A DNA stretch of 64,000 bases from Agromyces sp. H17E-10. Lineage in GTDB: Bacteria > Actinomycetota > Actinomycetes > Actinomycetales > Microbacteriaceae. Shown here piece after piece: positions 1 through 64,000 of the stretch. The stretch's first letter is position 1; each line of letters opens with the position of its first letter. The notes under the pieces are model-generated. The model worked only from the letters and a program-made list of their open reading frames with translations, ran no database searches and was not told the origin of the DNA. The stretch covers positions 2,976,001-3,040,000 of the forward strand of contig NZ_CP095042.1 in assembly GCF_022919715.1 (NCBI RefSeq), in the 5' to 3' direction. Position numbers and translations under genes: made by a program.

Positions 1-782
1 AGCACCGGGCCGAAGACCGTCGCGGCACCGCCGAGCAGCAGGATCGCCCACGTGAAGAAGGTGAGCGACGTCGCGTAGTTCGCCGGCACCACGGCGCGGG
101 GCAGGATGAAGATCATGCCCGCGAACGTGCCGAGCACGCCGCCGAGGATGAGGCTCTGCATCTTGTAGGCGTAGACGTTCTTGCCGAGCGAGCGCACGGC
201 GTCCTCGTCCTCGCGGATGCCCTTGAGCACGCGGCCCCAGGGGCTGCGCATGAGCATCCAGACGAGCACGCACGCGATCGCGACGATCACCCAGGCGACG
301 AGGATGCTCCACCAGTCGTTGGCGCTGAACACCCAGGGCCCGAAACCGGCGGTGCCGGAGAAGTGGAACGGGTTGAGCGCCCGGAATCCGTCTTTGTACT
401 CGCTCAGGCCGTTCGCGGAGCCCGTGACGTCGCGGAACGTGTTGGTCGTGAACAGCAGTCGCAGGATCTCGGCCGCCGCGATCGTCACGATGGCGAGGTA
501 GTCGGCGCGCAGCCGCAGCGTCGGGATGCCGAGGATGAGCGCGAAGACGACGGATGCGCCGACGCCGACGAGCACGGACGCCCACACGGGGAACCCGAAC
601 GTCAGGGTCGAGATCGCATAGCCGTAGGCGCCGAGCGCCATGAATCCGGCCTGGCCGAAGTTCAGGAGGCCGGTGTAGCCGAAGTGCACCGCGAGGCCGA
701 GGGCCGCGAGCGCGTAGGCGGCGGTGGTCGGGCTCAGCACCTCGACGGCCGCGTTCGAGAAGATTGCTCCCCAATCGATCAT
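1..782 (-). CDS. livM: Branched-chain amino acid ABC transporter permease LivM (C-terminus cut off)
   Basis: Inner-membrane permease subunit of a high-affinity branched-chain amino acid (or related amide/urea) uptake ABC transporter. About 260 residues are visible; the gene runs off the left edge, so the C-terminus is missing. The translation begins MIDWGAIFSNAAVEVLS and shows the family's hydrophobic segments and the motif GYTGLLNFGQAGFMALGAYG near residues 35-55, then a cytoplasmic EAA-like loop (SPWGRVLKGIREDEDAVRSLGKN). The start is ATG at 782, preceded by AGGAGG with a 6-nt spacer. It lies 10 nt downstream of livH in the same orientation, so the two are probably co-transcribed. The substrate cannot be fixed without the binding protein and ATPases, which lie outside the window. 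Confidence 0.93.
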   Translation of the reverse strand, partial: MIDWGAIFSNAAVEVLSPTTAAYALAALGLAVHFGYTGLLNFGQAGFMALGAYGYAISTLTFGFPVWASVLVGVGASVVFALILGIPTLRLRADYLAIVTIAAAEILRLLFTTNTFRDVTGSANGLSEYKDGFRALNPFHFSGTAGFGPWVFSANDWWSILVAWVIVAIACVLVWMLMRSPWGRVLKGIREDEDAVRSLGKNVYAYKMQSLILGGVLGTFAGMIFILPRAVVPANYATSLTFFTWAILLLGGAATVFGPV

Positions 783-792
783 TTCGGTCCTC

Positions 793-2112
793 CTAGCCGA
801 TCCGCTCTCGGCGACCGAGGATGCCCTGCGGACGCAGCAGCAGCACGAGGATCAGGATCACCAGTGCCGCGACGAACTTCATGTCCGCCGGAATCCAGAG
901 CGTCGAGAGCTCGACGAACAGTCCGACGATGAGCGAGCCGATGAGGGCTCCGAATGCGGTGCCGAGACCGCCGAGGGTGACGGCGGCGAACACGAGCAGC
1001 AGGATCTGGAAGCCCATGTCCCAGCTCGCCCCGGGGCGGTAGTACGCCCAGAGGATGCCGCTGAGGCCCGCGAGCGCGGCGCCCAGCACCCACACGATGC
1101 GGATCGTGCGGTCGACGTCGATGCCGCTCGCGGAGGCGAGGCTCGGGTTGTCGGACACCGCGCGGGTCGCCTTGCCGATGCGGGTGCGCAGCAGGAAGAA
1201 CGCGACCGCGAGGAGGACCACGATGCTGATGCCCATGCTCGCGACGTCGACCCACGACAGCGACAGCGGTCCGAGGTGGAACTCGGCGGGCGCTGCGCCG
1301 GGCAGCTGCCGAGTGCGGCCGCCGTAGAAGAACTGGTAGGTGTACCGCATCGCGAGGGCGAGGCCGATGCTCACGATCATGAGTTGGATGACGCCGACGC
1401 CTCGACGCCGCAACGGCTTCCACAGTGCCGCGTCGAGCGTCCAGCCGAGACCCGCGCTCAGGAGGATCGCGATGAGGATCGCGATCGCGATCGGCAGGCC
1501 GAGGATGTTCGCGAACGTCAGCGTCATGAGCGCGCCGAACGTGATCATCTCGGAGTGCGCGAAGTTGCTGAGGCCCGTGGTGCCGTAGATGAGCGAGAGG
1601 CCGATCGCCGCGAGTGCGAGCAGCAGGCCGAAGTTCAGGCCGTTCACGACGCGGTTGACGAGCTGGTCGAAGAACGACACGGTCACCCGCGTGCCCTCGC
1701 CGAGGAAGAAGTTCACCGACTTGTTGTTCGTCAGCCCGAACTCCGCCGTGCGGGGGTTCTCGCCCTTCGAGACGACGACGCCCTTCGGCAGGGTGTCCTC
1801 GTGCAGCTCGATCTTGTACTCGGTCTTCTCGGGCACGCCGAGCGTCCACTTGCCGTCGGCGTCGGTCTCGGTGTCGGCGGTGAATCCGCCGCCCTCGACC
1901 GTGATCTTCACGCCTTCGAGTGGTTCGTCGTTGTACTGCACATTGCCCGAGAAGTGGTACTCGTACTCGTCGGAAGCCGAGGCCGCACTCCCATCCTCCG
2001 CCACCGCAGGGGACGCTGCGATGCCGGACAGAGTGAGTGCGGACAGGAGAATTCCGAGGAGTAGGAGCCACCTCCCGCGGGAGCGAGTCTGGACAGATCT
2101 CGTGGGTTCCAC
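793..2112 (-). CDS. livH: LivH-type permease with a secreted N-terminal regulatory-like domain
   Basis: Permease partner of LivM, 439 residues, against roughly 290-300 for a standard LivH. The extra N-terminus contains a signal-peptide-like stretch (about residues 14-38, ending SPAVAEDG) and then about 85 residues that look like a carboxypeptidase-regulatory/CnaB-type beta-sandwich (GNVQYNDEPLEGVKITVEGG, then TDADGKWTLGV). The permease proper begins near residue 140 (NRVVNGLNFGLLLALAAIG) and carries the LivH signature IYGTTGLSNFAHSEMITFGA. The GTG start at 2112 has GGAGG 4 nt upstream. The fused domain should face outside and could contact the binding protein; that role is inference. Substrate unknown. 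Confidence 0.9.
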   Translation of the reverse strand: MEPTRSVQTRSRGRWLLLLGILLSALTLSGIAASPAVAEDGSAASASDEYEYHFSGNVQYNDEPLEGVKITVEGGGFTADTETDADGKWTLGVPEKTEYKIELHEDTLPKGVVVSKGENPRTAEFGLTNNKSVNFFLGEGTRVTVSFFDQLVNRVVNGLNFGLLLALAAIGLSLIYGTTGLSNFAHSEMITFGALMTLTFANILGLPIAIAILIAILLSAGLGWTLDAALWKPLRRRGVGVIQLMIVSIGLALAMRYTYQFFYGGRTRQLPGAAPAEFHLGPLSLSWVDVASMGISIVVLLAVAFFLLRTRIGKATRAVSDNPSLASASGIDVDRTIRIVWVLGAALAGLSGILWAYYRPGASWDMGFQILLLVFAAVTLGGLGTAFGALIGSLIVGLFVELSTLWIPADMKFVAALVILILVLLLRPQGILGRRERIG

Positions 2113-2167
2113 TGCACCTCCAAGGAGTCACCGGAGAGCGTGGTGGGACCTCCGGGACCGGTCCTTT

Positions 2168-2189
2168 CCGTCGACGGCGTCGTCGACGG
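2168..2189 (-). promoter_or_regulatory. Perfect hairpin in the livH upstream region
   Basis: CCGTCGACG and CGTCGACGG form a perfect 9-bp inverted repeat with a 4-nt loop. A -10-like CATAAT on the minus strand at 2204-2199 would place the hairpin at the very start of the livH leader. It could be a 5' stabilising stem or an operator; the sequence does not decide. Confidence 0.45.
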
Positions 2190-2271
2190 TACCTGCCGAT
2201 TATGACCCATGCGCGGCATGCCCGTGTGCAGTCGTCGGTCGGAGACCTCCGATTGTGCTGGATCGTTATGA

Positions 2272-3876
<1,605 letters not shown>

Positions 3877-3895
3877 CGCGCGGCCGCCCAGCCGC

Positions 3896-4606
3896 GTGGA
3901 CGCACTGGAGTACGCGCGCGTCGTGCAGAAGCACGTGCTCGTGCGCGACCCCGACGGGGTCGAGCGCGTGCTGATCGGCGAGGCACCGGCGTACGCCGAG
4001 CGTCTCCACGAGATCGCCGGGCGGGTGAGGGTCGACCCGGCCGACGTACTCCCGTTCGCGATGGTCCTGCTCGCCGTGGCGGCGATCGGGTGCGCGATCG
4101 CCGCGCTGCCGACCCGGCGAGCCGACCCGCCGGGCCCCGCCGTCGCGTTCACGATCGGTGTCTTCGCGATGCTCAGCGCGCTCACGATGTGGCTCTCGGC
4201 GCCGGTCGCGTTGGGCATCGAGCCGCGGCTGGCGCCGTGGTTCTGGCTGGGTGCGGTCGCGACGCTGACGACCGCCACGATCGCGGTGGCGTGCATGATC
4301 GCCCGGCGTCGACTGCCTCGTGACGTCGAGCGCGAAGCGGTCGTCGACGAATTCCGGGCGCGGGTGCAGGTCGAACTCCGCTCCGTGCGCGAGCGGGCCG
4401 AAGGCGAGGCGGCCGCTGCCTATGCGCTCCTCGAGCCCGAGCAGCGTGCCTCGCTCGAGCGCGCGCAGCTCGCCGCCCGCGCCGAGCTGCAGCGCCGCGG
4501 CATCCCCGTGCCGGCGCAGGTGCCGACACCGCCCGGCAGCGGCATCGTCCGACAGGCTGTCGATCTCGGCATCGTCGCGTCGGGTGCCGCGACGGTCGAG
4601 CGCTGA
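3896..4606 (+). CDS. Membrane protein of unknown function
   Basis: 236 residues from a GTG start 19 nt after guaB, so possibly co-transcribed. Three hydrophobic segments can be seen, at about residues 51-69, 80-101 and 117-137 (FAMVLLAVAAIGCAIAALP, VAFTIGVFAMLSALTMWLS, WFWLGAVATLTTATIAVAC). They are followed by a charged helical tail rich in Arg, Glu and Ala (EFRARVQVELRSVRERAEGE) that probably lies in the cytoplasm and may form a coiled coil. I recognise no family. Its codon usage matches its neighbours. Confidence 0.7.
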   Translation: MDALEYARVVQKHVLVRDPDGVERVLIGEAPAYAERLHEIAGRVRVDPADVLPFAMVLLAVAAIGCAIAALPTRRADPPGPAVAFTIGVFAMLSALTMWLSAPVALGIEPRLAPWFWLGAVATLTTATIAVACMIARRRLPRDVEREAVVDEFRARVQVELRSVRERAEGEAAAAYALLEPEQRASLERAQLAARAELQRRGIPVPAQVPTPPGSGIVRQAVDLGIVASGAATVER

Positions 4607-4619
4607 TCGGTGTCGGCGA

Positions 4620-5138
4620 TCACGCCAGCTCCCTGATGTAGCAGAGCATGCGGTAGTCGGTGCCCGGTTCGACGTTCACGAAGCCGTGGCGTTCGTAGAA
4701 GCGGCGCGCGTCGACATCGATCTCGTCGACGTTGATGTGCATCTCGCCGCCCCCGCGCCGGAGCACCTCGGCGATCGCGTGCTCGAGGAGCGTCGTGCCG
4801 ATGCCCGAGCCGCGCAGGGCGGGCATCACGTAGAGCTCGTCGAGCACGGCGAGCGGGCCGTCGCAGTACACCGTCGGCCGGAGGGTGACGAGGGCGTAGC
4901 CCGTGGGGTCGCCGCCGCCCGCATCGTCGCCCGCGAACAGCACGAACCCGTCGGGGTCGGCGATGAGCCGCCGGAAGCGCGGCTCGAGCACCTCGCGGCT
5001 CGGGGTCGGCGTGTCGAACTCCTCGGCGAACTCGACCTGCAGGCGGGCCGCAGTCGCGGCGTCGTCGGGCACGGCGATGCGGATGCCTCGGGTCGAGGCA
5101 TTCGGGCCGTGGGCGTCGCTCGTGGTCATCGTGCTCAT
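4620..5138 (-). CDS. GNAT-family N-acetyltransferase
   Basis: Transfers an acetyl group from acetyl-CoA to an unknown amine. About 172 residues with the GNAT fold: the acetyl-CoA loop RGSGIG follows VLDELYVMPAL, and the late helix-strand ends DARRFYERHGF. The start is uncertain. ATG 5138 (MSTMTTSDAHG) is used here; a GTG at 5162 would add eight residues and abut the upstream stop, and ATG 5129 has the better-spaced GGGG. It lies directly downstream of the MalY-type gene and is probably co-transcribed with it. Substrate unknown. Confidence 0.82.
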   Translation of the reverse strand: MSTMTTSDAHGPNASTRGIRIAVPDDAATAARLQVEFAEEFDTPTPSREVLEPRFRRLIADPDGFVLFAGDDAGGGDPTGYALVTLRPTVYCDGPLAVLDELYVMPALRGSGIGTTLLEHAIAEVLRRGGGEMHINVDEIDVDARRFYERHGFVNVEPGTDYRMLCYIRELA

Positions 5139-5163
5139 CCCCGATCCGGAGTCCGGAGGCACG

Positions 5164-6330
5164 TCAGGCGGGGGTCTGCCCGGCGGCGTCGGCGATGCGG
5201 GTGATCGCTTCGCCGAGCACCTCGGGCGTGCAGGCGAAGTTCAGCCTGACGTGGCCGCGCCCGACCTCCTTGCCGAACATCGTGCCGATGCCGAGCGCGA
5301 CCCGGGCCCGCTCGAGTGCGACCGCCGCGGGGTCGTCGCCCCAGCCGAGGGCGGAGAGGTCGAGCCAGGCGAGGTACGTCGCGTCGGGGATGCGGTAGCG
5401 CACGCCCGGCAGCTCGTCGGCGAGCAGGTCCGCGAGCAGGCGCCGGTTGTCGTCGAGGCTCGCGAGCACCCCGTCGAGCCAGTGCCCGCCCTCGCGGAAC
5501 GCGGCGACCGACGCGATCGAGCCGAACTGGCTCATGCGCCACTCGACCTCGTAGGGCATGGCCTTCCGTACCGCGTCGCCGCGGTCGGAGGCGGTCACGA
5601 TCATCGCGGCCTTGAGCCCGGCGAGGTTGAACGCCTTCGACGCGGCCGTCACGGTCACACCGTGCTCGCGGGCGGCGTCGGAGACGGTGAGGAACGGCGT
5701 GTAGACCGTGCCCGGCTGCGAGAGCGGTCCGTGCACCTCGTCGGAGACGATCGTCGCACCGTGGCGTGCGGCGACCTCGGCGAGGGCGGCGAGCTCGTCA
5801 CGCGAGGGCACGAGCCCGATCGGGTTGTGCGGGTTGCACAGCACCATGGCCTTCGCCCCCGCGGCGAACGCGGCGTCGATGCCCTCGAGGTCGAGGGCCC
5901 AGCCCTCGTCGATGCCGCCGCGCATCGGCACCTCGACGACCCGGGCCGAGGCCTCGGTGACCACGTCGAAGAACGGCGGGTAGATCGGCGGCGTGATGAC
6001 GACGCCGTCGCCGGGTGCGGTCACCTGGCGCAGCACCTCGACGAGCCCCATCGCGACGTCGCCCGTGCAGGTCACCCGACCGGGGTCGACCTGCCAGCCG
6101 AACCGCTCGGCCGCGAACGGCGCGAACGCCTCGGCGACGGGCCGGCTGCCGGCGGCGTAGCCCGTGTCGGAACGGTCGACCGCCGCGTGCAGCGCCGCCG
6201 CGATCGGCTCGGCGAGCGGGTAGTCCATCTCGGCGACGGGCAGCGGCAGCACGTCGGCGTCATAGTGCCGCCACTTCTCGCTCGTGCGGGTGCGGAGGAC
6301 GTCGAGGGGCTCAGCGGCGATGCGATGCAT
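5164..6330 (-). CDS. MalY/PatB-type PLP-dependent C-S lyase (cystathionine beta-lyase-like aminotransferase)
   Basis: 388-residue fold-type I PLP enzyme. The cofactor lysine is about Lys232 in TAASKAFNLAGLKA, with the upstream Asp in SDEVHGPL (about residue 197) and NPHNP near residue 167-171. The N-terminus (SEKWRHYDADVLPLPVAEMDYPLA) matches MalY/PatB proteins, which cleave cystathionine or cysteine conjugates to pyruvate, ammonia and a thiol. The physiological substrate cannot be set from the sequence. It probably forms an operon with the GNAT gene that begins within 30 nt of its stop codon, and it is divergent from the ABC-F gene. Confidence 0.88.
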   Translation of the reverse strand: MHRIAAEPLDVLRTRTSEKWRHYDADVLPLPVAEMDYPLAEPIAAALHAAVDRSDTGYAAGSRPVAEAFAPFAAERFGWQVDPGRVTCTGDVAMGLVEVLRQVTAPGDGVVITPPIYPPFFDVVTEASARVVEVPMRGGIDEGWALDLEGIDAAFAAGAKAMVLCNPHNPIGLVPSRDELAALAEVAARHGATIVSDEVHGPLSQPGTVYTPFLTVSDAAREHGVTVTAASKAFNLAGLKAAMIVTASDRGDAVRKAMPYEVEWRMSQFGSIASVAAFREGGHWLDGVLASLDDNRRLLADLLADELPGVRYRIPDATYLAWLDLSALGWGDDPAAVALERARVALGIGTMFGKEVGRGHVRLNFACTPEVLGEAITRIADAAGQTPA

Positions 6331-6383
6331 GCCTCCAGCTTGCCGCAGATCGCCCGGGACTGGCAGGGCGCATCCGCGGCATG

Positions 6384-6389
6384 TATTCT
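6384..6389 (+). promoter_or_regulatory. Possible -10 element (TATTCT) of the ABC-F gene
   Basis: TATTCT lies 86 nt before the ABC-F start codon in the divergent region and would give a leader of about 80 nt. I found no convincing leader peptide or attenuator in that leader. Confidence 0.35.
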
Positions 6390-6475
6390 GGTCGGCTGCC
6401 CAGCTCTGCTCGACACCTGGCGGCGCGACCGCGGGCGTCCCGATTCCGGTCGCAGACCGATCGGATCACGAACCC

Positions 6476-8176
6476 ATGGGCTTCATCGACGTCAACGGCG
6501 TCTCGTACTCGCTTCCCGACGGGCGGCCCCTGCTCGCGCGGCTCGCCTTCCGCGTCGCCGAGGGGCGGACGACCGCGCTCATCGGCGCCAACGGCGCCGG
6601 CAAGTCGACGCTGCTGCGCATCATCCGCGGCGATCTGCGGCCCGACGAGGGCAGCGTGCAGGTCGACGGCGGGCTGGGCGTGATGGACCAGTTCGTCGGC
6701 ACCGGGCGAACCGTCGAGGGGGCGGATGCCACGGTCGCAGGTCTCCTCGTCTCGGTGGCGCCGACCCGCATCAGGCAGGCCGCGCTCGAGCTCGAGGCAT
6801 CCGAGAACGCCCTCATCGAGCACGACGACACCGACGCGCAGATGCGGTACGCGACCGCGCTCGCCGAGTACGCCGAGGCCGGCGGCTACGAGCAGGAGGT
6901 CGTCTGGGACCACTGCACGCAGGCGGCGCTCGGCATCCCGTACGAGCGGGCGAAGTGGCGCGAGCTCTCGACCCTCTCGGGCGGCGAGCAGAAGCGGCTC
7001 GCGCTCGAGGCGCTGCTGCGGGGTCCCGAGCAGGTGCTGCTGCTCGACGAGCCCGACAACTCGCTCGACGTGCCCGGGAAGCGCTGGCTCGAGGAGCGCC
7101 TGCGCGAGACGCCGAAGACGGTCCTCCTCGTCTCGCACGACCGCGAGCTGCTCGCGCGCGCCGCCGACCGCATCGTGACGATCGAGCTCGGGGCCGCCGG
7201 CAACACCGCGTGGGTGCACGGCGGCAGCTTCGAGGGCTACCACGCGGCGCGCGACGCACGGTTCGAGCGGCTCGACGAGCTGCGCCGTCGCTGGGACGAG
7301 CAGCACGCGGCCCTCAAGGCGCTCATGCTGCGGATGCGCGAGAAGGCGAAGTACAACTCCGACATGGCCGCCGCGTACAAGGCGGCGGTCACCCGGCTCG
7401 CGAAGTTCGAGGAGGACGGCCCGCCCGAGGAGCGCCCGCCGGCGCAGGCCGTCTCGATGCGGCTGCGCGGCTCGCGCACGGGCAAGCGCGCCGTCGTGTG
7501 CGAAGGGCTCGAGCTCACCGGGCTCATGCGGCCGTTCGACCTCGAGGTCTGGTACGGCGACCGGGTCGCCGTGCTCGGTTCGAACGGATCGGGCAAGAGT
7601 CACTTCCTGCGGCTGCTCGCGGGCGGCGGCACCGAGCCCGACCGCACGCTCGGCCACGTGACGAGCGTGGGGGAGACCCTCGTCCGCGTGCCTCACGAGG
7701 GACGTGCGGTGCTCGGTGCGCGGGTCGTGCCGGGCTGGTTCGCCCAGAACCACGAGCATCCCGAGTTCCGCGGACGCACGCTCCTGGACATCCTGCACCG
7801 CGGCGATGCGAACCGCGACGGCATGGCACGGGAGGCCGCGAGCTCGGCGCTCGACCGCTACGGGCTCGCGGGGTCGGCGCTGCAGAACTTCGAACAGCTC
7901 TCGGGCGGGCAGCAGGCCCGTTTCCAGATCCTGCTGCTCGAGCTGTCGGGTGCGACCCTGCTGCTGCTCGACGAGCCCACCGACAACCTCGACCTCGTCT
8001 CGGCCGAGGCGCTCGAGGAGGCGCTCGAACGCTTCGACGGCACGGTGCTCGCGGTCACGCACGATCGCTGGTTCACGCGGAGCTTCGACCGGTTCGTGGT
8101 GTTCGCCGAGTCGGGCGACGTCGTCGAGACGGACGCGCCCGTGTGGGACGAGAAGCGGGTCGCGCGAGCGCGCTGA
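6476..8176 (+). CDS. ABC-F family ATPase
   Basis: Soluble protein of 566 residues with two ABC ATPase domains and no membrane segment. ABC-F proteins bind the ribosomal E site; members act in translation quality control or protect ribosomes from antibiotics. Domain 1 has Walker A GANGAGKST (38-46), signature LSGGEQKR and Walker B VLLLDEPDNSLD. Domain 2 has GSNGSGKS, LSGGQQARF and LLLLDEPTDNLD. The charged inter-domain linker (FERLDELRRRWDEQHAALKA onward) is long enough to be the P-site-reaching arm. ATG 6476 (MGFIDVNGVSYSL) was chosen because upstream codons lack homology-like sequence. Housekeeping and resistance roles cannot be separated by eye. Confidence 0.9.
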   Translation: MGFIDVNGVSYSLPDGRPLLARLAFRVAEGRTTALIGANGAGKSTLLRIIRGDLRPDEGSVQVDGGLGVMDQFVGTGRTVEGADATVAGLLVSVAPTRIRQAALELEASENALIEHDDTDAQMRYATALAEYAEAGGYEQEVVWDHCTQAALGIPYERAKWRELSTLSGGEQKRLALEALLRGPEQVLLLDEPDNSLDVPGKRWLEERLRETPKTVLLVSHDRELLARAADRIVTIELGAAGNTAWVHGGSFEGYHAARDARFERLDELRRRWDEQHAALKALMLRMREKAKYNSDMAAAYKAAVTRLAKFEEDGPPEERPPAQAVSMRLRGSRTGKRAVVCEGLELTGLMRPFDLEVWYGDRVAVLGSNGSGKSHFLRLLAGGGTEPDRTLGHVTSVGETLVRVPHEGRAVLGARVVPGWFAQNHEHPEFRGRTLLDILHRGDANRDGMAREAASSALDRYGLAGSALQNFEQLSGGQQARFQILLLELSGATLLLLDEPTDNLDLVSAEALEEALERFDGTVLAVTHDRWFTRSFDRFVVFAESGDVVETDAPVWDEKRVARAR

Positions 8177-8227
8177 ACCGTGACGGCCTCACCCGATCGG
8201 GTGAGGCGCTGACGTCGCGTGTGCGCC

Positions 8228-8233
8228 CAGACT
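8228..8233 (+). promoter_or_regulatory. -10 element CAGACT of a near-leaderless promoter
   Basis: CAGACT is followed by 7 nt and then ATG 8241, which places transcription start on or next to the start codon. It belongs to the recurring set described in the findings. Confidence 0.6.
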
Positions 8234-8240
8234 GATCGGC

Positions 8241-8696
8241 ATGACGAGACGACGGAACGACCAGCGGACGGCGATCGCCGGACCGGCCCTCATCATCGTG
8301 TGCGCACTGCACAGCGTGGTCGGCGGGCTCGCAGCCTCGCCGGTGGTGGGCCAGGCGCTCGCCGACGGCTGGTACGGAGCGATGACGAGCGGCCTCGAGG
8401 TGGCGCTCTGGTTCTTGATGACCGGGTTCTTCGGTCTGGCACTGGGCGTCGCGATGACCTCCCTCGAACGGGCCGGGCGGATGCCGTGGCCGGTCAGCAT
8501 CGCGCTGCTCGCGATCGCGCTGATCGGGGTGGCGGCGGCGCCCGTGTCGGGATTCCTGCTCGTGCTCGTGGCGGGCGTCATCGCGGTCGTGCAGTCGGCG
8601 CGTCTGCAGCGCCGGCGGGCATCGGATGCTCCGGGCGCGGGTGAGTCCGCGGTCGGGACGCCGGACCCCCGAGTGATCGCCGGGGGCGACCGGTAG
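8241..8696 (+). CDS. Small integral membrane protein, DUF6463-like
   Basis: 151 residues with about four hydrophobic segments (IAGPALIIVCALHSVVGG, LWFLMTGFFGLALGVAMT, WPVSIALLAIALIGVAA, GFLLVLVAGVIAVV) and a short basic, Ala/Gly-rich C-terminus. The pattern of a His in the first helix and WFLMTGFF in the second resembles DUF6463 proteins; that family assignment is tentative. Function unknown. It has its own apparent leaderless promoter and no ribosome-binding site. Confidence 0.72.
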   Translation: MTRRRNDQRTAIAGPALIIVCALHSVVGGLAASPVVGQALADGWYGAMTSGLEVALWFLMTGFFGLALGVAMTSLERAGRMPWPVSIALLAIALIGVAAAPVSGFLLVLVAGVIAVVQSARLQRRRASDAPGAGESAVGTPDPRVIAGGDR

Positions 8697-8699
8697 GGT
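8694..8699 (+). promoter_or_regulatory. -10 element TAGGGT of the guaB3 leaderless promoter
   Basis: TAGGGT sits exactly 6 nt before the GTG start at 8706, the spacing expected for a transcript that begins at the start codon. Its TAG is also the stop codon of the preceding gene. Confidence 0.6.
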
Positions 8700-8705
8700 G
8701 GAACG

Positions 8706-9830
8706 GTGAGCCAGGAGATCGAGATCGGCCGCTCCAAGCGGGGCCGGCGAGTGTACGCGTTCGACGACATCGCGATCGTGCCGAGCAGGCGAACGCGCGA
8801 CCCCGAAGACGTCTCGGTCGCCTGGTCGATCGACGCGTACCAGTTCGACATCCCGTTCCTGGCCGCGCCCATGGACTCGGTCGTCTCGCCGCAGACGGCG
8901 ATCATGATGGGCAAGCTGGGCGGCCTCGGCGTGCTCGACCTCGAGGGCCTGTGGACCCGTTACGACGACCCGGCGCCCGTGCTCGCCGAGATCCGCAACC
9001 TCCCGGCCGACCGTGCCACCGAGCGCATGCAGCAGCTTTACGCCGCGCCGATCAAGCCCGAGCTCGTGACGGCGCGTCTCGCCGAGATCCGCGCCGCGGG
9101 CGTGACCGTCGCCGGCGCCCTGTCGCCGCAGCGCACGCAGGAGCTCTACGAGACCGTCGTCGCCGCGGGCGTCGACCTCTTCGTCATCCGCGGCACGACC
9201 GTCTCGGCCGAGCACGTGTCGAAGAACCAGGAGCCGCTGAACCTCAAGAAGTTCATCTACGAGCTCGACGTTCCCGTGATCGTCGGCGGCGCGGCGACCT
9301 ACACGGCAGCCCTGCACCTCATGCGCACGGGCGCGGCCGGCGTGCTCGTCGGCTTCGGCGGCGGCGCCGCATCGACGACCCGCACGACGCTCGGCATCCA
9401 CGCCCCGATGGCCACCGCGGTGGCCGACGTCGCGGGTGCTCGCCGCGACTACCTCGACGAGTCGGGCGGCCGGTACGTGCACGTCATCGCCGACGGCGGC
9501 GTCGGCACGGCGGGCGACATCGTCAAGGCCGTCGCGTGCGGCGCCGACGCGGTCATGCTCGGTGCGGCGCTCGCCCGCGCGACCGACGCACCCGGCGGCG
9601 GCTACCACTGGGGCGCCGAGGCGCACCACGCGAAGCTGCCCCGTGGCCGCCGTGTGCAGGTCGGCCAGGTCGCCCCGCTCGAGGAGGTGCTCTACGGCCC
9701 GGCACCCGCCGCCGACGGCACTGCGAACCTCGTCGGGGCGCTCAAGAAGTCGATGGCCACCACCGGGTACTCCGACCTCAAGGAGTTCCAGCGGGTCGAG
9801 GTCGTCGTCGAGCCGTACCTCGGGTCGTAA
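8706..9830 (+). CDS. guaB3: GuaB3-family IMP dehydrogenase-related protein
   Basis: 374-residue IMPDH/GMPR-family barrel without the CBS (Bateman) domains, as in actinobacterial GuaB3. The N-terminus (KRGRRVYAFDDIAIVPSRRTRDPEDV) and the barrel segments HVIADGGVGTAGDIVKAVACGADAVMLGAAL are characteristic. Where GuaB has the catalytic loop GPGSICTTR, this protein reads GGGAASTTR, so the nucleophilic Cys appears to be Ser (about residue 223). It may therefore be inactive as a classical IMPDH or have another role in purine metabolism; this is inference from an eye alignment. GTG start with a leaderless promoter. Confidence 0.9.
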   Translation: MSQEIEIGRSKRGRRVYAFDDIAIVPSRRTRDPEDVSVAWSIDAYQFDIPFLAAPMDSVVSPQTAIMMGKLGGLGVLDLEGLWTRYDDPAPVLAEIRNLPADRATERMQQLYAAPIKPELVTARLAEIRAAGVTVAGALSPQRTQELYETVVAAGVDLFVIRGTTVSAEHVSKNQEPLNLKKFIYELDVPVIVGGAATYTAALHLMRTGAAGVLVGFGGGAASTTRTTLGIHAPMATAVADVAGARRDYLDESGGRYVHVIADGGVGTAGDIVKAVACGADAVMLGAALARATDAPGGGYHWGAEAHHAKLPRGRRVQVGQVAPLEEVLYGPAPAADGTANLVGALKKSMATTGYSDLKEFQRVEVVVEPYLGS

Positions 9831-9858
9831 CGCGCGAGGCGGTATCGCGACGCGTCCT

Positions 9859-9920
9859 GGTTTCGAGACGGCGCCGGCGCGCCTCCTCAACCCTCCGCCT
9901 TCATCGGGCGCTCCTCAACC
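9859..9920. repeat. Dispersed intergenic repeat (REP-like), degenerate copy
   Basis: GGTTTCGAGACGG ... CCTCCTCAACC, followed by a second CTCCTCAACC, lies between guaB3 and glpD. It matches the arm of the better copy at 21247-21281 read on the other strand. Such imperfect palindromes built from TCGAGAC and CTCAACC are typical intergenic dispersed repeats in this group. Confidence 0.55.
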
Positions 9921-9934
9921 TGCGTGAACTCGGG

Positions 9935-9940
9935 TAGCGT
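9935..9940 (+). promoter_or_regulatory. Probable -10 element (TAGCGT) of glpD
   Basis: TAGCGT, 51 nt before the glpD start, fits the TAnnnT pattern of this genome and would give a leader of about 45 nt. Confidence 0.4.
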
Positions 9941-9991
9941 TGAAATCGGATCACGCGGCCCGGCCCTGAGCCGCGGGGATGGGGTGGCACG

Positions 9992-11722
9992 ATGGCCAAG
10001 CTCAAGTCGGTGACGCGTTCGCAGAAGCTCGGACCGGAGGAGCGCGACGCCGCGATCGCGCGCCTCAAAGAGAAGGAGCTCGACGTGCTCGTCGTCGGCG
10101 GCGGCATCGTCGGCACCGGCTCGGCGCTCGACGCGGTCACCCGCGGGCTCTCGACCGGCCTGCTCGAGGCCCGCGACTGGGGCTCGGGCACGTCGAGCCG
10201 TTCGTCGAAGCTCGTGCACGGCGGCATCCGCTACCTCGAGCAGCTCGACTTCCGGCTCGTGCGCGAGGCGCTCATCGAGCGCGGACTGCTGCTGCAGCGC
10301 ATCGCGCCGCACCTGGTCAAGCCCGTGCGGTTCCTCTACCCGCTGAAGAAGCGCGTCTTCGAGCGCTTCTACGTCGGCGCGGGCATGATGCTCTACGACA
10401 TCTTCAGCTACACGGGCGGGCGTCCGCCCGGGGTCCCGCACCACCGGCACCTCTCCAAGCGACAGGTCATGCGCGCCATCCCGTCGCTCTCGAAGGATGC
10501 CCTCGTCGGCGGCCTCACGTACTACGACGCCCAGGTCGACGACGCCCGCTATGTCGCATCCCTCGCCCGCACCGCGAGCTTCTACGGCGCCCACGTCGCG
10601 AGCCGCGTGAAGGTGGAGGGCTTCATCAAGGTCGGCGAGCGCGTCGTCGGCGTCCGGGCGCACGACCTGCAGAACGACGAGCACTTCGAGATCCGCGCGA
10701 AGCAGGTCGTGAACGCGACGGGCGTCTGGACGGACGACACGCAGCGCATGGTCGGCGAACGCGGCACCTTCAAGGTGCGCGCGTCGAAGGGCATCCACCT
10801 CGTCGTGCCGCGCGACCGCATCCAATCGGCGATGGGCATGATCTTCCGCACCGAGAAGAGCGTGCTCTTCGTCATCCCGTGGGGCCGGCACTGGCTCATC
10901 GGCACGACCGACACCGACTGGAACCTCGACAAGGCGCACCCGGCGGCGACCGCGGCCGACATCGACTACCTGCTCGAGCACGTGAACCGGGTGCTCGCGG
11001 TGCCGCTCACGCGCGAAGACGTCGAGGGCGTCTACGCCGGGCTCCGGCCGCTGCTCGCCGGCGAGAGCGACCAGACCTCGAAGCTCTCGCGCGAGCACCT
11101 CGTCGCGCACACGGTGCCCGGCCTCGTCGTCATCGCCGGCGGCAAGTGGACCACCTACCGGGTGATGGCGAAGGACGCGATCGACGCCGCCGTCGACGCG
11201 CTCGACGGCAAGGTGCCGGCGTCGACCACGCAGGACATCCCGCTGCTCGGCGCCGAGGGCTACCAGGCGGCGTGGAACAAGCGCGGCAAGATCGCCCGCG
11301 CGTTCGACGTGCACAAGGTGCGCATCGAGCACCTGCTGAACCGCTACGGCACGCTCACCGATGAGCTGCTCGACCTCATCCGCAACGACCCCGAGCTCGG
11401 CGAACCGCTGCCGGGCGCCGACGACTACCTCGCCGCCGAGGTCGTCTACGCCGCGTCCCACGAGGGCGCGCTGCACCTCGACGACGTGCTCGCCCGCCGC
11501 ACCCGCATCTCGATCGAGGCGTGGGACCGCGGCGTCTCGGCGGCCCCCGTCGCGGCGAAGCTCATGGGCAGGGTGCTCGGCTGGGACGAGGCGCGTGAGA
11601 CGCTCGAGGTCGAGCGCTACCTGCAGCGGGTCGCGGCCGAGCGCGCCTCGCAGGAGCAGCCCGATGACGAGTCCGCCGACCGGGTGCGGCTCGAGGCGCC
11701 CGACATCGTGAAGGTCGATTGA
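9992..11722 (+). CDS. glpD: Aerobic glycerol-3-phosphate dehydrogenase
   Basis: FAD enzyme, 576 residues, that oxidises sn-glycerol 3-phosphate to dihydroxyacetone phosphate and passes electrons to the quinone pool at the membrane. The dinucleotide-binding motif VLVVGGGIVGTG spans about residues 32-43, followed by the GlpD signature SGTSSRSSKLVHGGIRYLEQ. ARDW and the C-terminal GlpD-C domain (DIPLLGAEGY onward) are also present. It stands alone rather than with glpF or glpK. The glycerophosphodiesterase at 17921 could supply its substrate. Confidence 0.95.
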   Translation: MAKLKSVTRSQKLGPEERDAAIARLKEKELDVLVVGGGIVGTGSALDAVTRGLSTGLLEARDWGSGTSSRSSKLVHGGIRYLEQLDFRLVREALIERGLLLQRIAPHLVKPVRFLYPLKKRVFERFYVGAGMMLYDIFSYTGGRPPGVPHHRHLSKRQVMRAIPSLSKDALVGGLTYYDAQVDDARYVASLARTASFYGAHVASRVKVEGFIKVGERVVGVRAHDLQNDEHFEIRAKQVVNATGVWTDDTQRMVGERGTFKVRASKGIHLVVPRDRIQSAMGMIFRTEKSVLFVIPWGRHWLIGTTDTDWNLDKAHPAATAADIDYLLEHVNRVLAVPLTREDVEGVYAGLRPLLAGESDQTSKLSREHLVAHTVPGLVVIAGGKWTTYRVMAKDAIDAAVDALDGKVPASTTQDIPLLGAEGYQAAWNKRGKIARAFDVHKVRIEHLLNRYGTLTDELLDLIRNDPELGEPLPGADDYLAAEVVYAASHEGALHLDDVLARRTRISIEAWDRGVSAAPVAAKLMGRVLGWDEARETLEVERYLQRVAAERASQEQPDDESADRVRLEAPDIVKVD

Positions 11723-11735
11723 GCCTGCCCCGTTC

Positions 11736-11769
11736 GGGTCTCGGTGGGCTTCGCGCCTCGACCACCGGG
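11736..11769. repeat. Dispersed intergenic repeat (REP-like), half copy
   Basis: GGGTCTCGGTGGGCTTCGCG...CTCGACCACCGGG between glpD and the SURF1 gene matches the second arm of the element at 21289-21322 (GGGTCTCGATACGCTGCGCT...CTCGACCACCGGG), with differences only in the middle. Confidence 0.55.
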
Positions 11770-11787
11770 TTCACAGCCGCGCGCGGG

Positions 11788-11793
11788 TAGGCT
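11788..11793 (+). promoter_or_regulatory. -10 element TAGGCT before the SURF1 gene
   Basis: TAGGCT is followed by 8 nt and GTG 11802. It belongs to the recurring leaderless or nearly leaderless promoter class and supports GTG 11802 over the TTG at 11793, which overlaps the element. Confidence 0.5.
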
Positions 11794-11801
11794 TGTCGAT
11801 C

Positions 11802-12632
11802 GTGTCCGCCGACTCACGCCGCGCCGTCGTGCGCATGATGCTGCGCCCGCGCTGGATCGCCGCGCTCCTCGCCGCGCTCGCCGTCGCCGCGGGCTTCGCC
11901 CTCCTCGGCCAGTGGCAGATCGAGCGCGCCGTCGAGCAGGCGGTCGTCGTCGAACGGCCGACCGAGAAGGTGGTGCCGTTCGACGGCGTCGCCGAACCCG
12001 ACGCGCCGACCCGCCAGGTGTCGACCGCCCAACGCGTCGAGGTCACCGGCACCTACGTGCCGGGTGACACGGTCATCGTCGAGGGTCGGCTCAACGAGGG
12101 CGTCCTCGGCTACTGGGCGGTCGCCCACCTCGAGGTCGCGGATGCCCCGGCCGGAGGCATCCCGATCGCCCTCGGCTGGGCGCCCGACGAGCAGCAGGTG
12201 CGTGCCGCGATCGACGAGTTCGAGGCGGGGCTCGACGGCACGTCGCAGGTGAGCATCGTCGGCCGGTTCCTGCCGAGCGAGGCGCCGGTCGCACCCGACG
12301 CCGACGCCGATCCGTTCACGATGACGACGGTGGCGTCGGCCCAACTCGTGAACCTGTGGGCCGACTACGACGACAAGCCGGCCTACTTCGGCTACATCAC
12401 GGCCGCTGAGCCCGTCGCCGGGCTCGACGCGATCTCGTCGCCGCCGCCCGAGCAGACGGCCGAGCTCAACTGGCTGAACGTCTTCTACGCGGTGGAGTGG
12501 GCGGTGTTCGCGGGCTTCGCGATCTACCTCTGGTACCGGCTCGTGCGCGACGCGGTCGAACGCGAGCGCGACGAGGCCGAGGCGACAGCCGGCGCCGGAT
12601 CACCCGCCGAAGGCGGCGACGAACTCGGGTGA
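11802..12632 (+). CDS. SURF1-family cytochrome c oxidase assembly protein
   Basis: About 276 residues with the SURF1 layout: one N-terminal membrane helix (about 18-37, RWIAALLAALAVAAGFALLG) followed immediately by GQWQIERA, a large extracytoplasmic domain with the motifs VTGTYVPGDTVIVEGRLNEG and GWAPDEQ, and a C-terminal helix (VFYAVEWAVFAGFAIYLWYR). SURF1 proteins assist heme a insertion or assembly of the aa3 cytochrome oxidase. The start is GTG 11802; TTG 11793 would add three residues. The 3' end overlaps the convergent glyoxalase-fold gene by 33 nt. Confidence 0.87.
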   Translation: MSADSRRAVVRMMLRPRWIAALLAALAVAAGFALLGQWQIERAVEQAVVVERPTEKVVPFDGVAEPDAPTRQVSTAQRVEVTGTYVPGDTVIVEGRLNEGVLGYWAVAHLEVADAPAGGIPIALGWAPDEQQVRAAIDEFEAGLDGTSQVSIVGRFLPSEAPVAPDADADPFTMTTVASAQLVNLWADYDDKPAYFGYITAAEPVAGLDAISSPPPEQTAELNWLNVFYAVEWAVFAGFAIYLWYRLVRDAVERERDEAEATAGAGSPAEGGDELG

Positions 12633-13004
12633 CGGCTCGATCTCGGTGATCACGTCGACGAGCACGCCGCCGGGGTCGCTGACGATCACGTGGCGTTGTC
12701 CGAACGGCTCGCTGCGGAGCGCCTGCACGATCGGCACCCCGGATGCCGCGAGCCGGGCCGCGATCTCGTCGACGTCGTCGACCTCGAGGTTGACGAGCAC
12801 GCCGCGCGCGGCAGCGCCATAGCCCGCCGGAACCGACTCGTGAGCGGGGTCGAGCAGCGCGAGCTCGTGCCCGCCGTCGGGATGCCGCAGGCTCACGTAC
12901 CAGTCGGCCTCGAAGGCGGTGTCGAATCCGAAGTGCTCGCGGTAGAAGCGCGCGCTCGCCGCGACGTCGGTCGAGCCGAGCACGGGGTAGCAACTGAGCA
13001 GCAT
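12600..13004 (-). CDS. Glyoxalase/VOC-superfamily protein
   Basis: 134 residues of the vicinal-oxygen-chelate fold: MLLSCYPVLGSTDVAASARFYREHFGFDT, then the paired segment GVLVNLEVDDVDEIAARLAASGVPI and GQRHVIVSDPGGVLVDVI. Members bind a divalent metal and act as glyoxalases, dioxygenases or drug-binding resistance proteins; the substrate is unknown. ATG 13004 follows GAGGAGG, so the longer upstream frame was rejected. It is divergent from a TetR regulator with two matching operators between them, which suggests direct repression by that regulator and induction by an unknown small molecule. Confidence 0.85.
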   Translation of the reverse strand: MLLSCYPVLGSTDVAASARFYREHFGFDTAFEADWYVSLRHPDGGHELALLDPAHESVPAGYGAAARGVLVNLEVDDVDEIAARLAASGVPIVQALRSEPFGQRHVIVSDPGGVLVDVITEIEPSPEFVAAFGG

Positions 13005-13045
13005 TGAGTTCCTCCTCGGAGTGGTGCCGGGTGCACGCGGAAAAT

Positions 13046-13062
13046 ACATACACACTGTATGT
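13046..13062. promoter_or_regulatory. TetR operator copy 1
   Basis: ACATACACACTGTATGT lies inside the larger perfect inverted repeat ATACATACA-CAC-TGTATGTAT at 13044-13064 (9-bp arms, 3-nt spacer). The same 17-mer recurs, inverted and with two changes, at 13080-13096, so this is a strong operator candidate for the adjacent TetR gene. Confidence 0.75.
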
Positions 13063-13079
13063 ATGTGTCATGATCGGTG

Positions 13080-13096
13080 ACGTACAGTGTGCATGT
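13080..13096. promoter_or_regulatory. TetR operator copy 2
   Basis: Read on the minus strand this is ACATGCACACTGTACGT, matching operator copy 1 at 15 of 17 positions. The two copies are 34 nt apart start to start. This copy lies 16 nt before the TetR start codon, where binding would block its own expression. Confidence 0.7.
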
Positions 13097-13111
13097 CAAC
13101 CGGGAGGGCAC

Positions 13112-13708
13112 GTGGCGACGAAGGCCGAACAGCGCGATCGCACGCGCGCCGAGATCGTGCGCATCGCGACCCGGCGATTCGCCGCCGACGGCTACGCGGG
13201 GGTCGCGCTCGACGACGTGATGAGCGAGGCCGGTCTCACCCGAGGCGCGCTCTACCACCACTTCGGCAGCAAGCGCGGGCTCTTCCAGGCGGTCGTCGAG
13301 CAGGCGCAGCTGGGTGTCGCGAGTGCCGTCGAACAGGCGACGGCCGACCACGACGAGGTGCTCGAGGGGTTCCTCGCCGGCTGCCGGGCGTTCCTCGAGG
13401 CGAGCCTCGCACCCGAGGTCCGTCGCATCCTGCTCGTCGAGGGCCCGGCCGTGCTCGGCTGGGGGGAGTGGCGCGAGGGCGACCTCGAGTCGAGCGTCCG
13501 GTTGCTCGACGAGGGCGTCGCCGAGCTCGCCGCCGCCGGGGTCATCGACGACCGCGCGCTCGACACCGTCGCGACGATGCTGTCGGGGGCGCTCAACGAG
13601 GTCGCGATCGCGAACGCCGGCTCGCCCGAACCCGACCGGGGCATCGACGACGCCGTCGCGATGCTGCGCCGCTTCCTGCTGGGGCTTCGCCCAGCCGACG
13701 CCACGTAG
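13112..13708 (+). CDS. TetR-family transcriptional regulator
   Basis: 198-residue repressor. The N-terminal helix-turn-helix (about residues 32-53, [20 protein letters not shown]) and the following [14 protein letters not shown] are textbook TetR; the C-terminal ligand-binding half is helical ([23 protein letters not shown]). GTG 13112 was chosen because GGGAGG stands 5-6 nt upstream; in-frame upstream codons run through the operators. It is divergent from the glyoxalase-fold gene and probably represses both genes through the two operators. The ligand cannot be predicted. Confidence 0.88.
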
Positions 13709-13711
13709 ACT
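13706..13711 (+). promoter_or_regulatory. -10 element TAGACT formed partly by the TetR stop codon
   Basis: TAGACT is 6 nt before ATG 13718, so the DUF3817 transcript is predicted to be leaderless. The first three bases are the stop codon of the TetR gene. Confidence 0.6.
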
Positions 13712-13717
13712 GTACGC

Positions 13718-14236
13718 ATGCCCCTCGAGCCCAAACTCGCCGATCTGCCGCGCATTCGCGGGGCGCTGAAGTTCTACCAGGTGGCCTCGGTCATCACCGG
13801 CGTCATGCTGCTGCTGCTCTGCGCCGAGATGATCGTGAAGTACGTGTTCCACTACGAGCTCTTCGCGTTCGGCCCCAACGGGTTCGTGACCTTCGAACCG
13901 GTGCTCGAGACGGCGTCGGGCCTCGAGTCGACCGGTCAGGGCGTGAACCTCTCGACCGGCATCCTCATCGCCCACGGCTGGTTCTACGTCGTGTACCTCT
14001 TCAGCGACTTCCGCCTCTGGAGCCTCATGCGCTGGCCGTTCACGCGGTTCATCGTGATCGCGCTCGGCGGCATCATCCCGTTCCTCTCGTTCTTCCTCGA
14101 GGCGCGCATCGGGCGCGAGGTGCGCACGTACCTCGACCGGCGCGAAGCCGCGTCCGTCGCCGGCGACGCCGCCGCGGCCCCGGTCACCCCCGAGGCATCC
14201 GACCCCACCCCCGACTCCGTGGAGGCACAGCAGTGA
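13718..14236 (+). CDS. DUF3817-family integral membrane protein
   Basis: 172 residues. The sequence starts with the family-typical [30 protein letters not shown] and shows two further hydrophobic stretches ([18 protein letters not shown] and [24 protein letters not shown]), then a low-complexity tail rich in Ala, Pro and Asp. DUF3817 proteins are common next to guaA in actinobacteria; their function is unknown. Its stop overlaps the guaA GTG, so the two are translationally coupled. Confidence 0.85.
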
Positions 14237-15831
14237 CCGACCAGCAGACCGAGCAGAGGCCCGTCCTCGTCGTCGACTTCGGCGCGCAGTACGCGCAGCT
14301 GATCGCCCGACGCGTGCGCGAGGCGTCCGTGTACTCCGAGATCGTGCCGCACTCGATCTCGGCCGACGAGGTGCGCGCGAAGAACCCGATCGGCATCGTG
14401 CTGTCGGGCGGGCCCTCGTCGGTGTACGAGCAGGGCGCCCCGCAGCTCGACGAGGAGATCCTCGAGCTCGGCGTGCCGACGCTCGGCATCTGCTACGGCT
14501 TCCAGGTCATGGCGCGCCACTTCGGCGGCGAGGTCGCCGAGACCGGCGCCCGCGAGTACGGCGCGACCGCCGCGAACGTGACGACTGAGCCCGTTGACGG
14601 TGGCTCGGTCAACGCCCTTCTCGTCGACCAGCCCGCCGCGCAGACCGTGTGGATGAGCCACGGCGACTCGGTCGCCCGCGCCCCCGAGGGCTTCGACGTG
14701 CTCGCCTCGACCGAGTCGACCCCGGTCGCCGCGTTCGCGAACGACGAGCGCAAGCTCTACGGCGTGCAGTGGCACCCCGAGGTGAAGCACACGCCGTTCG
14801 GCCAGGGCATCATCGAGAACTTCCTGCACCGGGCAGCCGGCATCCCCGCCGAGTGGAACTCGGGCAACGTCATCGCCGAGCAGGTCGCCCGCATCCGCGA
14901 GCAGGTGGGTGACGCGCGCGTCATCTCCGCGCTCTCGGGCGGCGTCGACTCGGCCGTCTCGACCGCGCTCGTGCAGCGCGCCGTCGGCGACCAGCTCACC
15001 GCGGTCTTCGTCGACCACGGGCTGCTGCGCAAGGGCGAGCGCGAGCAGGTGCAGAACGACTACGTCGCCGCGACCGGCGTGCGTCTCGTCACGATCGACG
15101 CCGAGGACACGTTCCTCGACGCGCTCGCCGGGGTCACCGACCCCGAGGAGAAGCGCAAGATCATCGGCCGCGAGTTCATCCGCGCGTTCGAGGCCGCCGA
15201 GCGCGACCTCATCGCGGAGGCCGCCGCCGACGGCCAGCCCATCAAGTTCCTCGTACAGGGCACGCTGTATCCCGACGTCGTCGAGTCGGGCGGCGGTTCG
15301 GGCACCGCGAACATCAAGAGCCACCACAACGTCGGCGGTCTCCCCGAAGACCTGCAGTTCGAGCTGGTCGAGCCGCTGCGCACCCTCTTCAAGGACGAGG
15401 TGCGCGCGATCGGCCGCGAGTTGGGCCTGCCCGAGGCGATCGTCGGCCGCCAGCCGTTCCCCGGCCCGGGTCTCGGCATCCGCATCGTCGGCGAGGTCAC
15501 CCGCGACCGGCTCGAGCTGCTGCGCGACGCCGACGCGATCGCCCGTGAAGAGCTCACCAAGGCGGGGCTCGACCAGGAGATCTGGCAGTGCCCGGTCGTG
15601 CTGCTCGCCGACGTGCGCTCGGTGGGCGTGCAGGGCGACGGCCGCACCTACGGCCACCCGATCGTGCTGCGCCCCGTCTCCAGCGAAGACGCGATGACCG
15701 CCGACTGGACCCGCCTGCCCTACGACGTGCTCGCGAAGATCTCGAACCGCATCACCAACGAGGTGCGCGAGGTCAACCGCGTCGTGCTCGACGTCACGTC
15801 GAAGCCGCCGGGGACCATCGAGTGGGAGTGA
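14233..15831 (+). CDS. guaA: GMP synthase (glutamine-hydrolysing)
   Basis: 532 residues. It aminates XMP to GMP using glutamine and ATP, the step after guaB. The N-terminal class I amidotransferase has the nucleophile in LGICYGFQV (about Cys87) and the His-Glu pair in WHPEVKHT. The ATP-pyrophosphatase domain has the P-loop SGGVDSAVS, and the C-terminal dimerisation domain ends with [18 protein letters not shown]. The GTG start at 14233 overlaps the DUF3817 stop codon and has GGAGG upstream. A longer open frame upstream is an artefact. Confidence 0.97.
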
Positions 15832-15846
15832 TCACTCCCTGACGTG

Positions 15847-15870
15847 AACGGCCGCCTTCGGGCGGCCGTT
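15847..15870. terminator. Hairpin terminator after guaA
   Basis: AACGGCCGCC-TTCG-GGCGGCCGTT is a perfect 10-bp stem with a stable UUCG tetraloop, 15 nt after the guaA stop. There is no long T-run, as is common in high-GC actinobacteria. Confidence 0.8.
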
Positions 15871-15922
15871 CGTCGTTCCGGCGCCGGCGTGACGAGCAGT
15901 GCCGCATTTCGGAACGGGCTGC

Positions 15923-15928
15923 CAGACT
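15923..15928 (+). promoter_or_regulatory. -10 element CAGACT of the lactate dehydrogenase leaderless promoter
   Basis: CAGACT is followed by exactly 6 nt (GGCGGC) and ATG 15935. The sequence is nearly identical to the promoters at 32300 and 61852. Confidence 0.6.
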
Positions 15929-15934
15929 GGCGGC

Positions 15935-16882
15935 ATGGGTGTCGTCGAGAACAGCAAGCTGACCGTCGTCGGGGCCGGGGCGGTGGGGTCGAGCCTCGCC
16001 TACGCCGCGCTCATCAGGGACTCGGCGGCCGAGGTCGCCCTGTACGACATCGCGGCCGAGAAGGTCGAGGCCGAGGTGCTCGACCTCGCCCACGGCACCC
16101 AGTTCACGCGATCGCGGGTCGTCGGCGGCGCCGACCTGGCCGTCGTCGAGGGCTCGCACGTCATCGTCGTCACCGCCGGTGCGAAGCAGGAGCCGGGCCA
16201 GACGCGCATGGATCTCGCCGCGACGAACGTCGGCATCCTCGAGCGACTGCTGCCTGCGCTGCTCGAGCGCGCGCCCGGTGCCGTCGTCATCCTCGTGACG
16301 AACCCCGTCGACGTGCTCACGGTCGCGGCGCAGCGCATCACGGGACTGCCGCCCGAGCGGGTGTTCGGCTCGGGGACCGTGCTCGACACGTCGCGCCTGC
16401 GCTGGCTCCTCGCCGAACGTGCGGGCGTCTCGACGTCGAGCGTGCACGCGAACATCGTCGGCGAGCACGGCGACACCGAGTTCCCGCTCTGGTCGGAGGC
16501 GCGCATCGGGCCGGTGCCGATCCTCGACTGGCGGGGCGGCGACCGGTTCACGGCTGACGAGCTCGACCGCATCGCCCGTGAGGTGCGCGATGCGGCATAC
16601 ACGGTCATCCGCGGCAAGGGCGCCACGAACTACGCGATCGGGCTCACCGGCGCCCGCATCGTCGAGGCCGTGCTGCGTGACGAGCACGCCGTGCTCCCCG
16701 TGAGCACCGTGCACGGACCCGCGATCCCCGAGCTCGAGGGCGTCGCGCTGTCGCTGCCGAGCGTCGTCGACGGCGAGGGCGCCCGGCCGATCGTCGGCAC
16801 GCCGTTCTCCGAGCGCGAGCGCGCCCAGCTCGCGGCATCCGCCGACGCGATCAGGGCGGCCGCGGCGGCGTTCGGGTACTGA
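15935..16882 (+). CDS. ldh: L-lactate dehydrogenase
   Basis: 315 residues. Interconverts pyruvate and L-lactate with NAD(H). The Rossmann motif [14 protein letters not shown] lies near the N-terminus; the active-site loop reads [12 protein letters not shown], where Gln at the specificity position points to lactate rather than malate (which has Arg). The proton-relay His is in [15 protein letters not shown] 15935 was taken because it follows the promoter by 6 nt. It is convergent with the Bax-inhibitor-like gene, with a shared terminator between them. Confidence 0.92.
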
Positions 16883-16895
16883 GCTCCGAACGCCG

Positions 16896-16927
16896 AACGG
16901 CCGCCCCCTCCGAGAGGGACGGCCGTT
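16896..16927. terminator. Bidirectional terminator between ldh and the Bax-inhibitor-like gene
   Basis: AACGGCCG at 16896 and CGGCCGTT at 16920 form the outer arms; the intervening CCCCTCCGAGAGGG can extend the stem. It sits between two convergent genes and reads as a hairpin from either side. Confidence 0.75.
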
Positions 16928-16944
16928 TCGAAGTGCGCGAGACG

Positions 16945-17751
16945 CTAGTTGCGCGCGATGGCGAGCATGCGCAGGATCTCGAGGTAGAGCCAGATGACGG
17001 TGACCATGATGCCGAAGACGCCGGTCCACTCGTACTTCTTCGGGGCGCGGTTGCGCACGCCCTGCTGGATGAAGTCGAAGTCGAGCACGAGCGAGTACGC
17101 CGCCATGATCACGACGAGCACGCCGAGGATGAGCCCGAGGGGGATGCCGGCGATCTCCGTGCCGCGAAGGCCCCACGGGTTGCTGTTCACGCCGAAGACC
17201 ATGAGGCCCCAGTTCACGAGCGAGAACACGAGGTACCCGACCATCGCGATGAGGAAGACCTTGGTCGCCTTCTTCGACGCGCGGATCTTGCCCGAGGCGA
17301 AGAGCGCGAGGGTCACGCCGAACACGACGAGCGTCGCGAGCACGGCCTGTGCGACGATGCCGCCGCCGAACGACAGCTCGTACCAGGCCGAGATGCCGCC
17401 GACGAAGACGCCCTGCACGGCCGAGTAGGCGAGGATCAGCGCGGGCGACGGCTCGCGCTTGAAGACGTTGACGAGCGCGAGCACGAAGCCGACGATGCCC
17501 GCGCCGACCCAGAGGAAGGGCAGGGTGTCGAGCGTCAGCCAGCCGATCGCGGCGCCGACGAGCAGCAGGCCGAAGCCCGCGACGGACTTCGCGATCGTCG
17601 TCTCGACGGCCATCGTCTCGCCGGCGGGCGGGGTCGCCGGCTGGTTGTACATCTCCTGCAGCTGCTGGGCCGAGATGTCTTGCGCTGCGGCCACGGCTCC
17701 CTGCTGCGAGAAGGCGGAGTTCCGCGAGAATGCGGGATTGTCGAGAGCCAT
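16945..17751 (-). CDS. Bax inhibitor-1/YccA-family membrane protein
   Basis: 268 residues with about seven hydrophobic segments after a 60-residue polar N-terminus (MALDNPAFSRNSAFSQQG, found in actinobacterial members). The core reads AYSAVQGVFVGGISAWYE and ends MAAYSLVLDFDFIQQGVRNRAPKKYEW, with the conserved acidic residues thought to form the pH-sensing pair in this family. Bacterial homologues behave as Ca2+-leak channels or modulators of membrane proteases; the role here is unknown. Single gene. Confidence 0.88.
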   Translation of the reverse strand: MALDNPAFSRNSAFSQQGAVAAAQDISAQQLQEMYNQPATPPAGETMAVETTIAKSVAGFGLLLVGAAIGWLTLDTLPFLWVGAGIVGFVLALVNVFKREPSPALILAYSAVQGVFVGGISAWYELSFGGGIVAQAVLATLVVFGVTLALFASGKIRASKKATKVFLIAMVGYLVFSLVNWGLMVFGVNSNPWGLRGTEIAGIPLGLILGVLVVIMAAYSLVLDFDFIQQGVRNRAPKKYEWTGVFGIMVTVIWLYLEILRMLAIARN

Positions 17752-17908
17752 GGGTTCCTCTGCTTTCGGCTGTCGTCGGATGCGGGGGATCGGCGACCGG
17801 ATGCGGCATCCGTGCCAGGTAACAAACCTATCGGATGTGTTCGAGACAACGCCGAGAGTTCTCGCGGAATTCCGCCGCGACCGGGCCGGCGGCCGGCGGG
17901 TCGGTCGT

Positions 17909-17914
17909 TAGTCT
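17909..17914 (+). promoter_or_regulatory. -10 element TAGTCT of a leaderless promoter
   Basis: TAGTCT is 6 nt before ATG 17921 of the glycerophosphodiesterase gene, and there is no ribosome-binding site. Confidence 0.58.
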
Positions 17915-17920
17915 GGGCAG

Positions 17921-18967
17921 ATGCAGCCCGTGAAGGCCCGCCGCCCGCTCGTCATCGGACACCGCGGCGCCCCGGGCTACCGACCGGAGCACACCCGCTC
18001 GTCGTACGAGCTCGCCTTCGCGCTCGGCGCCGACGCGGTCGAGCCCGACATCGTGTCGACCCGCGACGGCGTGCTCGTGCTGCGGCACGAGAACGAGATC
18101 TCGGGCACCACGGATGTCGCGTCCCGGCCCGAGTTCGCGGGCCGGCGCACGACGCGCGAGGTCGATGGCTCCCCGCTCACGGGGTGGTTCACCGAGGACT
18201 TCACGTGGGCCGAGCTCGCGACCCTGCGCGCCCGCGAACGACTGGGTTCGCTGCGGCCGGCGAGCGCGAGCTTCGACGGGCGCTACCCGGTGATCCGGTT
18301 GCGCGACCTGTTCGAACTGATCGACACGGCCGCCGACGAGCAGCGCCGCATGATCCGCATGGTCGCCGAGTTCAAGCACGCCGCCCACTTCGCCGCGATC
18401 GGGCTGCCGCTCGACGAACTCTTCGCCGCCGAGCTCGCGGCGGCGGGCTGGGGCTCGGGCGACGAACGGCTGATCATGGAGGCGTTCGAGCCCACCCTGC
18501 TCGACCGGCTCGCGGCGCGAGGCATCCGCGGCAGGCGCATCGCGCTCATCGAGAACTCGGGCAGCCCCTGGGACCTCGTGCTCGCGCAGGGCCGCCGCGC
18601 GCCCCGGTACGACGATCTCGTCACCGCCGACGGCCTCGCCGGGCTGACGGGCCGGTTCGACGGTGTCAGCGTCGGCAAGGGCCGGCTCGTCGGCCCTGAC
18701 CCGAAACGGCGGGGGGATGCCTCGGCGCCGCCGTTGCGCGGAGCCGCCCTCGTCTCGACCGCGCATGCCGCAGGACTCGAGGTCTACACGTGGACGCTCA
18801 GGCCCGAGAACCGCTTCCTCACGGCGGCGAGGCGGCGCGGTTCCGCTCGAGCCGGTTACGGCGACTGGGCGGGGGAGTTCGCCGACGTGCTCGCGACGGG
18901 CGTCGACGGCGTCTTCGTCGACCATCCCGACCTCGGGGTGGAGGCGCGAGCCGACTTCACGGCGTGA
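17921..18967 (+). CDS. Glycerophosphodiester phosphodiesterase
   Basis: 348 residues, no signal peptide, so probably cytosolic. Hydrolyses glycerophosphodiesters to glycerol 3-phosphate and an alcohol. The catalytic and metal ligands of the GDPD barrel are visible: HRG (14-16), PEHT (22-25, usually PENT), VEPDI with Glu41 and Asp43, and the His of LVLRHENEI. The later barrel strands YTWTLRPENRF and GVDGVFVDHPDLGV are also present. It is longer than the 240-residue minimal enzyme because of an insertion around residues 65-110. Its product could feed glpD. Confidence 0.92.
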   Translation: MQPVKARRPLVIGHRGAPGYRPEHTRSSYELAFALGADAVEPDIVSTRDGVLVLRHENEISGTTDVASRPEFAGRRTTREVDGSPLTGWFTEDFTWAELATLRARERLGSLRPASASFDGRYPVIRLRDLFELIDTAADEQRRMIRMVAEFKHAAHFAAIGLPLDELFAAELAAAGWGSGDERLIMEAFEPTLLDRLAARGIRGRRIALIENSGSPWDLVLAQGRRAPRYDDLVTADGLAGLTGRFDGVSVGKGRLVGPDPKRRGDASAPPLRGAALVSTAHAAGLEVYTWTLRPENRFLTAARRRGSARAGYGDWAGEFADVLATGVDGVFVDHPDLGVEARADFTA

Positions 18968-18970
18968 CGT

Positions 18971-19795
18971 TCACCACTCGGCGACGAGCTCGAACCCCTC
19001 GGCCTCGAGTGCCCCGCGGAACGCCTCGTCGCGCAGCAGTCGGAGCTCCCACGCCCGGATGATGCCGTCCGGTCCGGCGACCGCGTGCTCGGGCGCCGGG
19101 TGCAGGAACAGCTCGCTCGTGCCCGCGGGGAGCGCGCCGAGGATGCGCCGGTACTGTTCGCGCAGTGCGTCGTAGCCGCCGAGGTCGTCGGCGGTGCGGC
19201 GGTTCGTCGCGATCGACGCGGGCAGCGCGACACCCGCGGCATCGGCCGCCGCGACCGCCTGCGCGTGCAGCTCGCGGAGCTCGGGCACCAGCGCGCCGCC
19301 GAGGTAGAGCTCCGGGTCGCGCGGCAGCCGGAACCCCATGCCGTGACGGGCGGCGAGCGCGAGCGCCTCGCCGAGGAAGGAGCGGCCGGTCAGGCCGTAG
19401 AGCGTGCCCGAGTGCGAGTCGAGGGCGGCGGGGCGGATGCCGCGGGCATGCAGCCACGCGAGTTGCGCGGCGAGCTCCGCCGCGACGTCGGCGGGCTGCG
19501 CGCGCTGGCCGACCGCGACGGGATCGTCGGGCAGGGTGCCGTCCGCCGTCACGAGCGATCGACCGGTCGTGAGGGGCCGCCACGGCGTCATGCCGCCCTC
19601 GCTCGAGAGCGTCGCGTGCAGGTGCGGGACGAGGCCGGACGCCGTCACCGCGGCGACGCCCTCCTCGACGGCCGGGCCGACGACGATCGCCGTGGTCGCC
19701 GTGATCGCGCCGTCGGCGGCGAGTTCGGCGATCGCCAGTGCGCTCCCGGCCTCGCGGCCGAGGTCGTCGGCGGTGATGACGAGACGCCTGGTCAT
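18971..19795 (-). CDS. ChbG/YdjC-family carbohydrate deacetylase
   Basis: 274 residues beginning MTRRLVITADDLG, the family's metal-binding Asp-Asp motif. The later His ligands are in LVPHLHATLSS and LDSHSGTLYG, and LFLHPAPE is near the C-terminus. These enzymes remove acetyl groups from N-acetylated oligosaccharides such as chitobiose. Its ATG overlaps the stop codon of the GPH symporter (ATGA), so the two form a tight operon, which suggests that the symporter imports the deacetylase substrate or a related sugar. It is convergent with the glycerophosphodiesterase, 3 nt apart. Confidence 0.88.
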   Translation of the reverse strand: MTRRLVITADDLGREAGSALAIAELAADGAITATTAIVVGPAVEEGVAAVTASGLVPHLHATLSSEGGMTPWRPLTTGRSLVTADGTLPDDPVAVGQRAQPADVAAELAAQLAWLHARGIRPAALDSHSGTLYGLTGRSFLGEALALAARHGMGFRLPRDPELYLGGALVPELRELHAQAVAAADAAGVALPASIATNRRTADDLGGYDALREQYRRILGALPAGTSELFLHPAPEHAVAGPDGIIRAWELRLLRDEAFRGALEAEGFELVAEW

Positions 19796-21195
19796 CGCAC
19801 GGTGTCGTCGTCGGCCGCGCGGGCCGCGGCCTGGGCGACGGTGGCCGTCGCGTCGACCTCCGATTCGGAGAGGCCCTCGGGCACCCGGATGAACCGCGCG
19901 AGCACGGCGCCGATCGAGCAGAGCACGAACGGGTAGACGCAGAGGTAGACGCGGTAGGCGACATCGGCCTGCGTGCCCGGATCGTCGCCCGAGTAGTAGC
20001 CGAAGAACACGCCGAGCGAGGCGAGGGCGAGGCCCGTGATGATGCCGTTGAGCCGACCGAAGAAGCCGAAGGCGGAGAGGAACAGGCCCTCGCGGTGCTG
20101 GCCGTGCCGGCGGGCGTCGTCGTCGAGCACCCGGGCGACGATGAGGTCGTTCGTGGCGAGCATGCCCGAGTAGCCGATGCCCACGAGGACGCCGGCGAGG
20201 AGCGCGGTGACGAGATCGTTCGCGAAGAAGAGCGGCACGAAGCTCACGGCCAGCACGACGAAGGCGAGCCGCCACGTGAACGCCGCGCCCTTGCGCCGCA
20301 CGACCCGCGTCCAGACGGCGAGGCCGCCGACCGAGCACAGGATGACGGCGCCCTGCAGGTAGAGCGCGTTCGCGACCGGAAGGCCGAGCGAGTAGCGCAC
20401 GTAGAGCTGGAGCCCGGCGAGCACGAGGGCCATCGCGCTCGCGTAGCAGGCACCCGCGACCCCGATCGACCAGAAGCGCGGATTGCGGACGATGGTGAGC
20501 AGGGTGGCGAAGAACCGCGGCCGCTCGTGAGTCGCGTAGCGGGGGTTCTCCTTCGCGCTGAACGCCATGAAGAGGATGACGGCGACGGCGATGACGCCGT
20601 AGATGATCGCCGTGGTGGTGAAGCCCGTGGTCGTGTCCTCGGTGCCGAAGACCGACGTCGTGAGCAGTGGCGTGACCGCGAGCGAGAGCACGAGCGCGAC
20701 GAGCTGGAACGCCTGCCGGAGCGAGTTCGCGACGGCGCGGTTGCGCTCGCGCGGGAAGAGCTCGGGCAGGAGCGCGCCGTAGTTGGCGTTCAGCATCGAG
20801 TCGAACGCCTCGCAGAGGATCGCGAACACCGCGAACCAGGCGACGAGCGCCAGGCCGTCGAGCGAGGTCGGCGCCGAGAAGAATCCGATCATGCTCGCCG
20901 CGAGGAGCGGCGCGCCGACGACGAGCCACGGGCGGCGCCGGCCCCAGCGGGTGCGGGTGCGGTCCGACAGGAAGCCGAGCACGGGATTGTCGATCGCGTC
21001 GATGACCGCGTACACGATCATGACCGCGCCGTAGACGCGCACGTCGAGGCCGAGGATGTCGACGTAGTAGAGGATCATCGACCCCTTGATCATGTTGATC
21101 GGGATCGAGGTGCCGAACATGCCGACGGCGTAGCGCCACGGCGGGGTGCCAGGGGTGGTGTCGGGGGCAGGGGTCGTCGCTGCGCGATCGGTCAT
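19792..21195 (-). CDS. GPH/MelB-family sugar-cation symporter
   Basis: 467 residues with about twelve hydrophobic segments. The GPH signature is present: the first-helix lead WRYAVGMFGTSIPINMI, then IDAIDNPVLGFLSDRTRTRWGRRRPWLV, which contains the cation-binding Asp pattern and the basic loop. These carriers take up glycosides with Na+ or H+. An AAGGA ribosome site lies 6 nt before ATG 21195. A degenerate dispersed repeat lies just upstream, between it and the divergent pcrA. The substrate is probably an acetylated glycoside, judged only from the coupled deacetylase. Confidence 0.88.
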   Translation of the reverse strand: MTDRAATTPAPDTTPGTPPWRYAVGMFGTSIPINMIKGSMILYYVDILGLDVRVYGAVMIVYAVIDAIDNPVLGFLSDRTRTRWGRRRPWLVVGAPLLAASMIGFFSAPTSLDGLALVAWFAVFAILCEAFDSMLNANYGALLPELFPRERNRAVANSLRQAFQLVALVLSLAVTPLLTTSVFGTEDTTTGFTTTAIIYGVIAVAVILFMAFSAKENPRYATHERPRFFATLLTIVRNPRFWSIGVAGACYASAMALVLAGLQLYVRYSLGLPVANALYLQGAVILCSVGGLAVWTRVVRRKGAAFTWRLAFVVLAVSFVPLFFANDLVTALLAGVLVGIGYSGMLATNDLIVARVLDDDARRHGQHREGLFLSAFGFFGRLNGIITGLALASLGVFFGYYSGDDPGTQADVAYRVYLCVYPFVLCSIGAVLARFIRVPEGLSESEVDATATVAQAAARAADDDTVR

Positions 21196-21246
21196 CGTCG
21201 TCCTTCGCTGGGGGTGCGCAAATGTTACGACATTCTGACGCCGGCT

Positions 21247-21322
21247 GGTTGAGGAGGGAGTGCAGCGACCGTCTCGAAACCGGGCGACGGGTCTCGATAC
21301 GCTGCGCTACTCGACCACCGGG
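21247..21322. repeat. Dispersed intergenic repeat (REP-like), two inverted arms
   Basis: Arm 1 (21247-21281) runs from GGTTGAGGAGGGAG to CGTCTCGAAACC; arm 2 (21289-21322) runs from GGGTCTCGATACGCTG to CTCGACCACCGGG. Reversed, arm 2 resembles arm 1, so the pair is an imperfect palindrome. Half copies occur at 9859 and 11736. No transposase or open frame is associated with it. Confidence 0.65.
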
Positions 21323-21343
21323 AGGAGTGTCGGGGGCCGCGCC

Positions 21344-21349
21344 TAGACT
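21344..21349 (+). promoter_or_regulatory. -10 element TAGACT of pcrA
   Basis: TAGACT lies 10 nt before ATG 21360, giving a predicted leader of about 4 nt. GAAGG 4-5 nt before the ATG could still act as a weak ribosome site if transcription starts slightly earlier. Confidence 0.45.
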
Positions 21350-21359
21350 TGAAGGCGAC

Positions 21360-23875
21360 ATGACGCTGATCCTCGACCCCGACGACCCGGCCGGCTGGCG
21401 CGAGGCGCCGCCCGCACATTCCACCGACGCATCGGCCGCGGCATCCGGCCCCGGTTCGCGCCTGACCGACGGCCTCAACCCGCAGCAGAAGGAGGCGGTG
21501 GAGTACCGCGGCCCGGCGCTCCTCATCGTCGCCGGGGCGGGCTCGGGCAAGACCCGAGTGCTCACGCACCGCATCGCGCACCTCATCGAGACGCGTGAGG
21601 CCTGGCCGAGCCAGATCCTCGCGATCACGTTCACGAACAAGGCCGCCGCCGAGATGCGCGAGCGCGTGCAGGCGTTGCTCGGCGACAGCGCGTCGGGCAT
21701 GTGGATCTCGACGTTCCACTCGGCGTGCGTGCGCATCCTGCGCCGCGAGGCCGAGTCGCTCGGGCTGAGCTCGACCTTCACGATCTACGACTCCGCCGAC
21801 CAGCGCACGATCCTGAAGCGCATCATCAAAGAGCTCGACGCCGACACGATGGGCTTCACGCCCGCGAGCGCCCAGGCGAAGATCTCGAAGCTCAAGAACG
21901 AGCTCGCCGACGTCGAGACGTACGCGCGCAACGCGAACACCAACGACCCGCAAGAGGTCATGTTCCTCGAGATCTTCCGGCAGTACACGCGGCGCCTGCG
22001 CGAGGCGTCCGCGCTCGACTTCGACGACCTGATCGCCGAGACCGTGTACCTGTTCCGTGCGTTCCCGAAGGTCGCGGCGCTCTACCAGCGCCGGTTCCGG
22101 CACCTGCTCGTCGACGAGTACCAGGACACGAACCACGCGCAGTACGCGCTCATCCGCGAGCTCACCCGGCCCATCGAGCCGGCCGTCGTGCGCGACCTCG
22201 ACGAGCACGGCATCCTCGTGCGGGGCCTCACCGACGCGACGGGTGCGATCCCGGGCGCCTCGCTCACGGTCGTCGGTGACTCCGACCAGTCGATCTACGC
22301 GTTCCGCGGGGCCGACATCCGCAACATCGTCGAGTTCGAGCGCGACTTCCCGGGGGCGCGGGTCGTGCTCCTCGAGCAGAACTACCGGTCGACGCAGAAC
22401 ATCCTGTCGGCGGCGAACGCGGTCATCTCGAACAACTTCGACCGAAAAGACAAGAAGCTCTGGACGGCCGACGGCGACGGCGACCAGATCATCGGCTACA
22501 CGGGCTACACGGCGCACGACGAGGCGCAGTTCGTCGCCGACGAGATCGAGTCGCTGCACCGGGCCGGCGTCGCGTACCGCGACATCGCCGTCTTCTACCG
22601 CACGAACGCGCAGACGCGTGCCCTGGAGGAGATCTTCGTGCGCTCGGCGCTGCCCTATCGCGTCGTCGGCGGTACGAAGTTCTACGAGCGCGCCGAGATC
22701 AAGGACGCGATGGCGTACCTCGTCTCGGTCGCGAATCCGCTCGACGAACTCGCGCTCCGTCGCATCCTCAACACCCCCAAGCGCGGAATCGGCCCCGCGA
22801 CCGAGACCGCGATCGCCCAGTTCGCCGAGCAGAACGAGGTGACGTTCCGCGAGGCGATGCGGGCGGCGGGGGCCTCGGGCTCGGGCCGAAGGTCACGGGG
22901 GCGATCCTCGCGCTCGCCGACGTGCTCGACGAGGCGGCCGCCATGCTGGCTGCGCCCGGCGGTTCGACCGATGCCGACGGCAACCCCACGGCGGGTGCCT
23001 CGGCGGGTGCGGCCACCGGGGTGTCGGGTGCGAAGGTCTCCGACGTGCTCGTGTTCCTGCTCGAGCGGTCGGGGCTCCTCGACGCGCTCCGCAACAGCCG
23101 CGACCCGCAAGACGAGACCCGCGCCGAGAACGTCGAGGAGCTCGTGGCGCAGACCCGCGACTTCGACCGCGAGAACCCGGGCGCGACGCTCGTCGACTTC
23201 CTCACCCAGGTGTCGCTCGTCGCGGCTGCCGACGAGCTCGACGACGCCTCGGGCACGGTCTCGCTCATGACGCTGCACACCGCGAAGGGCCTCGAGTACC
23301 ATGCGGTGTTCCTCACGGGCCTCGAAGAGGGGCTGCTGCCGCACCAGATGTCGGCTTCCGAGCCCGGCGGGCCGGCCGAGGAGCGCCGGCTCTTCTACGT
23401 CGGCATCACACGGGCCCGCAAGCGACTCTTCATCTCGCTCGCGATGAGCCGAGCGCAGTTCGGCGAGGTGGCCGTCGCCATGCCGAGCCGCTACCTGCAG
23501 GAGATCCCCGAGGGCCTCATCGACTGGCGGCAGTCGCCCGGCATGGCGACGAGCCGCGGCGGCACGCAGCCGCGGGCGCTCAACGCCCGCCGCGACGGCG
23601 GTGCCTGGGGCACCCGCGACCGCGACCTCGAGCGGTTCAGCGTCACGAAGAGCGCCCGGCCGAAGGCGGAGTGGGCCAACAAGGTCACCGGCACCGTGCG
23701 CGACAACGGCGACCTGACGCTCGAGGCCGGCGACCGCATCCGGCACACCGACTTCGGCGAGGGCAAGGTCACCCAGGTCACGGGCGAGGGCACGAAGAAG
23801 ATCGCGCACGTGTCGTTCGACCGCGCCGGCCAGAAGAAGCTGCTCATCAAGATCGCACCGATCGAGAAGCTCTGA
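21360..23875 (+). pseudogene. pcrA: ATP-dependent DNA helicase PcrA/UvrD, interrupted by one frameshift
   Basis: Superfamily 1A 3'-5' DNA helicase for repair and replication. The first frame (21360 to about 22874) carries the Q motif LNPQQKEAV, Walker A AGAGSGKT, LLVDEYQDTN (motif II) and VVGDSDQSIYAFRGA (motif III). The second frame (about 22875-23875) carries VSLMTLHTAKGLEY (motif V), FYVGITRARKRLF (motif VI) and the C-terminal Tudor-like GDRIRHTDFGEGKVTQV segment. At 22873-22875 the sequence GGCCTCGGG should read GGCCCTCGGG: one added C restores a continuous 838-residue protein through GALGLGPKVTGAILAL. Both halves keep good codon usage and intact motifs, so this is either a very recent mutation or a sequencing error. 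Confidence 0.9.
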
Positions 23876-23885
23876 GCGCGTCCGC

Positions 23886-24470
23886 ATGACCTGGCCGACC
23901 CGATCTTCGCGCACCGTCTACGAGAACCCGTGGATCCGCGTCGTCGAGGACGAGGTCGTGCGCCCCGACGGCGGCGACGGCATCTACGGCGTCGTCGAGA
24001 TGGCGCATCCGGCCGCGTTCGTCGTCGCGCTCACCGGTGACGACGAGGTACTGCTCGTGACGGTCGACCGGCACACCGTCGGCCCGTCGGTCGAGGTGCC
24101 CGCGGGCGGCACCGACGGCGAAGACCCGCTCGTCGCCGCCCAGCGCGAGCTCGCGGAGGAGACCGGGTACGAGGCATCCGAGTGGCGTGCGATCGGGCGC
24201 ATGACCGCGCTCAACGGCATCGCCCGCGCGGTCGAGCACGTGTTCCTCGCGACGGGCGCGCGCCCGGCCCGCGGTGGCACGGGCGTCGCGGGCGACGCGA
24301 CCGACGGCGCGGACGCCTCGCACGAGAGCCGCCTCGAAGAGGGCATCTCCGCCGTGCGGGCGGTGCCGTGGGCCGAGACGATGCGCATGGTGCGGTCCGG
24401 CGAGATCACCGACGGCGAGACCGTGGCGGCGCTCGCGTACGCCGCGCTCGCACTCGGGCGCCTCGCGTGA
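23886..24470 (+). CDS. NUDIX hydrolase, ADP-ribose pyrophosphatase-like
   Basis: 194 residues. The Nudix box lies at about residues 74-95 (GGTDGEDPLVAAQRELAEET), with the REL and EE metal ligands at 87-92; the first Gly to Glu distance is one residue shorter than the canonical 5. The ENPWIRVVEDEV and EVPAGG context is typical of ADP-sugar diphosphatases. A low-complexity insertion (GTGVAGDATDGADASHESRL) follows the box. It starts 11 nt after pcrA and its stop overlaps the next gene's GTG, so the genes probably form an operon. Confidence 0.87.
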   Translation: MTWPTRSSRTVYENPWIRVVEDEVVRPDGGDGIYGVVEMAHPAAFVVALTGDDEVLLVTVDRHTVGPSVEVPAGGTDGEDPLVAAQRELAEETGYEASEWRAIGRMTALNGIARAVEHVFLATGARPARGGTGVAGDATDGADASHESRLEEGISAVRAVPWAETMRMVRSGEITDGETVAALAYAALALGRLA

Positions 24471-25564
24471 GCGCCGCGCACGCGAGCCTCGACCGCTGGT
24501 GGCGGTCGGTCCGCGCGCTCGACCTCGAGGTCGCGCTCCGGGCGGCGGTGGCCGCGGCGGTGCCGCTCGCGATCCTCGTCGCGGTCGGCCGCGTCGACTG
24601 GGCGTCGTACGCGGCGTTCGGCGGCATGGTCGCCATCTTCGGCCGCAGTGAGCCGTACGGCACCCGGTTGCGCACCGTGACGGCGGCGGCTGCGGCGCAG
24701 CTCGGTGCGACCGGGCTCGGCATCCTGCTGTCGGCCTCCGGCGCCCCGCTCGCCGTGCAGGCCGGAGCGCTCGTGCTCGTCGTGAGCGCGGTGATCGTCG
24801 GCTTCAACCTGCTCGGCGTGACGCCGTCGACGCCGCTCTTCGCGGTGTTCGGCCTGCTCGTGTGCGCGGCGCAGCCCGTCGACGACGGCACGGGCTGGCA
24901 GCGGTGGGGCGTCGCGTGGGCGGCCGCGGCCTTCGCGTGGCTGCTCGCGATGTCGGGGTGGCTGCTCCGGAGGCTCGCGGGCGACCGCGCCGACCGGGCG
25001 TTCAAGCCGCTCCCACGCCGCACGCCCACACGTCGGCGGGGGCACACCGATCCCCGACTCTGGCTCAACGTCGCCCAGAACGTGCTCGCCGCGCTCGCCG
25101 CAGGCGGGGTCGCGCTCGCGCTCGGCCTCGGCCATCCGTACTGGGCGGTGGTCTCGGCGATCGCGGTCATCCCGCCGGCCCGAGCCGCGCACACCGTCTC
25201 GCGGGCGGCGCACCGGGTGCTCGGCACACTCGTCGGCGTCGCGGTGACGGCGCTCGTGCTGTGGCCCGACCCCTCGGTGTGGGTGCTCGTCGGCGTGGTC
25301 GCGGTGTGCCAGTTCGCCGCCGAGGTGCTCGTCACCCGGCACTACGGCGCGGCGCTCGTCTTCGTCACGCCGATGGCGCTCGTCGTCGCCCACCTCGCGT
25401 CGCCCGTGCCGGTCGCCGGGCTCATCGGCGACCGCGTGCTCGAGACCGCGCTCGGTGCAGCGGCCGGCGTCGTCGCAGTGCTCGCGGCCCGTCGATTCGT
25501 GGAGGTCGTGCCGATGCCGCCGCCCACGACCGCGACGCCGAGCGTCGGCCCGCGGCGCCCCTGA
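24467..25564 (+). CDS. FUSC/aromatic acid exporter-like membrane protein
   Basis: 365 residues containing two blocks of hydrophobic segments separated by a basic loop (RRTPTRRRGHTDP), a duplicated arrangement typical of FUSC-superfamily proteins. The motifs VDWASYAAFGGMVAIFGR and LGHPYWAVVSAIAVIPP are the repeated family signature. Such proteins are linked to export of aromatic acids or drugs, but this one lacks the long cytoplasmic domain of YccS/YhcP. GTG 24467 overlaps the NUDIX stop codon. The function is inferred only from the family. Confidence 0.78.
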   Translation: MSAAHASLDRWWRSVRALDLEVALRAAVAAAVPLAILVAVGRVDWASYAAFGGMVAIFGRSEPYGTRLRTVTAAAAAQLGATGLGILLSASGAPLAVQAGALVLVVSAVIVGFNLLGVTPSTPLFAVFGLLVCAAQPVDDGTGWQRWGVAWAAAAFAWLLAMSGWLLRRLAGDRADRAFKPLPRRTPTRRRGHTDPRLWLNVAQNVLAALAAGGVALALGLGHPYWAVVSAIAVIPPARAAHTVSRAAHRVLGTLVGVAVTALVLWPDPSVWVLVGVVAVCQFAAEVLVTRHYGAALVFVTPMALVVAHLASPVPVAGLIGDRVLETALGAAAGVVAVLAARRFVEVVPMPPPTTATPSVGPRRP

Positions 25565-25648
25565 CGAACGGCTGCTGGCGTTCGCATTCCCAGCGCGCGC
25601 ACAGCCTCCTCATCGATCGGCGATAGGCGCGGCGCGCACGATGTGCGC

Positions 25649-27070
25649 ATGGCCTTCCTCGTGCACGACGCCCGACACCTCGAGCGACCCGCTCGTCGAC
25701 TCGGCGACCGTGCGGTGCGCGGCACCAAGCGGCTGTGGCGCGTCGACCTGCTGCAGGCGCTCGCCGTGGCTTCGGTCGCGGTCGCGATCGCCCTGTTCCT
25801 CGCCGACGGCGGAGCATCCCGCTTCGGCGACCCGGGCGCCGCGCTCACGTCGCTCGGCATCATCGCGGGCCTCGCGGCGACCGATCTCGTGCTCGTCATG
25901 CTGGTGCTCGCCGCCCGCGTTCCGTTCATCGAACGCGCAGTCGGCCACGATGCCGCGATGGCGCTGCACGGCCGGCTCGGCAAGCCCGTGCTGTACCTGC
26001 TGATCGCCCACGGTCTGCTGCTCGTCGCGGGTTACACCGTCGCCGACGGGGTCGACGTCGTGAGCGAGGTCGTGTCGATCTGGAACCTGCCCGACCTCCC
26101 GCTCGCGATGCTCGGCTTCACGCTGTTCGTGACGGTCGTGGTCACCTCGCTCGTCGCGGTGCGCCGTCGCCTGCGCTACGAGGTCTGGCAGCTCGTGCAC
26201 CTGCTGTCGTACGCGGCGGTGCTCGCCGCGCTGCCGCACCAGTTCAGCGTCGGCGGGCTCTTCGCCGAGGGCGGCTGGCAGCGCTGGTACTGGCTCGCCC
26301 TCGTGGTCGCGAGCTTCACGGCGATCGCCCTGTACCGGTTCGTCATGCCGATCGTGGTGTCCCTGCGGCACCGGCTCGTCGTCGAGTCGGTCGCTCCGGT
26401 CGGGGGCGGCGTGGCCGGCGACGGCGTGTTCTCGATCACGATGCGCGGTCGGCGACTCGAGACCCTCGCGGCCGCCGGCGGGCAGTTCTTCATCTGGCGG
26501 TTCCTCGCGGCCGGGCAGTGGTGGCAGGCGCACCCGTACTCGCTCTCGGCGGTGCCGCGTGGCGACCGGCTGCGCATCACGGTCCGGGCGCTCGGTGACG
26601 GCTCGGCGTCGCTCGCGGGGGTCGCGCCGGGCACGCGGGTGGCGCTCGAGGGGCCGTACGGCATCTTCAGCGAGGCCGCCCGCACGCGCGACCGCATCAC
26701 GCTCGTCGGCGCTGGCATCGGGGTCACCCCGATCCGGTCGCTGCTCGAGCATGCGACCTTCCGGCCGGGGGAGGCGACGGTCGTCCTCCGCACGACCGGC
26801 GTCGACCAGGGCTGGCTGCTCGACGAGGTCGCGGCGCTCTGCCGGGCGCGCGGCGCGACGCTCCTGACCGTGCCCGGCGCGCGGGGCCGGGGCTGGCTGC
26901 CGGATTCCGCGGAGCGACAGGGCCTCGACCTCGCAGCCCTCGTGCCGGCCGTGCGCGACAGCGACCTCTACGTCTGCGGCCCGCGCGGCTGGGCCGAGCA
27001 CCTCATCGCCGAGGCCCGGGCGGCCGGGCTCTCGCCCGAGCAGATCCATCACGAGAGGTTCGACTGGTGA
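25649..27070 (+). CDS. Ferric-reductase-like flavocytochrome (membrane heme domain plus FAD/NAD(P) domain)
   Basis: 473 residues. The N-terminal half has about six membrane helices of the ferric-reductase type with candidate heme His residues (MALHGRLGKPVLYLLIAHGLLLVAG and VWQLVHLLSYAAVLAALPHQF). The C-terminal half is a ferredoxin-reductase-like module with the FAD motif HPYSLSAVP and the nucleotide motif GAGIGVTPIRSLL, ending in the Cys-Gly motif YVCGPRGW. It moves electrons from cytosolic NAD(P)H across the membrane. ATG 25649 is used; GTG 25643 would add two residues. It heads an operon with a covalent-flavin protein and its flavin transferase, which are the likely electron acceptor and its maturase. 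Confidence 0.88.
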   Translation: MAFLVHDARHLERPARRLGDRAVRGTKRLWRVDLLQALAVASVAVAIALFLADGGASRFGDPGAALTSLGIIAGLAATDLVLVMLVLAARVPFIERAVGHDAAMALHGRLGKPVLYLLIAHGLLLVAGYTVADGVDVVSEVVSIWNLPDLPLAMLGFTLFVTVVVTSLVAVRRRLRYEVWQLVHLLSYAAVLAALPHQFSVGGLFAEGGWQRWYWLALVVASFTAIALYRFVMPIVVSLRHRLVVESVAPVGGGVAGDGVFSITMRGRRLETLAAAGGQFFIWRFLAAGQWWQAHPYSLSAVPRGDRLRITVRALGDGSASLAGVAPGTRVALEGPYGIFSEAARTRDRITLVGAGIGVTPIRSLLEHATFRPGEATVVLRTTGVDQGWLLDEVAALCRARGATLLTVPGARGRGWLPDSAERQGLDLAALVPAVRDSDLYVCGPRGWAEHLIAEARAAGLSPEQIHHERFDW

Positions 27071-27660
27071 GACGACGTGCGATCATCCTGGCCTCGGCGG
27101 CATCGGCCGCCGCGATCCTCGGGGGCTGGCAACTCGGTCAGGCGGCAACCGCGAGCCTGACCGCCACCGGCACGCCCGCCGTCACGAACGCGTCCGCGGG
27201 CACGGGCTCCAGCACCGGCACTGGCGCGGGCACGAGCACCGGCTCGGGCACCGTCGATTTCGACGCCCTGACGCCGAGCGATTCCGGCAGCGGGTCGGGC
27301 TCGTCCGCGGGCTCCACCGGTTCAGGTGACGCCGGCTCCGGCGACTCGGGTTCCGGCGACTCCGCTTCCACAGCCGCCGACGGCACCTACGCGGGTCAGA
27401 CCGTCTCGACCCGCTTCGGCGACGTGCAGGTGCAGGTCACGATCTCGGGCGGCGCGATCGCCGACGTGACCCCGCTGCACCTCACCGACCACGACGGACG
27501 GAGCGTGCAGATCAGCAACCGCGCCGCGCCCGTGCTGCGCTCGGCGGTGCTCCAGGCGCAGACGGCCTCGGTGTCGTTCGTGAGCGGCGCGACCTACACA
27601 AGCGCGGCCTACCTGCAGTCGTTGCAGTCCGCGCTCGACGCGGCGGGCTTCACCGGATGA
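27067..27660 (+). CDS. Secreted FMN-binding domain protein (covalently flavinylated)
   Basis: 197 residues. The N-terminal signal or anchor (about 5-27, IILASAASAAAILGGWQLG) is followed by a Ser/Gly/Thr-rich linker to about residue 105, then an FMN-bind domain (YAGQTVSTRFGDVQVQVTISGG). The domain ends in FVSGATYTS, which matches the SGATxT site where ApbE attaches FMN; Thr178 is the predicted target. It is therefore an extracytoplasmic one-electron carrier that takes electrons from the upstream reductase. The GTG start overlaps the upstream stop (GTGA) and its own stop overlaps the apbE ATG. Confidence 0.9.
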   Translation: MRRRAIILASAASAAAILGGWQLGQAATASLTATGTPAVTNASAGTGSSTGTGAGTSTGSGTVDFDALTPSDSGSGSGSSAGSTGSGDAGSGDSGSGDSASTAADGTYAGQTVSTRFGDVQVQVTISGGAIADVTPLHLTDHDGRSVQISNRAAPVLRSAVLQAQTASVSFVSGATYTSAAYLQSLQSALDAAGFTG

Positions 27661-28475
27661 CGACCGCACTCCCGCCGGGCGCGTTCGCCGCTATGGGCAC
27701 GGTCGTGAGCGTGCGGCCCGGCACGCCGTCGGTCGGGGCTGAACCGGATGCCGCGGCATCGGCCTCGCACGACGACCGAGCCGCGGTCGACATGGTGGTT
27801 GAGGTGTTCGACCGCTGGGAGCGCCGATTCAGCCTGTTCGACCCACGGTCGGAGCTCAGCCGGGTGGCGAGCGGTGAGCTGTTGCTTCCCGAGGCGAGCG
27901 CCGAGCTCCGCGACGCCTACGCGCTCGCGCTCGCGTGGCGCGATCGCACCGACGGAAGCTTCACGCCGCATCGACCCGACGGCGTGATCGACCTCGACGG
28001 CATCGTGAAGGCGCTCGCCGTGGCCGATGCGGGCGCGGCCCTGGATCGTGCGGGCCGTGTCGGATGGGCGATCGACGCGGGCGGCGACATTCTCATCGCC
28101 GAAGCGGACCCCGCCCGCCACGCCGCGGCCGCGGCCCCGGTACGCGTCGGCATCGCCGACCCGTCCGACCGCGGGCTGATCCTCGCCGGTCACGAGCTCG
28201 ACGGCGCGCGACGGCGCGCGGTCGCGACGTCGGGCAGTGCCGAGCGCGGCGACCATATCTGGACGCTCGCAGGCCTCGCCCGAACGCCGTTCGTGCAGGT
28301 GAGCGTGGCCGCGGGGGACCTCGTGACCGCCGACGTGCTCGCCACGGCGATCGTCGCGGGCGGCCATGCCGCGCTCGACGACCTCGCCGAGCGGTTCGAC
28401 GTCGATGTGCTCGCCGTCGGACACGATGGCGAGCTCCGGGCGACGCCCGACTGGCCGCGCGCGGTGCGTCGCTGA
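27657..28475 (+). CDS. apbE: FAD:protein FMN transferase
   Basis: 272 residues. Transfers FMN from FAD to a Thr of a target protein; Mg2+-dependent. The ApbE landmarks are MGTVVSV near the N-terminus, FSLFDPRSELSRV (59-70), IDLDGIVKALAV (111-122), AIDAGGDILI, AVATSGSAERGDHI and TADVLATAIVAGG. The usual DLGGIAKGYAVD motif is altered to DLDGIVKALAVA, losing two of its glycines. No signal peptide is obvious, unlike many exported ApbE proteins, so the FMN-binding protein may be modified before export or the targeting is unusual. ATG 27657 overlaps the FMN-bind stop codon, which makes the partner relationship firm. Confidence 0.9.
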   Translation: MTTALPPGAFAAMGTVVSVRPGTPSVGAEPDAAASASHDDRAAVDMVVEVFDRWERRFSLFDPRSELSRVASGELLLPEASAELRDAYALALAWRDRTDGSFTPHRPDGVIDLDGIVKALAVADAGAALDRAGRVGWAIDAGGDILIAEADPARHAAAAAPVRVGIADPSDRGLILAGHELDGARRRAVATSGSAERGDHIWTLAGLARTPFVQVSVAAGDLVTADVLATAIVAGGHAALDDLAERFDVDVLAVGHDGELRATPDWPRAVRR

Positions 28476-28495
28476 CCGCGGGCACCCGCCCGGGC

Positions 28496-31471
28496 TCAGG
28501 GCAGCTGCAGATGCAGGGTTTCGCTGAACTTCCCACCGCGGTACTGCACGGTCACCTTGAGGGCGACGGGCTTGCCCGGCTTGCCCGGCACGCCCGAATA
28601 GCGCAGGTGCGCGCGGAGCTCCTCGCCGTCGTCGATGACCCGTCGACGGGTCGGCAGGGAGTGTGCCCGCGGCGCGCGCCCGCCGAGCGTCGCGACGCTG
28701 ATCTCGGCCTCCTCGGCCGGACTGAGCCCGTAGTTGGCGACGTCGATTCGCGCGACGATCTCGCCGATCGCGTCGCGCTCGAGGCGCACCCGAAGGGCGA
28801 GGTCGACGCCGAGCGGCCGCGGCGGGTTCGGTTCGTCGGGCTTCTGCGGGGTTCCCTTGCCGCCGCGTGCGGTGCTCGTGCCCGACGCCGGACCGGCGGT
28901 GCCCGCCACGAGGGTGCCCGCGGCGAGGGCGCCCACGGCGGTGCCGGTGGTGTCGGCATCGGGGTTGAACGTCCACGGGTCGGCGACGTCGGAGCACCCC
29001 GTGTAGATGCGCTCAGTCGCAGCGCTGCCGAGGCGGGGCCACCCGTGGCGCGCGGCGATGATGTTCTCGACGGGAACGGAGTACGAGGTGATCGTGGCGT
29101 TCGACGGCCCGATCACCAGGGTGAGCGGGTTGTCGTCGATCAGCGTGTAGGTGCCCTGCACGAGCATGTAGAGGCCGCAGTAGTACGACTCGGGGTCGTC
29201 GTCTGGCACGGTCGCCCAGAGCCAGCCGTTCGTCAGGTACTGCTCGTACGGCGTGCGGGGGACATCGACGTCGAGACCCCACACCGACCACTTCCAGCCG
29301 ACCGGGATCACCAGGGCCTGGCAGGCCGAGACGTTGAACGAGTGTTGGCTCGCCTCGGACATCGCGTTCTGCGCGGGTTCGCTCCACGACCAGGCGAGGT
29401 TGGCGCTCGCGATCTGCTCGGCGATCGCCGTCATGAGCCCGTAGTCCTTGGTCGCGCGGGCCGACTGGTCGGCGCTCTCGTCGAGTGCGGCTTGGTATCG
29501 GGTGCTGAGCTCTTCGTCGAGGTCGGCGATCGTGTCCTGCGCGGCGTCGCTCGCCCCGCCCGTCGCCGCGGCACCGGCGCCGAAGGCGGAGCTGACGAAC
29601 CCGGCAGCGCACGACGCCACGTCGAAGTCGCCGAGGCTGAGTGCCGACGCGGCGGCGTTCGCGAGCATCGAGATGATCGACAGGGCCAACGAGGTCTTCG
29701 AGGTGTCCTTGAGCTGGAGGCTCGCGGCGACCGCCTGGAGCGAGAGGTCGTCGCCGATGGAGGTCTGCGTGATCAGATGGTTGACGTTCGTGTACCAGTC
29801 GTTGACGCTCTCGGCCCGTCGCAGCTCGATGGCGAGCTGGGTGCACGTGGCCGTCCAGGTGTCGTGCGTACCCGTGTACCCGGCGGGCGGCGGTGGCACC
29901 GGGCTGTCGAGCTTCGACGCGTCCTTGTCGAGATCGCGGTCGAGCTCGTAGAGGTCGCGCACCTGTCGTCCGTCGGTGAGACCGAGCGCGGTCGCCGCCG
30001 CGGCGTAGGCGCCGGCATCGAGCGTCGGCCAGGGCGCGCTCGTCGCCGCCCAGTCGCCGTCGCTCTGCATGCAGTATGTCTCGATCGCGAGCGCCGATCG
30101 GCCGATCAGCACGTCGACCGTGCCCGACTCGTTGGCGGGCACGTGCGGGTTCGTCTCGTCGTCGCTCGTGCGCACGCGGGCGGTCTGGATCGTGCTGTAG
30201 TACTGGACGCGGTCCCAGCCGTTGTCGTCCGACCAGGCGGGGTGACCCGGCGCGAGCTCGACCCACTCCGCGCCGTTGAACAGCCAGACCACGATGCCGG
30301 CCCACGCCCGGGCGAACACGAGGGCGTTGCCGCCCTGCAGGTGTGCGGTCTGGATCGTCATGGCGTACTGGGGCTCGCTCCACCCGTTCGCGTCGGTGAG
30401 CATCGGGCCGGCGCCGGGCGCCAGCTCCTCCCAGCCCCAGAGCCTGTGCTGCCACACCCTGAGCTGCTCGTCGACGCGGGCGAGCACGTTCAGGCTGCCG
30501 AAGCCCGTGAGGTCGGCGCACTGGATGCAGTCGTCGTAGATCAGGTCGCCGAGCGAGGTGTCGTTCTCCTTCAGGTCGGTGAGCACGGCATGCGGTTCCG
30601 TCCAGCCGCCGTTCGCGTACTTCCAGGCGTGGAGCCCCTCGGCGTCGCGGCCGAGCACCCACGCGACGCCCGTGAGATCGAGATCGGCGCACTGGATGGT
30701 CGGGAATCGGCTCATCAGATCCCAGCCGTTCGTGTCCGACATGACGGTGAGCGTCGGCATCTTCGTCCAGGCCGTGCCGTCGAGCTTCCACACGTGAAGG
30801 CCGTCGCTGAACCGGGCGAGGAGCTCGTCGCGACCGTCTCCGTCGATGTCGGCGCACTGCATGGTGCCGGAGTAGAAGGGGGCCTCGAAGTTCTTCTGGG
30901 TGATCGGGTTCGCCACACCGAGGTCGCTCCAGCCCTCCTCGTCGGAGACGTAGCGGTAGACCTCGATGCCCGCAGGCCCCCAGCCGATGAGCTCGGCGCG
31001 GCCGTCGCCGTCGAGGTCGGCCGTCTGGATCGTCGCGAAGTGGTTGTTGCGCGCCCACCCTCGGTCGTCGCTCCATGCCGGTCCGTTGCGCAGGCTCCAC
31101 CACTGGCCCGTGCCCGGGTCGAAGCGGTAGGCGAGGATGCCGCCGGCGCCGCGGGCGATGAGCTCGTCCTGCCCGTCGCCGTCGAGGTCGGCCTTCTGGT
31201 GCATGCGGTTGTTCGGCCGTCGGCCGGCCTGGATCGTCTCGTAGCATTCGGGTCGGCTGAAGTTCAGCGCGTCGCTCAGCATCGGGAGGGCGACCCCCGT
31301 CGGCGTGGTCGGCGCGGCGTACCCCGACGGCAGCGCCGTCGACGTCGGTGCGGCGACCGCGCCGGGCGGCGCCGCCAGTAGGTCGGGCAGCCCGACGAGA
31401 CTGATCCCGGCGACGGCCGCCGACCCCTGCAGGAACGTGCGCCTCGAGAACGCCTGGCCGACCTCGGACAT
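28496..31471 (-). CDS. Tat-exported protein with a seven-bladed FG-GAP/VCBS propeller and a helical C-terminal half
   Basis: 991 residues. A twin-arginine signal SRRTFLQGSAAVAGISLVG spans residues 9-27. Seven repeats of about 45-60 residues follow to about residue 425, each marked by a TIQTADLDGDG-like motif and an [IL][IL][AG][RW] strand. Blades 1-3 keep an intact DxDGDG calcium loop, while blades 4-7 are degenerate. The second half is mainly helical, including the hydrophobic run SLALSIISMLANAAASALSLG and a Gly/Ala-rich stretch AFGAGAAATGG. A final beta-type domain ends VQYRGGKFSETLHLQLP. There is no catalytic motif. The propeller resembles lectin/integrin-type propellers; a sugar-binding or membrane-active secreted role is only inference. 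ATG 31471 has GAGG 7 nt upstream. Confidence 0.85.
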   Translation of the reverse strand: MSEVGQAFSRRTFLQGSAAVAGISLVGLPDLLAAPPGAVAAPTSTALPSGYAAPTTPTGVALPMLSDALNFSRPECYETIQAGRRPNNRMHQKADLDGDGQDELIARGAGGILAYRFDPGTGQWWSLRNGPAWSDDRGWARNNHFATIQTADLDGDGRAELIGWGPAGIEVYRYVSDEEGWSDLGVANPITQKNFEAPFYSGTMQCADIDGDGRDELLARFSDGLHVWKLDGTAWTKMPTLTVMSDTNGWDLMSRFPTIQCADLDLTGVAWVLGRDAEGLHAWKYANGGWTEPHAVLTDLKENDTSLGDLIYDDCIQCADLTGFGSLNVLARVDEQLRVWQHRLWGWEELAPGAGPMLTDANGWSEPQYAMTIQTAHLQGGNALVFARAWAGIVVWLFNGAEWVELAPGHPAWSDDNGWDRVQYYSTIQTARVRTSDDETNPHVPANESGTVDVLIGRSALAIETYCMQSDGDWAATSAPWPTLDAGAYAAAATALGLTDGRQVRDLYELDRDLDKDASKLDSPVPPPPAGYTGTHDTWTATCTQLAIELRRAESVNDWYTNVNHLITQTSIGDDLSLQAVAASLQLKDTSKTSLALSIISMLANAAASALSLGDFDVASCAAGFVSSAFGAGAAATGGASDAAQDTIADLDEELSTRYQAALDESADQSARATKDYGLMTAIAEQIASANLAWSWSEPAQNAMSEASQHSFNVSACQALVIPVGWKWSVWGLDVDVPRTPYEQYLTNGWLWATVPDDDPESYYCGLYMLVQGTYTLIDDNPLTLVIGPSNATITSYSVPVENIIAARHGWPRLGSAATERIYTGCSDVADPWTFNPDADTTGTAVGALAAGTLVAGTAGPASGTSTARGGKGTPQKPDEPNPPRPLGVDLALRVRLERDAIGEIVARIDVANYGLSPAEEAEISVATLGGRAPRAHSLPTRRRVIDDGEELRAHLRYSGVPGKPGKPVALKVTVQYRGGKFSETLHLQLP

Positions 31472-31570
31472 CGTGCACCTCGCCGTCCGCCCGCCCCGCG
31501 GGCCGTCGAGGCGCACTCTACGCCCGGCCCGGTGGGCCCACACGGCCCCAGTTCGGAGGACGACGAGGCG

Positions 31571-32293
31571 TCAGACGACCCCGCCGAGCAGACCGCCGAT
31601 GACCCAGGTCACGACGAGCGCGAGCGCCCCGCCGATGACGACCCGCAGCACGGCGCGCCCGCGCGGCGCCCCGCCGATCCAGGCCGACAGCCAGCCGGTG
31701 ATCGCGAGCGCGACGACGACGGCGAGGAACGTCGTCGCGATGCGCCACTCGGGCGGCGGCAGGAGGATCGCGAGCATCGGCAGCACGGCACCGACGAGGA
31801 ACGACAGGGCGGATGCTCCGGCGGCGTGCCACGGGTTCACGACGTCGTCGGCCGAGATGTGCAGCTCCGCCTCGAGGTGCGCCGAGAGCGCGTCGTGCGC
31901 GGTGAGCTCTCGCGCGACCCGGTCGGCGGTCTCGGCCGAGAGGCCCTTCCCGCGGTAGATGCCGGCGAGCTCGGCGAGCTCCTTGTCGGGCATCTCGGCG
32001 AGCTCGCGCGTCTCCTTCGCGATGAGCGCATGTTCGGTGTCGCGCTGCGTCGACACCGACACGTACTCGCCGAGGCCCATCGAGATGGCGCCCGCGACGA
32101 CCGAGGCGATGCCGGCGACGAGGATGGCGCCGAGGTCGGTCGTGGCGGCGGCGACGCCGACGACGAGCGCGGCGACCGAGATGATGCCGTCGTTCGCGCC
32201 GAGCACGCCAGCGCGCAGCCAGTTGAGCTTCTCGTGCACCCGCGGGTCGTGCGGGTCGTCACCGTGCACCGGTTCGGTCGAGGCATCCGTCAT
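31571..32293 (-). CDS. VIT1/CCC1-family metal transporter
   Basis: 240 residues. The N-terminal HEKLNWLRAGVLGANDGIISVAALVVGVAAA is the diagnostic VIT1 motif, followed by GAISMGLGEYVSVSTQRDTEHA and an acidic cytoplasmic helical region (KETRELAEMPDKELAELAGIY) that corresponds to the metal-binding domain. Three C-terminal helices follow. Family members export or sequester Fe2+/Mn2+ using the proton gradient. ATG 32293 was chosen because the promoter CAGACT ends 6 nt upstream; the longer frame would start inside the promoter. Confidence 0.9.
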   Translation of the reverse strand: MTDASTEPVHGDDPHDPRVHEKLNWLRAGVLGANDGIISVAALVVGVAAATTDLGAILVAGIASVVAGAISMGLGEYVSVSTQRDTEHALIAKETRELAEMPDKELAELAGIYRGKGLSAETADRVARELTAHDALSAHLEAELHISADDVVNPWHAAGASALSFLVGAVLPMLAILLPPPEWRIATTFLAVVVALAITGWLSAWIGGAPRGRAVLRVVIGGALALVVTWVIGGLLGGVV

Positions 32294-32299
32294 GTCGGC

Positions 32300-32305
32300 A
32301 GTCTG
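32300..32305 (-). promoter_or_regulatory. -10 element CAGACT of the VIT1-family gene (leaderless)
   Basis: On the minus strand CAGACT is followed by GCCGAC and ATG at 32293, 6 nt apart. Confidence 0.6.
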
Positions 32306-32345
32306 ACAGCGGCCGCCCGGCGCCGCCAGCATGGCGAGGCTGGCC

Positions 32346-33209
32346 TCACCCGGCCTCCCCGGGGCGGGGGAGCCGTTCGATGAGCGCCATCGCGTCGAAC
32401 GGCGCGCGCACCTTCACGTCGTTGTCGAAGAAGAGGTACGCGTCGCGGCCGGCGGCGAGGTGACCTCGCGCCCATTCGGCCCAGCGATCGAGCGAGGTGT
32501 CGTCGTAGCCCGAGGCGTAGAGCTCCTCCTCGCCGTGCAGTCGCGCGTACGCGAAGCCGGCGGTGACGCGGTCGATGCGCGGGTAGCGGCCCGCGGTGTC
32601 GGCCGTCACGCTCGCGACGCCGTGCTGCGCGAGCAGGTCGGCCCACTCGTCGGCGGCGGTCTCGAACGACGGATGCCGCACCTCGACCGCGTGCCGGAGC
32701 GGCGCGTCGTCGCCGGCGCGGTACGAACTGCGACCGGTCATCCGCCCGTCGTGGCGGGCGGCGAGCCGCGACGCCTGCGACCGCGTCGCGGGCAGCGCAC
32801 CGAGGAACCGGTCGAGCAGGCCGTGCTCGTAGGCGAGCGTCGGCGGCAGCTGCCAGAGGATCGGCCCGAGCTTCGGCCCGAGGTCGAGCACGCCCGAGGC
32901 GAAGAAGTTCGCGAGCGGTGCCGCCGTCTCGCGCAGGCGCTTGATGTGCGTGATGAACCGCGGCCCCTTGACCGCGAACACGAAACCCTCAGGTGCAGTG
33001 TCGCGCCAGCGCGCCCAGCTCGGCGGCCGCTGCAACGCGTAGAACGAGCCGTTCAGCTCGATCGCCGTGAGCCGCTCACTCGCGTACGCGAGTTCGTCGG
33101 CCTGCCGGAGGCCGGCCGGGTAGAACTCGCCTCGCCAGCGCGGGTACACCCAGCCGGAGATGCCGATCCGCACCTCGGGATGCCTCGCAGCAGCGTCGTC
33201 CGCACCCAT
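32346..33209 (-). CDS. DUF72-family protein (YecE-like)
   Basis: 287 residues with the family landmarks VRIGISGWVYPRWRGEFYPAGLRQADELAYASE near the N-terminus, the barrel strand IELNGSFYALQRPPSW, and FVFAVKGPRFITHIKRL; the C-terminal FFDNDVKVRAPFDAMAL follows. DUF72 proteins adopt a TIM-barrel fold; their biochemical role is not established. The start at 33209 is set by the GAGACT promoter 6 nt upstream; 58 codons of open frame upstream were rejected. Confidence 0.88.
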   Translation of the reverse strand: MGADDAAARHPEVRIGISGWVYPRWRGEFYPAGLRQADELAYASERLTAIELNGSFYALQRPPSWARWRDTAPEGFVFAVKGPRFITHIKRLRETAAPLANFFASGVLDLGPKLGPILWQLPPTLAYEHGLLDRFLGALPATRSQASRLAARHDGRMTGRSSYRAGDDAPLRHAVEVRHPSFETAADEWADLLAQHGVASVTADTAGRYPRIDRVTAGFAYARLHGEEELYASGYDDTSLDRWAEWARGHLAAGRDAYLFFDNDVKVRAPFDAMALIERLPRPGEAG

Positions 33210-33215
33210 TCCGCC

Positions 33216-33221
33216 AGTCTC
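33216..33221 (-). promoter_or_regulatory. -10 element GAGACT of the DUF72 gene (leaderless)
   Basis: Minus-strand GAGACT, then GGCGGA, then ATG 33209: the same 6-nt spacing as its relatives. Confidence 0.55.
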
Positions 33222-33313
33222 CCGATCGGGGTGCCCGGTGCCAAGGGGGTTGCCGTCCGGGCGACGAGACACCGGGGCATCCCACCCGATTCTCGGCTTG
33301 CCGGGGCGGGGAG

Positions 33314-33319
33314 TAGCAT
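33314..33319 (+). promoter_or_regulatory. Possible -10 element (TAGCAT) of sucCD
   Basis: TAGCAT in the 220-nt gap between the DUF72 gene and sucC would give a leader of about 105 nt. The leader contains TTGACG at about 33339 and a T-run at 33352-33357, so a second, closer promoter is possible. No riboswitch was recognised. Confidence 0.35.
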
Positions 33320-33429
33320 GGTAGACGGCCCACTTGTCTTGACGTCGAGATGTTTTTTCGTCGCCCTCCGGGCCGAAACCCACCAGCCCCTGTGCGCGAT
33401 CGCGCGTGCGGACCGATTGGAAGTAGAGC

Positions 33430-34593
33430 GTGGATCTTTACGAGTACCAGGCCAGAGACCTGTTCGAGCAGTACGGGGTCCCGGTGCTCCCGGGCATCGT
33501 CGCCGACACCCCCGACGAGGTGCGTGCGGCCGCCGAGAAGCTCGGCGGCGTCGTCGTGGTCAAGGCCCAGGTGAAGACGGGCGGCCGCGGCAAGGCCGGC
33601 GGCGTCAAGGTCGCGAAGACCCCCGACGAGGCGTACGAGGCGGCCCAGGCCATCCTCGGCCTCGACATCAAGGGCCACGTCGTCAAGCGCGTCATGGTCG
33701 CCGGCGGCGCCCGCATCGCTCAGGAGTTCTACTTCTCGGTGCTGCTCGACCGCGCCAACCGCTCCTACCTCTCGCTCACGAGCGTCGAGGGCGGCATGGA
33801 GATCGAGCAGCTCGCGGTCGAGAAGCCCGAGGCGCTCGCGCGCATCGAGGTCGACCCGATCGCCGGCGTCGACGCGGCCAAGGCCCGCGAGATCGCGGTC
33901 GCTGCGAACTTCCCGGCCGACCTCGTCGACAAGGTCGCCGACATCTTCGTGAAGCTCTACGAGGTCTACAAGGGCGAGGATGCGACGCTCGTCGAGGTCA
34001 ACCCGCTCATCCTCGACGAGGACGGCAACGTCATCGCGCTCGACGGCAAGGTCTCGCTCGACGAGAACGCCGAGTTCCGCCACCAGAACCACGCCCTGCT
34101 CGAAGACAAGGCCGCGGCCGACCCGCTCGAGGCCGCCGCGAAGGCCCTCGACCTCAACTACGTCAAGCTCGACGGTGAGGTCGGCATCATCGGCAACGGC
34201 GCGGGCCTCGTCATGTCGACGCTCGACGTCGTGGCCTACGCCGGTGAGAACCACGGCAACGTGAAGCCCGCCAACTTCCTCGACATCGGCGGCGGCGCCT
34301 CGGCCGAGGTCATGGCCAACGGCCTCGGCATCATCCTCGGCGACCCGCAGGTCAAGAGCGTGTTCGTCAACGTCTTCGGCGGCATCACCGCGTGCGACCA
34401 GGTCGCGAAGGGCATCGTGGGCGCGCTCGCCGAGCTCGGCTCGACCGCGAACAAGCCGCTCGTCGTGCGTCTCGACGGCAACAACGTCGTCGAGGGCCGT
34501 CGCATCCTCGAGGAGGCGGCGCACCCGCTCGTCACCCTCGCCGAGAACATGGACCAGGGCGCCGACAAGGCCGCCGAGCTGGCGAACGCGTAA
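33430..34593 (+). CDS. sucC: Succinyl-CoA synthetase (ADP-forming), beta subunit
   Basis: 387 residues, the normal length. TCA-cycle enzyme making ATP or GTP from succinyl-CoA. The N-terminal ATP-grasp domain starts [22 protein letters not shown] and contains [17 protein letters not shown]; the C-terminal domain has [26 protein letters not shown] and [12 protein letters not shown]. The GTG start at 33430 has only a weak upstream AAGTAGAG. sucD follows 15 nt downstream. Confidence 0.97.
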
Positions 34594-34608
34594 GGGGCGT
34601 ACAGAGCA

Positions 34609-35511
34609 ATGACGATCTTCCTCAACAAGGACAGCAAGGTCATCGTCCAGGGCATCACCGGCGGCGAGGGCTCGAAGCACACGGCGCGCATGCTCGCGGC
34701 CGGCACCCAGGTGGTCGGCGGCGTGAACGCCCGCAAGGCGGGCACCACGGTGCTGCACACGGATGCCTCGGGCGACTCCGTCGAGCTGCCGGTCTTCGCC
34801 TCCGTGGCCGAGGCCATGGCCGAGACCGGTGCCGACGTCTCGATCGCGTTCGTGCCCCCGGCGTTCACGAAGGACGCCGTCGTCGAGGCCATCGACGCCG
34901 AGATCCCGCTCCTCGTCATCATCACCGAGGGCGTGCCCGTGCAGGACTCGGCCGAGTTCTGGGCGTACGCCAAGGAGAAGGGCGGCAAGACCCGCATCAT
35001 CGGGCCGAACTGCCCCGGCATCATCAGCCCCGGTGAGTCGCTCGTCGGCATCACGCCGGCGAACATCACCGGCAAGGGCCCGATCGGCCTCGTCTCGAAG
35101 TCGGGCACGCTCACGTACCAGATGATGTACGAGCTGCGCGACCTCGGCTTCTCGACCGCGATCGGCATCGGCGGCGACCCGATCATCGGCACGACGCACA
35201 TCGACGCGCTCGCCGCGTTCGAGGCCGACCCCGAGACCAAGGCGATCGTCATGATCGGCGAGATCGGCGGCGACGCCGAAGAGCGCGCGGCCGACTTCAT
35301 CAAGGCGAACGTCACGAAGCCGGTCGTCGGCTACGTCGCGGGCTTCACGGCTCCCGAGGGCAAGACGATGGGCCACGCCGGCGCGATCGTGTCGGGCTCG
35401 GCGGGCACCGCGCAGGCGAAGAAGGAGGCCCTCGAGGCCGCCGGCGTCAAGGTCGGCAAGACCCCGAGCGAGACGGCGCAGCTGCTCCGCGAGGTCTACG
35501 CCGCGCTGTAG
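34609..35511 (+). CDS. sucD: Succinyl-CoA synthetase, alpha subunit
   Basis: 300 residues. Carries the phosphorylated active-site His in the segment [16 protein letters not shown] near residue 255, and the CoA-binding Rossmann domain with [19 protein letters not shown] at the N-terminus and [13 protein letters not shown] in the middle. It forms the alpha-beta complex with SucC. Co-transcribed with sucC; a strong hairpin 38 nt after the stop ends the operon. Confidence 0.97.
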
Positions 35512-35549
35512 GCACACCACCTCCGTCCGAGGCATCCGGCCTCGCACGA

Positions 35550-35583
35550 CAGAACCCCGCAGGCTCGAGCCTGCGGGGTTCTG
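35550..35583. terminator. Bidirectional terminator between sucD and the first repeat-protein gene
   Basis: CAGAACCCCGCAGGCTC and its exact complement form a perfect 17-bp palindrome centred at 35566/35567. It serves sucCD on the plus strand and the convergent secreted-protein gene on the minus strand. Confidence 0.85.
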
Positions 35584-35656
35584 CGTTCGGCGGGGCGAAT
35601 CGGGGGGACGCACCCGCCGGTCTCAGCAGTTCAGTTCAGTCGGTTCCCTTCTGCGA

Positions 35657-37681
35657 TCACGGGTCGACGACGACCGTGCACACGTAGGTGCCGGGTTCGA
35701 GGTCGTTCAGCGTGAAGCTGCCGTCGCCGTTCGCCCCCGTCGTCGCGTCGTCACCGGGGTCATCGGTCGGCGTGCACTCGATCGTCGAGGCGGTGCCGCC
35801 GTCGACCTGCGAGTCGACGCCGACGGTGATGTTCGTCAACGGCATGTTCGCGAACGTGACCGTGGCGGCGGCTCCGACATCGGAGCAATCAGCTTGGCTG
35901 CTCGTCGCGACCGCCGCATACTGCGGATTGTCGGTCGTGACCTTCTCGCCCGCGGGCACCGTCTCGGTCACGGTGTAGTTGTTCGCGAACGCGCTCACGA
36001 GCAGACCGGGCACGCACACGGTGCCGTCGCTGCCGGTCTCGACCACGATGGGATCGACGAGCCCGCCGCCCGAGACCGTGAACTCGACGCCCGCCTCAGG
36101 GTGGTCGCCGGGGCCGTCGGCCGCGTGCTTGTGGGTCTTCACGATCTTGATCGCGCCGACGTTGCGGTCGTTGTGGAAGGTGCAGACCACGTTCTCACCC
36201 GGGTCGAGCACGATCGTCGCGGGGTCGCTCCCGTCGTCGTCACCCGTGCAGCTCGCGCTGACCAGGTGCCAATTGGCGGGGACGGTCTCGGCGACGTCGT
36301 AGGTTCCCGGAACGAGGCTGCCGAACGCCTCCGAGTCCTTGCCCGCGGCGCCGGCGGCCGTCGTGGTCAGCGTGAACGGCGAGTCGAGCGTGTTCGAGGT
36401 GAACTCGAACGCACCCATGCCGCTGTCGGTGATCTTCTCCACGGTGATCGAGCCGCGCGCCTTGTTGTAGTACGTGCAGTCGACCGTGTCACTCGCGGTG
36501 GCGAGGTTGAACGTGATCGTCGTCCCGTTGGTCGAGACGTTCGAACCGCCCGTGCTCGCCGTGCAGTCGATCTTGTCGAAGTCCCAGCCCGGAGGCAGGG
36601 CCGACTCGCTCACATGGCCCGTCGTATTGATCGGCACCTTCGCGAACGCCTGCGACTCGCCGTCGCTCAGCGTGAAGGTGCTCCCAGAGGGATCGCTCGA
36701 GAAGTCCTTCGTGTACGTGAAGTCCTCCGTCGATCCGGCCGGGTCGGTGACCTTGCGGATGATGACGCCGCCGCAGGTCGGGAATCCCGTTCCGATCGGT
36801 GCGATGAAGTCCTTCATCGCGGCCGAGAAGGAGTCGGACGACCGGCTCTTCAGGTACGCGCTGCCGAACGTCTCGCACTGGTCGAGCGTCGACGCGAGCG
36901 CCGTGTAGTCGACCGTCGCCTCACCGAACGTGCGAGCCGAGATGGCCCCGAGGCCGTCGGCATTGCCCGCCAGGATCGGCGTCGTGTTGATCGAGCCCGT
37001 CGCGAGTCCGAGCTGGCTGAAGTTGGTCCGCTTCCCCCAGCACGGCGTCGAGTTGCTGGCCTCGCACTGCGAGCCGGCTCCGGACGTGATCCATCGGGCG
37101 ACGAAGAGCTCGGGATGCGTGCCGCCGTTCGCGAGGTCGTACTGGATCAGCAGGTCGCCGGCCGTTCGCACGGGCGTGATGCCGTTCGCCGAGAGCACCT
37201 TGGACTGGTTGAACTCGAAGTCCATGTTGGTCGTGCCGGTCGGGTCCTGTACGCGGTGCCAGAAGAGGTTCAGGAACTGGTGCCCGCTGGGCGTGGTCTC
37301 GAGGTAGAGGCCGAAGTTCTTGAGGTCGCTCTTGTTCGGCGGGATGCTGCCGTCGACGACCGTCGGCACCAGCGTGTCCTCCTTCGAGCCCTGTCCGAAC
37401 GAGTCGTCGGTCGCGCCGGTCGGTTTGTCGGCCTTGCGGACTTCGGTGACGCTCGCCCAGTCGATGGACGGGGCGGGGTCGTCGCGTACGAGGTTGGAGT
37501 TCGTGTCGATCTCGAAGTCGCTGCCGGGCAGGCTCACCTCGGGGTGGCTCGCGTAGGCCGGGGCCACGGCGAGGCCGGTGAGGATGAGACCGCCGACGGC
37601 GGCGACCGCGAGCAGCGGGGAGCGCCGCCTGCGGCGGCGGGGCGGGGTGGGGCGGGTCTCGGGTTGGTTGCGCAGTGGCAT
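35657..37681 (-). CDS. Secreted prealbumin-like (SpaA-like) repeat protein, short paralogue
   Basis: 674 residues. After a very basic N-terminus (RRRRRR at about 15-20) and a signal-type helix ending APAYASHPEV, there is an N-terminal domain of about 220 residues with SRSSDSFSAAMKDFIAP. It is followed by about five beta-sandwich repeats of the prealbumin-like type: IIRKVTDP...DCTYYN, ITVEKITDSGMGAF, VPGTYDVAETVPANW, IKIVKTHKHAADGPG and the final LEPGTYVCTVVVDP. Paired Cys residues close several repeats. There is no LPxTG or membrane anchor, so it is probably released or held non-covalently. It has one copy of the KVTDP-PSGSTF repeat; the paralogue at 38087 has three. ATG 37681 has GGAGG 5 nt upstream. 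Confidence 0.85.
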   Translation of the reverse strand: MPLRNQPETRPTPPRRRRRRSPLLAVAAVGGLILTGLAVAPAYASHPEVSLPGSDFEIDTNSNLVRDDPAPSIDWASVTEVRKADKPTGATDDSFGQGSKEDTLVPTVVDGSIPPNKSDLKNFGLYLETTPSGHQFLNLFWHRVQDPTGTTNMDFEFNQSKVLSANGITPVRTAGDLLIQYDLANGGTHPELFVARWITSGAGSQCEASNSTPCWGKRTNFSQLGLATGSINTTPILAGNADGLGAISARTFGEATVDYTALASTLDQCETFGSAYLKSRSSDSFSAAMKDFIAPIGTGFPTCGGVIIRKVTDPAGSTEDFTYTKDFSSDPSGSTFTLSDGESQAFAKVPINTTGHVSESALPPGWDFDKIDCTASTGGSNVSTNGTTITFNLATASDTVDCTYYNKARGSITVEKITDSGMGAFEFTSNTLDSPFTLTTTAAGAAGKDSEAFGSLVPGTYDVAETVPANWHLVSASCTGDDDGSDPATIVLDPGENVVCTFHNDRNVGAIKIVKTHKHAADGPGDHPEAGVEFTVSGGGLVDPIVVETGSDGTVCVPGLLVSAFANNYTVTETVPAGEKVTTDNPQYAAVATSSQADCSDVGAAATVTFANMPLTNITVGVDSQVDGGTASTIECTPTDDPGDDATTGANGDGSFTLNDLEPGTYVCTVVVDP

Positions 37682-37862
37682 CGTCGCCTCCGGAGGTGCG
37701 CAGCGTCATCCGATCCGGGCGGACCGGACGGTCCTCCGCGGGGCGATGGGTTGCGGGGCGGCAGTGCGCGGGCGTGGCAGGGCGTGCGGGTGAGAGTCGT
37801 CGGCCCGTCGTCGCGGGTAATCGACGGCGGGAAACATCGGACCCGAGGGGGAGTCTCAGGGC
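37682..37862 (-). promoter_or_regulatory. Conserved structured leader of the short repeat-protein gene
   Basis: This segment closely matches 40784-40967 over its whole length. On the transcript it contains a stem with 10-nt arms at 37831-37804 (one A-C mismatch) and a possible long-range pairing of GTCCGAT (37842-37836) with ATCGGAT (37714-37708). GGAGG precedes the start codon. Together with the following feature and the terminator at 37993 it fills the 405-nt gap between the two paralogues. Confidence 0.6.
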
Positions 37863-37923
37863 TCACGAGTGACGGTACTCCGAACCGGGCGGATGGGAAA
37901 GAGGAATTGAGCAATCCTCATAG

Positions 37924-37939
37924 CCCAGAACGGGGGGTA
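37924..37939. promoter_or_regulatory. Conserved upstream motif, copy 1
   Basis: CCCAGAACGGGGGGTA on the plus strand, read TACCCCCCGTTCTGGG toward the gene. It is nearly identical to 41027-41042 and resembles TACCCCCTGAACCGGG at 61982-61997. The sequence between this motif and the leader has diverged, so the motif is conserved on its own account. Confidence 0.5.
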
Positions 37940-37992
37940 CGGGTGCTTCGCCGTCGCGGTGCGCCCGGTCGGGGCATCCCGGTCGAAGCGGG

Positions 37993-38026
37993 CAGCACCC
38001 CGCAGGCAGGGGGCTGCGGGGTGCTG
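37993..38026. terminator. Terminator of the long repeat-protein gene
   Basis: CAGCACCCCGCAG and CTGCGGGGTGCTG form a perfect 13-bp stem with an 8-nt loop, 60 nt beyond the stop codon of the minus-strand gene that ends at 38087. Confidence 0.82.
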
Positions 38027-38086
38027 CGTTGCGGCGGGCGGACCGGGGACTGCCCGCCGGGCTCAACTGCTTCGGTCAGCTCCTCC

Positions 38087-40783
38087 TCACGGGTCGATGA
38101 CGATGGTGCAGGTGTAGGTGCCCGGCTCGAGGTCGGGCACCGTCACCGACGGGTCGTCGAGCTGGTCACCGAGCGCCACGGTGTCGGAGCCGGCGACGTC
38201 GCACTCGATGCTCGAGTACGTGCCGCCCGGCACCTGCGAGTCGACGCTCACGGTGAGGTCGGTCAGCGGCATGTTCTCGAACGAGACGGTCGCGGCGGCC
38301 CCGACGTCGGAGCAGTCGTCCTCGCTCGTGGCGACTGCCGCGAGCTGCGGGTTGTCCGTCGTGACCTTCTCGCCGGCCGGCACCGTCTCGGTGACGGTGT
38401 ATGTGCCGGCGAACGCGCTCACGAGCAGGCCCGGCACGCAGGCGATGCCCTGCGCGTTCGTCGTCACGACGATCGGCTGGTCGAGGGTGCCGTTGGTGAT
38501 CGTGAACTCGACGCCCGACTCGGGGTGGGAGCCGGGGCCGTCGGCCGCGTGCTTGTGCGTCTTCACGATCTTGATCGCGCCCGTGTTGCGCGCGTTGTGG
38601 AAGGTGCACGTGGTGTCCTCACCGGCCGACAGTGCGATCGAGTCGACCGTCGAACCGTCGGTGCAGGTCGGCGTGCCGACCTGGTGCCAGTTCGGTGGCA
38701 CGGTCTCGGCGACGTCGTAGGTGCCGGGATCGAGGTCGGAGAACGACCTCGAGTCGGCACCGGCGGCGCCGGCTCCGCTCGTCGTCAGGGTGAACGGCGA
38801 GGGATCGAGCGTGCCCGAGGTGAAGTCGAACGCGCCGCTGCCGTCGTCGGTGATCTTCTCGATCGTGAGCGAGGCACGAGCACGGTTCGTGTAGGTGCAC
38901 TCGAGCACGTCATCGGCATCGTCGATCGCGAACGTGACCGTCGCCCCGGTGACGTCGGGGGTCACGCCGACGCTCGCGTCGCAGTCGAGATCGGTGAGCT
39001 CCCAGCCGTCGGGCAGGGTGCCCTCGGTGACGGTCAGGCCGGTGCCGAACAGCACGTTCGAGTACGTCTTGGTCTCGCCGTTCTTCAGGCTGAAGGTCGG
39101 ATCGACCGCCCCGTCGAGCGTCGACAACGCGGAGGTGTACCCGAAGCTCGAACCGCTCGGGTCGGGGTTCGGCTGCGTCACCTTGTGGATGATCACGGTG
39201 CCGCCCGACTCGTTCGTGTACGTGCAGTCGAGCACGTCATCGGCGTCGTCGATGTCGAAGGTGATCTTCGCCGCGCTGACGACGGGGGTGACGCCGGTGC
39301 TCGCGCTGCAGTCCACGCCCGAGAGCTTCCAGCCGTTCGGCAGGTCGTCCTCGGTGATGGTCAGACCTGTGCCGAGCAGCACGTCGGTGTACTCCTTCGT
39401 GCCGCCGTTCTTCAGGTCGAACGTCGGGTTGACGGCCCCGCCGAGCGTCTTGAGCGCGGTCGAGTAGCCGAACGACGAGTCGCTCGGGTCGGGTGACGGA
39501 TCGGTCACCTTGTGCACGCGGACGGTGCCACCCGTCTCGTTGTAGTAGGTGCAGTCGACGATGTCGCCCGTCGCGTCGAGGTCGAACGTGATCTTGCCCG
39601 ACGCGAGGTCCTTCGTGGGGGTCACGCCGGTGCTCGCGCTGCAGTCGATCGACCCGAGCTTCCACCCGGCCGGCAGCGCCGCGAGGTTCTCGCTCACGCT
39701 GATGCCGGTGCCGAGGAACACGTCGGAGTACGTCTTGTTCTCCCCGTTCTTCAGGCCGAACGTCGGGTTCGTCGCACTCTCAGCCGCGAAGTTCGCCGTC
39801 GTGAACGCGAACGTCGACCCGGAGGGGTCGGGGTTCGGGTCGGTGACCTTGCGGATGATGACCTTCGCGCAGCTCGAGAGATCGAGCGCCGCCGGGGCGA
39901 TGAAGTCCTTCATCGCGGCGGTGAACGAGTCCGACGAACGGCTCTTCAGGTAGGCGCTGCCGAACGATATGCACTTGCCGGCGCCGCCGGTCAGTGCCGT
40001 GAAGTTGACGGACGCCTCGCCGAAGGTCCGCGCCGAGATCGCCCCGAGCCCGTCCGCGGCACCGGCCGCGATCGCGCTCGTGTTGATCGACCCGGTCGCG
40101 TTGCCGGCGGAGGTGAGGTTCACGCGCTTGCCCCAGCAGGGTGTCGCGTTGCTCGCCTCGCACTGCGAGCCTGCGCCGGTCGCGACCCATCGCGAGAGCC
40201 ACAGCACCGGGTTGGTGCCGCCCTGCGAGAGGTCGTACTGGATGAGCAGGTCGCCGGCCGTCCGCACGGGAGTCACCCCGTTGCCCGAGAGGGTCTTCGA
40301 CTGGTTGAACTCGAAGTCCATGTTGGTCGTGCCGCTCGGGTCCTGGACGCGGTGCCAGTAGAGGTGCAGGAACTTCGTACCGTTGGGGGCGGTTTCGAGG
40401 TAGGAGCCGAAGGTCTTGAGATCGCTCTTGTTCGGCGGGATGCTGCCGTCCACGACCGAGGGCACCGGGGTGTCCTCCTTCGAGCCCTGTCCGAACGAGT
40501 CGTCGGTCGCGCCGGTGGGCTTGTCGAGCTTGCGCACCTCGGCGACGGACGCCCAGTCGATCGACGGCGACGGGTCGTCCTGCGCGAGGTTGGCGTTGGC
40601 GTCGATCTCGAAGTTGCTGCCGGGCAGGCTCACCTCGGGGTGCGCCGCGTAGGCCGGCGCCATCGACAGTCCGGTCAGGAGCAGGCCGCCGATCGCGGCC
40701 GCCGCGATGACCGGCGAGCGCCGGCGACGTCGTCGGCGCTCGGTCGGGGTGGGACAGGACTCGGGTTGGTTGCGCAGTGGCAT
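38087..40783 (-). CDS. Secreted prealbumin-like (SpaA-like) repeat protein, long paralogue
   Basis: 898 residues; paralogue of the gene at 35657 with the same basic N-terminus, signal segment (APAYAAHPEV), N-terminal domain and C-terminal repeats. It carries three tandem copies of the roughly 90-residue unit that starts [VI][IR][IV][RH]KVT[DQ]PxPDPS and ends DCTYxN (ECTYTN in the last), against one in the paralogue. This accounts for most of the 224-residue difference. Paired Cys residues in each unit suggest disulfides outside the cell. There is no sorting signal. ATG 40783 is chosen because it aligns with the paralogue's start; the ATG just before it has a too-short spacer to GGAGG. The open frame upstream is non-coding leader. 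Confidence 0.85.
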   Translation of the reverse strand: MPLRNQPESCPTPTERRRRRRRSPVIAAAAIGGLLLTGLSMAPAYAAHPEVSLPGSNFEIDANANLAQDDPSPSIDWASVAEVRKLDKPTGATDDSFGQGSKEDTPVPSVVDGSIPPNKSDLKTFGSYLETAPNGTKFLHLYWHRVQDPSGTTNMDFEFNQSKTLSGNGVTPVRTAGDLLIQYDLSQGGTNPVLWLSRWVATGAGSQCEASNATPCWGKRVNLTSAGNATGSINTSAIAAGAADGLGAISARTFGEASVNFTALTGGAGKCISFGSAYLKSRSSDSFTAAMKDFIAPAALDLSSCAKVIIRKVTDPNPDPSGSTFAFTTANFAAESATNPTFGLKNGENKTYSDVFLGTGISVSENLAALPAGWKLGSIDCSASTGVTPTKDLASGKITFDLDATGDIVDCTYYNETGGTVRVHKVTDPSPDPSDSSFGYSTALKTLGGAVNPTFDLKNGGTKEYTDVLLGTGLTITEDDLPNGWKLSGVDCSASTGVTPVVSAAKITFDIDDADDVLDCTYTNESGGTVIIHKVTQPNPDPSGSSFGYTSALSTLDGAVDPTFSLKNGETKTYSNVLFGTGLTVTEGTLPDGWELTDLDCDASVGVTPDVTGATVTFAIDDADDVLECTYTNRARASLTIEKITDDGSGAFDFTSGTLDPSPFTLTTSGAGAAGADSRSFSDLDPGTYDVAETVPPNWHQVGTPTCTDGSTVDSIALSAGEDTTCTFHNARNTGAIKIVKTHKHAADGPGSHPESGVEFTITNGTLDQPIVVTTNAQGIACVPGLLVSAFAGTYTVTETVPAGEKVTTDNPQLAAVATSEDDCSDVGAAATVSFENMPLTDLTVSVDSQVPGGTYSSIECDVAGSDTVALGDQLDDPSVTVPDLEPGTYTCTIVIDP

Positions 40784-40967
40784 CATCGCCTCCGGGTTCG
40801 CGCAGCGTCGTCCGATCCGGGCGGACCGGACGGTCCTCCGCGGGGGCGATGATGGCTGGGCGGCAGTGCGCGGGCGTGGCAGGGCGTGCGGGTGAGAGTC
40901 GTCGGCCCGCCGTCGCGGGTAATCGACGGCGGGAAACATCGGACCCGAGGGGGAGTCTCAGGGCTCG
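40784..40967 (-). promoter_or_regulatory. Conserved structured leader of the long repeat-protein gene
   Basis: Near-identical to 37682-37862. The transcript can form a perfect 10-bp stem (CCCGCCGTCG / CGACGGCGGG, 40933-40906, 8-nt loop). A 7-bp long-range helix between 40944-40938 and 40816-40810 would enclose it. A -10-like TACTCT at 41007-41002 would start the transcript near 40995 and give a leader of over 200 nt. Confidence 0.6.
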
Positions 40968-41026
40968 GATGCGACGCTACTCCGAGTCGGCGGGCAGCGA
41001 CAGAGTAGACGAGGTATCCTCATCAA

Positions 41027-41042
41027 CCCAGAACAGGGGGTA
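41027..41042. promoter_or_regulatory. Conserved upstream motif, copy 2
   Basis: CCCAGAACAGGGGGTA between the long repeat-protein gene and the divergent gene at 41068. It matches 37924-37939 at 15 of 16 positions. Centred about 40 nt upstream of the putative transcription start, it is placed as an activator site would be. Confidence 0.5.
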
Positions 41043-41067
41043 TCGGAGCCTGTGAGAGAGTTGCGGC

Positions 41068-41619
41068 ATGAACTTCGATGACGGGGATGCCGCGGCCGCG
41101 GCATCCCACCCGCCGACGCCGACCGAGCCGCGTGAGAGCCTCGTGCGCACCGCGTTCGTCACCGAGGAGTCGATCTACGGGGTCCTGCTCGTGAGCGGCA
41201 TGATCGTCGTGACGGGCTCGCACGGATCGAACTCGTGGCAGGTCTTCTGGACCGTGATCGTCACGGTGCTCGTGTTCTGGGCGGCGCACGTCTACGCCGG
41301 CACCGTCGCACGCCACGGCCTCGCCGTCGAGCGGGTGATGGGCCTGCGCGACGCGTTCGGAGAGTCGATGCGGCGCTCGCTCGGGCTGCTGCTCTCGGCG
41401 CTCATCCCGTCGGCGATCCTGCTGCTCGGAGTGCTCGAGGTCGTGCCCGACCTGCTCACGATCTGGCTGGCCCTCTGGGCGGGCGTCGTCGTGCTCGCGG
41501 TGCTCGGGTTCGTCGCGTACCGACGTCGCGGCGCACCGCTCCACCTGCAGCTGCTCGGCGCCGTCGGCACGGCGGCGTTCGGGCTCGTCATGATCCTGTT
41601 GAAGGCGATCATCCACTGA
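41068..41619 (+). CDS. Membrane protein of unknown function
   Basis: 183 residues with a polar N-terminus rich in Ala and Pro and about four hydrophobic segments (GVLLVSGMIVVTG, VFWTVIVTVLVFWAAHVYA, LGLLLSALIPSAILLLGVLEV, LLTIWLALWAGVVVLAVLGFVAY). The loop VARHGLAVERVMGLRDAFGESMRRS is basic. I recognise no family. It shares the 284-nt intergenic region and the conserved motif with the divergent repeat-protein gene and might be co-regulated with it. Confidence 0.72.
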   Translation: MNFDDGDAAAAASHPPTPTEPRESLVRTAFVTEESIYGVLLVSGMIVVTGSHGSNSWQVFWTVIVTVLVFWAAHVYAGTVARHGLAVERVMGLRDAFGESMRRSLGLLLSALIPSAILLLGVLEVVPDLLTIWLALWAGVVVLAVLGFVAYRRRGAPLHLQLLGAVGTAAFGLVMILLKAIIH

Positions 41620-41671
41620 TCTGCGTGATGAACCGCGGCACCCGAAGCGCTATCGTCATGCCAAAGGGGGC

Positions 41672-43207
41672 ATGATGCCGAAGATGACCAACGCTGAACT
41701 GCAGGCTCGGATCGCACAGCTCGAGGGCGAGAACGCGCAGCTGCGCGAGCGCGCCGAGACCGCAGCAGCCGCTGCCGCGGAAGCGGCCGCGAACGCCGAG
41801 TCGGCCGCCGAGGCGGCTTCGGCCGCGACACCGCGCACCAAGCGCGGCCGCGGACGCACCGCGGGTGCGATCGTGCTCGTCGTGATCGGGCTCCTGCTCG
41901 CCCCGGTCGCCGTGGTCACGAGCTGGGCGCGGGCCGAGCTCGTCGACACCGACCAGTTCGTCGCCACGTTCGCGCCGCTCGCGAAGGACCCGGCGGTGCA
42001 GAGCTTCGTGTCCGACGAGGTGACGACGGCCATCGAGAAGCAGGTCGACATCCCCCAGCTCACCTCCGACGTGTTCGACGGCATCCGGTCGCTCGACCTG
42101 CCGCCGAAGGCGGAGCAGGCGCTCGGCCTGCTCGAGGCTCCGGCGGTGCAGGGCCTGCAGTCGCTCGTCTCGGGCGTCGTCGACCGGGTCATCACCTCGG
42201 ACGCGTTCGCCGACATCTGGGCGAACGCGCTCCGGGTATCGCACAAGCAGTTCATCGCCGCCATGCAGGACGACCCGAACGCGGCACTCGAGATCGGCGG
42301 TGACGGCACCCTGTCGGTGCAGCTCGGCCCGATCATCGAGGCGGTGAAGCAGCGGCTCGTCGACAACGGCGTCGGATTCGCCTCCTCGATCCCGGTCGTC
42401 GATCAGAGCATCGTCATCGCGCAGGCCGACGCGTTCGTCTTCGTGCGCACCGTGTACGCGCTCGCGCTCGGCGTGGGAACCTGGCTGCCGTGGGTCGCGC
42501 TCGCGTTCATCGTGGCCGGCGTGTTCGTCGCGAAGCGTCGTTCGGCCGCCCTGTTCTGGACCGCGGGCGGGTTCACCCTCGTGATGGCCCTGCTCGCCTC
42601 GGGCTTCGCCGTCGGCCAGGTCGTCTTCCTCGGCGCGGTCAGCCCGAGCCTCATCCCGGCGGGTGCCGCGACCGCCATCTACGGCTACATCACCGAGGCG
42701 ATGGCCTCGACCACCGCCGCGGCGGTCGTGCTCGGCCTCCTCGTCACGATCATCGCCTGGTTCGCGGGGCCGTGGCGGCCCGCACGTGCGGTGCGCGGAT
42801 TCGCGGGCTCGGGCTTCTCGTCGCTGCGCCGCACGGCGGCCGCGCACGGCGTCACGACGGGCGCCTTCGGCATCGCGCTCGACCGGTTCCGCGGGTTCGC
42901 CTACGGGGCGATCGCCCTGATCGCCGCACTCGTGCTGATGTTCAACCGGCCGGTCACGACCGGCGCGATCTGGGGCACGCTCATCGTCGCGCTCATCGCG
43001 GTGCTGCTCGTCGAGCTGCTTCGCCGGCCCGCCGACGAGATCGAGGCGGATGCCGCGGCCCCGACGTCGCCCGTGACCGCGACGGCCGACGAGGCCGTCG
43101 GTTTCGACGCGGCGGTGGCGGACGAGGAGTCCGACGACGCCGACACCGCGGTGCTCGACGTCGATCGACAGGAGACGGAGCCGCTCGACGGGCCGCTGCG
43201 CACGTGA
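41672..43207 (+). CDS. Membrane protein with an N-terminal coiled coil, unknown function
   Basis: 511 residues. A heptad-type helix (LQARIAQLEGENAQLRERAE) runs over residues 8-45, then an Ala-rich linker, one membrane helix (about 65-87, AGAIVLVVIGLLLAPVAVVTSW) and an extracytoplasmic domain of about 160 residues (DTDQFVATFAPLAKDPAVQ onward). Four or five C-terminal helices and an acidic tail follow. Similar hypothetical proteins are common in this bacterial group. AAAGGGGG precedes the start; ATG 41672, 41675 or 41684 are possible, and 41675 has the best spacing after 41684. A -10-like TATCGT lies at 41650. Confidence 0.75.
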   Translation: MMPKMTNAELQARIAQLEGENAQLRERAETAAAAAAEAAANAESAAEAASAATPRTKRGRGRTAGAIVLVVIGLLLAPVAVVTSWARAELVDTDQFVATFAPLAKDPAVQSFVSDEVTTAIEKQVDIPQLTSDVFDGIRSLDLPPKAEQALGLLEAPAVQGLQSLVSGVVDRVITSDAFADIWANALRVSHKQFIAAMQDDPNAALEIGGDGTLSVQLGPIIEAVKQRLVDNGVGFASSIPVVDQSIVIAQADAFVFVRTVYALALGVGTWLPWVALAFIVAGVFVAKRRSAALFWTAGGFTLVMALLASGFAVGQVVFLGAVSPSLIPAGAATAIYGYITEAMASTTAAAVVLGLLVTIIAWFAGPWRPARAVRGFAGSGFSSLRRTAAAHGVTTGAFGIALDRFRGFAYGAIALIAALVLMFNRPVTTGAIWGTLIVALIAVLLVELLRRPADEIEADAAAPTSPVTATADEAVGFDAAVADEESDDADTAVLDVDRQETEPLDGPLRT

Positions 43208-43437
43208 CCGGCCGCGCCGCGCCGCCGCGCGGCATGCGACCGGCCGCGCCGCGCCGGTTTGGACGAGCCGCCTCGACCGGGTCACTGCACGTGACCGGCC
43301 GCGCCGCGCCGCGGACGGCAGCAATGCCGCCGCGCCGGTATGGACGCGCGGCCTCGACCGGGTCACTGCAACGTGACCGGCCGCGCCGCGCCGCGGACGG
43401 CAGCAATGCCGCCGCGCCGGTAGGCTCGACCGGGTCA
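43201..43437 (+). repeat. Intergenic region tandemly triplicated
   Basis: Three copies begin at 43201, 43288 and 43369 with C(A)ACGTGACCGGCCGCGCCGCG and end with CTCGACCGGGTCA. The units are 87, about 82 and about 69 nt. The left edge contains the stop codon of the preceding gene (CACGTGACC) and the right edge the promoter and start region of the next gene (TAGGCTCGACCGGGTCATG). The repeated unit is therefore the stop-to-start intergenic region itself. Only the last copy keeps the TAGGCT -10 element. Confidence 0.85.
43421..43426 (+). promoter_or_regulatory. -10 element TAGGCT of the DUF6350 gene
   Basis: TAGGCT lies 10 nt before ATG 43437. The other two copies of the tandem repeat have TATGGA or TTTGGA at this place. 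Confidence 0.5.
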
Positions 43438-44702
43438 TGAGTCGCACGACGATCGCCCTGCTCTCCGCCCTCGAAGCCGCCGTTGCCGCGCTCATCGGGA
43501 TCGGCGTCGCCCTCGTGCCGCTGCTCATCGTCTGGGCGGTGCACTACGGGCTGGCCGTCGACGTGTCGGTGTTCTTCCGCGCCGCGGCCGACGGCTGGCT
43601 GCTCGGCCACGGCGTCGACCTCGTGGCCCGCCTCGACGACGTCACCGCAGCACGCATCGGGTTGCCGGGTGCGGGCGACCCCTTCCCGATCACGATCGCG
43701 CTGCTCGGGTTCGCCCTGCTCACGGTCGTCGCGGGCCGCCGCATCGGCCGTCGCTCGGCCGCGGGCGGCCATTCGATCACGGGGGCGGCGTCGGCCGTCG
43801 TCGTCACCGCGGCGATCGGCACCGTCGTCGGCCTCGCGGCATCGACGGGCGCCGCGCGGGTGTCGTTCTGGCAGTCGCTCCTGCTGCCGGCCTTCGTGAT
43901 GGCGATCGGCGTCGTGCTCGGAGCGGTGCTCGAGACCTTGCGCGAGGCCGACAACGGCGACCTCGCGGGCGGCTGGGTGCGCGAACGGGTCGCCGACCTC
44001 CCGGCCGATCTCGTCGCCGCAGCCCGCCAGGCGACCCGCATCGGCGCGGGCACCGCGTTCGCGGTGCTCGCCGTGGCGGGCGTCGTGGTCGCGGTGCTCA
44101 TCGCGCTCGACTACGCGACGATCGCGGGGCTCTCGCAGGCGCTCGGCTCGGGAGTCGACGGCGGTCTCCTGCTCTTCGTGGGCGAGCTCGCGTTCCTGCC
44201 GAACTTCGTGATCTGGGTCGCGTCGTGGATGCTCGGCCCCGGGTTCGCGATCGGCGCCGGCACGACGATCGCCCCCGGCGGCACGGTCGTCGGACAGATC
44301 CCGGGCCTGCCCCTGCTCGGCGCGCTGCCGGCGGAAGCTCCCGTGCTGGGCGTGCTCTGGCTCCTCGTGCCCGTGGTGTCGGGCTTCGCGGGCGCCTGGC
44401 TCGTGCTGCGTGCCGATCCGCTCGCCGCGCGACGCGAGCCGTGGTGGCGCGGGGTCGCGGTCGGCGCAGGCGCGGCCCTCGTCGCAGCGGCCGTGCTCGG
44501 ACTGCTCGCCTGGTGGTCGGGCGGCGCGGTCGGTCCGGGTCGTCTCGCGGTCGTCGGCCCCGACGGCTGGTCCGTCGCGCTCGTCGCCGCGGCGACGGTC
44601 GGGATCGGTGCGATCGTGGGCGCGGTGACGGCGAGGATGCAGCAGCCGTCGAGCGCCGAGGCGCCGGCCGCGACGACGTCACGCCTCGATCTCGGCCGGT
44701 AG
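43437..44702 (+). CDS. DUF6350-family multi-pass membrane protein
   Basis: 421 residues, nearly all hydrophobic helices (about nine to ten), with short polar loops and a small polar C-terminus. The opening ([35 protein letters not shown]), the [22 protein letters not shown] segment, and its position directly before purN-purH match the actinobacterial DUF6350 family. Function unknown. Its stop codon TAG is part of the -10 element of purN. Confidence 0.83.
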
Positions 44703-44705
44703 GCT
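44700..44705 (+). promoter_or_regulatory. -10 element TAGGCT of purN, formed partly by the DUF6350 stop codon
   Basis: TAGGCT is 6 nt before GTG 44712, so the purNH transcript can start at the purN start codon. Confidence 0.6.
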
Positions 44706-44711
44706 CAGAGG

Positions 44712-45301
44712 GTGCTCAAGCTCGTCGTCCTGATCTCAGGTGGAGGCTCCAACCTCCGGGCCCTGCTCGAAGCCGCCGAAGACGCCGAGTTCCCCGCACG
44801 TGTGGTGGCGATCGGCGCCGACCGCGAGGCATCCGGTCTCGTGCTCGGCGAGGAGTTCGGGGTGCCGACCTTCACGGTGCCGTTCACCGCGTACGCCGAC
44901 CGCGACGCGTGGGGCGACGCCCTCATCGAGGCGGTACGCCGCTGGGAGCCCGACCTCGTCGTGCTCTCGGGACTCATGCGCCTCGTGCCGCCCGCCGTGG
45001 TCGACGCGTTCTCGCCGCAGCTCATCAACACCCACCCGGCGTACCTGCCCGAGTTCCCGGGCGCGCACGGCGTGCGCGACGCGCTCGCGGCGGGCGTCGA
45101 CCAGACGGGCGCGAGCCTCATCGTCGTCGACAACTCGGTCGACGGCGGCCCGATCATCGCGCAGGAGCGCATCCCGGTGCTGCCGGGCGACACCGAGTCG
45201 AGCCTCCACGACCGCATCAAGCCCGTCGAGCGGCGCCTGCTCATCCAGGCCGTGCTCGACATCGCCGATTCGCACCTCGACCTGAAGGACCTCGCACGAT
45301 C

Positions 45302-45305
<4 letters not shown>
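44712..45305 (+). CDS. purN: Phosphoribosylglycinamide formyltransferase
   Basis: 197 residues. Uses 10-formyl-tetrahydrofolate to formylate GAR in purine synthesis. The N-terminal substrate loop is [17 protein letters not shown]. The catalytic triad lies in [17 protein letters not shown] (Asn, His) and in VDGGPIIAQ (Asp). GTG start; the stop overlaps the purH ATG, so the two are coupled. Confidence 0.96.
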
Positions 45306-46912
<1,607 letters not shown>

Positions 46913-46961
46913 GCCGGCCGGAGGCCGCGGGGCCATGCGCCGCGCGGCATCCACCCGGCGG

Positions 46962-46967
46962 TACCCT
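46962..46967 (+). promoter_or_regulatory. Probable -10 element (TACCCT) of the leucine-dehydrogenase-like gene
   Basis: TACCCT lies 73 nt before ATG 47041, followed by a leader with GAGGAG 8 nt before the start codon. Unlike many neighbours this gene has a conventional leader. Confidence 0.42.
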
Positions 46968-47040
46968 TGAATCGACCCTGCGCACACCGAGCGAGGGCCA
47001 GGTTCCGCCCACGAAGCGGATGATCCGAGGAGAACGATCG

Positions 47041-48132
47041 ATGTCGATCACCCACGCCCCGGCGCGCGCCGCCGAGGTCAGCGCCACCCTGCCGAGCGAC
47101 GCCCCCGACCACGAGCGGGTGCTCATCACCCGCGGTCCCCGCTCCGGCCTCACCGTCATCGTCGCCGTGCACTCCACGCGCCTCGGCCAGGCGCTCGGCG
47201 GTGCCCGCGTCTGGAACTACGGGCACTGGACCGACGGCCTCGCCGACGCCCTCCGCCTCTCGCAGGCCATGACCATGAAGAACGCGGCCGCGGGTCTCAT
47301 GCGCGGCGGCGGCAAGTCCGTGGTCGTGCTGCCCGCGGGCGTCGTGCTCGACGAGGCGCAGAAGCGCGACGCCATGCTCGACCTCGGCGACGCCGTCGAG
47401 TCGCTCGGCGGTGCCTACATGACCGCCGAAGACGTCGGCACGAGCGCCGAGCTCATGGCGGTCGTGCACGAGCGCACCGAGCACGTCTGCGGCCTGCCAC
47501 CCGAGCAGGGCGGCGTCGGCGAGCCCGCCGACGCGACCGCTGCGGGCGTGCACGCCTCGATCCTCGCGACGCTGGGCCAGGTGTTCGGCTCGCGCGACGC
47601 CGCGGGCCGCCACTTCGTCATCTCGGGTCTCGGCCAGGTGGGCGGGCGCCTCGCGCGCAGCCTCGCCGCCGCAGGCGCCCGGCTGACCGTGACCGATGTC
47701 GCCGAGTCGAAGCGCGCGCTCGCCGACGAGCTGGGCGCCGCGTGGGTCGAGCCGGCCGAGGCGCACCGCGTCGAGGCCGACGTCTTCGTGCCGTGCGGCC
47801 TGGGCGGTGTGCTCACGCCCGAGGTCGTCGACGAACTGCGCGTCGCCGCCGTGGTCGGCGCCGCGAACAACCAGCTCGCCTCCCGCGACGTCGCCGACCT
47901 GCTGCGCGAGCGCGGCATCGTCTGGGCGCCCGACTTCGTCGTCAACGCGGGCGGCGTGATCTACCTCGACGTCGCCGGTCAGCCGGGCGCCGACCAGGCC
48001 GCCCTCGACGCCCGCATCGAGGGCATCGGCGAGGTCGTCGCCGCGGTGCTGCGCGACGCCGCCGAGCAGGGCACCACGACGCTCGACGCCGCCGAGCGGC
48101 TCGCCCGCGGGCGCCTCGACGCCGGGCACTGA
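47041..48132 (+). CDS. Leucine/valine-type amino acid dehydrogenase (Glu/Leu/Phe/Val dehydrogenase family)
   Basis: 363 residues. NAD-dependent oxidative deamination of branched-chain amino acids to 2-oxo acids. The N-terminal domain has the catalytic lysine in MRGGGKSVV (about Lys92) and the upstream substrate-binding Lys in QAMTMKNAAAGL; the second active-site region is TAEDVGTSAELMAVVHERT. The Rossmann domain has HFVISGLGQVGGRLARSLA, and VGAANNQLAS and PDFVVNAGGVI follow. This length fits Leu/Val dehydrogenases rather than Glu dehydrogenases. A catabolic link to the livHM uptake genes is plausible but they are far apart here. Confidence 0.9.
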   Translation: MSITHAPARAAEVSATLPSDAPDHERVLITRGPRSGLTVIVAVHSTRLGQALGGARVWNYGHWTDGLADALRLSQAMTMKNAAAGLMRGGGKSVVVLPAGVVLDEAQKRDAMLDLGDAVESLGGAYMTAEDVGTSAELMAVVHERTEHVCGLPPEQGGVGEPADATAAGVHASILATLGQVFGSRDAAGRHFVISGLGQVGGRLARSLAAAGARLTVTDVAESKRALADELGAAWVEPAEAHRVEADVFVPCGLGGVLTPEVVDELRVAAVVGAANNQLASRDVADLLRERGIVWAPDFVVNAGGVIYLDVAGQPGADQAALDARIEGIGEVVAAVLRDAAEQGTTTLDAAERLARGRLDAGH

Positions 48133-48143
48133 ACCATGACGGG

Positions 48144-48179
48144 CTCGGGGCCGGCTGCCGATCGGCGGCCGGCCCCGAG
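48144..48179. terminator. Terminator after the leucine-dehydrogenase-like gene
   Basis: CTCGGGGCCGGC and GCCGGCCCCGAG form a perfect 12-bp stem, 12 nt after the stop codon; the 12-nt loop contains further self-complementary bases (GCCGATCGGC). Confidence 0.82.
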
Positions 48180-48195
48180 GCATCCGCCCGGCCAG

Positions 48196-48201
48196 TAGGC
48201 T
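48196..48201 (+). promoter_or_regulatory. -10 element TAGGCT of the dimethylargininase fusion gene
   Basis: TAGGCT is 7 nt before ATG 48209; no ribosome-binding site is present, so the transcript is probably leaderless. Confidence 0.55.
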
Positions 48202-48208
48202 CGTCTGC

Positions 48209-49477
48209 ATGACGTCCCCCGCCTCACCGTCTTCGACCGCGCCCGCACGACCGACGGCGAGGTTCACGCCCGCGGCGAGCCGGGGCCGGCGGATGGCGGC
48301 GGTGCTCGTGTCGTCGGCGGTCGTCGCGATCGTCGCGATGAGCGTCGCGGCGCTCGCGTTCTTCATCGGCAACGGGCAGACGCCCGCCGTGTTCGCCCAG
48401 GTCTTCGGCCACTTCGCGCTGGCCGCCTTCTTCGCCTGGGCGCTGCTCTCGATCGCGAACGCGATCGGGGCGACCCGGGCCTGGTTCCTCGCGCTCATCA
48501 CCGGGCTGACCTCTGGCTGCCTCGCCGCCCTCATCGCGACGTCCGTCATGGTCGTCGCGAGCGCTCGCCCGGTGTTCGGCCCGGCCGCACTCTTCGTGGT
48601 CGGCTCGCTCGTGAGCCTCAACCTCATCTTCGTGCTCGCGATCGTGCTGGGGCAGGTGTTCCTCGCGCCGCGGGTGATGCGCGGCATCCTCGACCACCGC
48701 GCCGAGCGGGCGCCGCGCCGGCTCGCGCTCGTGCGCATCCCGGCGTCGAACCTCGACGAGGCCGAGCTCACCCACCTCGAGCGCCGCCCCGTCGACCAGG
48801 CGCGCGCCGACGAGCAGTGGGACAACTACTGCGCCGCGCTCGTCGCCGAGGGGTGGGAGACGGTCGAGGTCGACGCCGCCCCCGAGATGGCCGACTCGGT
48901 GTTCGTCGAGGACGCCGTCGTCATGTTCGGCGACCTCGCCGTGCTGACCCGGCCGGGCGCCGAGTCGCGCCGCGGCGAGGTCGACGGCGTCGAACGGGCC
49001 GTCCGCTCGATCTCGGGCCTCACGGTCGAGCGCATCGCGGAGCCCGGCACGCTCGACGGCGGCGACGTGCTCAAGGTCGGCGACGTGGTCTACGTCGGCG
49101 CCTCGACGCGCACGAACGGCGAGGGCATCCGCCAGCTGCGGGCGCTGCTCGCGCCGCACGGCTACCGCGTCGTCGGCGTGCCGATGACGAAGGCGCTGCA
49201 CCTCAAGAGCGCAGCGACCGCGCTGCCCGACGGCACCGTGATCGGCGATCCGGCGCTGCTCGACGCGCCGAGCGTCTTCGAGCGGTTCCTGCCCGTGCCC
49301 GAACCCGAGGGCGTCGCCGTCGTCGAGCTCTCGGCGACGTCGCTCGTCATGTCGGCGTCGGCGCCGCGCACCGCGGCGATGCTCGCCGGCCTCGGCTACC
49401 GGGTCGTCACGGTCGACATCTCGGAGTTCGAGAAGCTCGAGGGCTGCGTCACCTGTCTGTCGGTGCGGGTGCGCTGA
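48209..49477 (+). CDS. Dimethylargininase (DDAH) fused to an N-terminal four-helix membrane domain
   Basis: 422 residues. Residues 1-160 hold about four hydrophobic helices (VLVSSAVVAIVAMSVAALAFF, HFALAAFFAWALLSIANAI, FLALITGLTSGCLAALIATSVMVVA, ALFVVGSLVSLNLIFVLAIVLGQVF). From about residue 165 the sequence is a complete DDAH-type enzyme: RIPASNLDEAELTHLER, DSVFVEDAVVMF with the acidic catalytic residue, LDGGDVL, the catalytic His at about 331 in KALHLKSAAT, and the nucleophile Cys416 in GCVTCLSVR at the very C-terminus. Free DDAH hydrolyses methylated arginine to citrulline and methylamines. The membrane anchor is unusual and would place the enzyme on the inner face of the membrane. Substrate not proven. 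Confidence 0.85.
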   Translation: MTSPASPSSTAPARPTARFTPAASRGRRMAAVLVSSAVVAIVAMSVAALAFFIGNGQTPAVFAQVFGHFALAAFFAWALLSIANAIGATRAWFLALITGLTSGCLAALIATSVMVVASARPVFGPAALFVVGSLVSLNLIFVLAIVLGQVFLAPRVMRGILDHRAERAPRRLALVRIPASNLDEAELTHLERRPVDQARADEQWDNYCAALVAEGWETVEVDAAPEMADSVFVEDAVVMFGDLAVLTRPGAESRRGEVDGVERAVRSISGLTVERIAEPGTLDGGDVLKVGDVVYVGASTRTNGEGIRQLRALLAPHGYRVVGVPMTKALHLKSAATALPDGTVIGDPALLDAPSVFERFLPVPEPEGVAVVELSATSLVMSASAPRTAAMLAGLGYRVVTVDISEFEKLEGCVTCLSVRVR

Positions 49478-49487
49478 CCCGCACTGC

Positions 49488-50174
49488 TCAGGCGGCGGGC
49501 TGCGGTTCGCGGGCCCGGCCGTCGTGCAGTTCGATCACCCGGTCGGCCCGGCTCACGAGCGCCGCGTCGTGCGTCGTCACGACGGCCGCGACGCCGCGCG
49601 CGTGCACGAGGTCGCCGATGAGGTCCATGACGGTCGCCGCCGTGCCGCTGTCGAGCTGGCCGGTCGGCTCGTCGGCGAGCAGCACCTGCGGACGGGCGGC
49701 GAGCGCGCGGGCGATGCCGACGCGTTGCTGCTGCCCGCCCGAGAGCTCGTAGGGCCGCTGTGCGGCGTGCGCACCCAGCCCGACGAGCTCGAGCGCCTCG
49801 GCGACGCGACGGGCGCGCTCGGCCGGTTCGGTGCGCTGCAGGCGCAACGGCACCTCGACGTTCTCGGCCGCCGACAGCACGGGGATGAGCCCGAACGACT
49901 GGAACACGTAGCCGACCCGGTCGCGGCGCACCGCCGCGAGCGCCTCCTCGTCGAGCGTCGACAGGTCGTCGTCGCCGAGCAGCACCCGCCCCGACGTCGG
50001 CCGGTCGAGTCCGCCGAGCAGGTTCAGGAGCGTCGTCTTGCCGGCGCCCGACCGGCCCGTGACGACGACGAGCTCGCCGGGCGCGACCTCGATCGAGACG
50101 CCGTCGACGGCGTGCACCGTCTCGCCGCGCCCCTCGAAGGTGCGGCGCACGTCTTCGGCGCGGAGCGTGGTCAT
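49488..50174 (-). CDS. ABC transporter ATPase (FtsE/LolD/MacB type)
   Basis: 228 residues. Walker A TGRSGAGKTT, Q-loop YVFQSFGLIPVL, signature LSGGQQQRVGIARAL, Walker B VLLADEPTGQLD and the H-loop His in VVTTHDAALV are all intact. ATPases of this subfamily drive FtsX-like permeases. It is the last gene of a minus-strand operon; ATG 50174 overlaps the stop codon of the upstream ATPase gene (ATGA) and follows GAGGAGG. Confidence 0.92.
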   Translation of the reverse strand: MTTLRAEDVRRTFEGRGETVHAVDGVSIEVAPGELVVVTGRSGAGKTTLLNLLGGLDRPTSGRVLLGDDDLSTLDEEALAAVRRDRVGYVFQSFGLIPVLSAAENVEVPLRLQRTEPAERARRVAEALELVGLGAHAAQRPYELSGGQQQRVGIARALAARPQVLLADEPTGQLDSGTAATVMDLIGDLVHARGVAAVVTTHDAALVSRADRVIELHDGRAREPQPAA

Positions 50175-51205
50175 CGTTCCTCCTCGGTGGGGTTCGAAGC
50201 ATCGGATGCCCCGGGGCGGGCATCGGGCCCGGCCGAGTGCCGACCATGGCGCGGGGGAGCGGGTTCGGGTGCCGCCGGCGTCGGCGCCGCGGCATCCGCC
50301 CGCCGTTCGTGCCCCGGCCAGACGCCGACGTGGTCGCTCTCGAGGGCGAGCCGCACGCGGTCGCGCAGTTCGAGGCTCTGCATGAAGTCCTGCGGCAGCT
50401 GCAGGCGGCCGACGCGGTCGAGCACCGCGAACTCCTCGGCGACGTGCTGCTCCTCGCCGTGTTCGTCGACCCGCGTCGACCGCAGCACCTCGGTCGACGT
50501 GCGGCCGTCGCGGATCTGCACCGTGCGACGCACGTGGCCCGAGACGGCGGGGTCGTGCGTGACGATGAGCGTCGTGACGCCGAGCTCCTCGTTGACGCCG
50601 CGCATGGCTTCGAGCACCGCCGACGACATGGCCTCGTCGAGCTCGCCCGTCGGTTCGTCGGCGAGCAGCACGAGCGGGTCGTTCGCGAGCGCGACGGCGA
50701 TCGCGACCCGCTGCTGCTGGCCGCCGGAGAGCTCGCCCGGGCGCCGGTCGCGCTCGGCGCCGACCTCGAGCAGCTCGAGCAACTCGTCGACGCGCTTCGC
50801 ACGTTCGGCGCCGCGGCGGGTGCGGGCGACGTTCATCGCGAGTGCGACGTTCTCGGCGGCCGTGAGATAGGGGAGCAGGTTGCGCGACGTCTGCTGCCAG
50901 ACGAAGCCCACCGTCCGCCGACGGTACGCGACGCGTTCGCGCGAACCCATGGCGAGCAGGTCGTGGCCCGCCACCCGGGCGACACCGGCCGTCGCGGTGT
51001 CGAGCCCCGACAGGATCGTGAGGAGCGTCGACTTGCCCGAGCCCGAGGCGCCGACGACGGCGACCATCTCGCCCGGGTCGACGCGGAGGTTGAGTCCCTG
51101 CAGGGCCTGCACCTCGATGCCGTCGGCGGTGAAGATGCGCACGACGTCGGTGCACAGGATGTGCGGCTCGCCCGCGATGGCGGCCGTGTTCGATGCCGAT
51201 GCCAT
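50171..51205 (-). CDS. ABC transporter ATPase with a C-terminal extension
   Basis: 344 residues. The ATPase core has VGASGSGKSTLL, GFVWQQTSRNLLPYL (Q-loop), LSGGQQQRVAIAVAL, VLLADEPTGELD and IVTHDPAVSG. About 110 extra C-terminal residues follow, first a segment shaped like an antitoxin or AbrB-type strand pattern (EEFAVLDRVGRLQLPQDFMQ) and then a Pro/Ala-rich tail. GGAGGG lies 6 nt before ATG 51205. It is one of two different ATPases in the operon, possibly one per permease. Confidence 0.9.
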   Translation of the reverse strand: MASASNTAAIAGEPHILCTDVVRIFTADGIEVQALQGLNLRVDPGEMVAVVGASGSGKSTLLTILSGLDTATAGVARVAGHDLLAMGSRERVAYRRRTVGFVWQQTSRNLLPYLTAAENVALAMNVARTRRGAERAKRVDELLELLEVGAERDRRPGELSGGQQQRVAIAVALANDPLVLLADEPTGELDEAMSSAVLEAMRGVNEELGVTTLIVTHDPAVSGHVRRTVQIRDGRTSTEVLRSTRVDEHGEEQHVAEEFAVLDRVGRLQLPQDFMQSLELRDRVRLALESDHVGVWPGHERRADAAAPTPAAPEPAPPRHGRHSAGPDARPGASDASNPTEEER

Positions 51206-51207
51206 GA

Positions 51208-54036
51208 TCAGCCCTCCTCCTCTTTGCGCATCGCGCGCGCGGCGCTCGCTTCGCCCCCGGTGCGCGACGCGACGAGCACCGCGAGCGCGGTGACCGCCAG
51301 CGACGCGACGAGCACGGTGCCGATGAGCACCGGGTCGAACACCACGGCGGGCTGGGCGTCACCGCCCGTGAACGTGCGCAGGTCGATGCCCTGCAGCACG
51401 ATGAACGGCAGCGCCACGCCGAGCGCGACGCCCGCGACGAGCGCGGCGACGACGACCGGACCGATCTCCCAGGCCACCAGCGCACGCTCGCCGCGCCGGC
51501 GGAGGCCGAGCGTCGCGAGCAGCGGCAGCAGGCGCTCGCGGGCACCGCGGCCGACGACGAGCGTGAGCACGATCGCGAGCGCGGTGAGCAGGCCCGTGAG
51601 CACGATCGCGCCGATGAGCGCGACCACGAGTCCCTGCGTGGTGGCGCCCGCGCCGAGCTCGGCGCGCACCGTCTCAGGGGTCGTCACCGTGGACTCGGTG
51701 CCGGCGATCGCCTGCAGGTCGTCGACGACCTGATCGACGTCGGCGCCCGGCTCGGTGCGCACGAGCACCGTCTCGGGCACGAACGTGCTCACGAAGCGTT
51801 CGGCGTTCGCCTTGTCCATGAGCACCCAGCTCGAGCGCGACATGAACGGCGTGCGCCCGTCGACGACGCCGAGCACGGAGAAATCGTCGCGGTTGATCTC
51901 GACCTGGTCGGCGTCGTCGATCGAGTCGGCGATGACCTGCGAGATGATCACCGGGACCTCGTCACCGTCGGTCGACGCGAGCGCCTCGGGCAGGGGTACC
52001 GCGTCCTCGCGGCCGGCCTGGACGCGGCGCATCTCCTCGGTGTCGATCACGATGAGCGTGGTCGTGCGCAGCCGCCCGTCGATCGAGACCTGCACGGGCG
52101 TCGTCGCGTAGACCGGCGCGGTCGCCTCGACCCCGGGGACCTCGGCGAACGCCGACTGCTGATCGAGGGTGAACGGGCCCCCGTTGACGCTGACGTCGGC
52201 ACCGACGCGCGCGTCGGCGGCCCGGTCGACGCCAGCCTGCACGGTGCCGAGCAGGGTCGCCGAGAACATCGCGACCGAGATGCCGACGACGACGGTGAGC
52301 ACGGGCACGACGCCGGCCGAGGGATCGCGCAACGCGCGAGCGGAACCGAGGAAGGCGACCAGGCCGGAGCGACGGCTCGTGCTGCGCACGATGCCGGCGA
52401 GCGGGATCGGGTAGAGCCGGAGCACGACGAGGCACGCGGCGAGCGAGAGCAGGAGCGGCACGGCGGCGAGCAGCGGGTCGACGCCCACGGCGCCCGCGGC
52501 CGTCGTGAGCCCGCGCCGCAGCAGCAGCACGACCGCAGCGACCGCGACGATCGCGACGAGGGTCTCGACGACCCATCGGAAGCGTCCGCCGCTGCGCGGC
52601 GCGAAGTCGGCGCGCGCGCGACGCAGCGGACTGAGCGCCGGGGCGGAGGCGACGAGGAGCACCATCGGGGTCAGGGCGAAGAGCGCGGCGATGTACCAGC
52701 CGACCGTGCCGCCGTCGGCCGGGACCGCGAGCGCGCCGAGCACCGAGCCGATGGCGGCGGCGGGCAGGCCGATGACGAGCCCCTCGATCGCGAGCGCACC
52801 CCGCAACTGCGAGTCCGACGCGCCGCGGGCCGCGGCAAGCTCGAGACCGGTCCGACGACGTTCGAACACCACTCGCGCGCCGAGGACGAGCACCGCGACG
52901 ACGACGCCGATCGGCCCGGAGGCGATCGTCGCGAGGACCGCGTCGCTCGTGTCGGCGGCCTGCGCCGCGTCGTCGAGCGCGTCGCCGAGACCGCTGCCGA
53001 ACGCGACCATGCCGACCGTCCTGAAGTACTGGCCCGGCGGCCATTGACCGTCGCCCATCATGTAACCCACGCTCGTGAACTCGTCGAGGTCGGTGCGCAA
53101 CTCCTGCGAACGGTCGGCCCGCACCCGGTCGGTCGCGACGGGGTACCAGAGCTCGACGGTCGAGGGCAGCTGTGCACTCTCGAGCGCGGGCCACGAGTTG
53201 GGGTGCGCGAACGCGAAGCCCGTGACGCGCAGCGACCCGTCGGCGGAGAACGCGACCGACGGCTCGAGCGGCACCGGCAGGTGGCTCCAGAAACCGTCGT
53301 CGGGATCGATCGGCGCGAACGTGCCCACGAGCTCCACCGGCTGGCTCGCCGCACCCGCGGGCATCTCGCGCACCTGGCCGACCTCCCACTCCATCGACTC
53401 CGCGAAGGCTTCGGTGGCGACGATCTCGAGCGGCTCGTCGGTGGTCACGGGCGTGGGGATCTCGACCGTGCCCGTACCGGGGTCGCCGCCCTCGACGGGC
53501 GGCTCCTCCTGGGGGGCGAGTGCCTCGAGCGGCGACGGCCACTCGCCGCTCGTGAGTTCGACGTGCTCCTCGAGCCTGGGGTCGAACCCGGTGTTGAGCA
53601 CGTACGACGCCGACCCCAGGCCGGCGCCGGGCTTCTTGGTGTCGCTCGGGCCGGCGATCACGACCGAGAGCGGATCGTCGGTGACGCGGCGGAGCTCGGG
53701 CTCCATCCGCTCGCGCGCGTCGAGGAGGTACTCCTCCTGCTGACCCCAGACCGCGTCGATGTCGTCGGGCAGGGTCGTGCCGCCGCTCGACGGACCCAGG
53801 TCGGGGAGGTTCGAGCGGTTCGACGAGACGACGTCGAGCGTGCGGGCCGGGAAGTCCTCGAGGTGCTGCGAGAGCGCCGTCGTGTGCATGGCGGCGACCG
53901 CGCGCGGCAGGGCGGTCGCGAGGAACGCTCCGCCGGCGACGAGGAGCGCGAGCATGACCGCCGCGAACGGGGCCGCGAAGAACTGCCGGCGCAGGAGGCC
54001 GGTCGTCGACAGGCTCGAGTGATGCCGCGTGCTCAT
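51208..54036 (-). CDS. FtsX-like ABC permease (large, with extracytoplasmic domains)
   Basis: 942 residues. One N-terminal helix (FAAVMLALLVAGGAFLATALP) is followed by about 330 extracytoplasmic residues, then three helices around residues 345-460 and a group around 500-590. A second extracytoplasmic domain (VDRAADARVGADVSVNGG onward) and the FtsX core of three C-terminal helices (LVVALIGAIVLTGLLTALAIVLTLVVGRG, VVVAALVAGVALGVALPFIV, VLIGTVLVASLAVTALAVLVAS) complete it. This duplicated MacB/LolC-type layout is typical of exporters or envelope-signalling complexes. ATG 54036 overlaps the upstream permease stop and follows GGAGGAG. Substrate unknown. Confidence 0.88.
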   Translation of the reverse strand: MSTRHHSSLSTTGLLRRQFFAAPFAAVMLALLVAGGAFLATALPRAVAAMHTTALSQHLEDFPARTLDVVSSNRSNLPDLGPSSGGTTLPDDIDAVWGQQEEYLLDARERMEPELRRVTDDPLSVVIAGPSDTKKPGAGLGSASYVLNTGFDPRLEEHVELTSGEWPSPLEALAPQEEPPVEGGDPGTGTVEIPTPVTTDEPLEIVATEAFAESMEWEVGQVREMPAGAASQPVELVGTFAPIDPDDGFWSHLPVPLEPSVAFSADGSLRVTGFAFAHPNSWPALESAQLPSTVELWYPVATDRVRADRSQELRTDLDEFTSVGYMMGDGQWPPGQYFRTVGMVAFGSGLGDALDDAAQAADTSDAVLATIASGPIGVVVAVLVLGARVVFERRRTGLELAAARGASDSQLRGALAIEGLVIGLPAAAIGSVLGALAVPADGGTVGWYIAALFALTPMVLLVASAPALSPLRRARADFAPRSGGRFRWVVETLVAIVAVAAVVLLLRRGLTTAAGAVGVDPLLAAVPLLLSLAACLVVLRLYPIPLAGIVRSTSRRSGLVAFLGSARALRDPSAGVVPVLTVVVGISVAMFSATLLGTVQAGVDRAADARVGADVSVNGGPFTLDQQSAFAEVPGVEATAPVYATTPVQVSIDGRLRTTTLIVIDTEEMRRVQAGREDAVPLPEALASTDGDEVPVIISQVIADSIDDADQVEINRDDFSVLGVVDGRTPFMSRSSWVLMDKANAERFVSTFVPETVLVRTEPGADVDQVVDDLQAIAGTESTVTTPETVRAELGAGATTQGLVVALIGAIVLTGLLTALAIVLTLVVGRGARERLLPLLATLGLRRRGERALVAWEIGPVVVAALVAGVALGVALPFIVLQGIDLRTFTGGDAQPAVVFDPVLIGTVLVASLAVTALAVLVASRTGGEASAARAMRKEEEG

Positions 54037-57000
54037 CGCTCCTCCTCCCTGAGCCCGGCCCGCGACGCCGTCCGCCGCACCGCGCGTGCGGCGACCGCCG
54101 CGACGAGTGCCGCAAGCAGCACGAACACGGCGAGCCCGGCGAGCCACGGCCAGAGGTCGAGGTCGAGCGGAGCCCGCACGGCCTCGGGCGCCCCGGTGAT
54201 CGCCGCCCTGGCGAGTTCGCGGGCGACGAGCCACGCCGTCGCCCAGCCGACGAGGACGCCGACGACGACGGCACCGGCCACGGCGGCGCCGAGCTCGGCG
54301 AACCGTGCGCGCGACTGCACCCGGGGCCCGACGCCGAGTGCTCGGAGCACGACGATCTCGCCGAACCGGCTGCCCGCGAGCGCGCTCGTGAGGGCGACGA
54401 TCGCGACGAGGGCGAACAGCAGCGAACCGGCCGCACCGGCCCAGAGGGCGAAGATCGCGGGTCGCGCGAACGGCGCCGACGACGCCTCGGCCCGGGTCGT
54501 CGCCGTCATCGGGATCTGCTGGTCGCGGGCGAGCTCGGCAGCTGCCGCGGCCGGTTCGTCGGTCGCGATCCACCATTCGCCGAACTGCGGCACACCGCTG
54601 CCCGAGTCGAACGCGACGCGTTCGAGCGCACCGAGGTCGACGAGCATCGAGTCGGCGCCCGCGGTCGGCACCGCCGGCGTCGTGCCCGCCACGACCGCGG
54701 TGACGGCGGCGCCGCCGGTCGAGACGCGGAACTCGACCGTGTCGCCGACGTCCGCCGAGATGCGCTTCGCGAGATCGCCGCCGAGCACGACGGGCAGCGC
54801 GGCGTCGTCGCGCAGGAAGGGCGCCCGCGCCTCGCGCTCGGCCGACGACAGCTCGACGTCGGCGATCGCGTCGGGCGTCGTGCCGGGCACGGCGTCGCCG
54901 TCGACGACGACATCGCCGAACGAGGCCTGCACGCGCGCACCGGCCCCGCTCTCGAGCCGCGCCTGGAAGCCGAGCAGGCCCAGCGCCGGGGCATCCGGCA
55001 GCTCGAGACGGGCCGTGCCGCCCCGCTCGTCGATCGGAACCGTGCCGGCCGGCAGCCGCATCGCGGCCCCGTCGTCGGTGAGCAGCCAGACCGAGATCGC
55101 GACGTCGCCCGGGGTGCCCGCGAGCGCCGCCAGCCGTACGTCGACCTCGAGCTCCGAGCCGCCGTCGGGCAGCGGGATCGCGGCCGCGGCGGCGGAGTCG
55201 GCGAGGGCGGTCGCCGCGGTGCCGGCCGGGGTACCCGGCGCGATCTCGCCGACGGTGCCCGACGGTACGGCGACGAGCGTCGTCGGGTCGGACCCGATGC
55301 GGGCCTCGCCCCGGAAGACCGGGCCGTCGGCGACCACGCCGGGGAGCTCGGCGAACGGCTCGCCGAGCGCGAGCGGATCGGGTCCCTGCACGACGCTGCG
55401 CCCCGGCAGCGACACCCGCACGTCGCCACCCGTCGCGTACGCCCGCGCCTGCGCGTCGACCGACCGCCAGGCGCCCGCGACCACGGCCGAGAGGGTGAGC
55501 CCGGCGACGGCGATGATCGTCACGAGCGACGCGGCGGCGAAGAGCGAGCCGCGGCGTGCGAGCTGGCGCATCGGCAGCGCCGGCACGAGCGCGGGGCCGG
55601 CGGCCGCCGCTCGCTCGAGCACGGTACCGACGGGACGCGAGAGCCCGAGTGCGAGCAGCGAGAGCGCCACGAGCACGAGCACGGGTGCGACGACCGCGAC
55701 GGGGTCGACGTCGACCCCGCCCGAGGCGTCGACGACGAGCGGCGACCCGTAGAGGCGGAACTGCCACAGTGCGATCGCGGCGGCGGCGATGACGAGGACG
55801 ACGCCGCCAGCGACGGCCGTGCGTGCGCCGCGGCCGACCTCGTCGCCGGCGCCGCGGAGCATCGGCCGCCGGGCGTCGGCGAACGCGCGACCGCTCACGA
55901 GCGCGAGGGCGATCACGACGCTCGCGGCGCCGACCACCCAGGCGATGAGCGGATCGTGGCCCTCGCCGGGGCGTGCCATCGAGAGGCCGACCTCGGCCGC
56001 GGCGGCGCCGACGGCGGCGGCCGGCACCGCGACGGCGAGCACCTCGACCGCGGTGTCGCGGCCGAGCCGCGTGGCGGAGGCGCCGCGGGCGCGCAGCAGC
56101 AGCGTCTCGCCGCGGCGGGCCGCGCCGAGGAGGGTCGCGAGCCGCGAGAGCGCGGCGATGCCGGCGAAGGCGAGCAGCAGCACCGGGAGTGGGGCGAGCG
56201 CGCGCACGGCGCTGATGCCCCTGAGCATCCGCTCGAGCGTGCCCTGCAGCCCGCCGGCGGCCGCGAGCCCGCTCGCGCCGATCGCCGGTTCGTCGCGGAG
56301 GGCGGGTTCGACGTCGGGCAGCTCGTCGGCGAGCGCCGCCGCGGACTCGGGCGTCGCGCTCGCCGCGTCGACGGTCGCCGTCCACCGCACGAGCGTCGCC
56401 TCGGGGACGGCGGAGGCCGTGGCCTCGTCGACGACGAACGGGCCCGCGGCGCCCTCTGCGACGCCGACGGAGACGATCGGCTCGCCGAACCAGATCGGGG
56501 CGGTCGCGTCGACCGGCTCCCAGATGCCGGCGACGACGAGTCGCAGGCCGTCGTCGCCGACCGTGACGACATCGCCGAGCCCGAGGCCGAGCTCGGTCGC
56601 CGCGGCGCGGTTCACGGCGGCGGGCGCGGGTTCGTCGCCGGTCTCGCCGGTCGGGCCATCGGCCGCGGGCCACTCGCCCTCCACCAGTCGGGAGCGGTCG
56701 GCCAGGGCGGGATCGGCGGTGAGCACCGCGTCGAACGTCGCATCGCCCGCCGTGGACGATACCGGCCGGGTCTGCACGCTGCGCTGCCAGGCGGCGCCGT
56801 GCGGCACGATCATGCGGTCGAGGACGTCGGCCGCGGCATCCGCCTGCGACGCCGCATCTGGTTCGAGCCGGATCTGCCACCGTGCGGCCCCGGCGGCACC
56901 GGTCGCCTCGTCGAGGCCCGATCGGAGGCCGCCGGTCGCGGCCGCCGTCAGCGATCCCACGATGGCCGTGCCGATCCCGGCGAGCAGCAGGACCACGGCG

Positions 57001-57065
57001 GCGATGCCGACGAACACGCCGGCCCGGGCGTTCGCGCGAGCGAACACCGTCCGTGCTGCTCCCAC
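54033..57065 (-). CDS. FtsX-like ABC permease (second large subunit)
   Basis: 1010 residues with the same duplicated layout as its downstream neighbour: an N-terminal helix (VFVGIAAVVLLLAGIGTAIVG), a large outer domain, a middle membrane block (LAPLPVLLLAFAGIAALSRL to VLVALSLLALGLSRPVG), a second outer domain of about 300 residues and a C-terminal FtsX block (LWAGAAGSLLFALVAIVALTSALAGSRFGEIVVLRALGVG). Sequence similarity to the neighbour is low, so the pair is probably a heterodimer. It is the first gene of the four-gene operon; GTG 57065 has GAGGAGC upstream. Confidence 0.87.
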   Translation of the reverse strand: MGAARTVFARANARAGVFVGIAAVVLLLAGIGTAIVGSLTAAATGGLRSGLDEATGAAGAARWQIRLEPDAASQADAAADVLDRMIVPHGAAWQRSVQTRPVSSTAGDATFDAVLTADPALADRSRLVEGEWPAADGPTGETGDEPAPAAVNRAAATELGLGLGDVVTVGDDGLRLVVAGIWEPVDATAPIWFGEPIVSVGVAEGAAGPFVVDEATASAVPEATLVRWTATVDAASATPESAAALADELPDVEPALRDEPAIGASGLAAAGGLQGTLERMLRGISAVRALAPLPVLLLAFAGIAALSRLATLLGAARRGETLLLRARGASATRLGRDTAVEVLAVAVPAAAVGAAAAEVGLSMARPGEGHDPLIAWVVGAASVVIALALVSGRAFADARRPMLRGAGDEVGRGARTAVAGGVVLVIAAAAIALWQFRLYGSPLVVDASGGVDVDPVAVVAPVLVLVALSLLALGLSRPVGTVLERAAAAGPALVPALPMRQLARRGSLFAAASLVTIIAVAGLTLSAVVAGAWRSVDAQARAYATGGDVRVSLPGRSVVQGPDPLALGEPFAELPGVVADGPVFRGEARIGSDPTTLVAVPSGTVGEIAPGTPAGTAATALADSAAAAAIPLPDGGSELEVDVRLAALAGTPGDVAISVWLLTDDGAAMRLPAGTVPIDERGGTARLELPDAPALGLLGFQARLESGAGARVQASFGDVVVDGDAVPGTTPDAIADVELSSAEREARAPFLRDDAALPVVLGGDLAKRISADVGDTVEFRVSTGGAAVTAVVAGTTPAVPTAGADSMLVDLGALERVAFDSGSGVPQFGEWWIATDEPAAAAAELARDQQIPMTATTRAEASSAPFARPAIFALWAGAAGSLLFALVAIVALTSALAGSRFGEIVVLRALGVGPRVQSRARFAELGAAVAGAVVVGVLVGWATAWLVARELARAAITGAPEAVRAPLDLDLWPWLAGLAVFVLLAALVAAVAARAVRRTASRAGLREEER

Positions 57066-57197
57066 GCGCGCTCCTCATCGAATCGGGTCCCGGCACGCGA
57101 GCGGGATAGGGCCGGGCGGGCGACCGCCGGGGGGAGAGCGGTTGCACGCGAGCTCGCGTGACAGACGAATCCGCACAGCCTACTCCCGGAGACGGTC

Positions 57198-57227
57198 TTG
57201 CGTGCCACCGAGCAATGGCTCTAGTCT
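57198..57227 (+). promoter_or_regulatory. Promoter of the ABC exporter leader
   Basis: TTGCGT (57198-57203), an 18-nt spacer and TAGTCT (57222-57227) form a good -35/-10 pair. Transcription would start near 57234, giving a leader of about 290 nt before the first exporter gene, unlike the leaderless genes elsewhere in the window. Confidence 0.62.
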
Positions 57228-57295
57228 GTAAGGCTGGCCGCGCTGCCCTACCGTGCGGCCACGAGGGTTCGAGACGACGACGCCAGGAGGACACC

Positions 57296-57382
57296 ATGCA
57301 GACAGACATCAACGCCCGCCCCGCGGCCGGTGGTGCTGCCCGCACCCGATCCCCGCTCGTCGAGGCAGTGCTCGCCGGGTAG
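57296..57382 (+). CDS. 28-codon leader peptide upstream of the ABC exporter
   Basis: Short open frame MQTDINARPAAGG...SPLVEAVLAG ending in TAG. It has the best ribosome-binding site in the region (AGGAGG at 57285-57290, 5-nt spacer), stronger than that of the exporter itself. The stop codon lies 15 nt before a hairpin arm that can pair with either of two downstream segments. I see no homology to a functional protein. The arrangement points to a regulatory leader peptide that senses translation. Confidence 0.65.
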   Translation: MQTDINARPAAGGAARTRSPLVEAVLAG

Positions 57383-57396
57383 CGCGCGCACCACGC

Positions 57397-57516
57397 CCGC
57401 AGGCTCCGCCTGCGCAACCCCGCGGCCCGGCCGCGCATCGACGCCGAGTGCGTCGCGACCTTCATTCTCAGCCGTCGAGGCTCGTCCCTAGAGCCTGCGG
57501 CACCCCTCTCGAGAGG
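57397..57516 (+). promoter_or_regulatory. Candidate attenuator with mutually exclusive hairpins
   Basis: Segment A CCGCAGGCTC (57397-57406) can pair locally, 7 bp, with GCCTGCG (57408-57414), or over its full 10 nt with GAGCCTGCGG (57491-57500). Next to the latter, CCTCTCGAGAGG (57505-57516) is self-complementary and contains the GAGAGG ribosome site of the TTG-started exporter gene, so it can hide it. A further CGCGGC/GCCGCG stem lies at 57421-57435. A ribosome halted near the leader stop codon would cover segment A and change the fold. Confidence 0.6.
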
Positions 57517-57524
57517 ACACGGCT

Positions 57525-59411
57525 TTGTCCGTACAGCCCACATCCGGCGACCGCGACCCGAACCGCGTCGGCGCGGTTCGCGCGCTCTGGCGCCTGCGCG
57601 AGTACGCGGGACCCGCGATGCCGGCGTTCATCGCGAGCATGGCGGCGGCGCTCGTCGCGCAGCTGATCGCGCTCACCATCCCGCAGGTGTTCGAGCAGAT
57701 CGTCGACGGCCCGCTCGCCGACGGCGACGCCTCGGCGATCGTGCCGCTCGCCGTGCTCGTGTTCGTGCTCGGCGCGGCCGAGTCGCTGCTCTACGCGCTG
57801 CGTCGCTGGCTCGTCGTCGGCCCCGGAACGCGGGTCGAGGCGCGCATGCGCAACGCGCTCTACGCGAAGCTGCAGGACCTGCCCGTGAGCTTCCACGACC
57901 GGTGGCCGAGCGGGCAGCTGCTGTCCCGCGCAGTGAGCGACCTCAGCCTCATCCGGCGGTGGCTCAGCTTCGGCCTCGTGCTCACGGGCGCCAACGTCGT
58001 CATCATCGTGGTCGGCGTCGGCATCCTCATGTCGATGAACTGGATGCTGGGACTCATCTTCCTCGTCTGCTCGCTGCCGCTCTGGTGGGCGGGCTGGCGC
58101 TTCGAGGGTCGCTACTCCGAGCAGTCGCGCCTCAGCCAGGACCAGCAGGGCGACCTCGCGACCGCCGTCGAGGAGTCGGTGCACGGCATCCGGGTGCTCA
58201 AGGCCTTCGGTCGCGGCAAGTTCGCGTTGTCGAGCTTCCGGGCGCAGGCCGAGTCGCTGCGGTCGACCGAGATCGAGAAGGCGCGCCTCGACGCGAACAT
58301 CTGGGTGTGGATCATGGTCGTGCCGACCGTGGCGCTCGCGCTCTGCCTCGTCGTCGGCATCTGGCTCGCCGCGAACGGCCAGCTCTCGGTCGGCGAGCTC
58401 GTCGCGTTCTTCGCGACGGCGACGGTGCTCGCGTGGCCGATCGAGTCGATCGGCTTCATGCTCGCGTTCGCGCTCGACGCCCGCACCGCGACCGACCGCT
58501 TCTTCGACATCATCGACTCGGAGAACACGATCGTCGACCCCGCCGACCCGAAGCACCTCGAGCGGCCGCGCGGCGAGCTCGCGTTCGAGGGCGTGCACTT
58601 CCGCTACCAGGACTCGCCCGAGCGCTTCGGCGACCTGCTCGACGGCGTCGACCTCGTCGTCGAACCGGGCGAGACGATGGCGCTCGTCGGACTCACCGGC
58701 TGCGGCAAGACGACGATGACCGCGCTCACGACGCGCCTGTACGACGTGACCGGCGGCTCGGTGACGATCGACGGCGTCGACGTGCGCGCCTTCACGCGCG
58801 AGGAGCTTCGCCGGCACGTCGCGATGGCGTTCGAGGATGCGACGCTCTTCAGTGCCTCGGTGCGCGAGAACGTGCTGCTCGGCCGCCCCGAGCTCACGGG
58901 CGACGCCGCCGACGACCCCGCGGTGCGCGCCGAGGCCGAGCGCGTGCTCGACGAGGCGCTGCGCATCGCGCAGGCGGCCTTCGCGTACGACCTGCCCGAG
59001 GGCGTCGACACGAAGGTCGGCGAAGAGGGCATGAGCCTCTCGGGCGGTCAGCGGCAGCGGCTCGCGCTCGCGCGCGCCGTCGCGGCCAAGCCCGCCGTGC
59101 TCGTGCTCGACGACCCGCTGTCGGCGCTCGACGTCGCGACCGAGGCGAAGGTCGAGGCCGAGCTGCGCTCGGTGCTCGCCGACACCACGGCGCTCATCGT
59201 CGCGCACCGCCCCTCGACGGTCATGCTCGCCGACCGGGTGGCGCTCCTCGAGGCCGGCCGGGTGACCGCGGTCGGCACCCACTCCGAGCTCCTCCGCGAG
59301 AGCGAGCACTACCGCTTCGTCATCTCCAGCCTGGAGGACGAGGAGCGCCGTCACGGCGGGGGCGATGCCGACGGAGCATCCGAATTCGAACGAGAGGAGG
59401 CCGCATCATGA
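57525..59411 (+). CDS. ABC exporter half-transporter with a degenerate ATP site (multidrug type)
   Basis: 628 residues: six membrane helices in the N-terminal half (starting [21 protein letters not shown]) fused to an ATPase domain. Walker A is LTGCGKTT and the signature [14 protein letters not shown] is canonical. Walker B reads [12 protein letters not shown], with Asp where the catalytic Glu is normally found, so this subunit forms a non-hydrolytic site. That is the hallmark of heterodimeric exporters such as BmrC/BmrD, LmrC/LmrD or TM287/288. TTG start at 57525 with GAGAGG 8 nt upstream. The downstream half-transporter overlaps by ATGA. The substrate may be a drug or lipid. Confidence 0.88.
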
Positions 59412-61213
59412 GCGTCACCGGCGTGCAGGGCGAAGAGCGCGAACAGTACTCGAAGGCCGAGTCCCGGCACATCCGCATCCGGTCGCGGCGGCTGCTGGGC
59501 TCGCTCCTGAAGCCGCTCACGGGCAAGCTGTGGCTGACCGCGGCCGCGGTCGTCGTGTCCTCGGCGGCCCAGGTGGCCGGCCCGGCGATCATCGCGTACG
59601 GCATCGACCAGGGCATCCCGGCGCTCATCGAGCAGAACTGGTGGCCGGCGGCCTTCGCAGGTCTCGCCTACCTCGTGACGGGTCTCATCGGGGCGTTCCT
59701 CATCTCGGCGTACATCCGGCTGTCGGCGCGCGTCGCGCAGGCGGTGCTCATCGACCTGCGCACGCGCGTGTTCCTGCACACGCAGAAGCTGTCGCTCGAG
59801 TTCCACGAGACGTACACCTCCGGTCGCATCATCTCGCGGCAGACGAGCGACCTCGACGCGATCCGCGAACTCATGGACGAGGGGCTCACGCTGCTCGTGC
59901 GCGGCCTCATGTACATGGTCTTCACCGCGATCATGCTGTTCGTCATCGACGCGCCGTCGGGGTTCGTGCTGCTCGTCGCGCTCATCCCGCTCGGCATGCT
60001 CACGCGGTGGTTCCAGGTGCGGTCGCAGACGCTGTTCCGGCGTTCGCGCGTGGCCAGTGCGAAGCTCATCGTGCAGTTCGTCGAGACCATGACGGGCATC
60101 CGCGCCGTGCAGGCGTTCCGCAAGGAGCGTCGCAACGAGCGCGAGTTCGGCGGCCTCGTCGAGGACTACCGCGACGTGAACTCGAAGGTGCTCGGCCTGT
60201 TCGTCGTGTTCAACCCGGGACTCGCGCTCATCGGCAACACGGCGGTCGCGGTGACGATCGTGCTCGGCGGCTTCCGGATCATCGACGGCTCGCTCGAGGT
60301 CGGCGTGCTGCTCGCGGCGGTGCTGTACACGAAGCGGTTCTTCGACCCCATGGAAGACCTCGCGATGTTCTACAACGGCTACCAGTCGGCCTCGTCGGCG
60401 CTCGAGAAGATCTCGGGCGTGCTCGAGGAGCAGCCGAGCGTGCCCGACCCCGCGCACCCCGTCGACCTCTGGAAGGCCGAGGGCCGGGTGCGGTTCGACG
60501 GCGTCGAGTTCTCGTACGTCGAGGGACGCAGCATCCTGCCCCGGTTCGATCTCGACATCCCCGCGGGGCAGACGATCGCGCTCGTCGGGTCGACGGGTGC
60601 CGGCAAGTCGACCCTCGCGAAGCTCATCGCCCGGTTCTACGACCCGAGCGAGGGCACGGTGTCGCTCGACGGCGTCTCGCTCGCCGACCTGCACCCGAAG
60701 GACCTGCGCCGCGCGATCGTGATGGTCACGCAGGAGGCGTACCTGTTCTCGGGCTCGGTCGCCGACAACATCGCGCTCGGCAAGCCCGACGCGACGAGCG
60801 ACGAGATCGTGCGCGCGGCCATGGCGGTCGGCGCGCACGAGTTCATCGAGGGGCTGCCGAACGGCTACGACACCGACGTGAACAAGCGCGGCGGCCGGGT
60901 GAGCGCGGGTCAGCGCCAGCTGATCTCGTTCGCGCGGGCGTTCCTCGCGAACCCGGCGGTGCTCATCCTCGACGAGGCGACGAGCTCGCTCGACATCCCG
61001 AGCGAGCGCCTCGTGCAGGAGGGCCTCACGAAGCTGCTCGCCGACCGCACCGCGATCATCATCGCGCACCGCCTCTCGACCGTCGCGATCGCCGACCGGG
61101 TGCTCGTCATGGAGCACGGCCGCATCGTCGAGGACGGCGCACCCGCCGACCTCATCGGCGGCGAGGGCCGGTTCGCGGCGCTGCACGCGGCCTGGCGCGA
61201 CTCGCTCGTCTGA
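59408..61213 (+). CDS. ABC exporter half-transporter, catalytic partner
   Basis: 601 residues: six membrane helices ([20 protein letters not shown] marks the first loop) plus an ATPase domain. Walker [11 protein letters not shown]-loop [12 protein letters not shown], signature [14 protein letters not shown] (LSGGQ is altered to VSAGQ), Walker [13 protein letters not shown] with the catalytic Glu, and H-loop IIAHRLSTV. The Glu here and the canonical LSGGQ of the partner combine into the one active ATP site of the heterodimer. The coupled start overlaps the first subunit's stop codon. Confidence 0.92.
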
Positions 61214-61231
61214 GGTCGCCGTCGCATCGAG

Positions 61232-61272
61232 CGGGATGCCCCGTGCCCGAGTCTCGGGCACGGGGCATCCCG
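61232..61272. terminator. Strong terminator after the ABC exporter
   Basis: CGGGATGCCCCGTGCCCGA and its exact complement make a 19-bp perfect stem with a GTC loop, 18 nt after the stop. It also lies just beyond the end of the convergent gene at 61285, so it is probably bidirectional. Confidence 0.87.
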
Positions 61273-61284
61273 TTCGCGGCGCGG

Positions 61285-61845
61285 TCAGGCCGCGCTGCGG
61301 GCGACCACGCGGTAGCGGCGGGCCGCGCCCCGCACCGCGGTCCGCAGGTCGCCGTGCGCGTCGCGATCGCCGAGGTCGAGGTCGAGCGTGTCGAGTCCCG
61401 GATGGCCGGTGCGCTCGAGCCGGCGCATGAGGGCGACCGCCCTGCGGACCCGGCGGCCGCGCACCACGGCGGGCCCGCGCGACAGGTCGAGCGTGAAGCC
61501 CGCCACCCGGATGCCGGCGGCGCGGCAGGCGCCGACCGTGCGGGCTGCGGCGTGCGGCGTCACTCCGCGTTCGGCGTCCCGGGCCCGGGGGAACGCGCCG
61601 GCGAAGTCGAGCTGGACGAGCACGGTCACGTCGGGCAGTTCGCGGAAGTCGGCGAGCTCGTCGGCCCCGCCGATCACGAACATGCGCACGCCGCGGAGGT
61701 ACGCGCCCGTGATCTCCGCGACGGAGCGGGTCGTGCGGGTGCGGATGCACCCGTCCAGCGGGATGCCGCGCCGCTCGAGGAGGTCGATGTCGCGGTGCGA
61801 GTCGACGGCGATCGCCGGGGTCATGGGGAACCGGATGGTGGACAT
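61285..61845 (-). CDS. Small protein resembling the N-terminal barrel of fold-type III decarboxylases, catalytic Lys absent
   Basis: 186 residues, not firmly recognised. The order of strands and helices (PAIAVDSHRDIDLLERRGI, RTRTTRSVAEITGAYLRGV, MFVIGGADELADFREL, VTVLVQLDF, ARTVGACRAAGIRVAGFTLDL) follows the N-terminal PLP barrel of ornithine/diaminopimelate decarboxylases. The cofactor lysine of the AVK motif is Asp here, and the C-terminal beta domain is missing. An earlier enzyme reduced to a binding or regulatory protein is one reading. The start at 61845 is fixed by the promoter AAGACT 6 nt upstream. Confidence 0.65.
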   Translation of the reverse strand: MSTIRFPMTPAIAVDSHRDIDLLERRGIPLDGCIRTRTTRSVAEITGAYLRGVRMFVIGGADELADFRELPDVTVLVQLDFAGAFPRARDAERGVTPHAAARTVGACRAAGIRVAGFTLDLSRGPAVVRGRRVRRAVALMRRLERTGHPGLDTLDLDLGDRDAHGDLRTAVRGAARRYRVVARSAA

Positions 61846-61851
61846 GTCCGC

Positions 61852-61857
61852 AGTCTT
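61852..61857 (-). promoter_or_regulatory. -10 element AAGACT of a leaderless promoter
   Basis: Minus-strand AAGACT, then GCGGAC, then ATG 61845: the 6-nt spacing seen across the window. Confidence 0.57.
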
Positions 61858-61981
61858 CCCGCCGCGGCGACCCACCGGATCAGGAGTCGCCACGATTCCG
61901 GGGGAGGGTTCTCCCTGAACCCGCCGTCGCACGCACGTCGCCCGGGCAGCCTGCCACGTCGCGGGCCCCGCCGGATCGGGG

Positions 61982-62000
61982 TACCCCCTGAACCGGGGGA
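61982..62000. promoter_or_regulatory. Palindrome upstream of the response regulator gene
   Basis: TACCCCCTGAACCGGGGGA contains a 5-bp GC dyad (CCCCC/GGGGG). It is centred about 43 nt before a transcription start predicted from TACCGT (62023-62028). A related CCCTGAACC occurs at about 61914-61922. It resembles the motifs at 37924 and 41027, so it may be the site of the encoded LuxR-type regulator. Confidence 0.5.
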
Positions 62001-62085
62001 GCGCCGCGGGGTGCGAACGCGCTACCGTCGAGTCAGGCGGGGGCGACCGTTCGGTCGTTCGCGCCGATTTTGAAGGAGAGGTCCG

Positions 62086-62751
62086 ATGGTCGAGGCATCC
62101 CGGCCGCTGCGCGTGGCCATCGCCGACGACGCGCTGCTGCTGCGCGAGGGCATCGCCAAGGTGCTCGAGGGCGGCGGGCTCGAGGTCGTGGCCTCCGTCG
62201 GCACGGGCGACGAGCTCGTCGAGGTCGTCCGCGAGGGCGGCGTCGACGCCGCGGTCCTCGACATCCGCATGCCGCCGAGCTTCCGCGACGAGGGCATCCT
62301 GGCCCTCGAGGAGCTGCGCGCGGGAGGGTCGACGATCGGCGTCCTCCTCCTGTCGATGTACGCGACGCCCGAGTACGCGCTGCGGGTCATGGGCGCCGGC
62401 AGCGGCACCGGCTACCTGCTGAAGGAGCGCGTCTCCGAGCCGCAGACGCTCGTGCGCGCCGTCGAGACCGTCGCCTCCGGCGGCTCGGTCGTCGACCCCG
62501 AGGTCGTCGAGCAGCTCGTGCACCGCACCCGGGCCGACGACCCGCTGTCCCGGCTCACCGAGCGCGAACGCTCGGTGCTCGAGCTCATGGCGCAGGGCTA
62601 CTCGAACGGCGGCATCGCCCAGACGTTGTTCCTCGGCCTCAAGACGGTCGAGACGCACGTGCGCTCGATCCTGCAGAAGCTCGACCTCGAGGAGTCACCC
62701 GAGCACCATCGGCGCGTGCTCGCGGTGCTGACGCTCCTCGGCGCGAGGTGA
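62086..62751 (+). CDS. NarL/LuxR-type response regulator
   Basis: 221 residues. The receiver domain has the acidic pocket IADDALLL, the phospho-acceptor Asp59 in AVLDIRMPP and the conserved Lys in GYLLKERV. The LuxR-type helix-turn-helix (about 154-215, LTERERSVLELMAQGYSNGGIAQTL, then LKTVETHVRSILQKL) follows. ATG 62086 has AAGGAGAGG upstream. The histidine kinase starts on the stop codon (TGATG), so the two form a two-component system. Confidence 0.93.
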   Translation: MVEASRPLRVAIADDALLLREGIAKVLEGGGLEVVASVGTGDELVEVVREGGVDAAVLDIRMPPSFRDEGILALEELRAGGSTIGVLLLSMYATPEYALRVMGAGSGTGYLLKERVSEPQTLVRAVETVASGGSVVDPEVVEQLVHRTRADDPLSRLTERERSVLELMAQGYSNGGIAQTLFLGLKTVETHVRSILQKLDLEESPEHHRRVLAVLTLLGAR

Positions 62752-64000
62752 TGGCGCCCGGCCGCAAGGGCCGGATCATCAAGCGCAGCATCACGATCGC
62801 GGTCGTCGTCGCGCTCAGCCTCACGATGGAGGTCACGGGCTTCATCGCCACACCGCACGGCGAACGTCCGGAGGTCAGCTACACGACCCTGCACGCGATC
62901 GTGCCGCTCGTGTTCGCCGCCTGCGCGGGCGTCGCCTGGGCGATCGGCCCGTCGCGGGTGCCCGCGCGACTCATGGTGCTGTTCCCGGTGCTGTGGATCC
63001 CGTTGTCGTTCCTGCGCGTGATCGAGGACATCGCGTGGCTCTGGCCGCTCGTCTACGGCGTGCACCTCTGGTGGGGGCTGCTCACCGGAATCCTCGTGCT
63101 GCTCTACCCGCGCGGCGGCCTCGGCGACCGCGCCGATCGGGTGATCGCGGGCATCGCGGTCGTCGCGTCGATCGTGTTCCTCCTCGGCACGGTGCTGCTC
63201 GCGCCGCCGCCCGAGCTCTTGTGCGACTGCGCCCCGAACCCGTACCACGTGGCCGATGCCCCGGCCGTCTACGCCGTGATCGACATCGGGTATCGCCTCG
63301 TCGGCGTGCTGCTCGCCCTCGTGATCGCCGGGCGCCTCCTCGTGCGCTGGGTGCGCGGCAGCGTTCCGGCCCGCACGGTCGCGTTCCTCATGCCGCTCGC
63401 GCTCTTCGCGTGGGCGACGACGCTCGCCGCGCAGGCGGTCACCTACGCGACCTCCGGCACCTCCGACCAGGTGCTCGCGACCGTCTCCCTCATCGCGATC
63501 GCGTCCATCCCGGTGAGCTTCGTCGCCGGCATCGCGCACACCCGCAACATGCGGGCGCGCGTCGCCGACCTCATGCGCATCACGCGCGAGGGCGCCGACC
63601 GGGGGCTCTGGGCCGAGTCGCTCGCCCGCACGCTTCGCGACGCCTCCGTGCGCGTGTACTGGTGGGACGAGGAGCGGGGCCGGTACGCGGATGCCGCGGG
63701 CGAGCCGATCGCGCACGACCCCGCCGACCGCCACGGCGGCCACGGCCTGCTGCCCGTGGCCTCGCCGACCGGCATGCCCATCGCGCTCATCCGGCACGAC
63801 CGGGTGCTGACCGACAACATGCGCCTGCTCGACGGCGTGTCGAGCGCGCTCCGGCTCTCGGTCGACAACGGGCGCCTGCGCTCCGAGATCGAACGCACCC
63901 TCGAGCAGGTGCGGCAGTCGCGCGCCCGCATCGTCGAGGCCGGCGACGAGGCACGACGCCGCATCGAGCGCGACCTGCACGACGGGGCGCAGCAGCACCT
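62751..64000 (+). CDS. Sensor histidine kinase, HisKA_3 type (C-terminus cut off)
   Basis: At least 416 residues; the frame continues past the window. The start ATG 62751 (MAPGRKGRIIKRS) shares a base with the response-regulator stop. Several hydrophobic helices fill residues 12-260, with a short Cys-containing outer loop (APPPELLCDCAPNPYH). A cytoplasmic linker resembling a GAF-like region (ARVYWWDEERGRYAD) leads to the phosphorylation motif RRRIERDLHDGAQQH, with the phospho-acceptor His at about residue 410. This motif defines the NarX/DesK-type kinases that pair with LuxR-type regulators. The ATP-binding domain is outside the window. Signal unknown. Confidence 0.9.
   Translation, partial: MAPGRKGRIIKRSITIAVVVALSLTMEVTGFIATPHGERPEVSYTTLHAIVPLVFAACAGVAWAIGPSRVPARLMVLFPVLWIPLSFLRVIEDIAWLWPLVYGVHLWWGLLTGILVLLYPRGGLGDRADRVIAGIAVVASIVFLLGTVLLAPPPELLCDCAPNPYHVADAPAVYAVIDIGYRLVGVLLALVIAGRLLVRWVRGSVPARTVAFLMPLALFAWATTLAAQAVTYATSGTSDQVLATVSLIAIASIPVSFVAGIAHTRNMRARVADLMRITREGADRGLWAESLARTLRDASVRVYWWDEERGRYADAAGEPIAHDPADRHGGHGLLPVASPTGMPIALIRHDRVLTDNMRLLDGVSSALRLSVDNGRLRSEIERTLEQVRQSRARIVEAGDEARRRIERDLHDGAQQH

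Follow-up and report, generated by a model that had tools for sequence, protein, structure and literature searches.

A conserved UAG-ending leader ORF upstream of a heterodimeric ABC exporter operon in Agromyces and other Microbacteriaceae: a candidate ribosome-sensing leader

The usual marks of a regulatory leader are a sensing peptide or alternative hairpins. In attenuation of the erm/cat type, RNA structure masks the downstream ribosome site, and a ribosome stalled on the leader exposes it. In tnaC of Escherichia coli, which has a conserved sensing peptide, regulation depends on release at the stop codon of the leader, and the stop is followed by a Rho site. For BmrB-BmrC-BmrD of Bacillus subtilis, translation of the leader is reported to be required for antibiotic induction of the exporter, with an intrinsic terminator inside the bmrB coding region and alternative stem-loops (PMC4191407). 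The toiL uORF of topAI in E. coli is described as sensing several ribosome-targeting drugs; Rho-dependent termination inside topAI was proposed and tested, and toiL pairs with the topAI ribosome site (PMC12121999). Among actinobacteria, the whiB7 uORF, which precedes drug-resistance functions, is reported to respond to translation stress (PMC12121999, PMC13236596), and one of these sources treats whiB7 as a transcription-attenuation locus (PMC13236596).

Here we describe a leader ORF ahead of an exporter operon in Agromyces sp. H17E-10. The window is the whole stretch of DNA analysed, 64,000 nucleotides of contig NZ_CP095042.1; positions below are those of the window and all features lie on the + strand. 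The first-pass annotation had proposed a promoter, a short ORF with a strong ribosome site, alternative RNA pairings and a palindrome around the exporter Shine-Dalgarno (SD) sequence, all of which were found by direct reading of the window sequence at the positions it had named. No earlier description of the leader was found among the matches listed in the open-licence literature. Rfam gave four matches in the window region, all below the gathering score, and none in seven relatives.

The exporter operon, its relatives and its promoter

The operon downstream of the leader encodes two ABC exporter halves, subunits A and B. Subunit A (57525..59411, TTG start) matches Pfam ABC_membrane and ABC_tran and has a degenerate Walker-B segment; subunit B (59408..61213) overlaps it by 4 nt and has a canonical Walker-B segment. 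The usual catalytic Glu after Walker B is absent from subunit A, and subunit B is canonical. Subunit A matches both chains of 3qf4 (TM_0288 and its partner), among other exporters. Two half-transporters, one of them without the catalytic Glu after Walker B, make this a heterodimeric ABC exporter.

Of 199 Microbacteriaceae genomes sampled, 168 were found to encode an ortholog of subunit A, as were 72 of 85 genera, and in a scan of named genomes the closest relatives of the exporter belonged to Agromyces (Microbacteriaceae). Upstream regions were taken from 130 of the 168 matching genomes (30 loci and 100 regions) and from 53 of the 63 loci of the named scan, leaving out eight distant ABC proteins (L093-L100) and two loci with too little upstream DNA (L086 and L091). 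Three exact duplicates were removed. Twenty extra Agromyces regions were chosen by the promoter motif; all 20 precede the exporter, and two of them were removed. The final set comprised 180 distinct loci and 18 further Agromyces rows, ie 198 rows. L088 is from Arthrobacter and L090 from a bin labelled Acidobacteria. The L090 contig carries both exporter and leader, falls inside the Microbacteriaceae branch of the exporter tree and is probably mis-binned.

The window promoter consists of a -35 box TTGCGT (57198..57203) and, after an 18-nt spacer, a -10 box TAGTCT (57222-57227), which opens a conserved discriminator and initial region, TAGTCTGTAAGGCTG (57222..57236). A sigma-70 scanner reported no promoter in the window region. 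The promoter at 57198-57227, which it missed, is of a type, TTGC-N20-TAnnCTGnARGGCTG, kept ahead of the exporter gene in 154 of the 180 loci, and the promoter postulated upstream of the leader is thus conserved in relatives. These rows were selected by a pattern covering the -10 box and the GGCT part; the pattern did not include the TTGC box, the A in position 8 or the pyrimidines that follow GGCTG, and the TTGC-N20-TA register is kept in the logo of the 154 loci. A WhiB7-like AT-rich stretch upstream of the -35 box was considered; the logo has only a weak excess of A at -33/-32. Since the promoter is kept where the 5'UTR is short or almost absent (L129, L200), it is independent of the leader. 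One tree branch, L059, L067 and L075-L079 (Rhodoluna-like and related), has the promoter with short 5'UTRs and no leader.

The promoter 15-mer occurs exactly once in the genome of the window and one or more times in 23 of 25 Agromyces genomes; 15 genomes of other families have no exact match. A regulon sharing the element was considered and rejected; those of the other matches that were inspected had no TTGC box and lay, as far as judged by eye, at unrelated genes. The GnARGGCTG discriminator (window 57222-57236 and orthologs) is locus-specific and weakly palindromic. A similar element, TAGACTGGAGGGCTG, lies upstream of a gene resembling, by eye, an ABC-F ATPase (L110, from the window's own genome, with one mismatch, and L256, L257 and L258); it is followed by a short TGCCnnTCGGCA repeat and has no TTGC box. 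In two Agromyces genomes (L259, L260), TAGCCTGGAAGGCTG is found upstream of a gene resembling, by eye, a GNAT acetyltransferase.

Initiation signals, peptide and stop codon of the leader

In the window, a leader SD, AGGAGG (57285..57290), is followed after five bases by the ATG (57296) of a 28-codon ORF, MQTDINARPAAGGAARTRSPLVEAVLAG (57296..57382), which ends in TAG (57380..57382). Its occurrence in relatives was scored by a strict rule: GGAGG, 4-6 nt, ATG or GTG, 12-60 codons and, where a promoter was found, a position 25-140 nt past the -10 box. A leader was present in 133 of the 198 rows (128 when identical leaders are counted once), made up of 98 of 109 long-UTR loci, all 18 extra Agromyces rows and, among the 26 loci lacking the promoter pattern, 17 that were judged by a looser position rule. 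None was found in the 45 short-UTR loci, where there is little room for one. Two loci with weak SDs (L016 and L024) and one with a very long UTR (L054) were counted as leader-absent. Shuffled long UTRs gave a mean of 0.1 leaders in 109, and the reverse strand gave four. All 42 Agromyces rows have the leader, 20 of the 42 having been picked by the promoter motif.

The best-conserved features of the leader are its initiation signals. Spacing between SD and start is 5 nt in 123 of 133 leaders, the full AGGAGG is found in 94, and 132 start with ATG. The first codons are A-rich in phase, with codons 2-4 A-rich. The strong ribosome site first noticed ahead of the 28-codon ORF belongs to a leader conserved in relatives. 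The position of the stop, which the first-pass annotation had expected to be conserved, is not; lengths run from 14 to 59 aa (25-36 codons in 101 of 133) and it is the stop codon, not its position, that is kept. Of 47 orthologs found in other families of the order, 20 were examined; none of these 20 has the promoter or a GGAGG-led leader (at 4-6 nt), and seven have loosely SD-preceded short ORFs. Mapped on a tree of 88 exporters, leaders occur throughout the family, with 11 changes, seven of them forced by well-supported branches, although some of the 'absent' labels are misses of the strict rule. Having been gained or lost repeatedly, the leader is not indispensable. Taken together, the comparison supports a leader ORF that is real and old in Microbacteriaceae.

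The peptide itself appears free of constraint. In 84 pairs of same-length leaders (72-98.5% identical, and not independent of one another) dN/dS was 1.16 in the leader frame, compared with 0.81 and 0.85 in the other two frames. The stop codon behaves differently: it is TAG in 105 leaders, TGA in 16 and TAA in 12 (n = 133), or 100, 16 and 12 among the 128 distinct leaders. After collapse to 50 clusters the counts are TAG 37, TGA 10 and TAA 3, and the TAG stop is found at 26 different leader lengths.

Stop usage elsewhere at these loci leans to TGA. Of the exporter-A genes at 84 loci, 78 have TGA as their stop, three TAG and three TAA; for the window genes, as delimited by a rough caller, the counts are TGA 30, TAG 10 and TAA 2. 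The first stops in the +2 frame of the leader regions are TGA 57, TAG 10 and TAA 9, and the next in-frame stops beyond the leader are TGA 44, TAA 5 and TAG 4; the +1 frame is uninformative, because most stops there are the TGA inside ATGA. The ratio of TAG to TAA was 105:12 at the leader stops and 16:16 among downstream trinucleotides in any frame (Fisher P = 3e-6). Apart from the stop codon there is no strongly conserved base around the leader stop, and the UAG is therefore not part of a longer motif. At 30 trpE loci, taken for comparison of stop codons, W-rich short ORFs lay upstream in three, none of them with an SD. UAG is read by RF1 only (PMC9348620) and the share of RF2 is high in GC-rich bacteria (PMC4989110). 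From the codon counts we infer selection for RF1-only release at the leader UAG. What appears new, judging from these sequences, is an unconstrained peptide with a UAG stop nevertheless kept, ahead of exporter genes which end mostly in UGA. Kept start signals and a kept UAG, with amino acids that drift, point to a switch that senses ribosomes and not to a functional peptide.

RNA structure and composition beyond the stop

Just past the stop, 31 of 36 Agromyces leaders have a hairpin of at least 6 bp, compared with 9.2 expected from shuffles; its median start lies 15 nt beyond the stop codon. In the window it is H1 (57398..57414), in which 57398-57404 pair with 57408-57414 over 7 bp, beginning 15 nt past the stop. 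Outside Agromyces the hairpin is weaker (36 of 92, 16.7 expected). Compensatory changes were seen at five of the six H1 pairs among 12 distinct rows. The pair count was restricted to 22 of the 36 distinct Agromyces leaders, in which the loop has 3 nt and the stem 6 bp or more; it leans towards pairing because the rows were chosen for the hairpin; of its five measures, two were reached by 22 and 29 of 500 shuffles and three by none. Local folding energy in Agromyces at +8..+40 is -3.37 kcal/mol beyond shuffles. The window fold also contains H2 (CGCGGC/GCCGCG, 57421..57435), and extra local stability occurs in Agromyces at +32..+64. Further hairpin excesses lie at +50..+90 in Agromyces (20 of 36, 6.9 expected) and at +80..+120 in other genera (29 of 92, 14.7 expected), so H1 is the strongest structured place and not the only one. 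Consensus folding of 35 post-stop regions from Agromyces, aligned with MAFFT, yielded no pairs, the alignment being gappy, and hairpin-wise tests were used in its place.

The alternative helices of the first-pass annotation fared unevenly. The hairpin just past the stop is kept in Agromyces, as the counts and compensatory changes above show. The second pairing is not. In the window, segment A (57397..57406) is the exact reverse complement of 57491-57500, an inverted repeat which, taken alone, is weak evidence; one equally long occurred in 22 of 500 shuffles of the 142-nt stretch. Among 21 Agromyces loci the pairing is found in the window only, the partner sequence being absent from the other 20. 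Across 36 Agromyces leaders, downstream complementarity exceeds shuffles by 0.42 bp (se 0.18) for the 5' arm of H1 and 0.23 bp (se 0.11) for the 3' arm, an excess which includes the window's own 10 bp; within the leader the arms have no excess. The palindrome CCTCTCGAGAGG (57505..57516) around the exporter SD is likewise restricted, occurring in the window and L038 only, 2 of 21. Folding of the whole leader RNA of the window gives no clear gain over shuffles (z -1.23; equalled by 13 of 100).

Between the leader stop and the exporter lies an untranslated stretch, C-rich and G-poor in composition and a possible Rho loading region (57383..57524). In the window, the first 120 nt past the stop have C 0.45 and G 0.30. 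Across the leaders the figures are C 0.473 and G 0.286 at 0-60 nt (C above G in 123 of 128) and C 0.438 and G 0.255 at 60-120 nt (127 of 128), and C 0.331 and G 0.354 in the 5'UTR ahead of the leader; the C-rich, G-poor RNA begins inside the leader. The upstream regions of 19 window genes, exporter included, have mean C 0.356 and G 0.348, and one other window gene has an equally strong bias upstream (C minus G 0.18). C minus G is 0.194 in lineages with the leader, 0.116 in short UTRs without it and 0.080 in other families. C also exceeds G in 31 of 35 short UTRs without a leader, and in the first 60 nt of the exporter match in 109 of 114. The bias is compatible with Rho loading.

A scan for intrinsic terminators found none in the window region, and 5 of 115 relatives have a terminator-like signal in the interval from the leader stop to the exporter; the sequences do not support a conserved intrinsic terminator. 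An exporter start could be assigned for 69 of the 115 leaders, and in these the exporter SD is no more hidden than it is behind shuffled upstream sequence; predicted accessibility lies above that of shuffles by +0.045 (se 0.036) in 22 Agromyces and +0.058 (se 0.026) in 47 others.

Proposed mechanism, rival readings and known systems

Conservation of the leader ORF and of the promoter upstream of it makes a ribosome-mediated leader of the heterodimeric exporter the best class of explanation. To that extent the original reading as a ribosome-mediated attenuator holds; its alternative pairing is not conserved, and no conserved intrinsic terminator or burial of the SD was found. We see an even chance that a ribosome-sensing, cis-acting leader controls the exporter operon through premature termination of the Rho type. 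Such a mechanism builds on what the comparison supplies, namely the leader, its SD, the UAG, H1 in Agromyces and the C>G bias. The first signal on the mRNA made from the conserved promoter would be a near-perfect ribosome site, placed on a short UAG-ending ORF. The peptide would be irrelevant; ribosomes would load, travel some 25-36 codons and be released at the UAG, about 15 nt before a small hairpin followed by the C-rich, G-poor untranslated stretch. With normal reading and release, the exposed RNA would favour an early end to transcription, most likely brought about by Rho, leaving the exporter low. If a drug, or slow RF1-dependent release, delayed or arrested a ribosome within the leader or at the UAG, termination would be hindered and RNA polymerase could read through into the exporter. 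We infer that Rho takes part, which way the response runs, that translation inhibitors induce the exporter and that the UAG acts through slow release.

The stop codon itself may be the sensor, a proposal we make tentatively and expect, on balance, to be wrong. A peptide-independent leader would then be selected for RF1-only termination at UAG, and the exporter operon would read the speed of RF1 release, or the time for which a drug holds the ribosome, at one fixed place, with H1 just past the terminating ribosome and the Rho loading region behind it. If the UAG is functional, this is a leader whose key letter is the choice of release factor.

Several other readings were weighed against Rho-type termination. 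In an attenuator of the BmrB/trp type, mutually exclusive hairpins and one intrinsic terminator would be chosen by the position of the leader ribosome. The window has the makings of this, in that segment A can pair with either 57408-57414 or, over 10 nt, 57491-57500, but the second pairing is confined to one Agromyces locus of 21, the H1 arms have at most a slight downstream excess, and terminator-like signals are as rare as 5 in 115 relatives, with none in the window region; we consider it very unlikely, and on the terminator and arm results the intrinsic-terminator form was rejected. Somewhat less remote, though still improbable, is translational attenuation of the erm/cat type, with the exporter SD hidden by RNA structure until the leader ribosome stalls. 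CCTCTCGAGAGG can fold over the window SD and similar pyrimidine-purine repeats are seen by eye at the SD of several relatives, but the exact palindrome occurs at two loci of 21 and accessibility lies slightly above, not below, shuffles in the 69 of 115 loci, on which result SD burial was rejected. That the leader encodes a functional microprotein, such as a small exporter subunit, is hardly credible: the position of the ORF is conserved and its N-terminus is often MTxT or MQTD, but dN/dS is about 1, lengths span 14-59 aa, three leaders had no Pfam match and the window leader no NCBIfam match. It was rejected on the dN/dS of 1.16.

The leader might instead be a constitutive element, whose strong 5' ribosome site protects or boosts the mRNA and whose UAG is merely a clean stop. 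Initiation signals as the best-conserved features and a freely varying peptide agree with this, which we nevertheless find rather doubtful, as it leaves unexplained the preference for UAG over UAA, H1, and the long C-rich gap before the exporter. A little more room must be given to control at the promoter, possible though still on the unlikely side, in which TAnnCTGnARGGCTG would be the operator of a putative regulator and the leader secondary; it is compatible with Rho-type termination at the leader. As the discriminator is conserved also where there is no leader, a DNA-binding regulator could be the main control. The element is present in 154 of 180 loci, including those with 5'UTRs of a few bases, and has no second exact match in the window's genome. 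Its left half, however, follows the -10 consensus and varies where a palindrome would be fixed, and the leader is left unexplained.

The exporter leader keeps its ribosome site and its UAG, to which Agromyces adds a hairpin at a fixed distance; neither a sensing peptide nor alternative hairpins are conserved. It is a candidate route by which environmental actinobacteria may switch on a drug exporter. The likeness to tnaC lies in release at the stop codon and a Rho site past the stop, both present in tnaC and both proposed for the exporter leader; unlike tnaC, the exporter leader ends in UAG and has a freely varying peptide. Of the known systems, BmrBCD and toiL come closest in regulatory logic (PMC4191407, PMC12121999). 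In BmrBCD, as in Agromyces, a heterodimeric multidrug ABC exporter operon has a short translated ORF immediately ahead of it (PMC4191407). Antibiotic induction that needs leader translation is reported for BmrBCD and proposed only for the Agromyces locus, which, unlike BmrBCD, is without a conserved intrinsic terminator, conserved alternative stems or visible constraint on the peptide (PMC4191407). Lacking these structural hallmarks, the Agromyces-type leader is not classed with BmrBCD, though it may well work alike. Like whiB7, it is an actinobacterial uORF ahead of a drug-resistance function (PMC12121999, PMC13236596); whiB7 is a transcription factor gene treated as an attenuation locus, whereas the exporter leader has no conserved intrinsic terminator (PMC13236596). 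From toiL it differs in having no conserved burial of the exporter ribosome site and a long C-rich leader ahead of the gene, and it would resemble toiL in Rho-dependent termination as the outcome, tested for toiL and proposed for the Agromyces leader (PMC12121999). In its architecture, a uORF with strong initiation signals ahead of C-rich, G-poor RNA that has no conserved intrinsic terminator, the Agromyces-type leader matches the toiL/tnaC kind, a milder C bias being present also where there is no leader.
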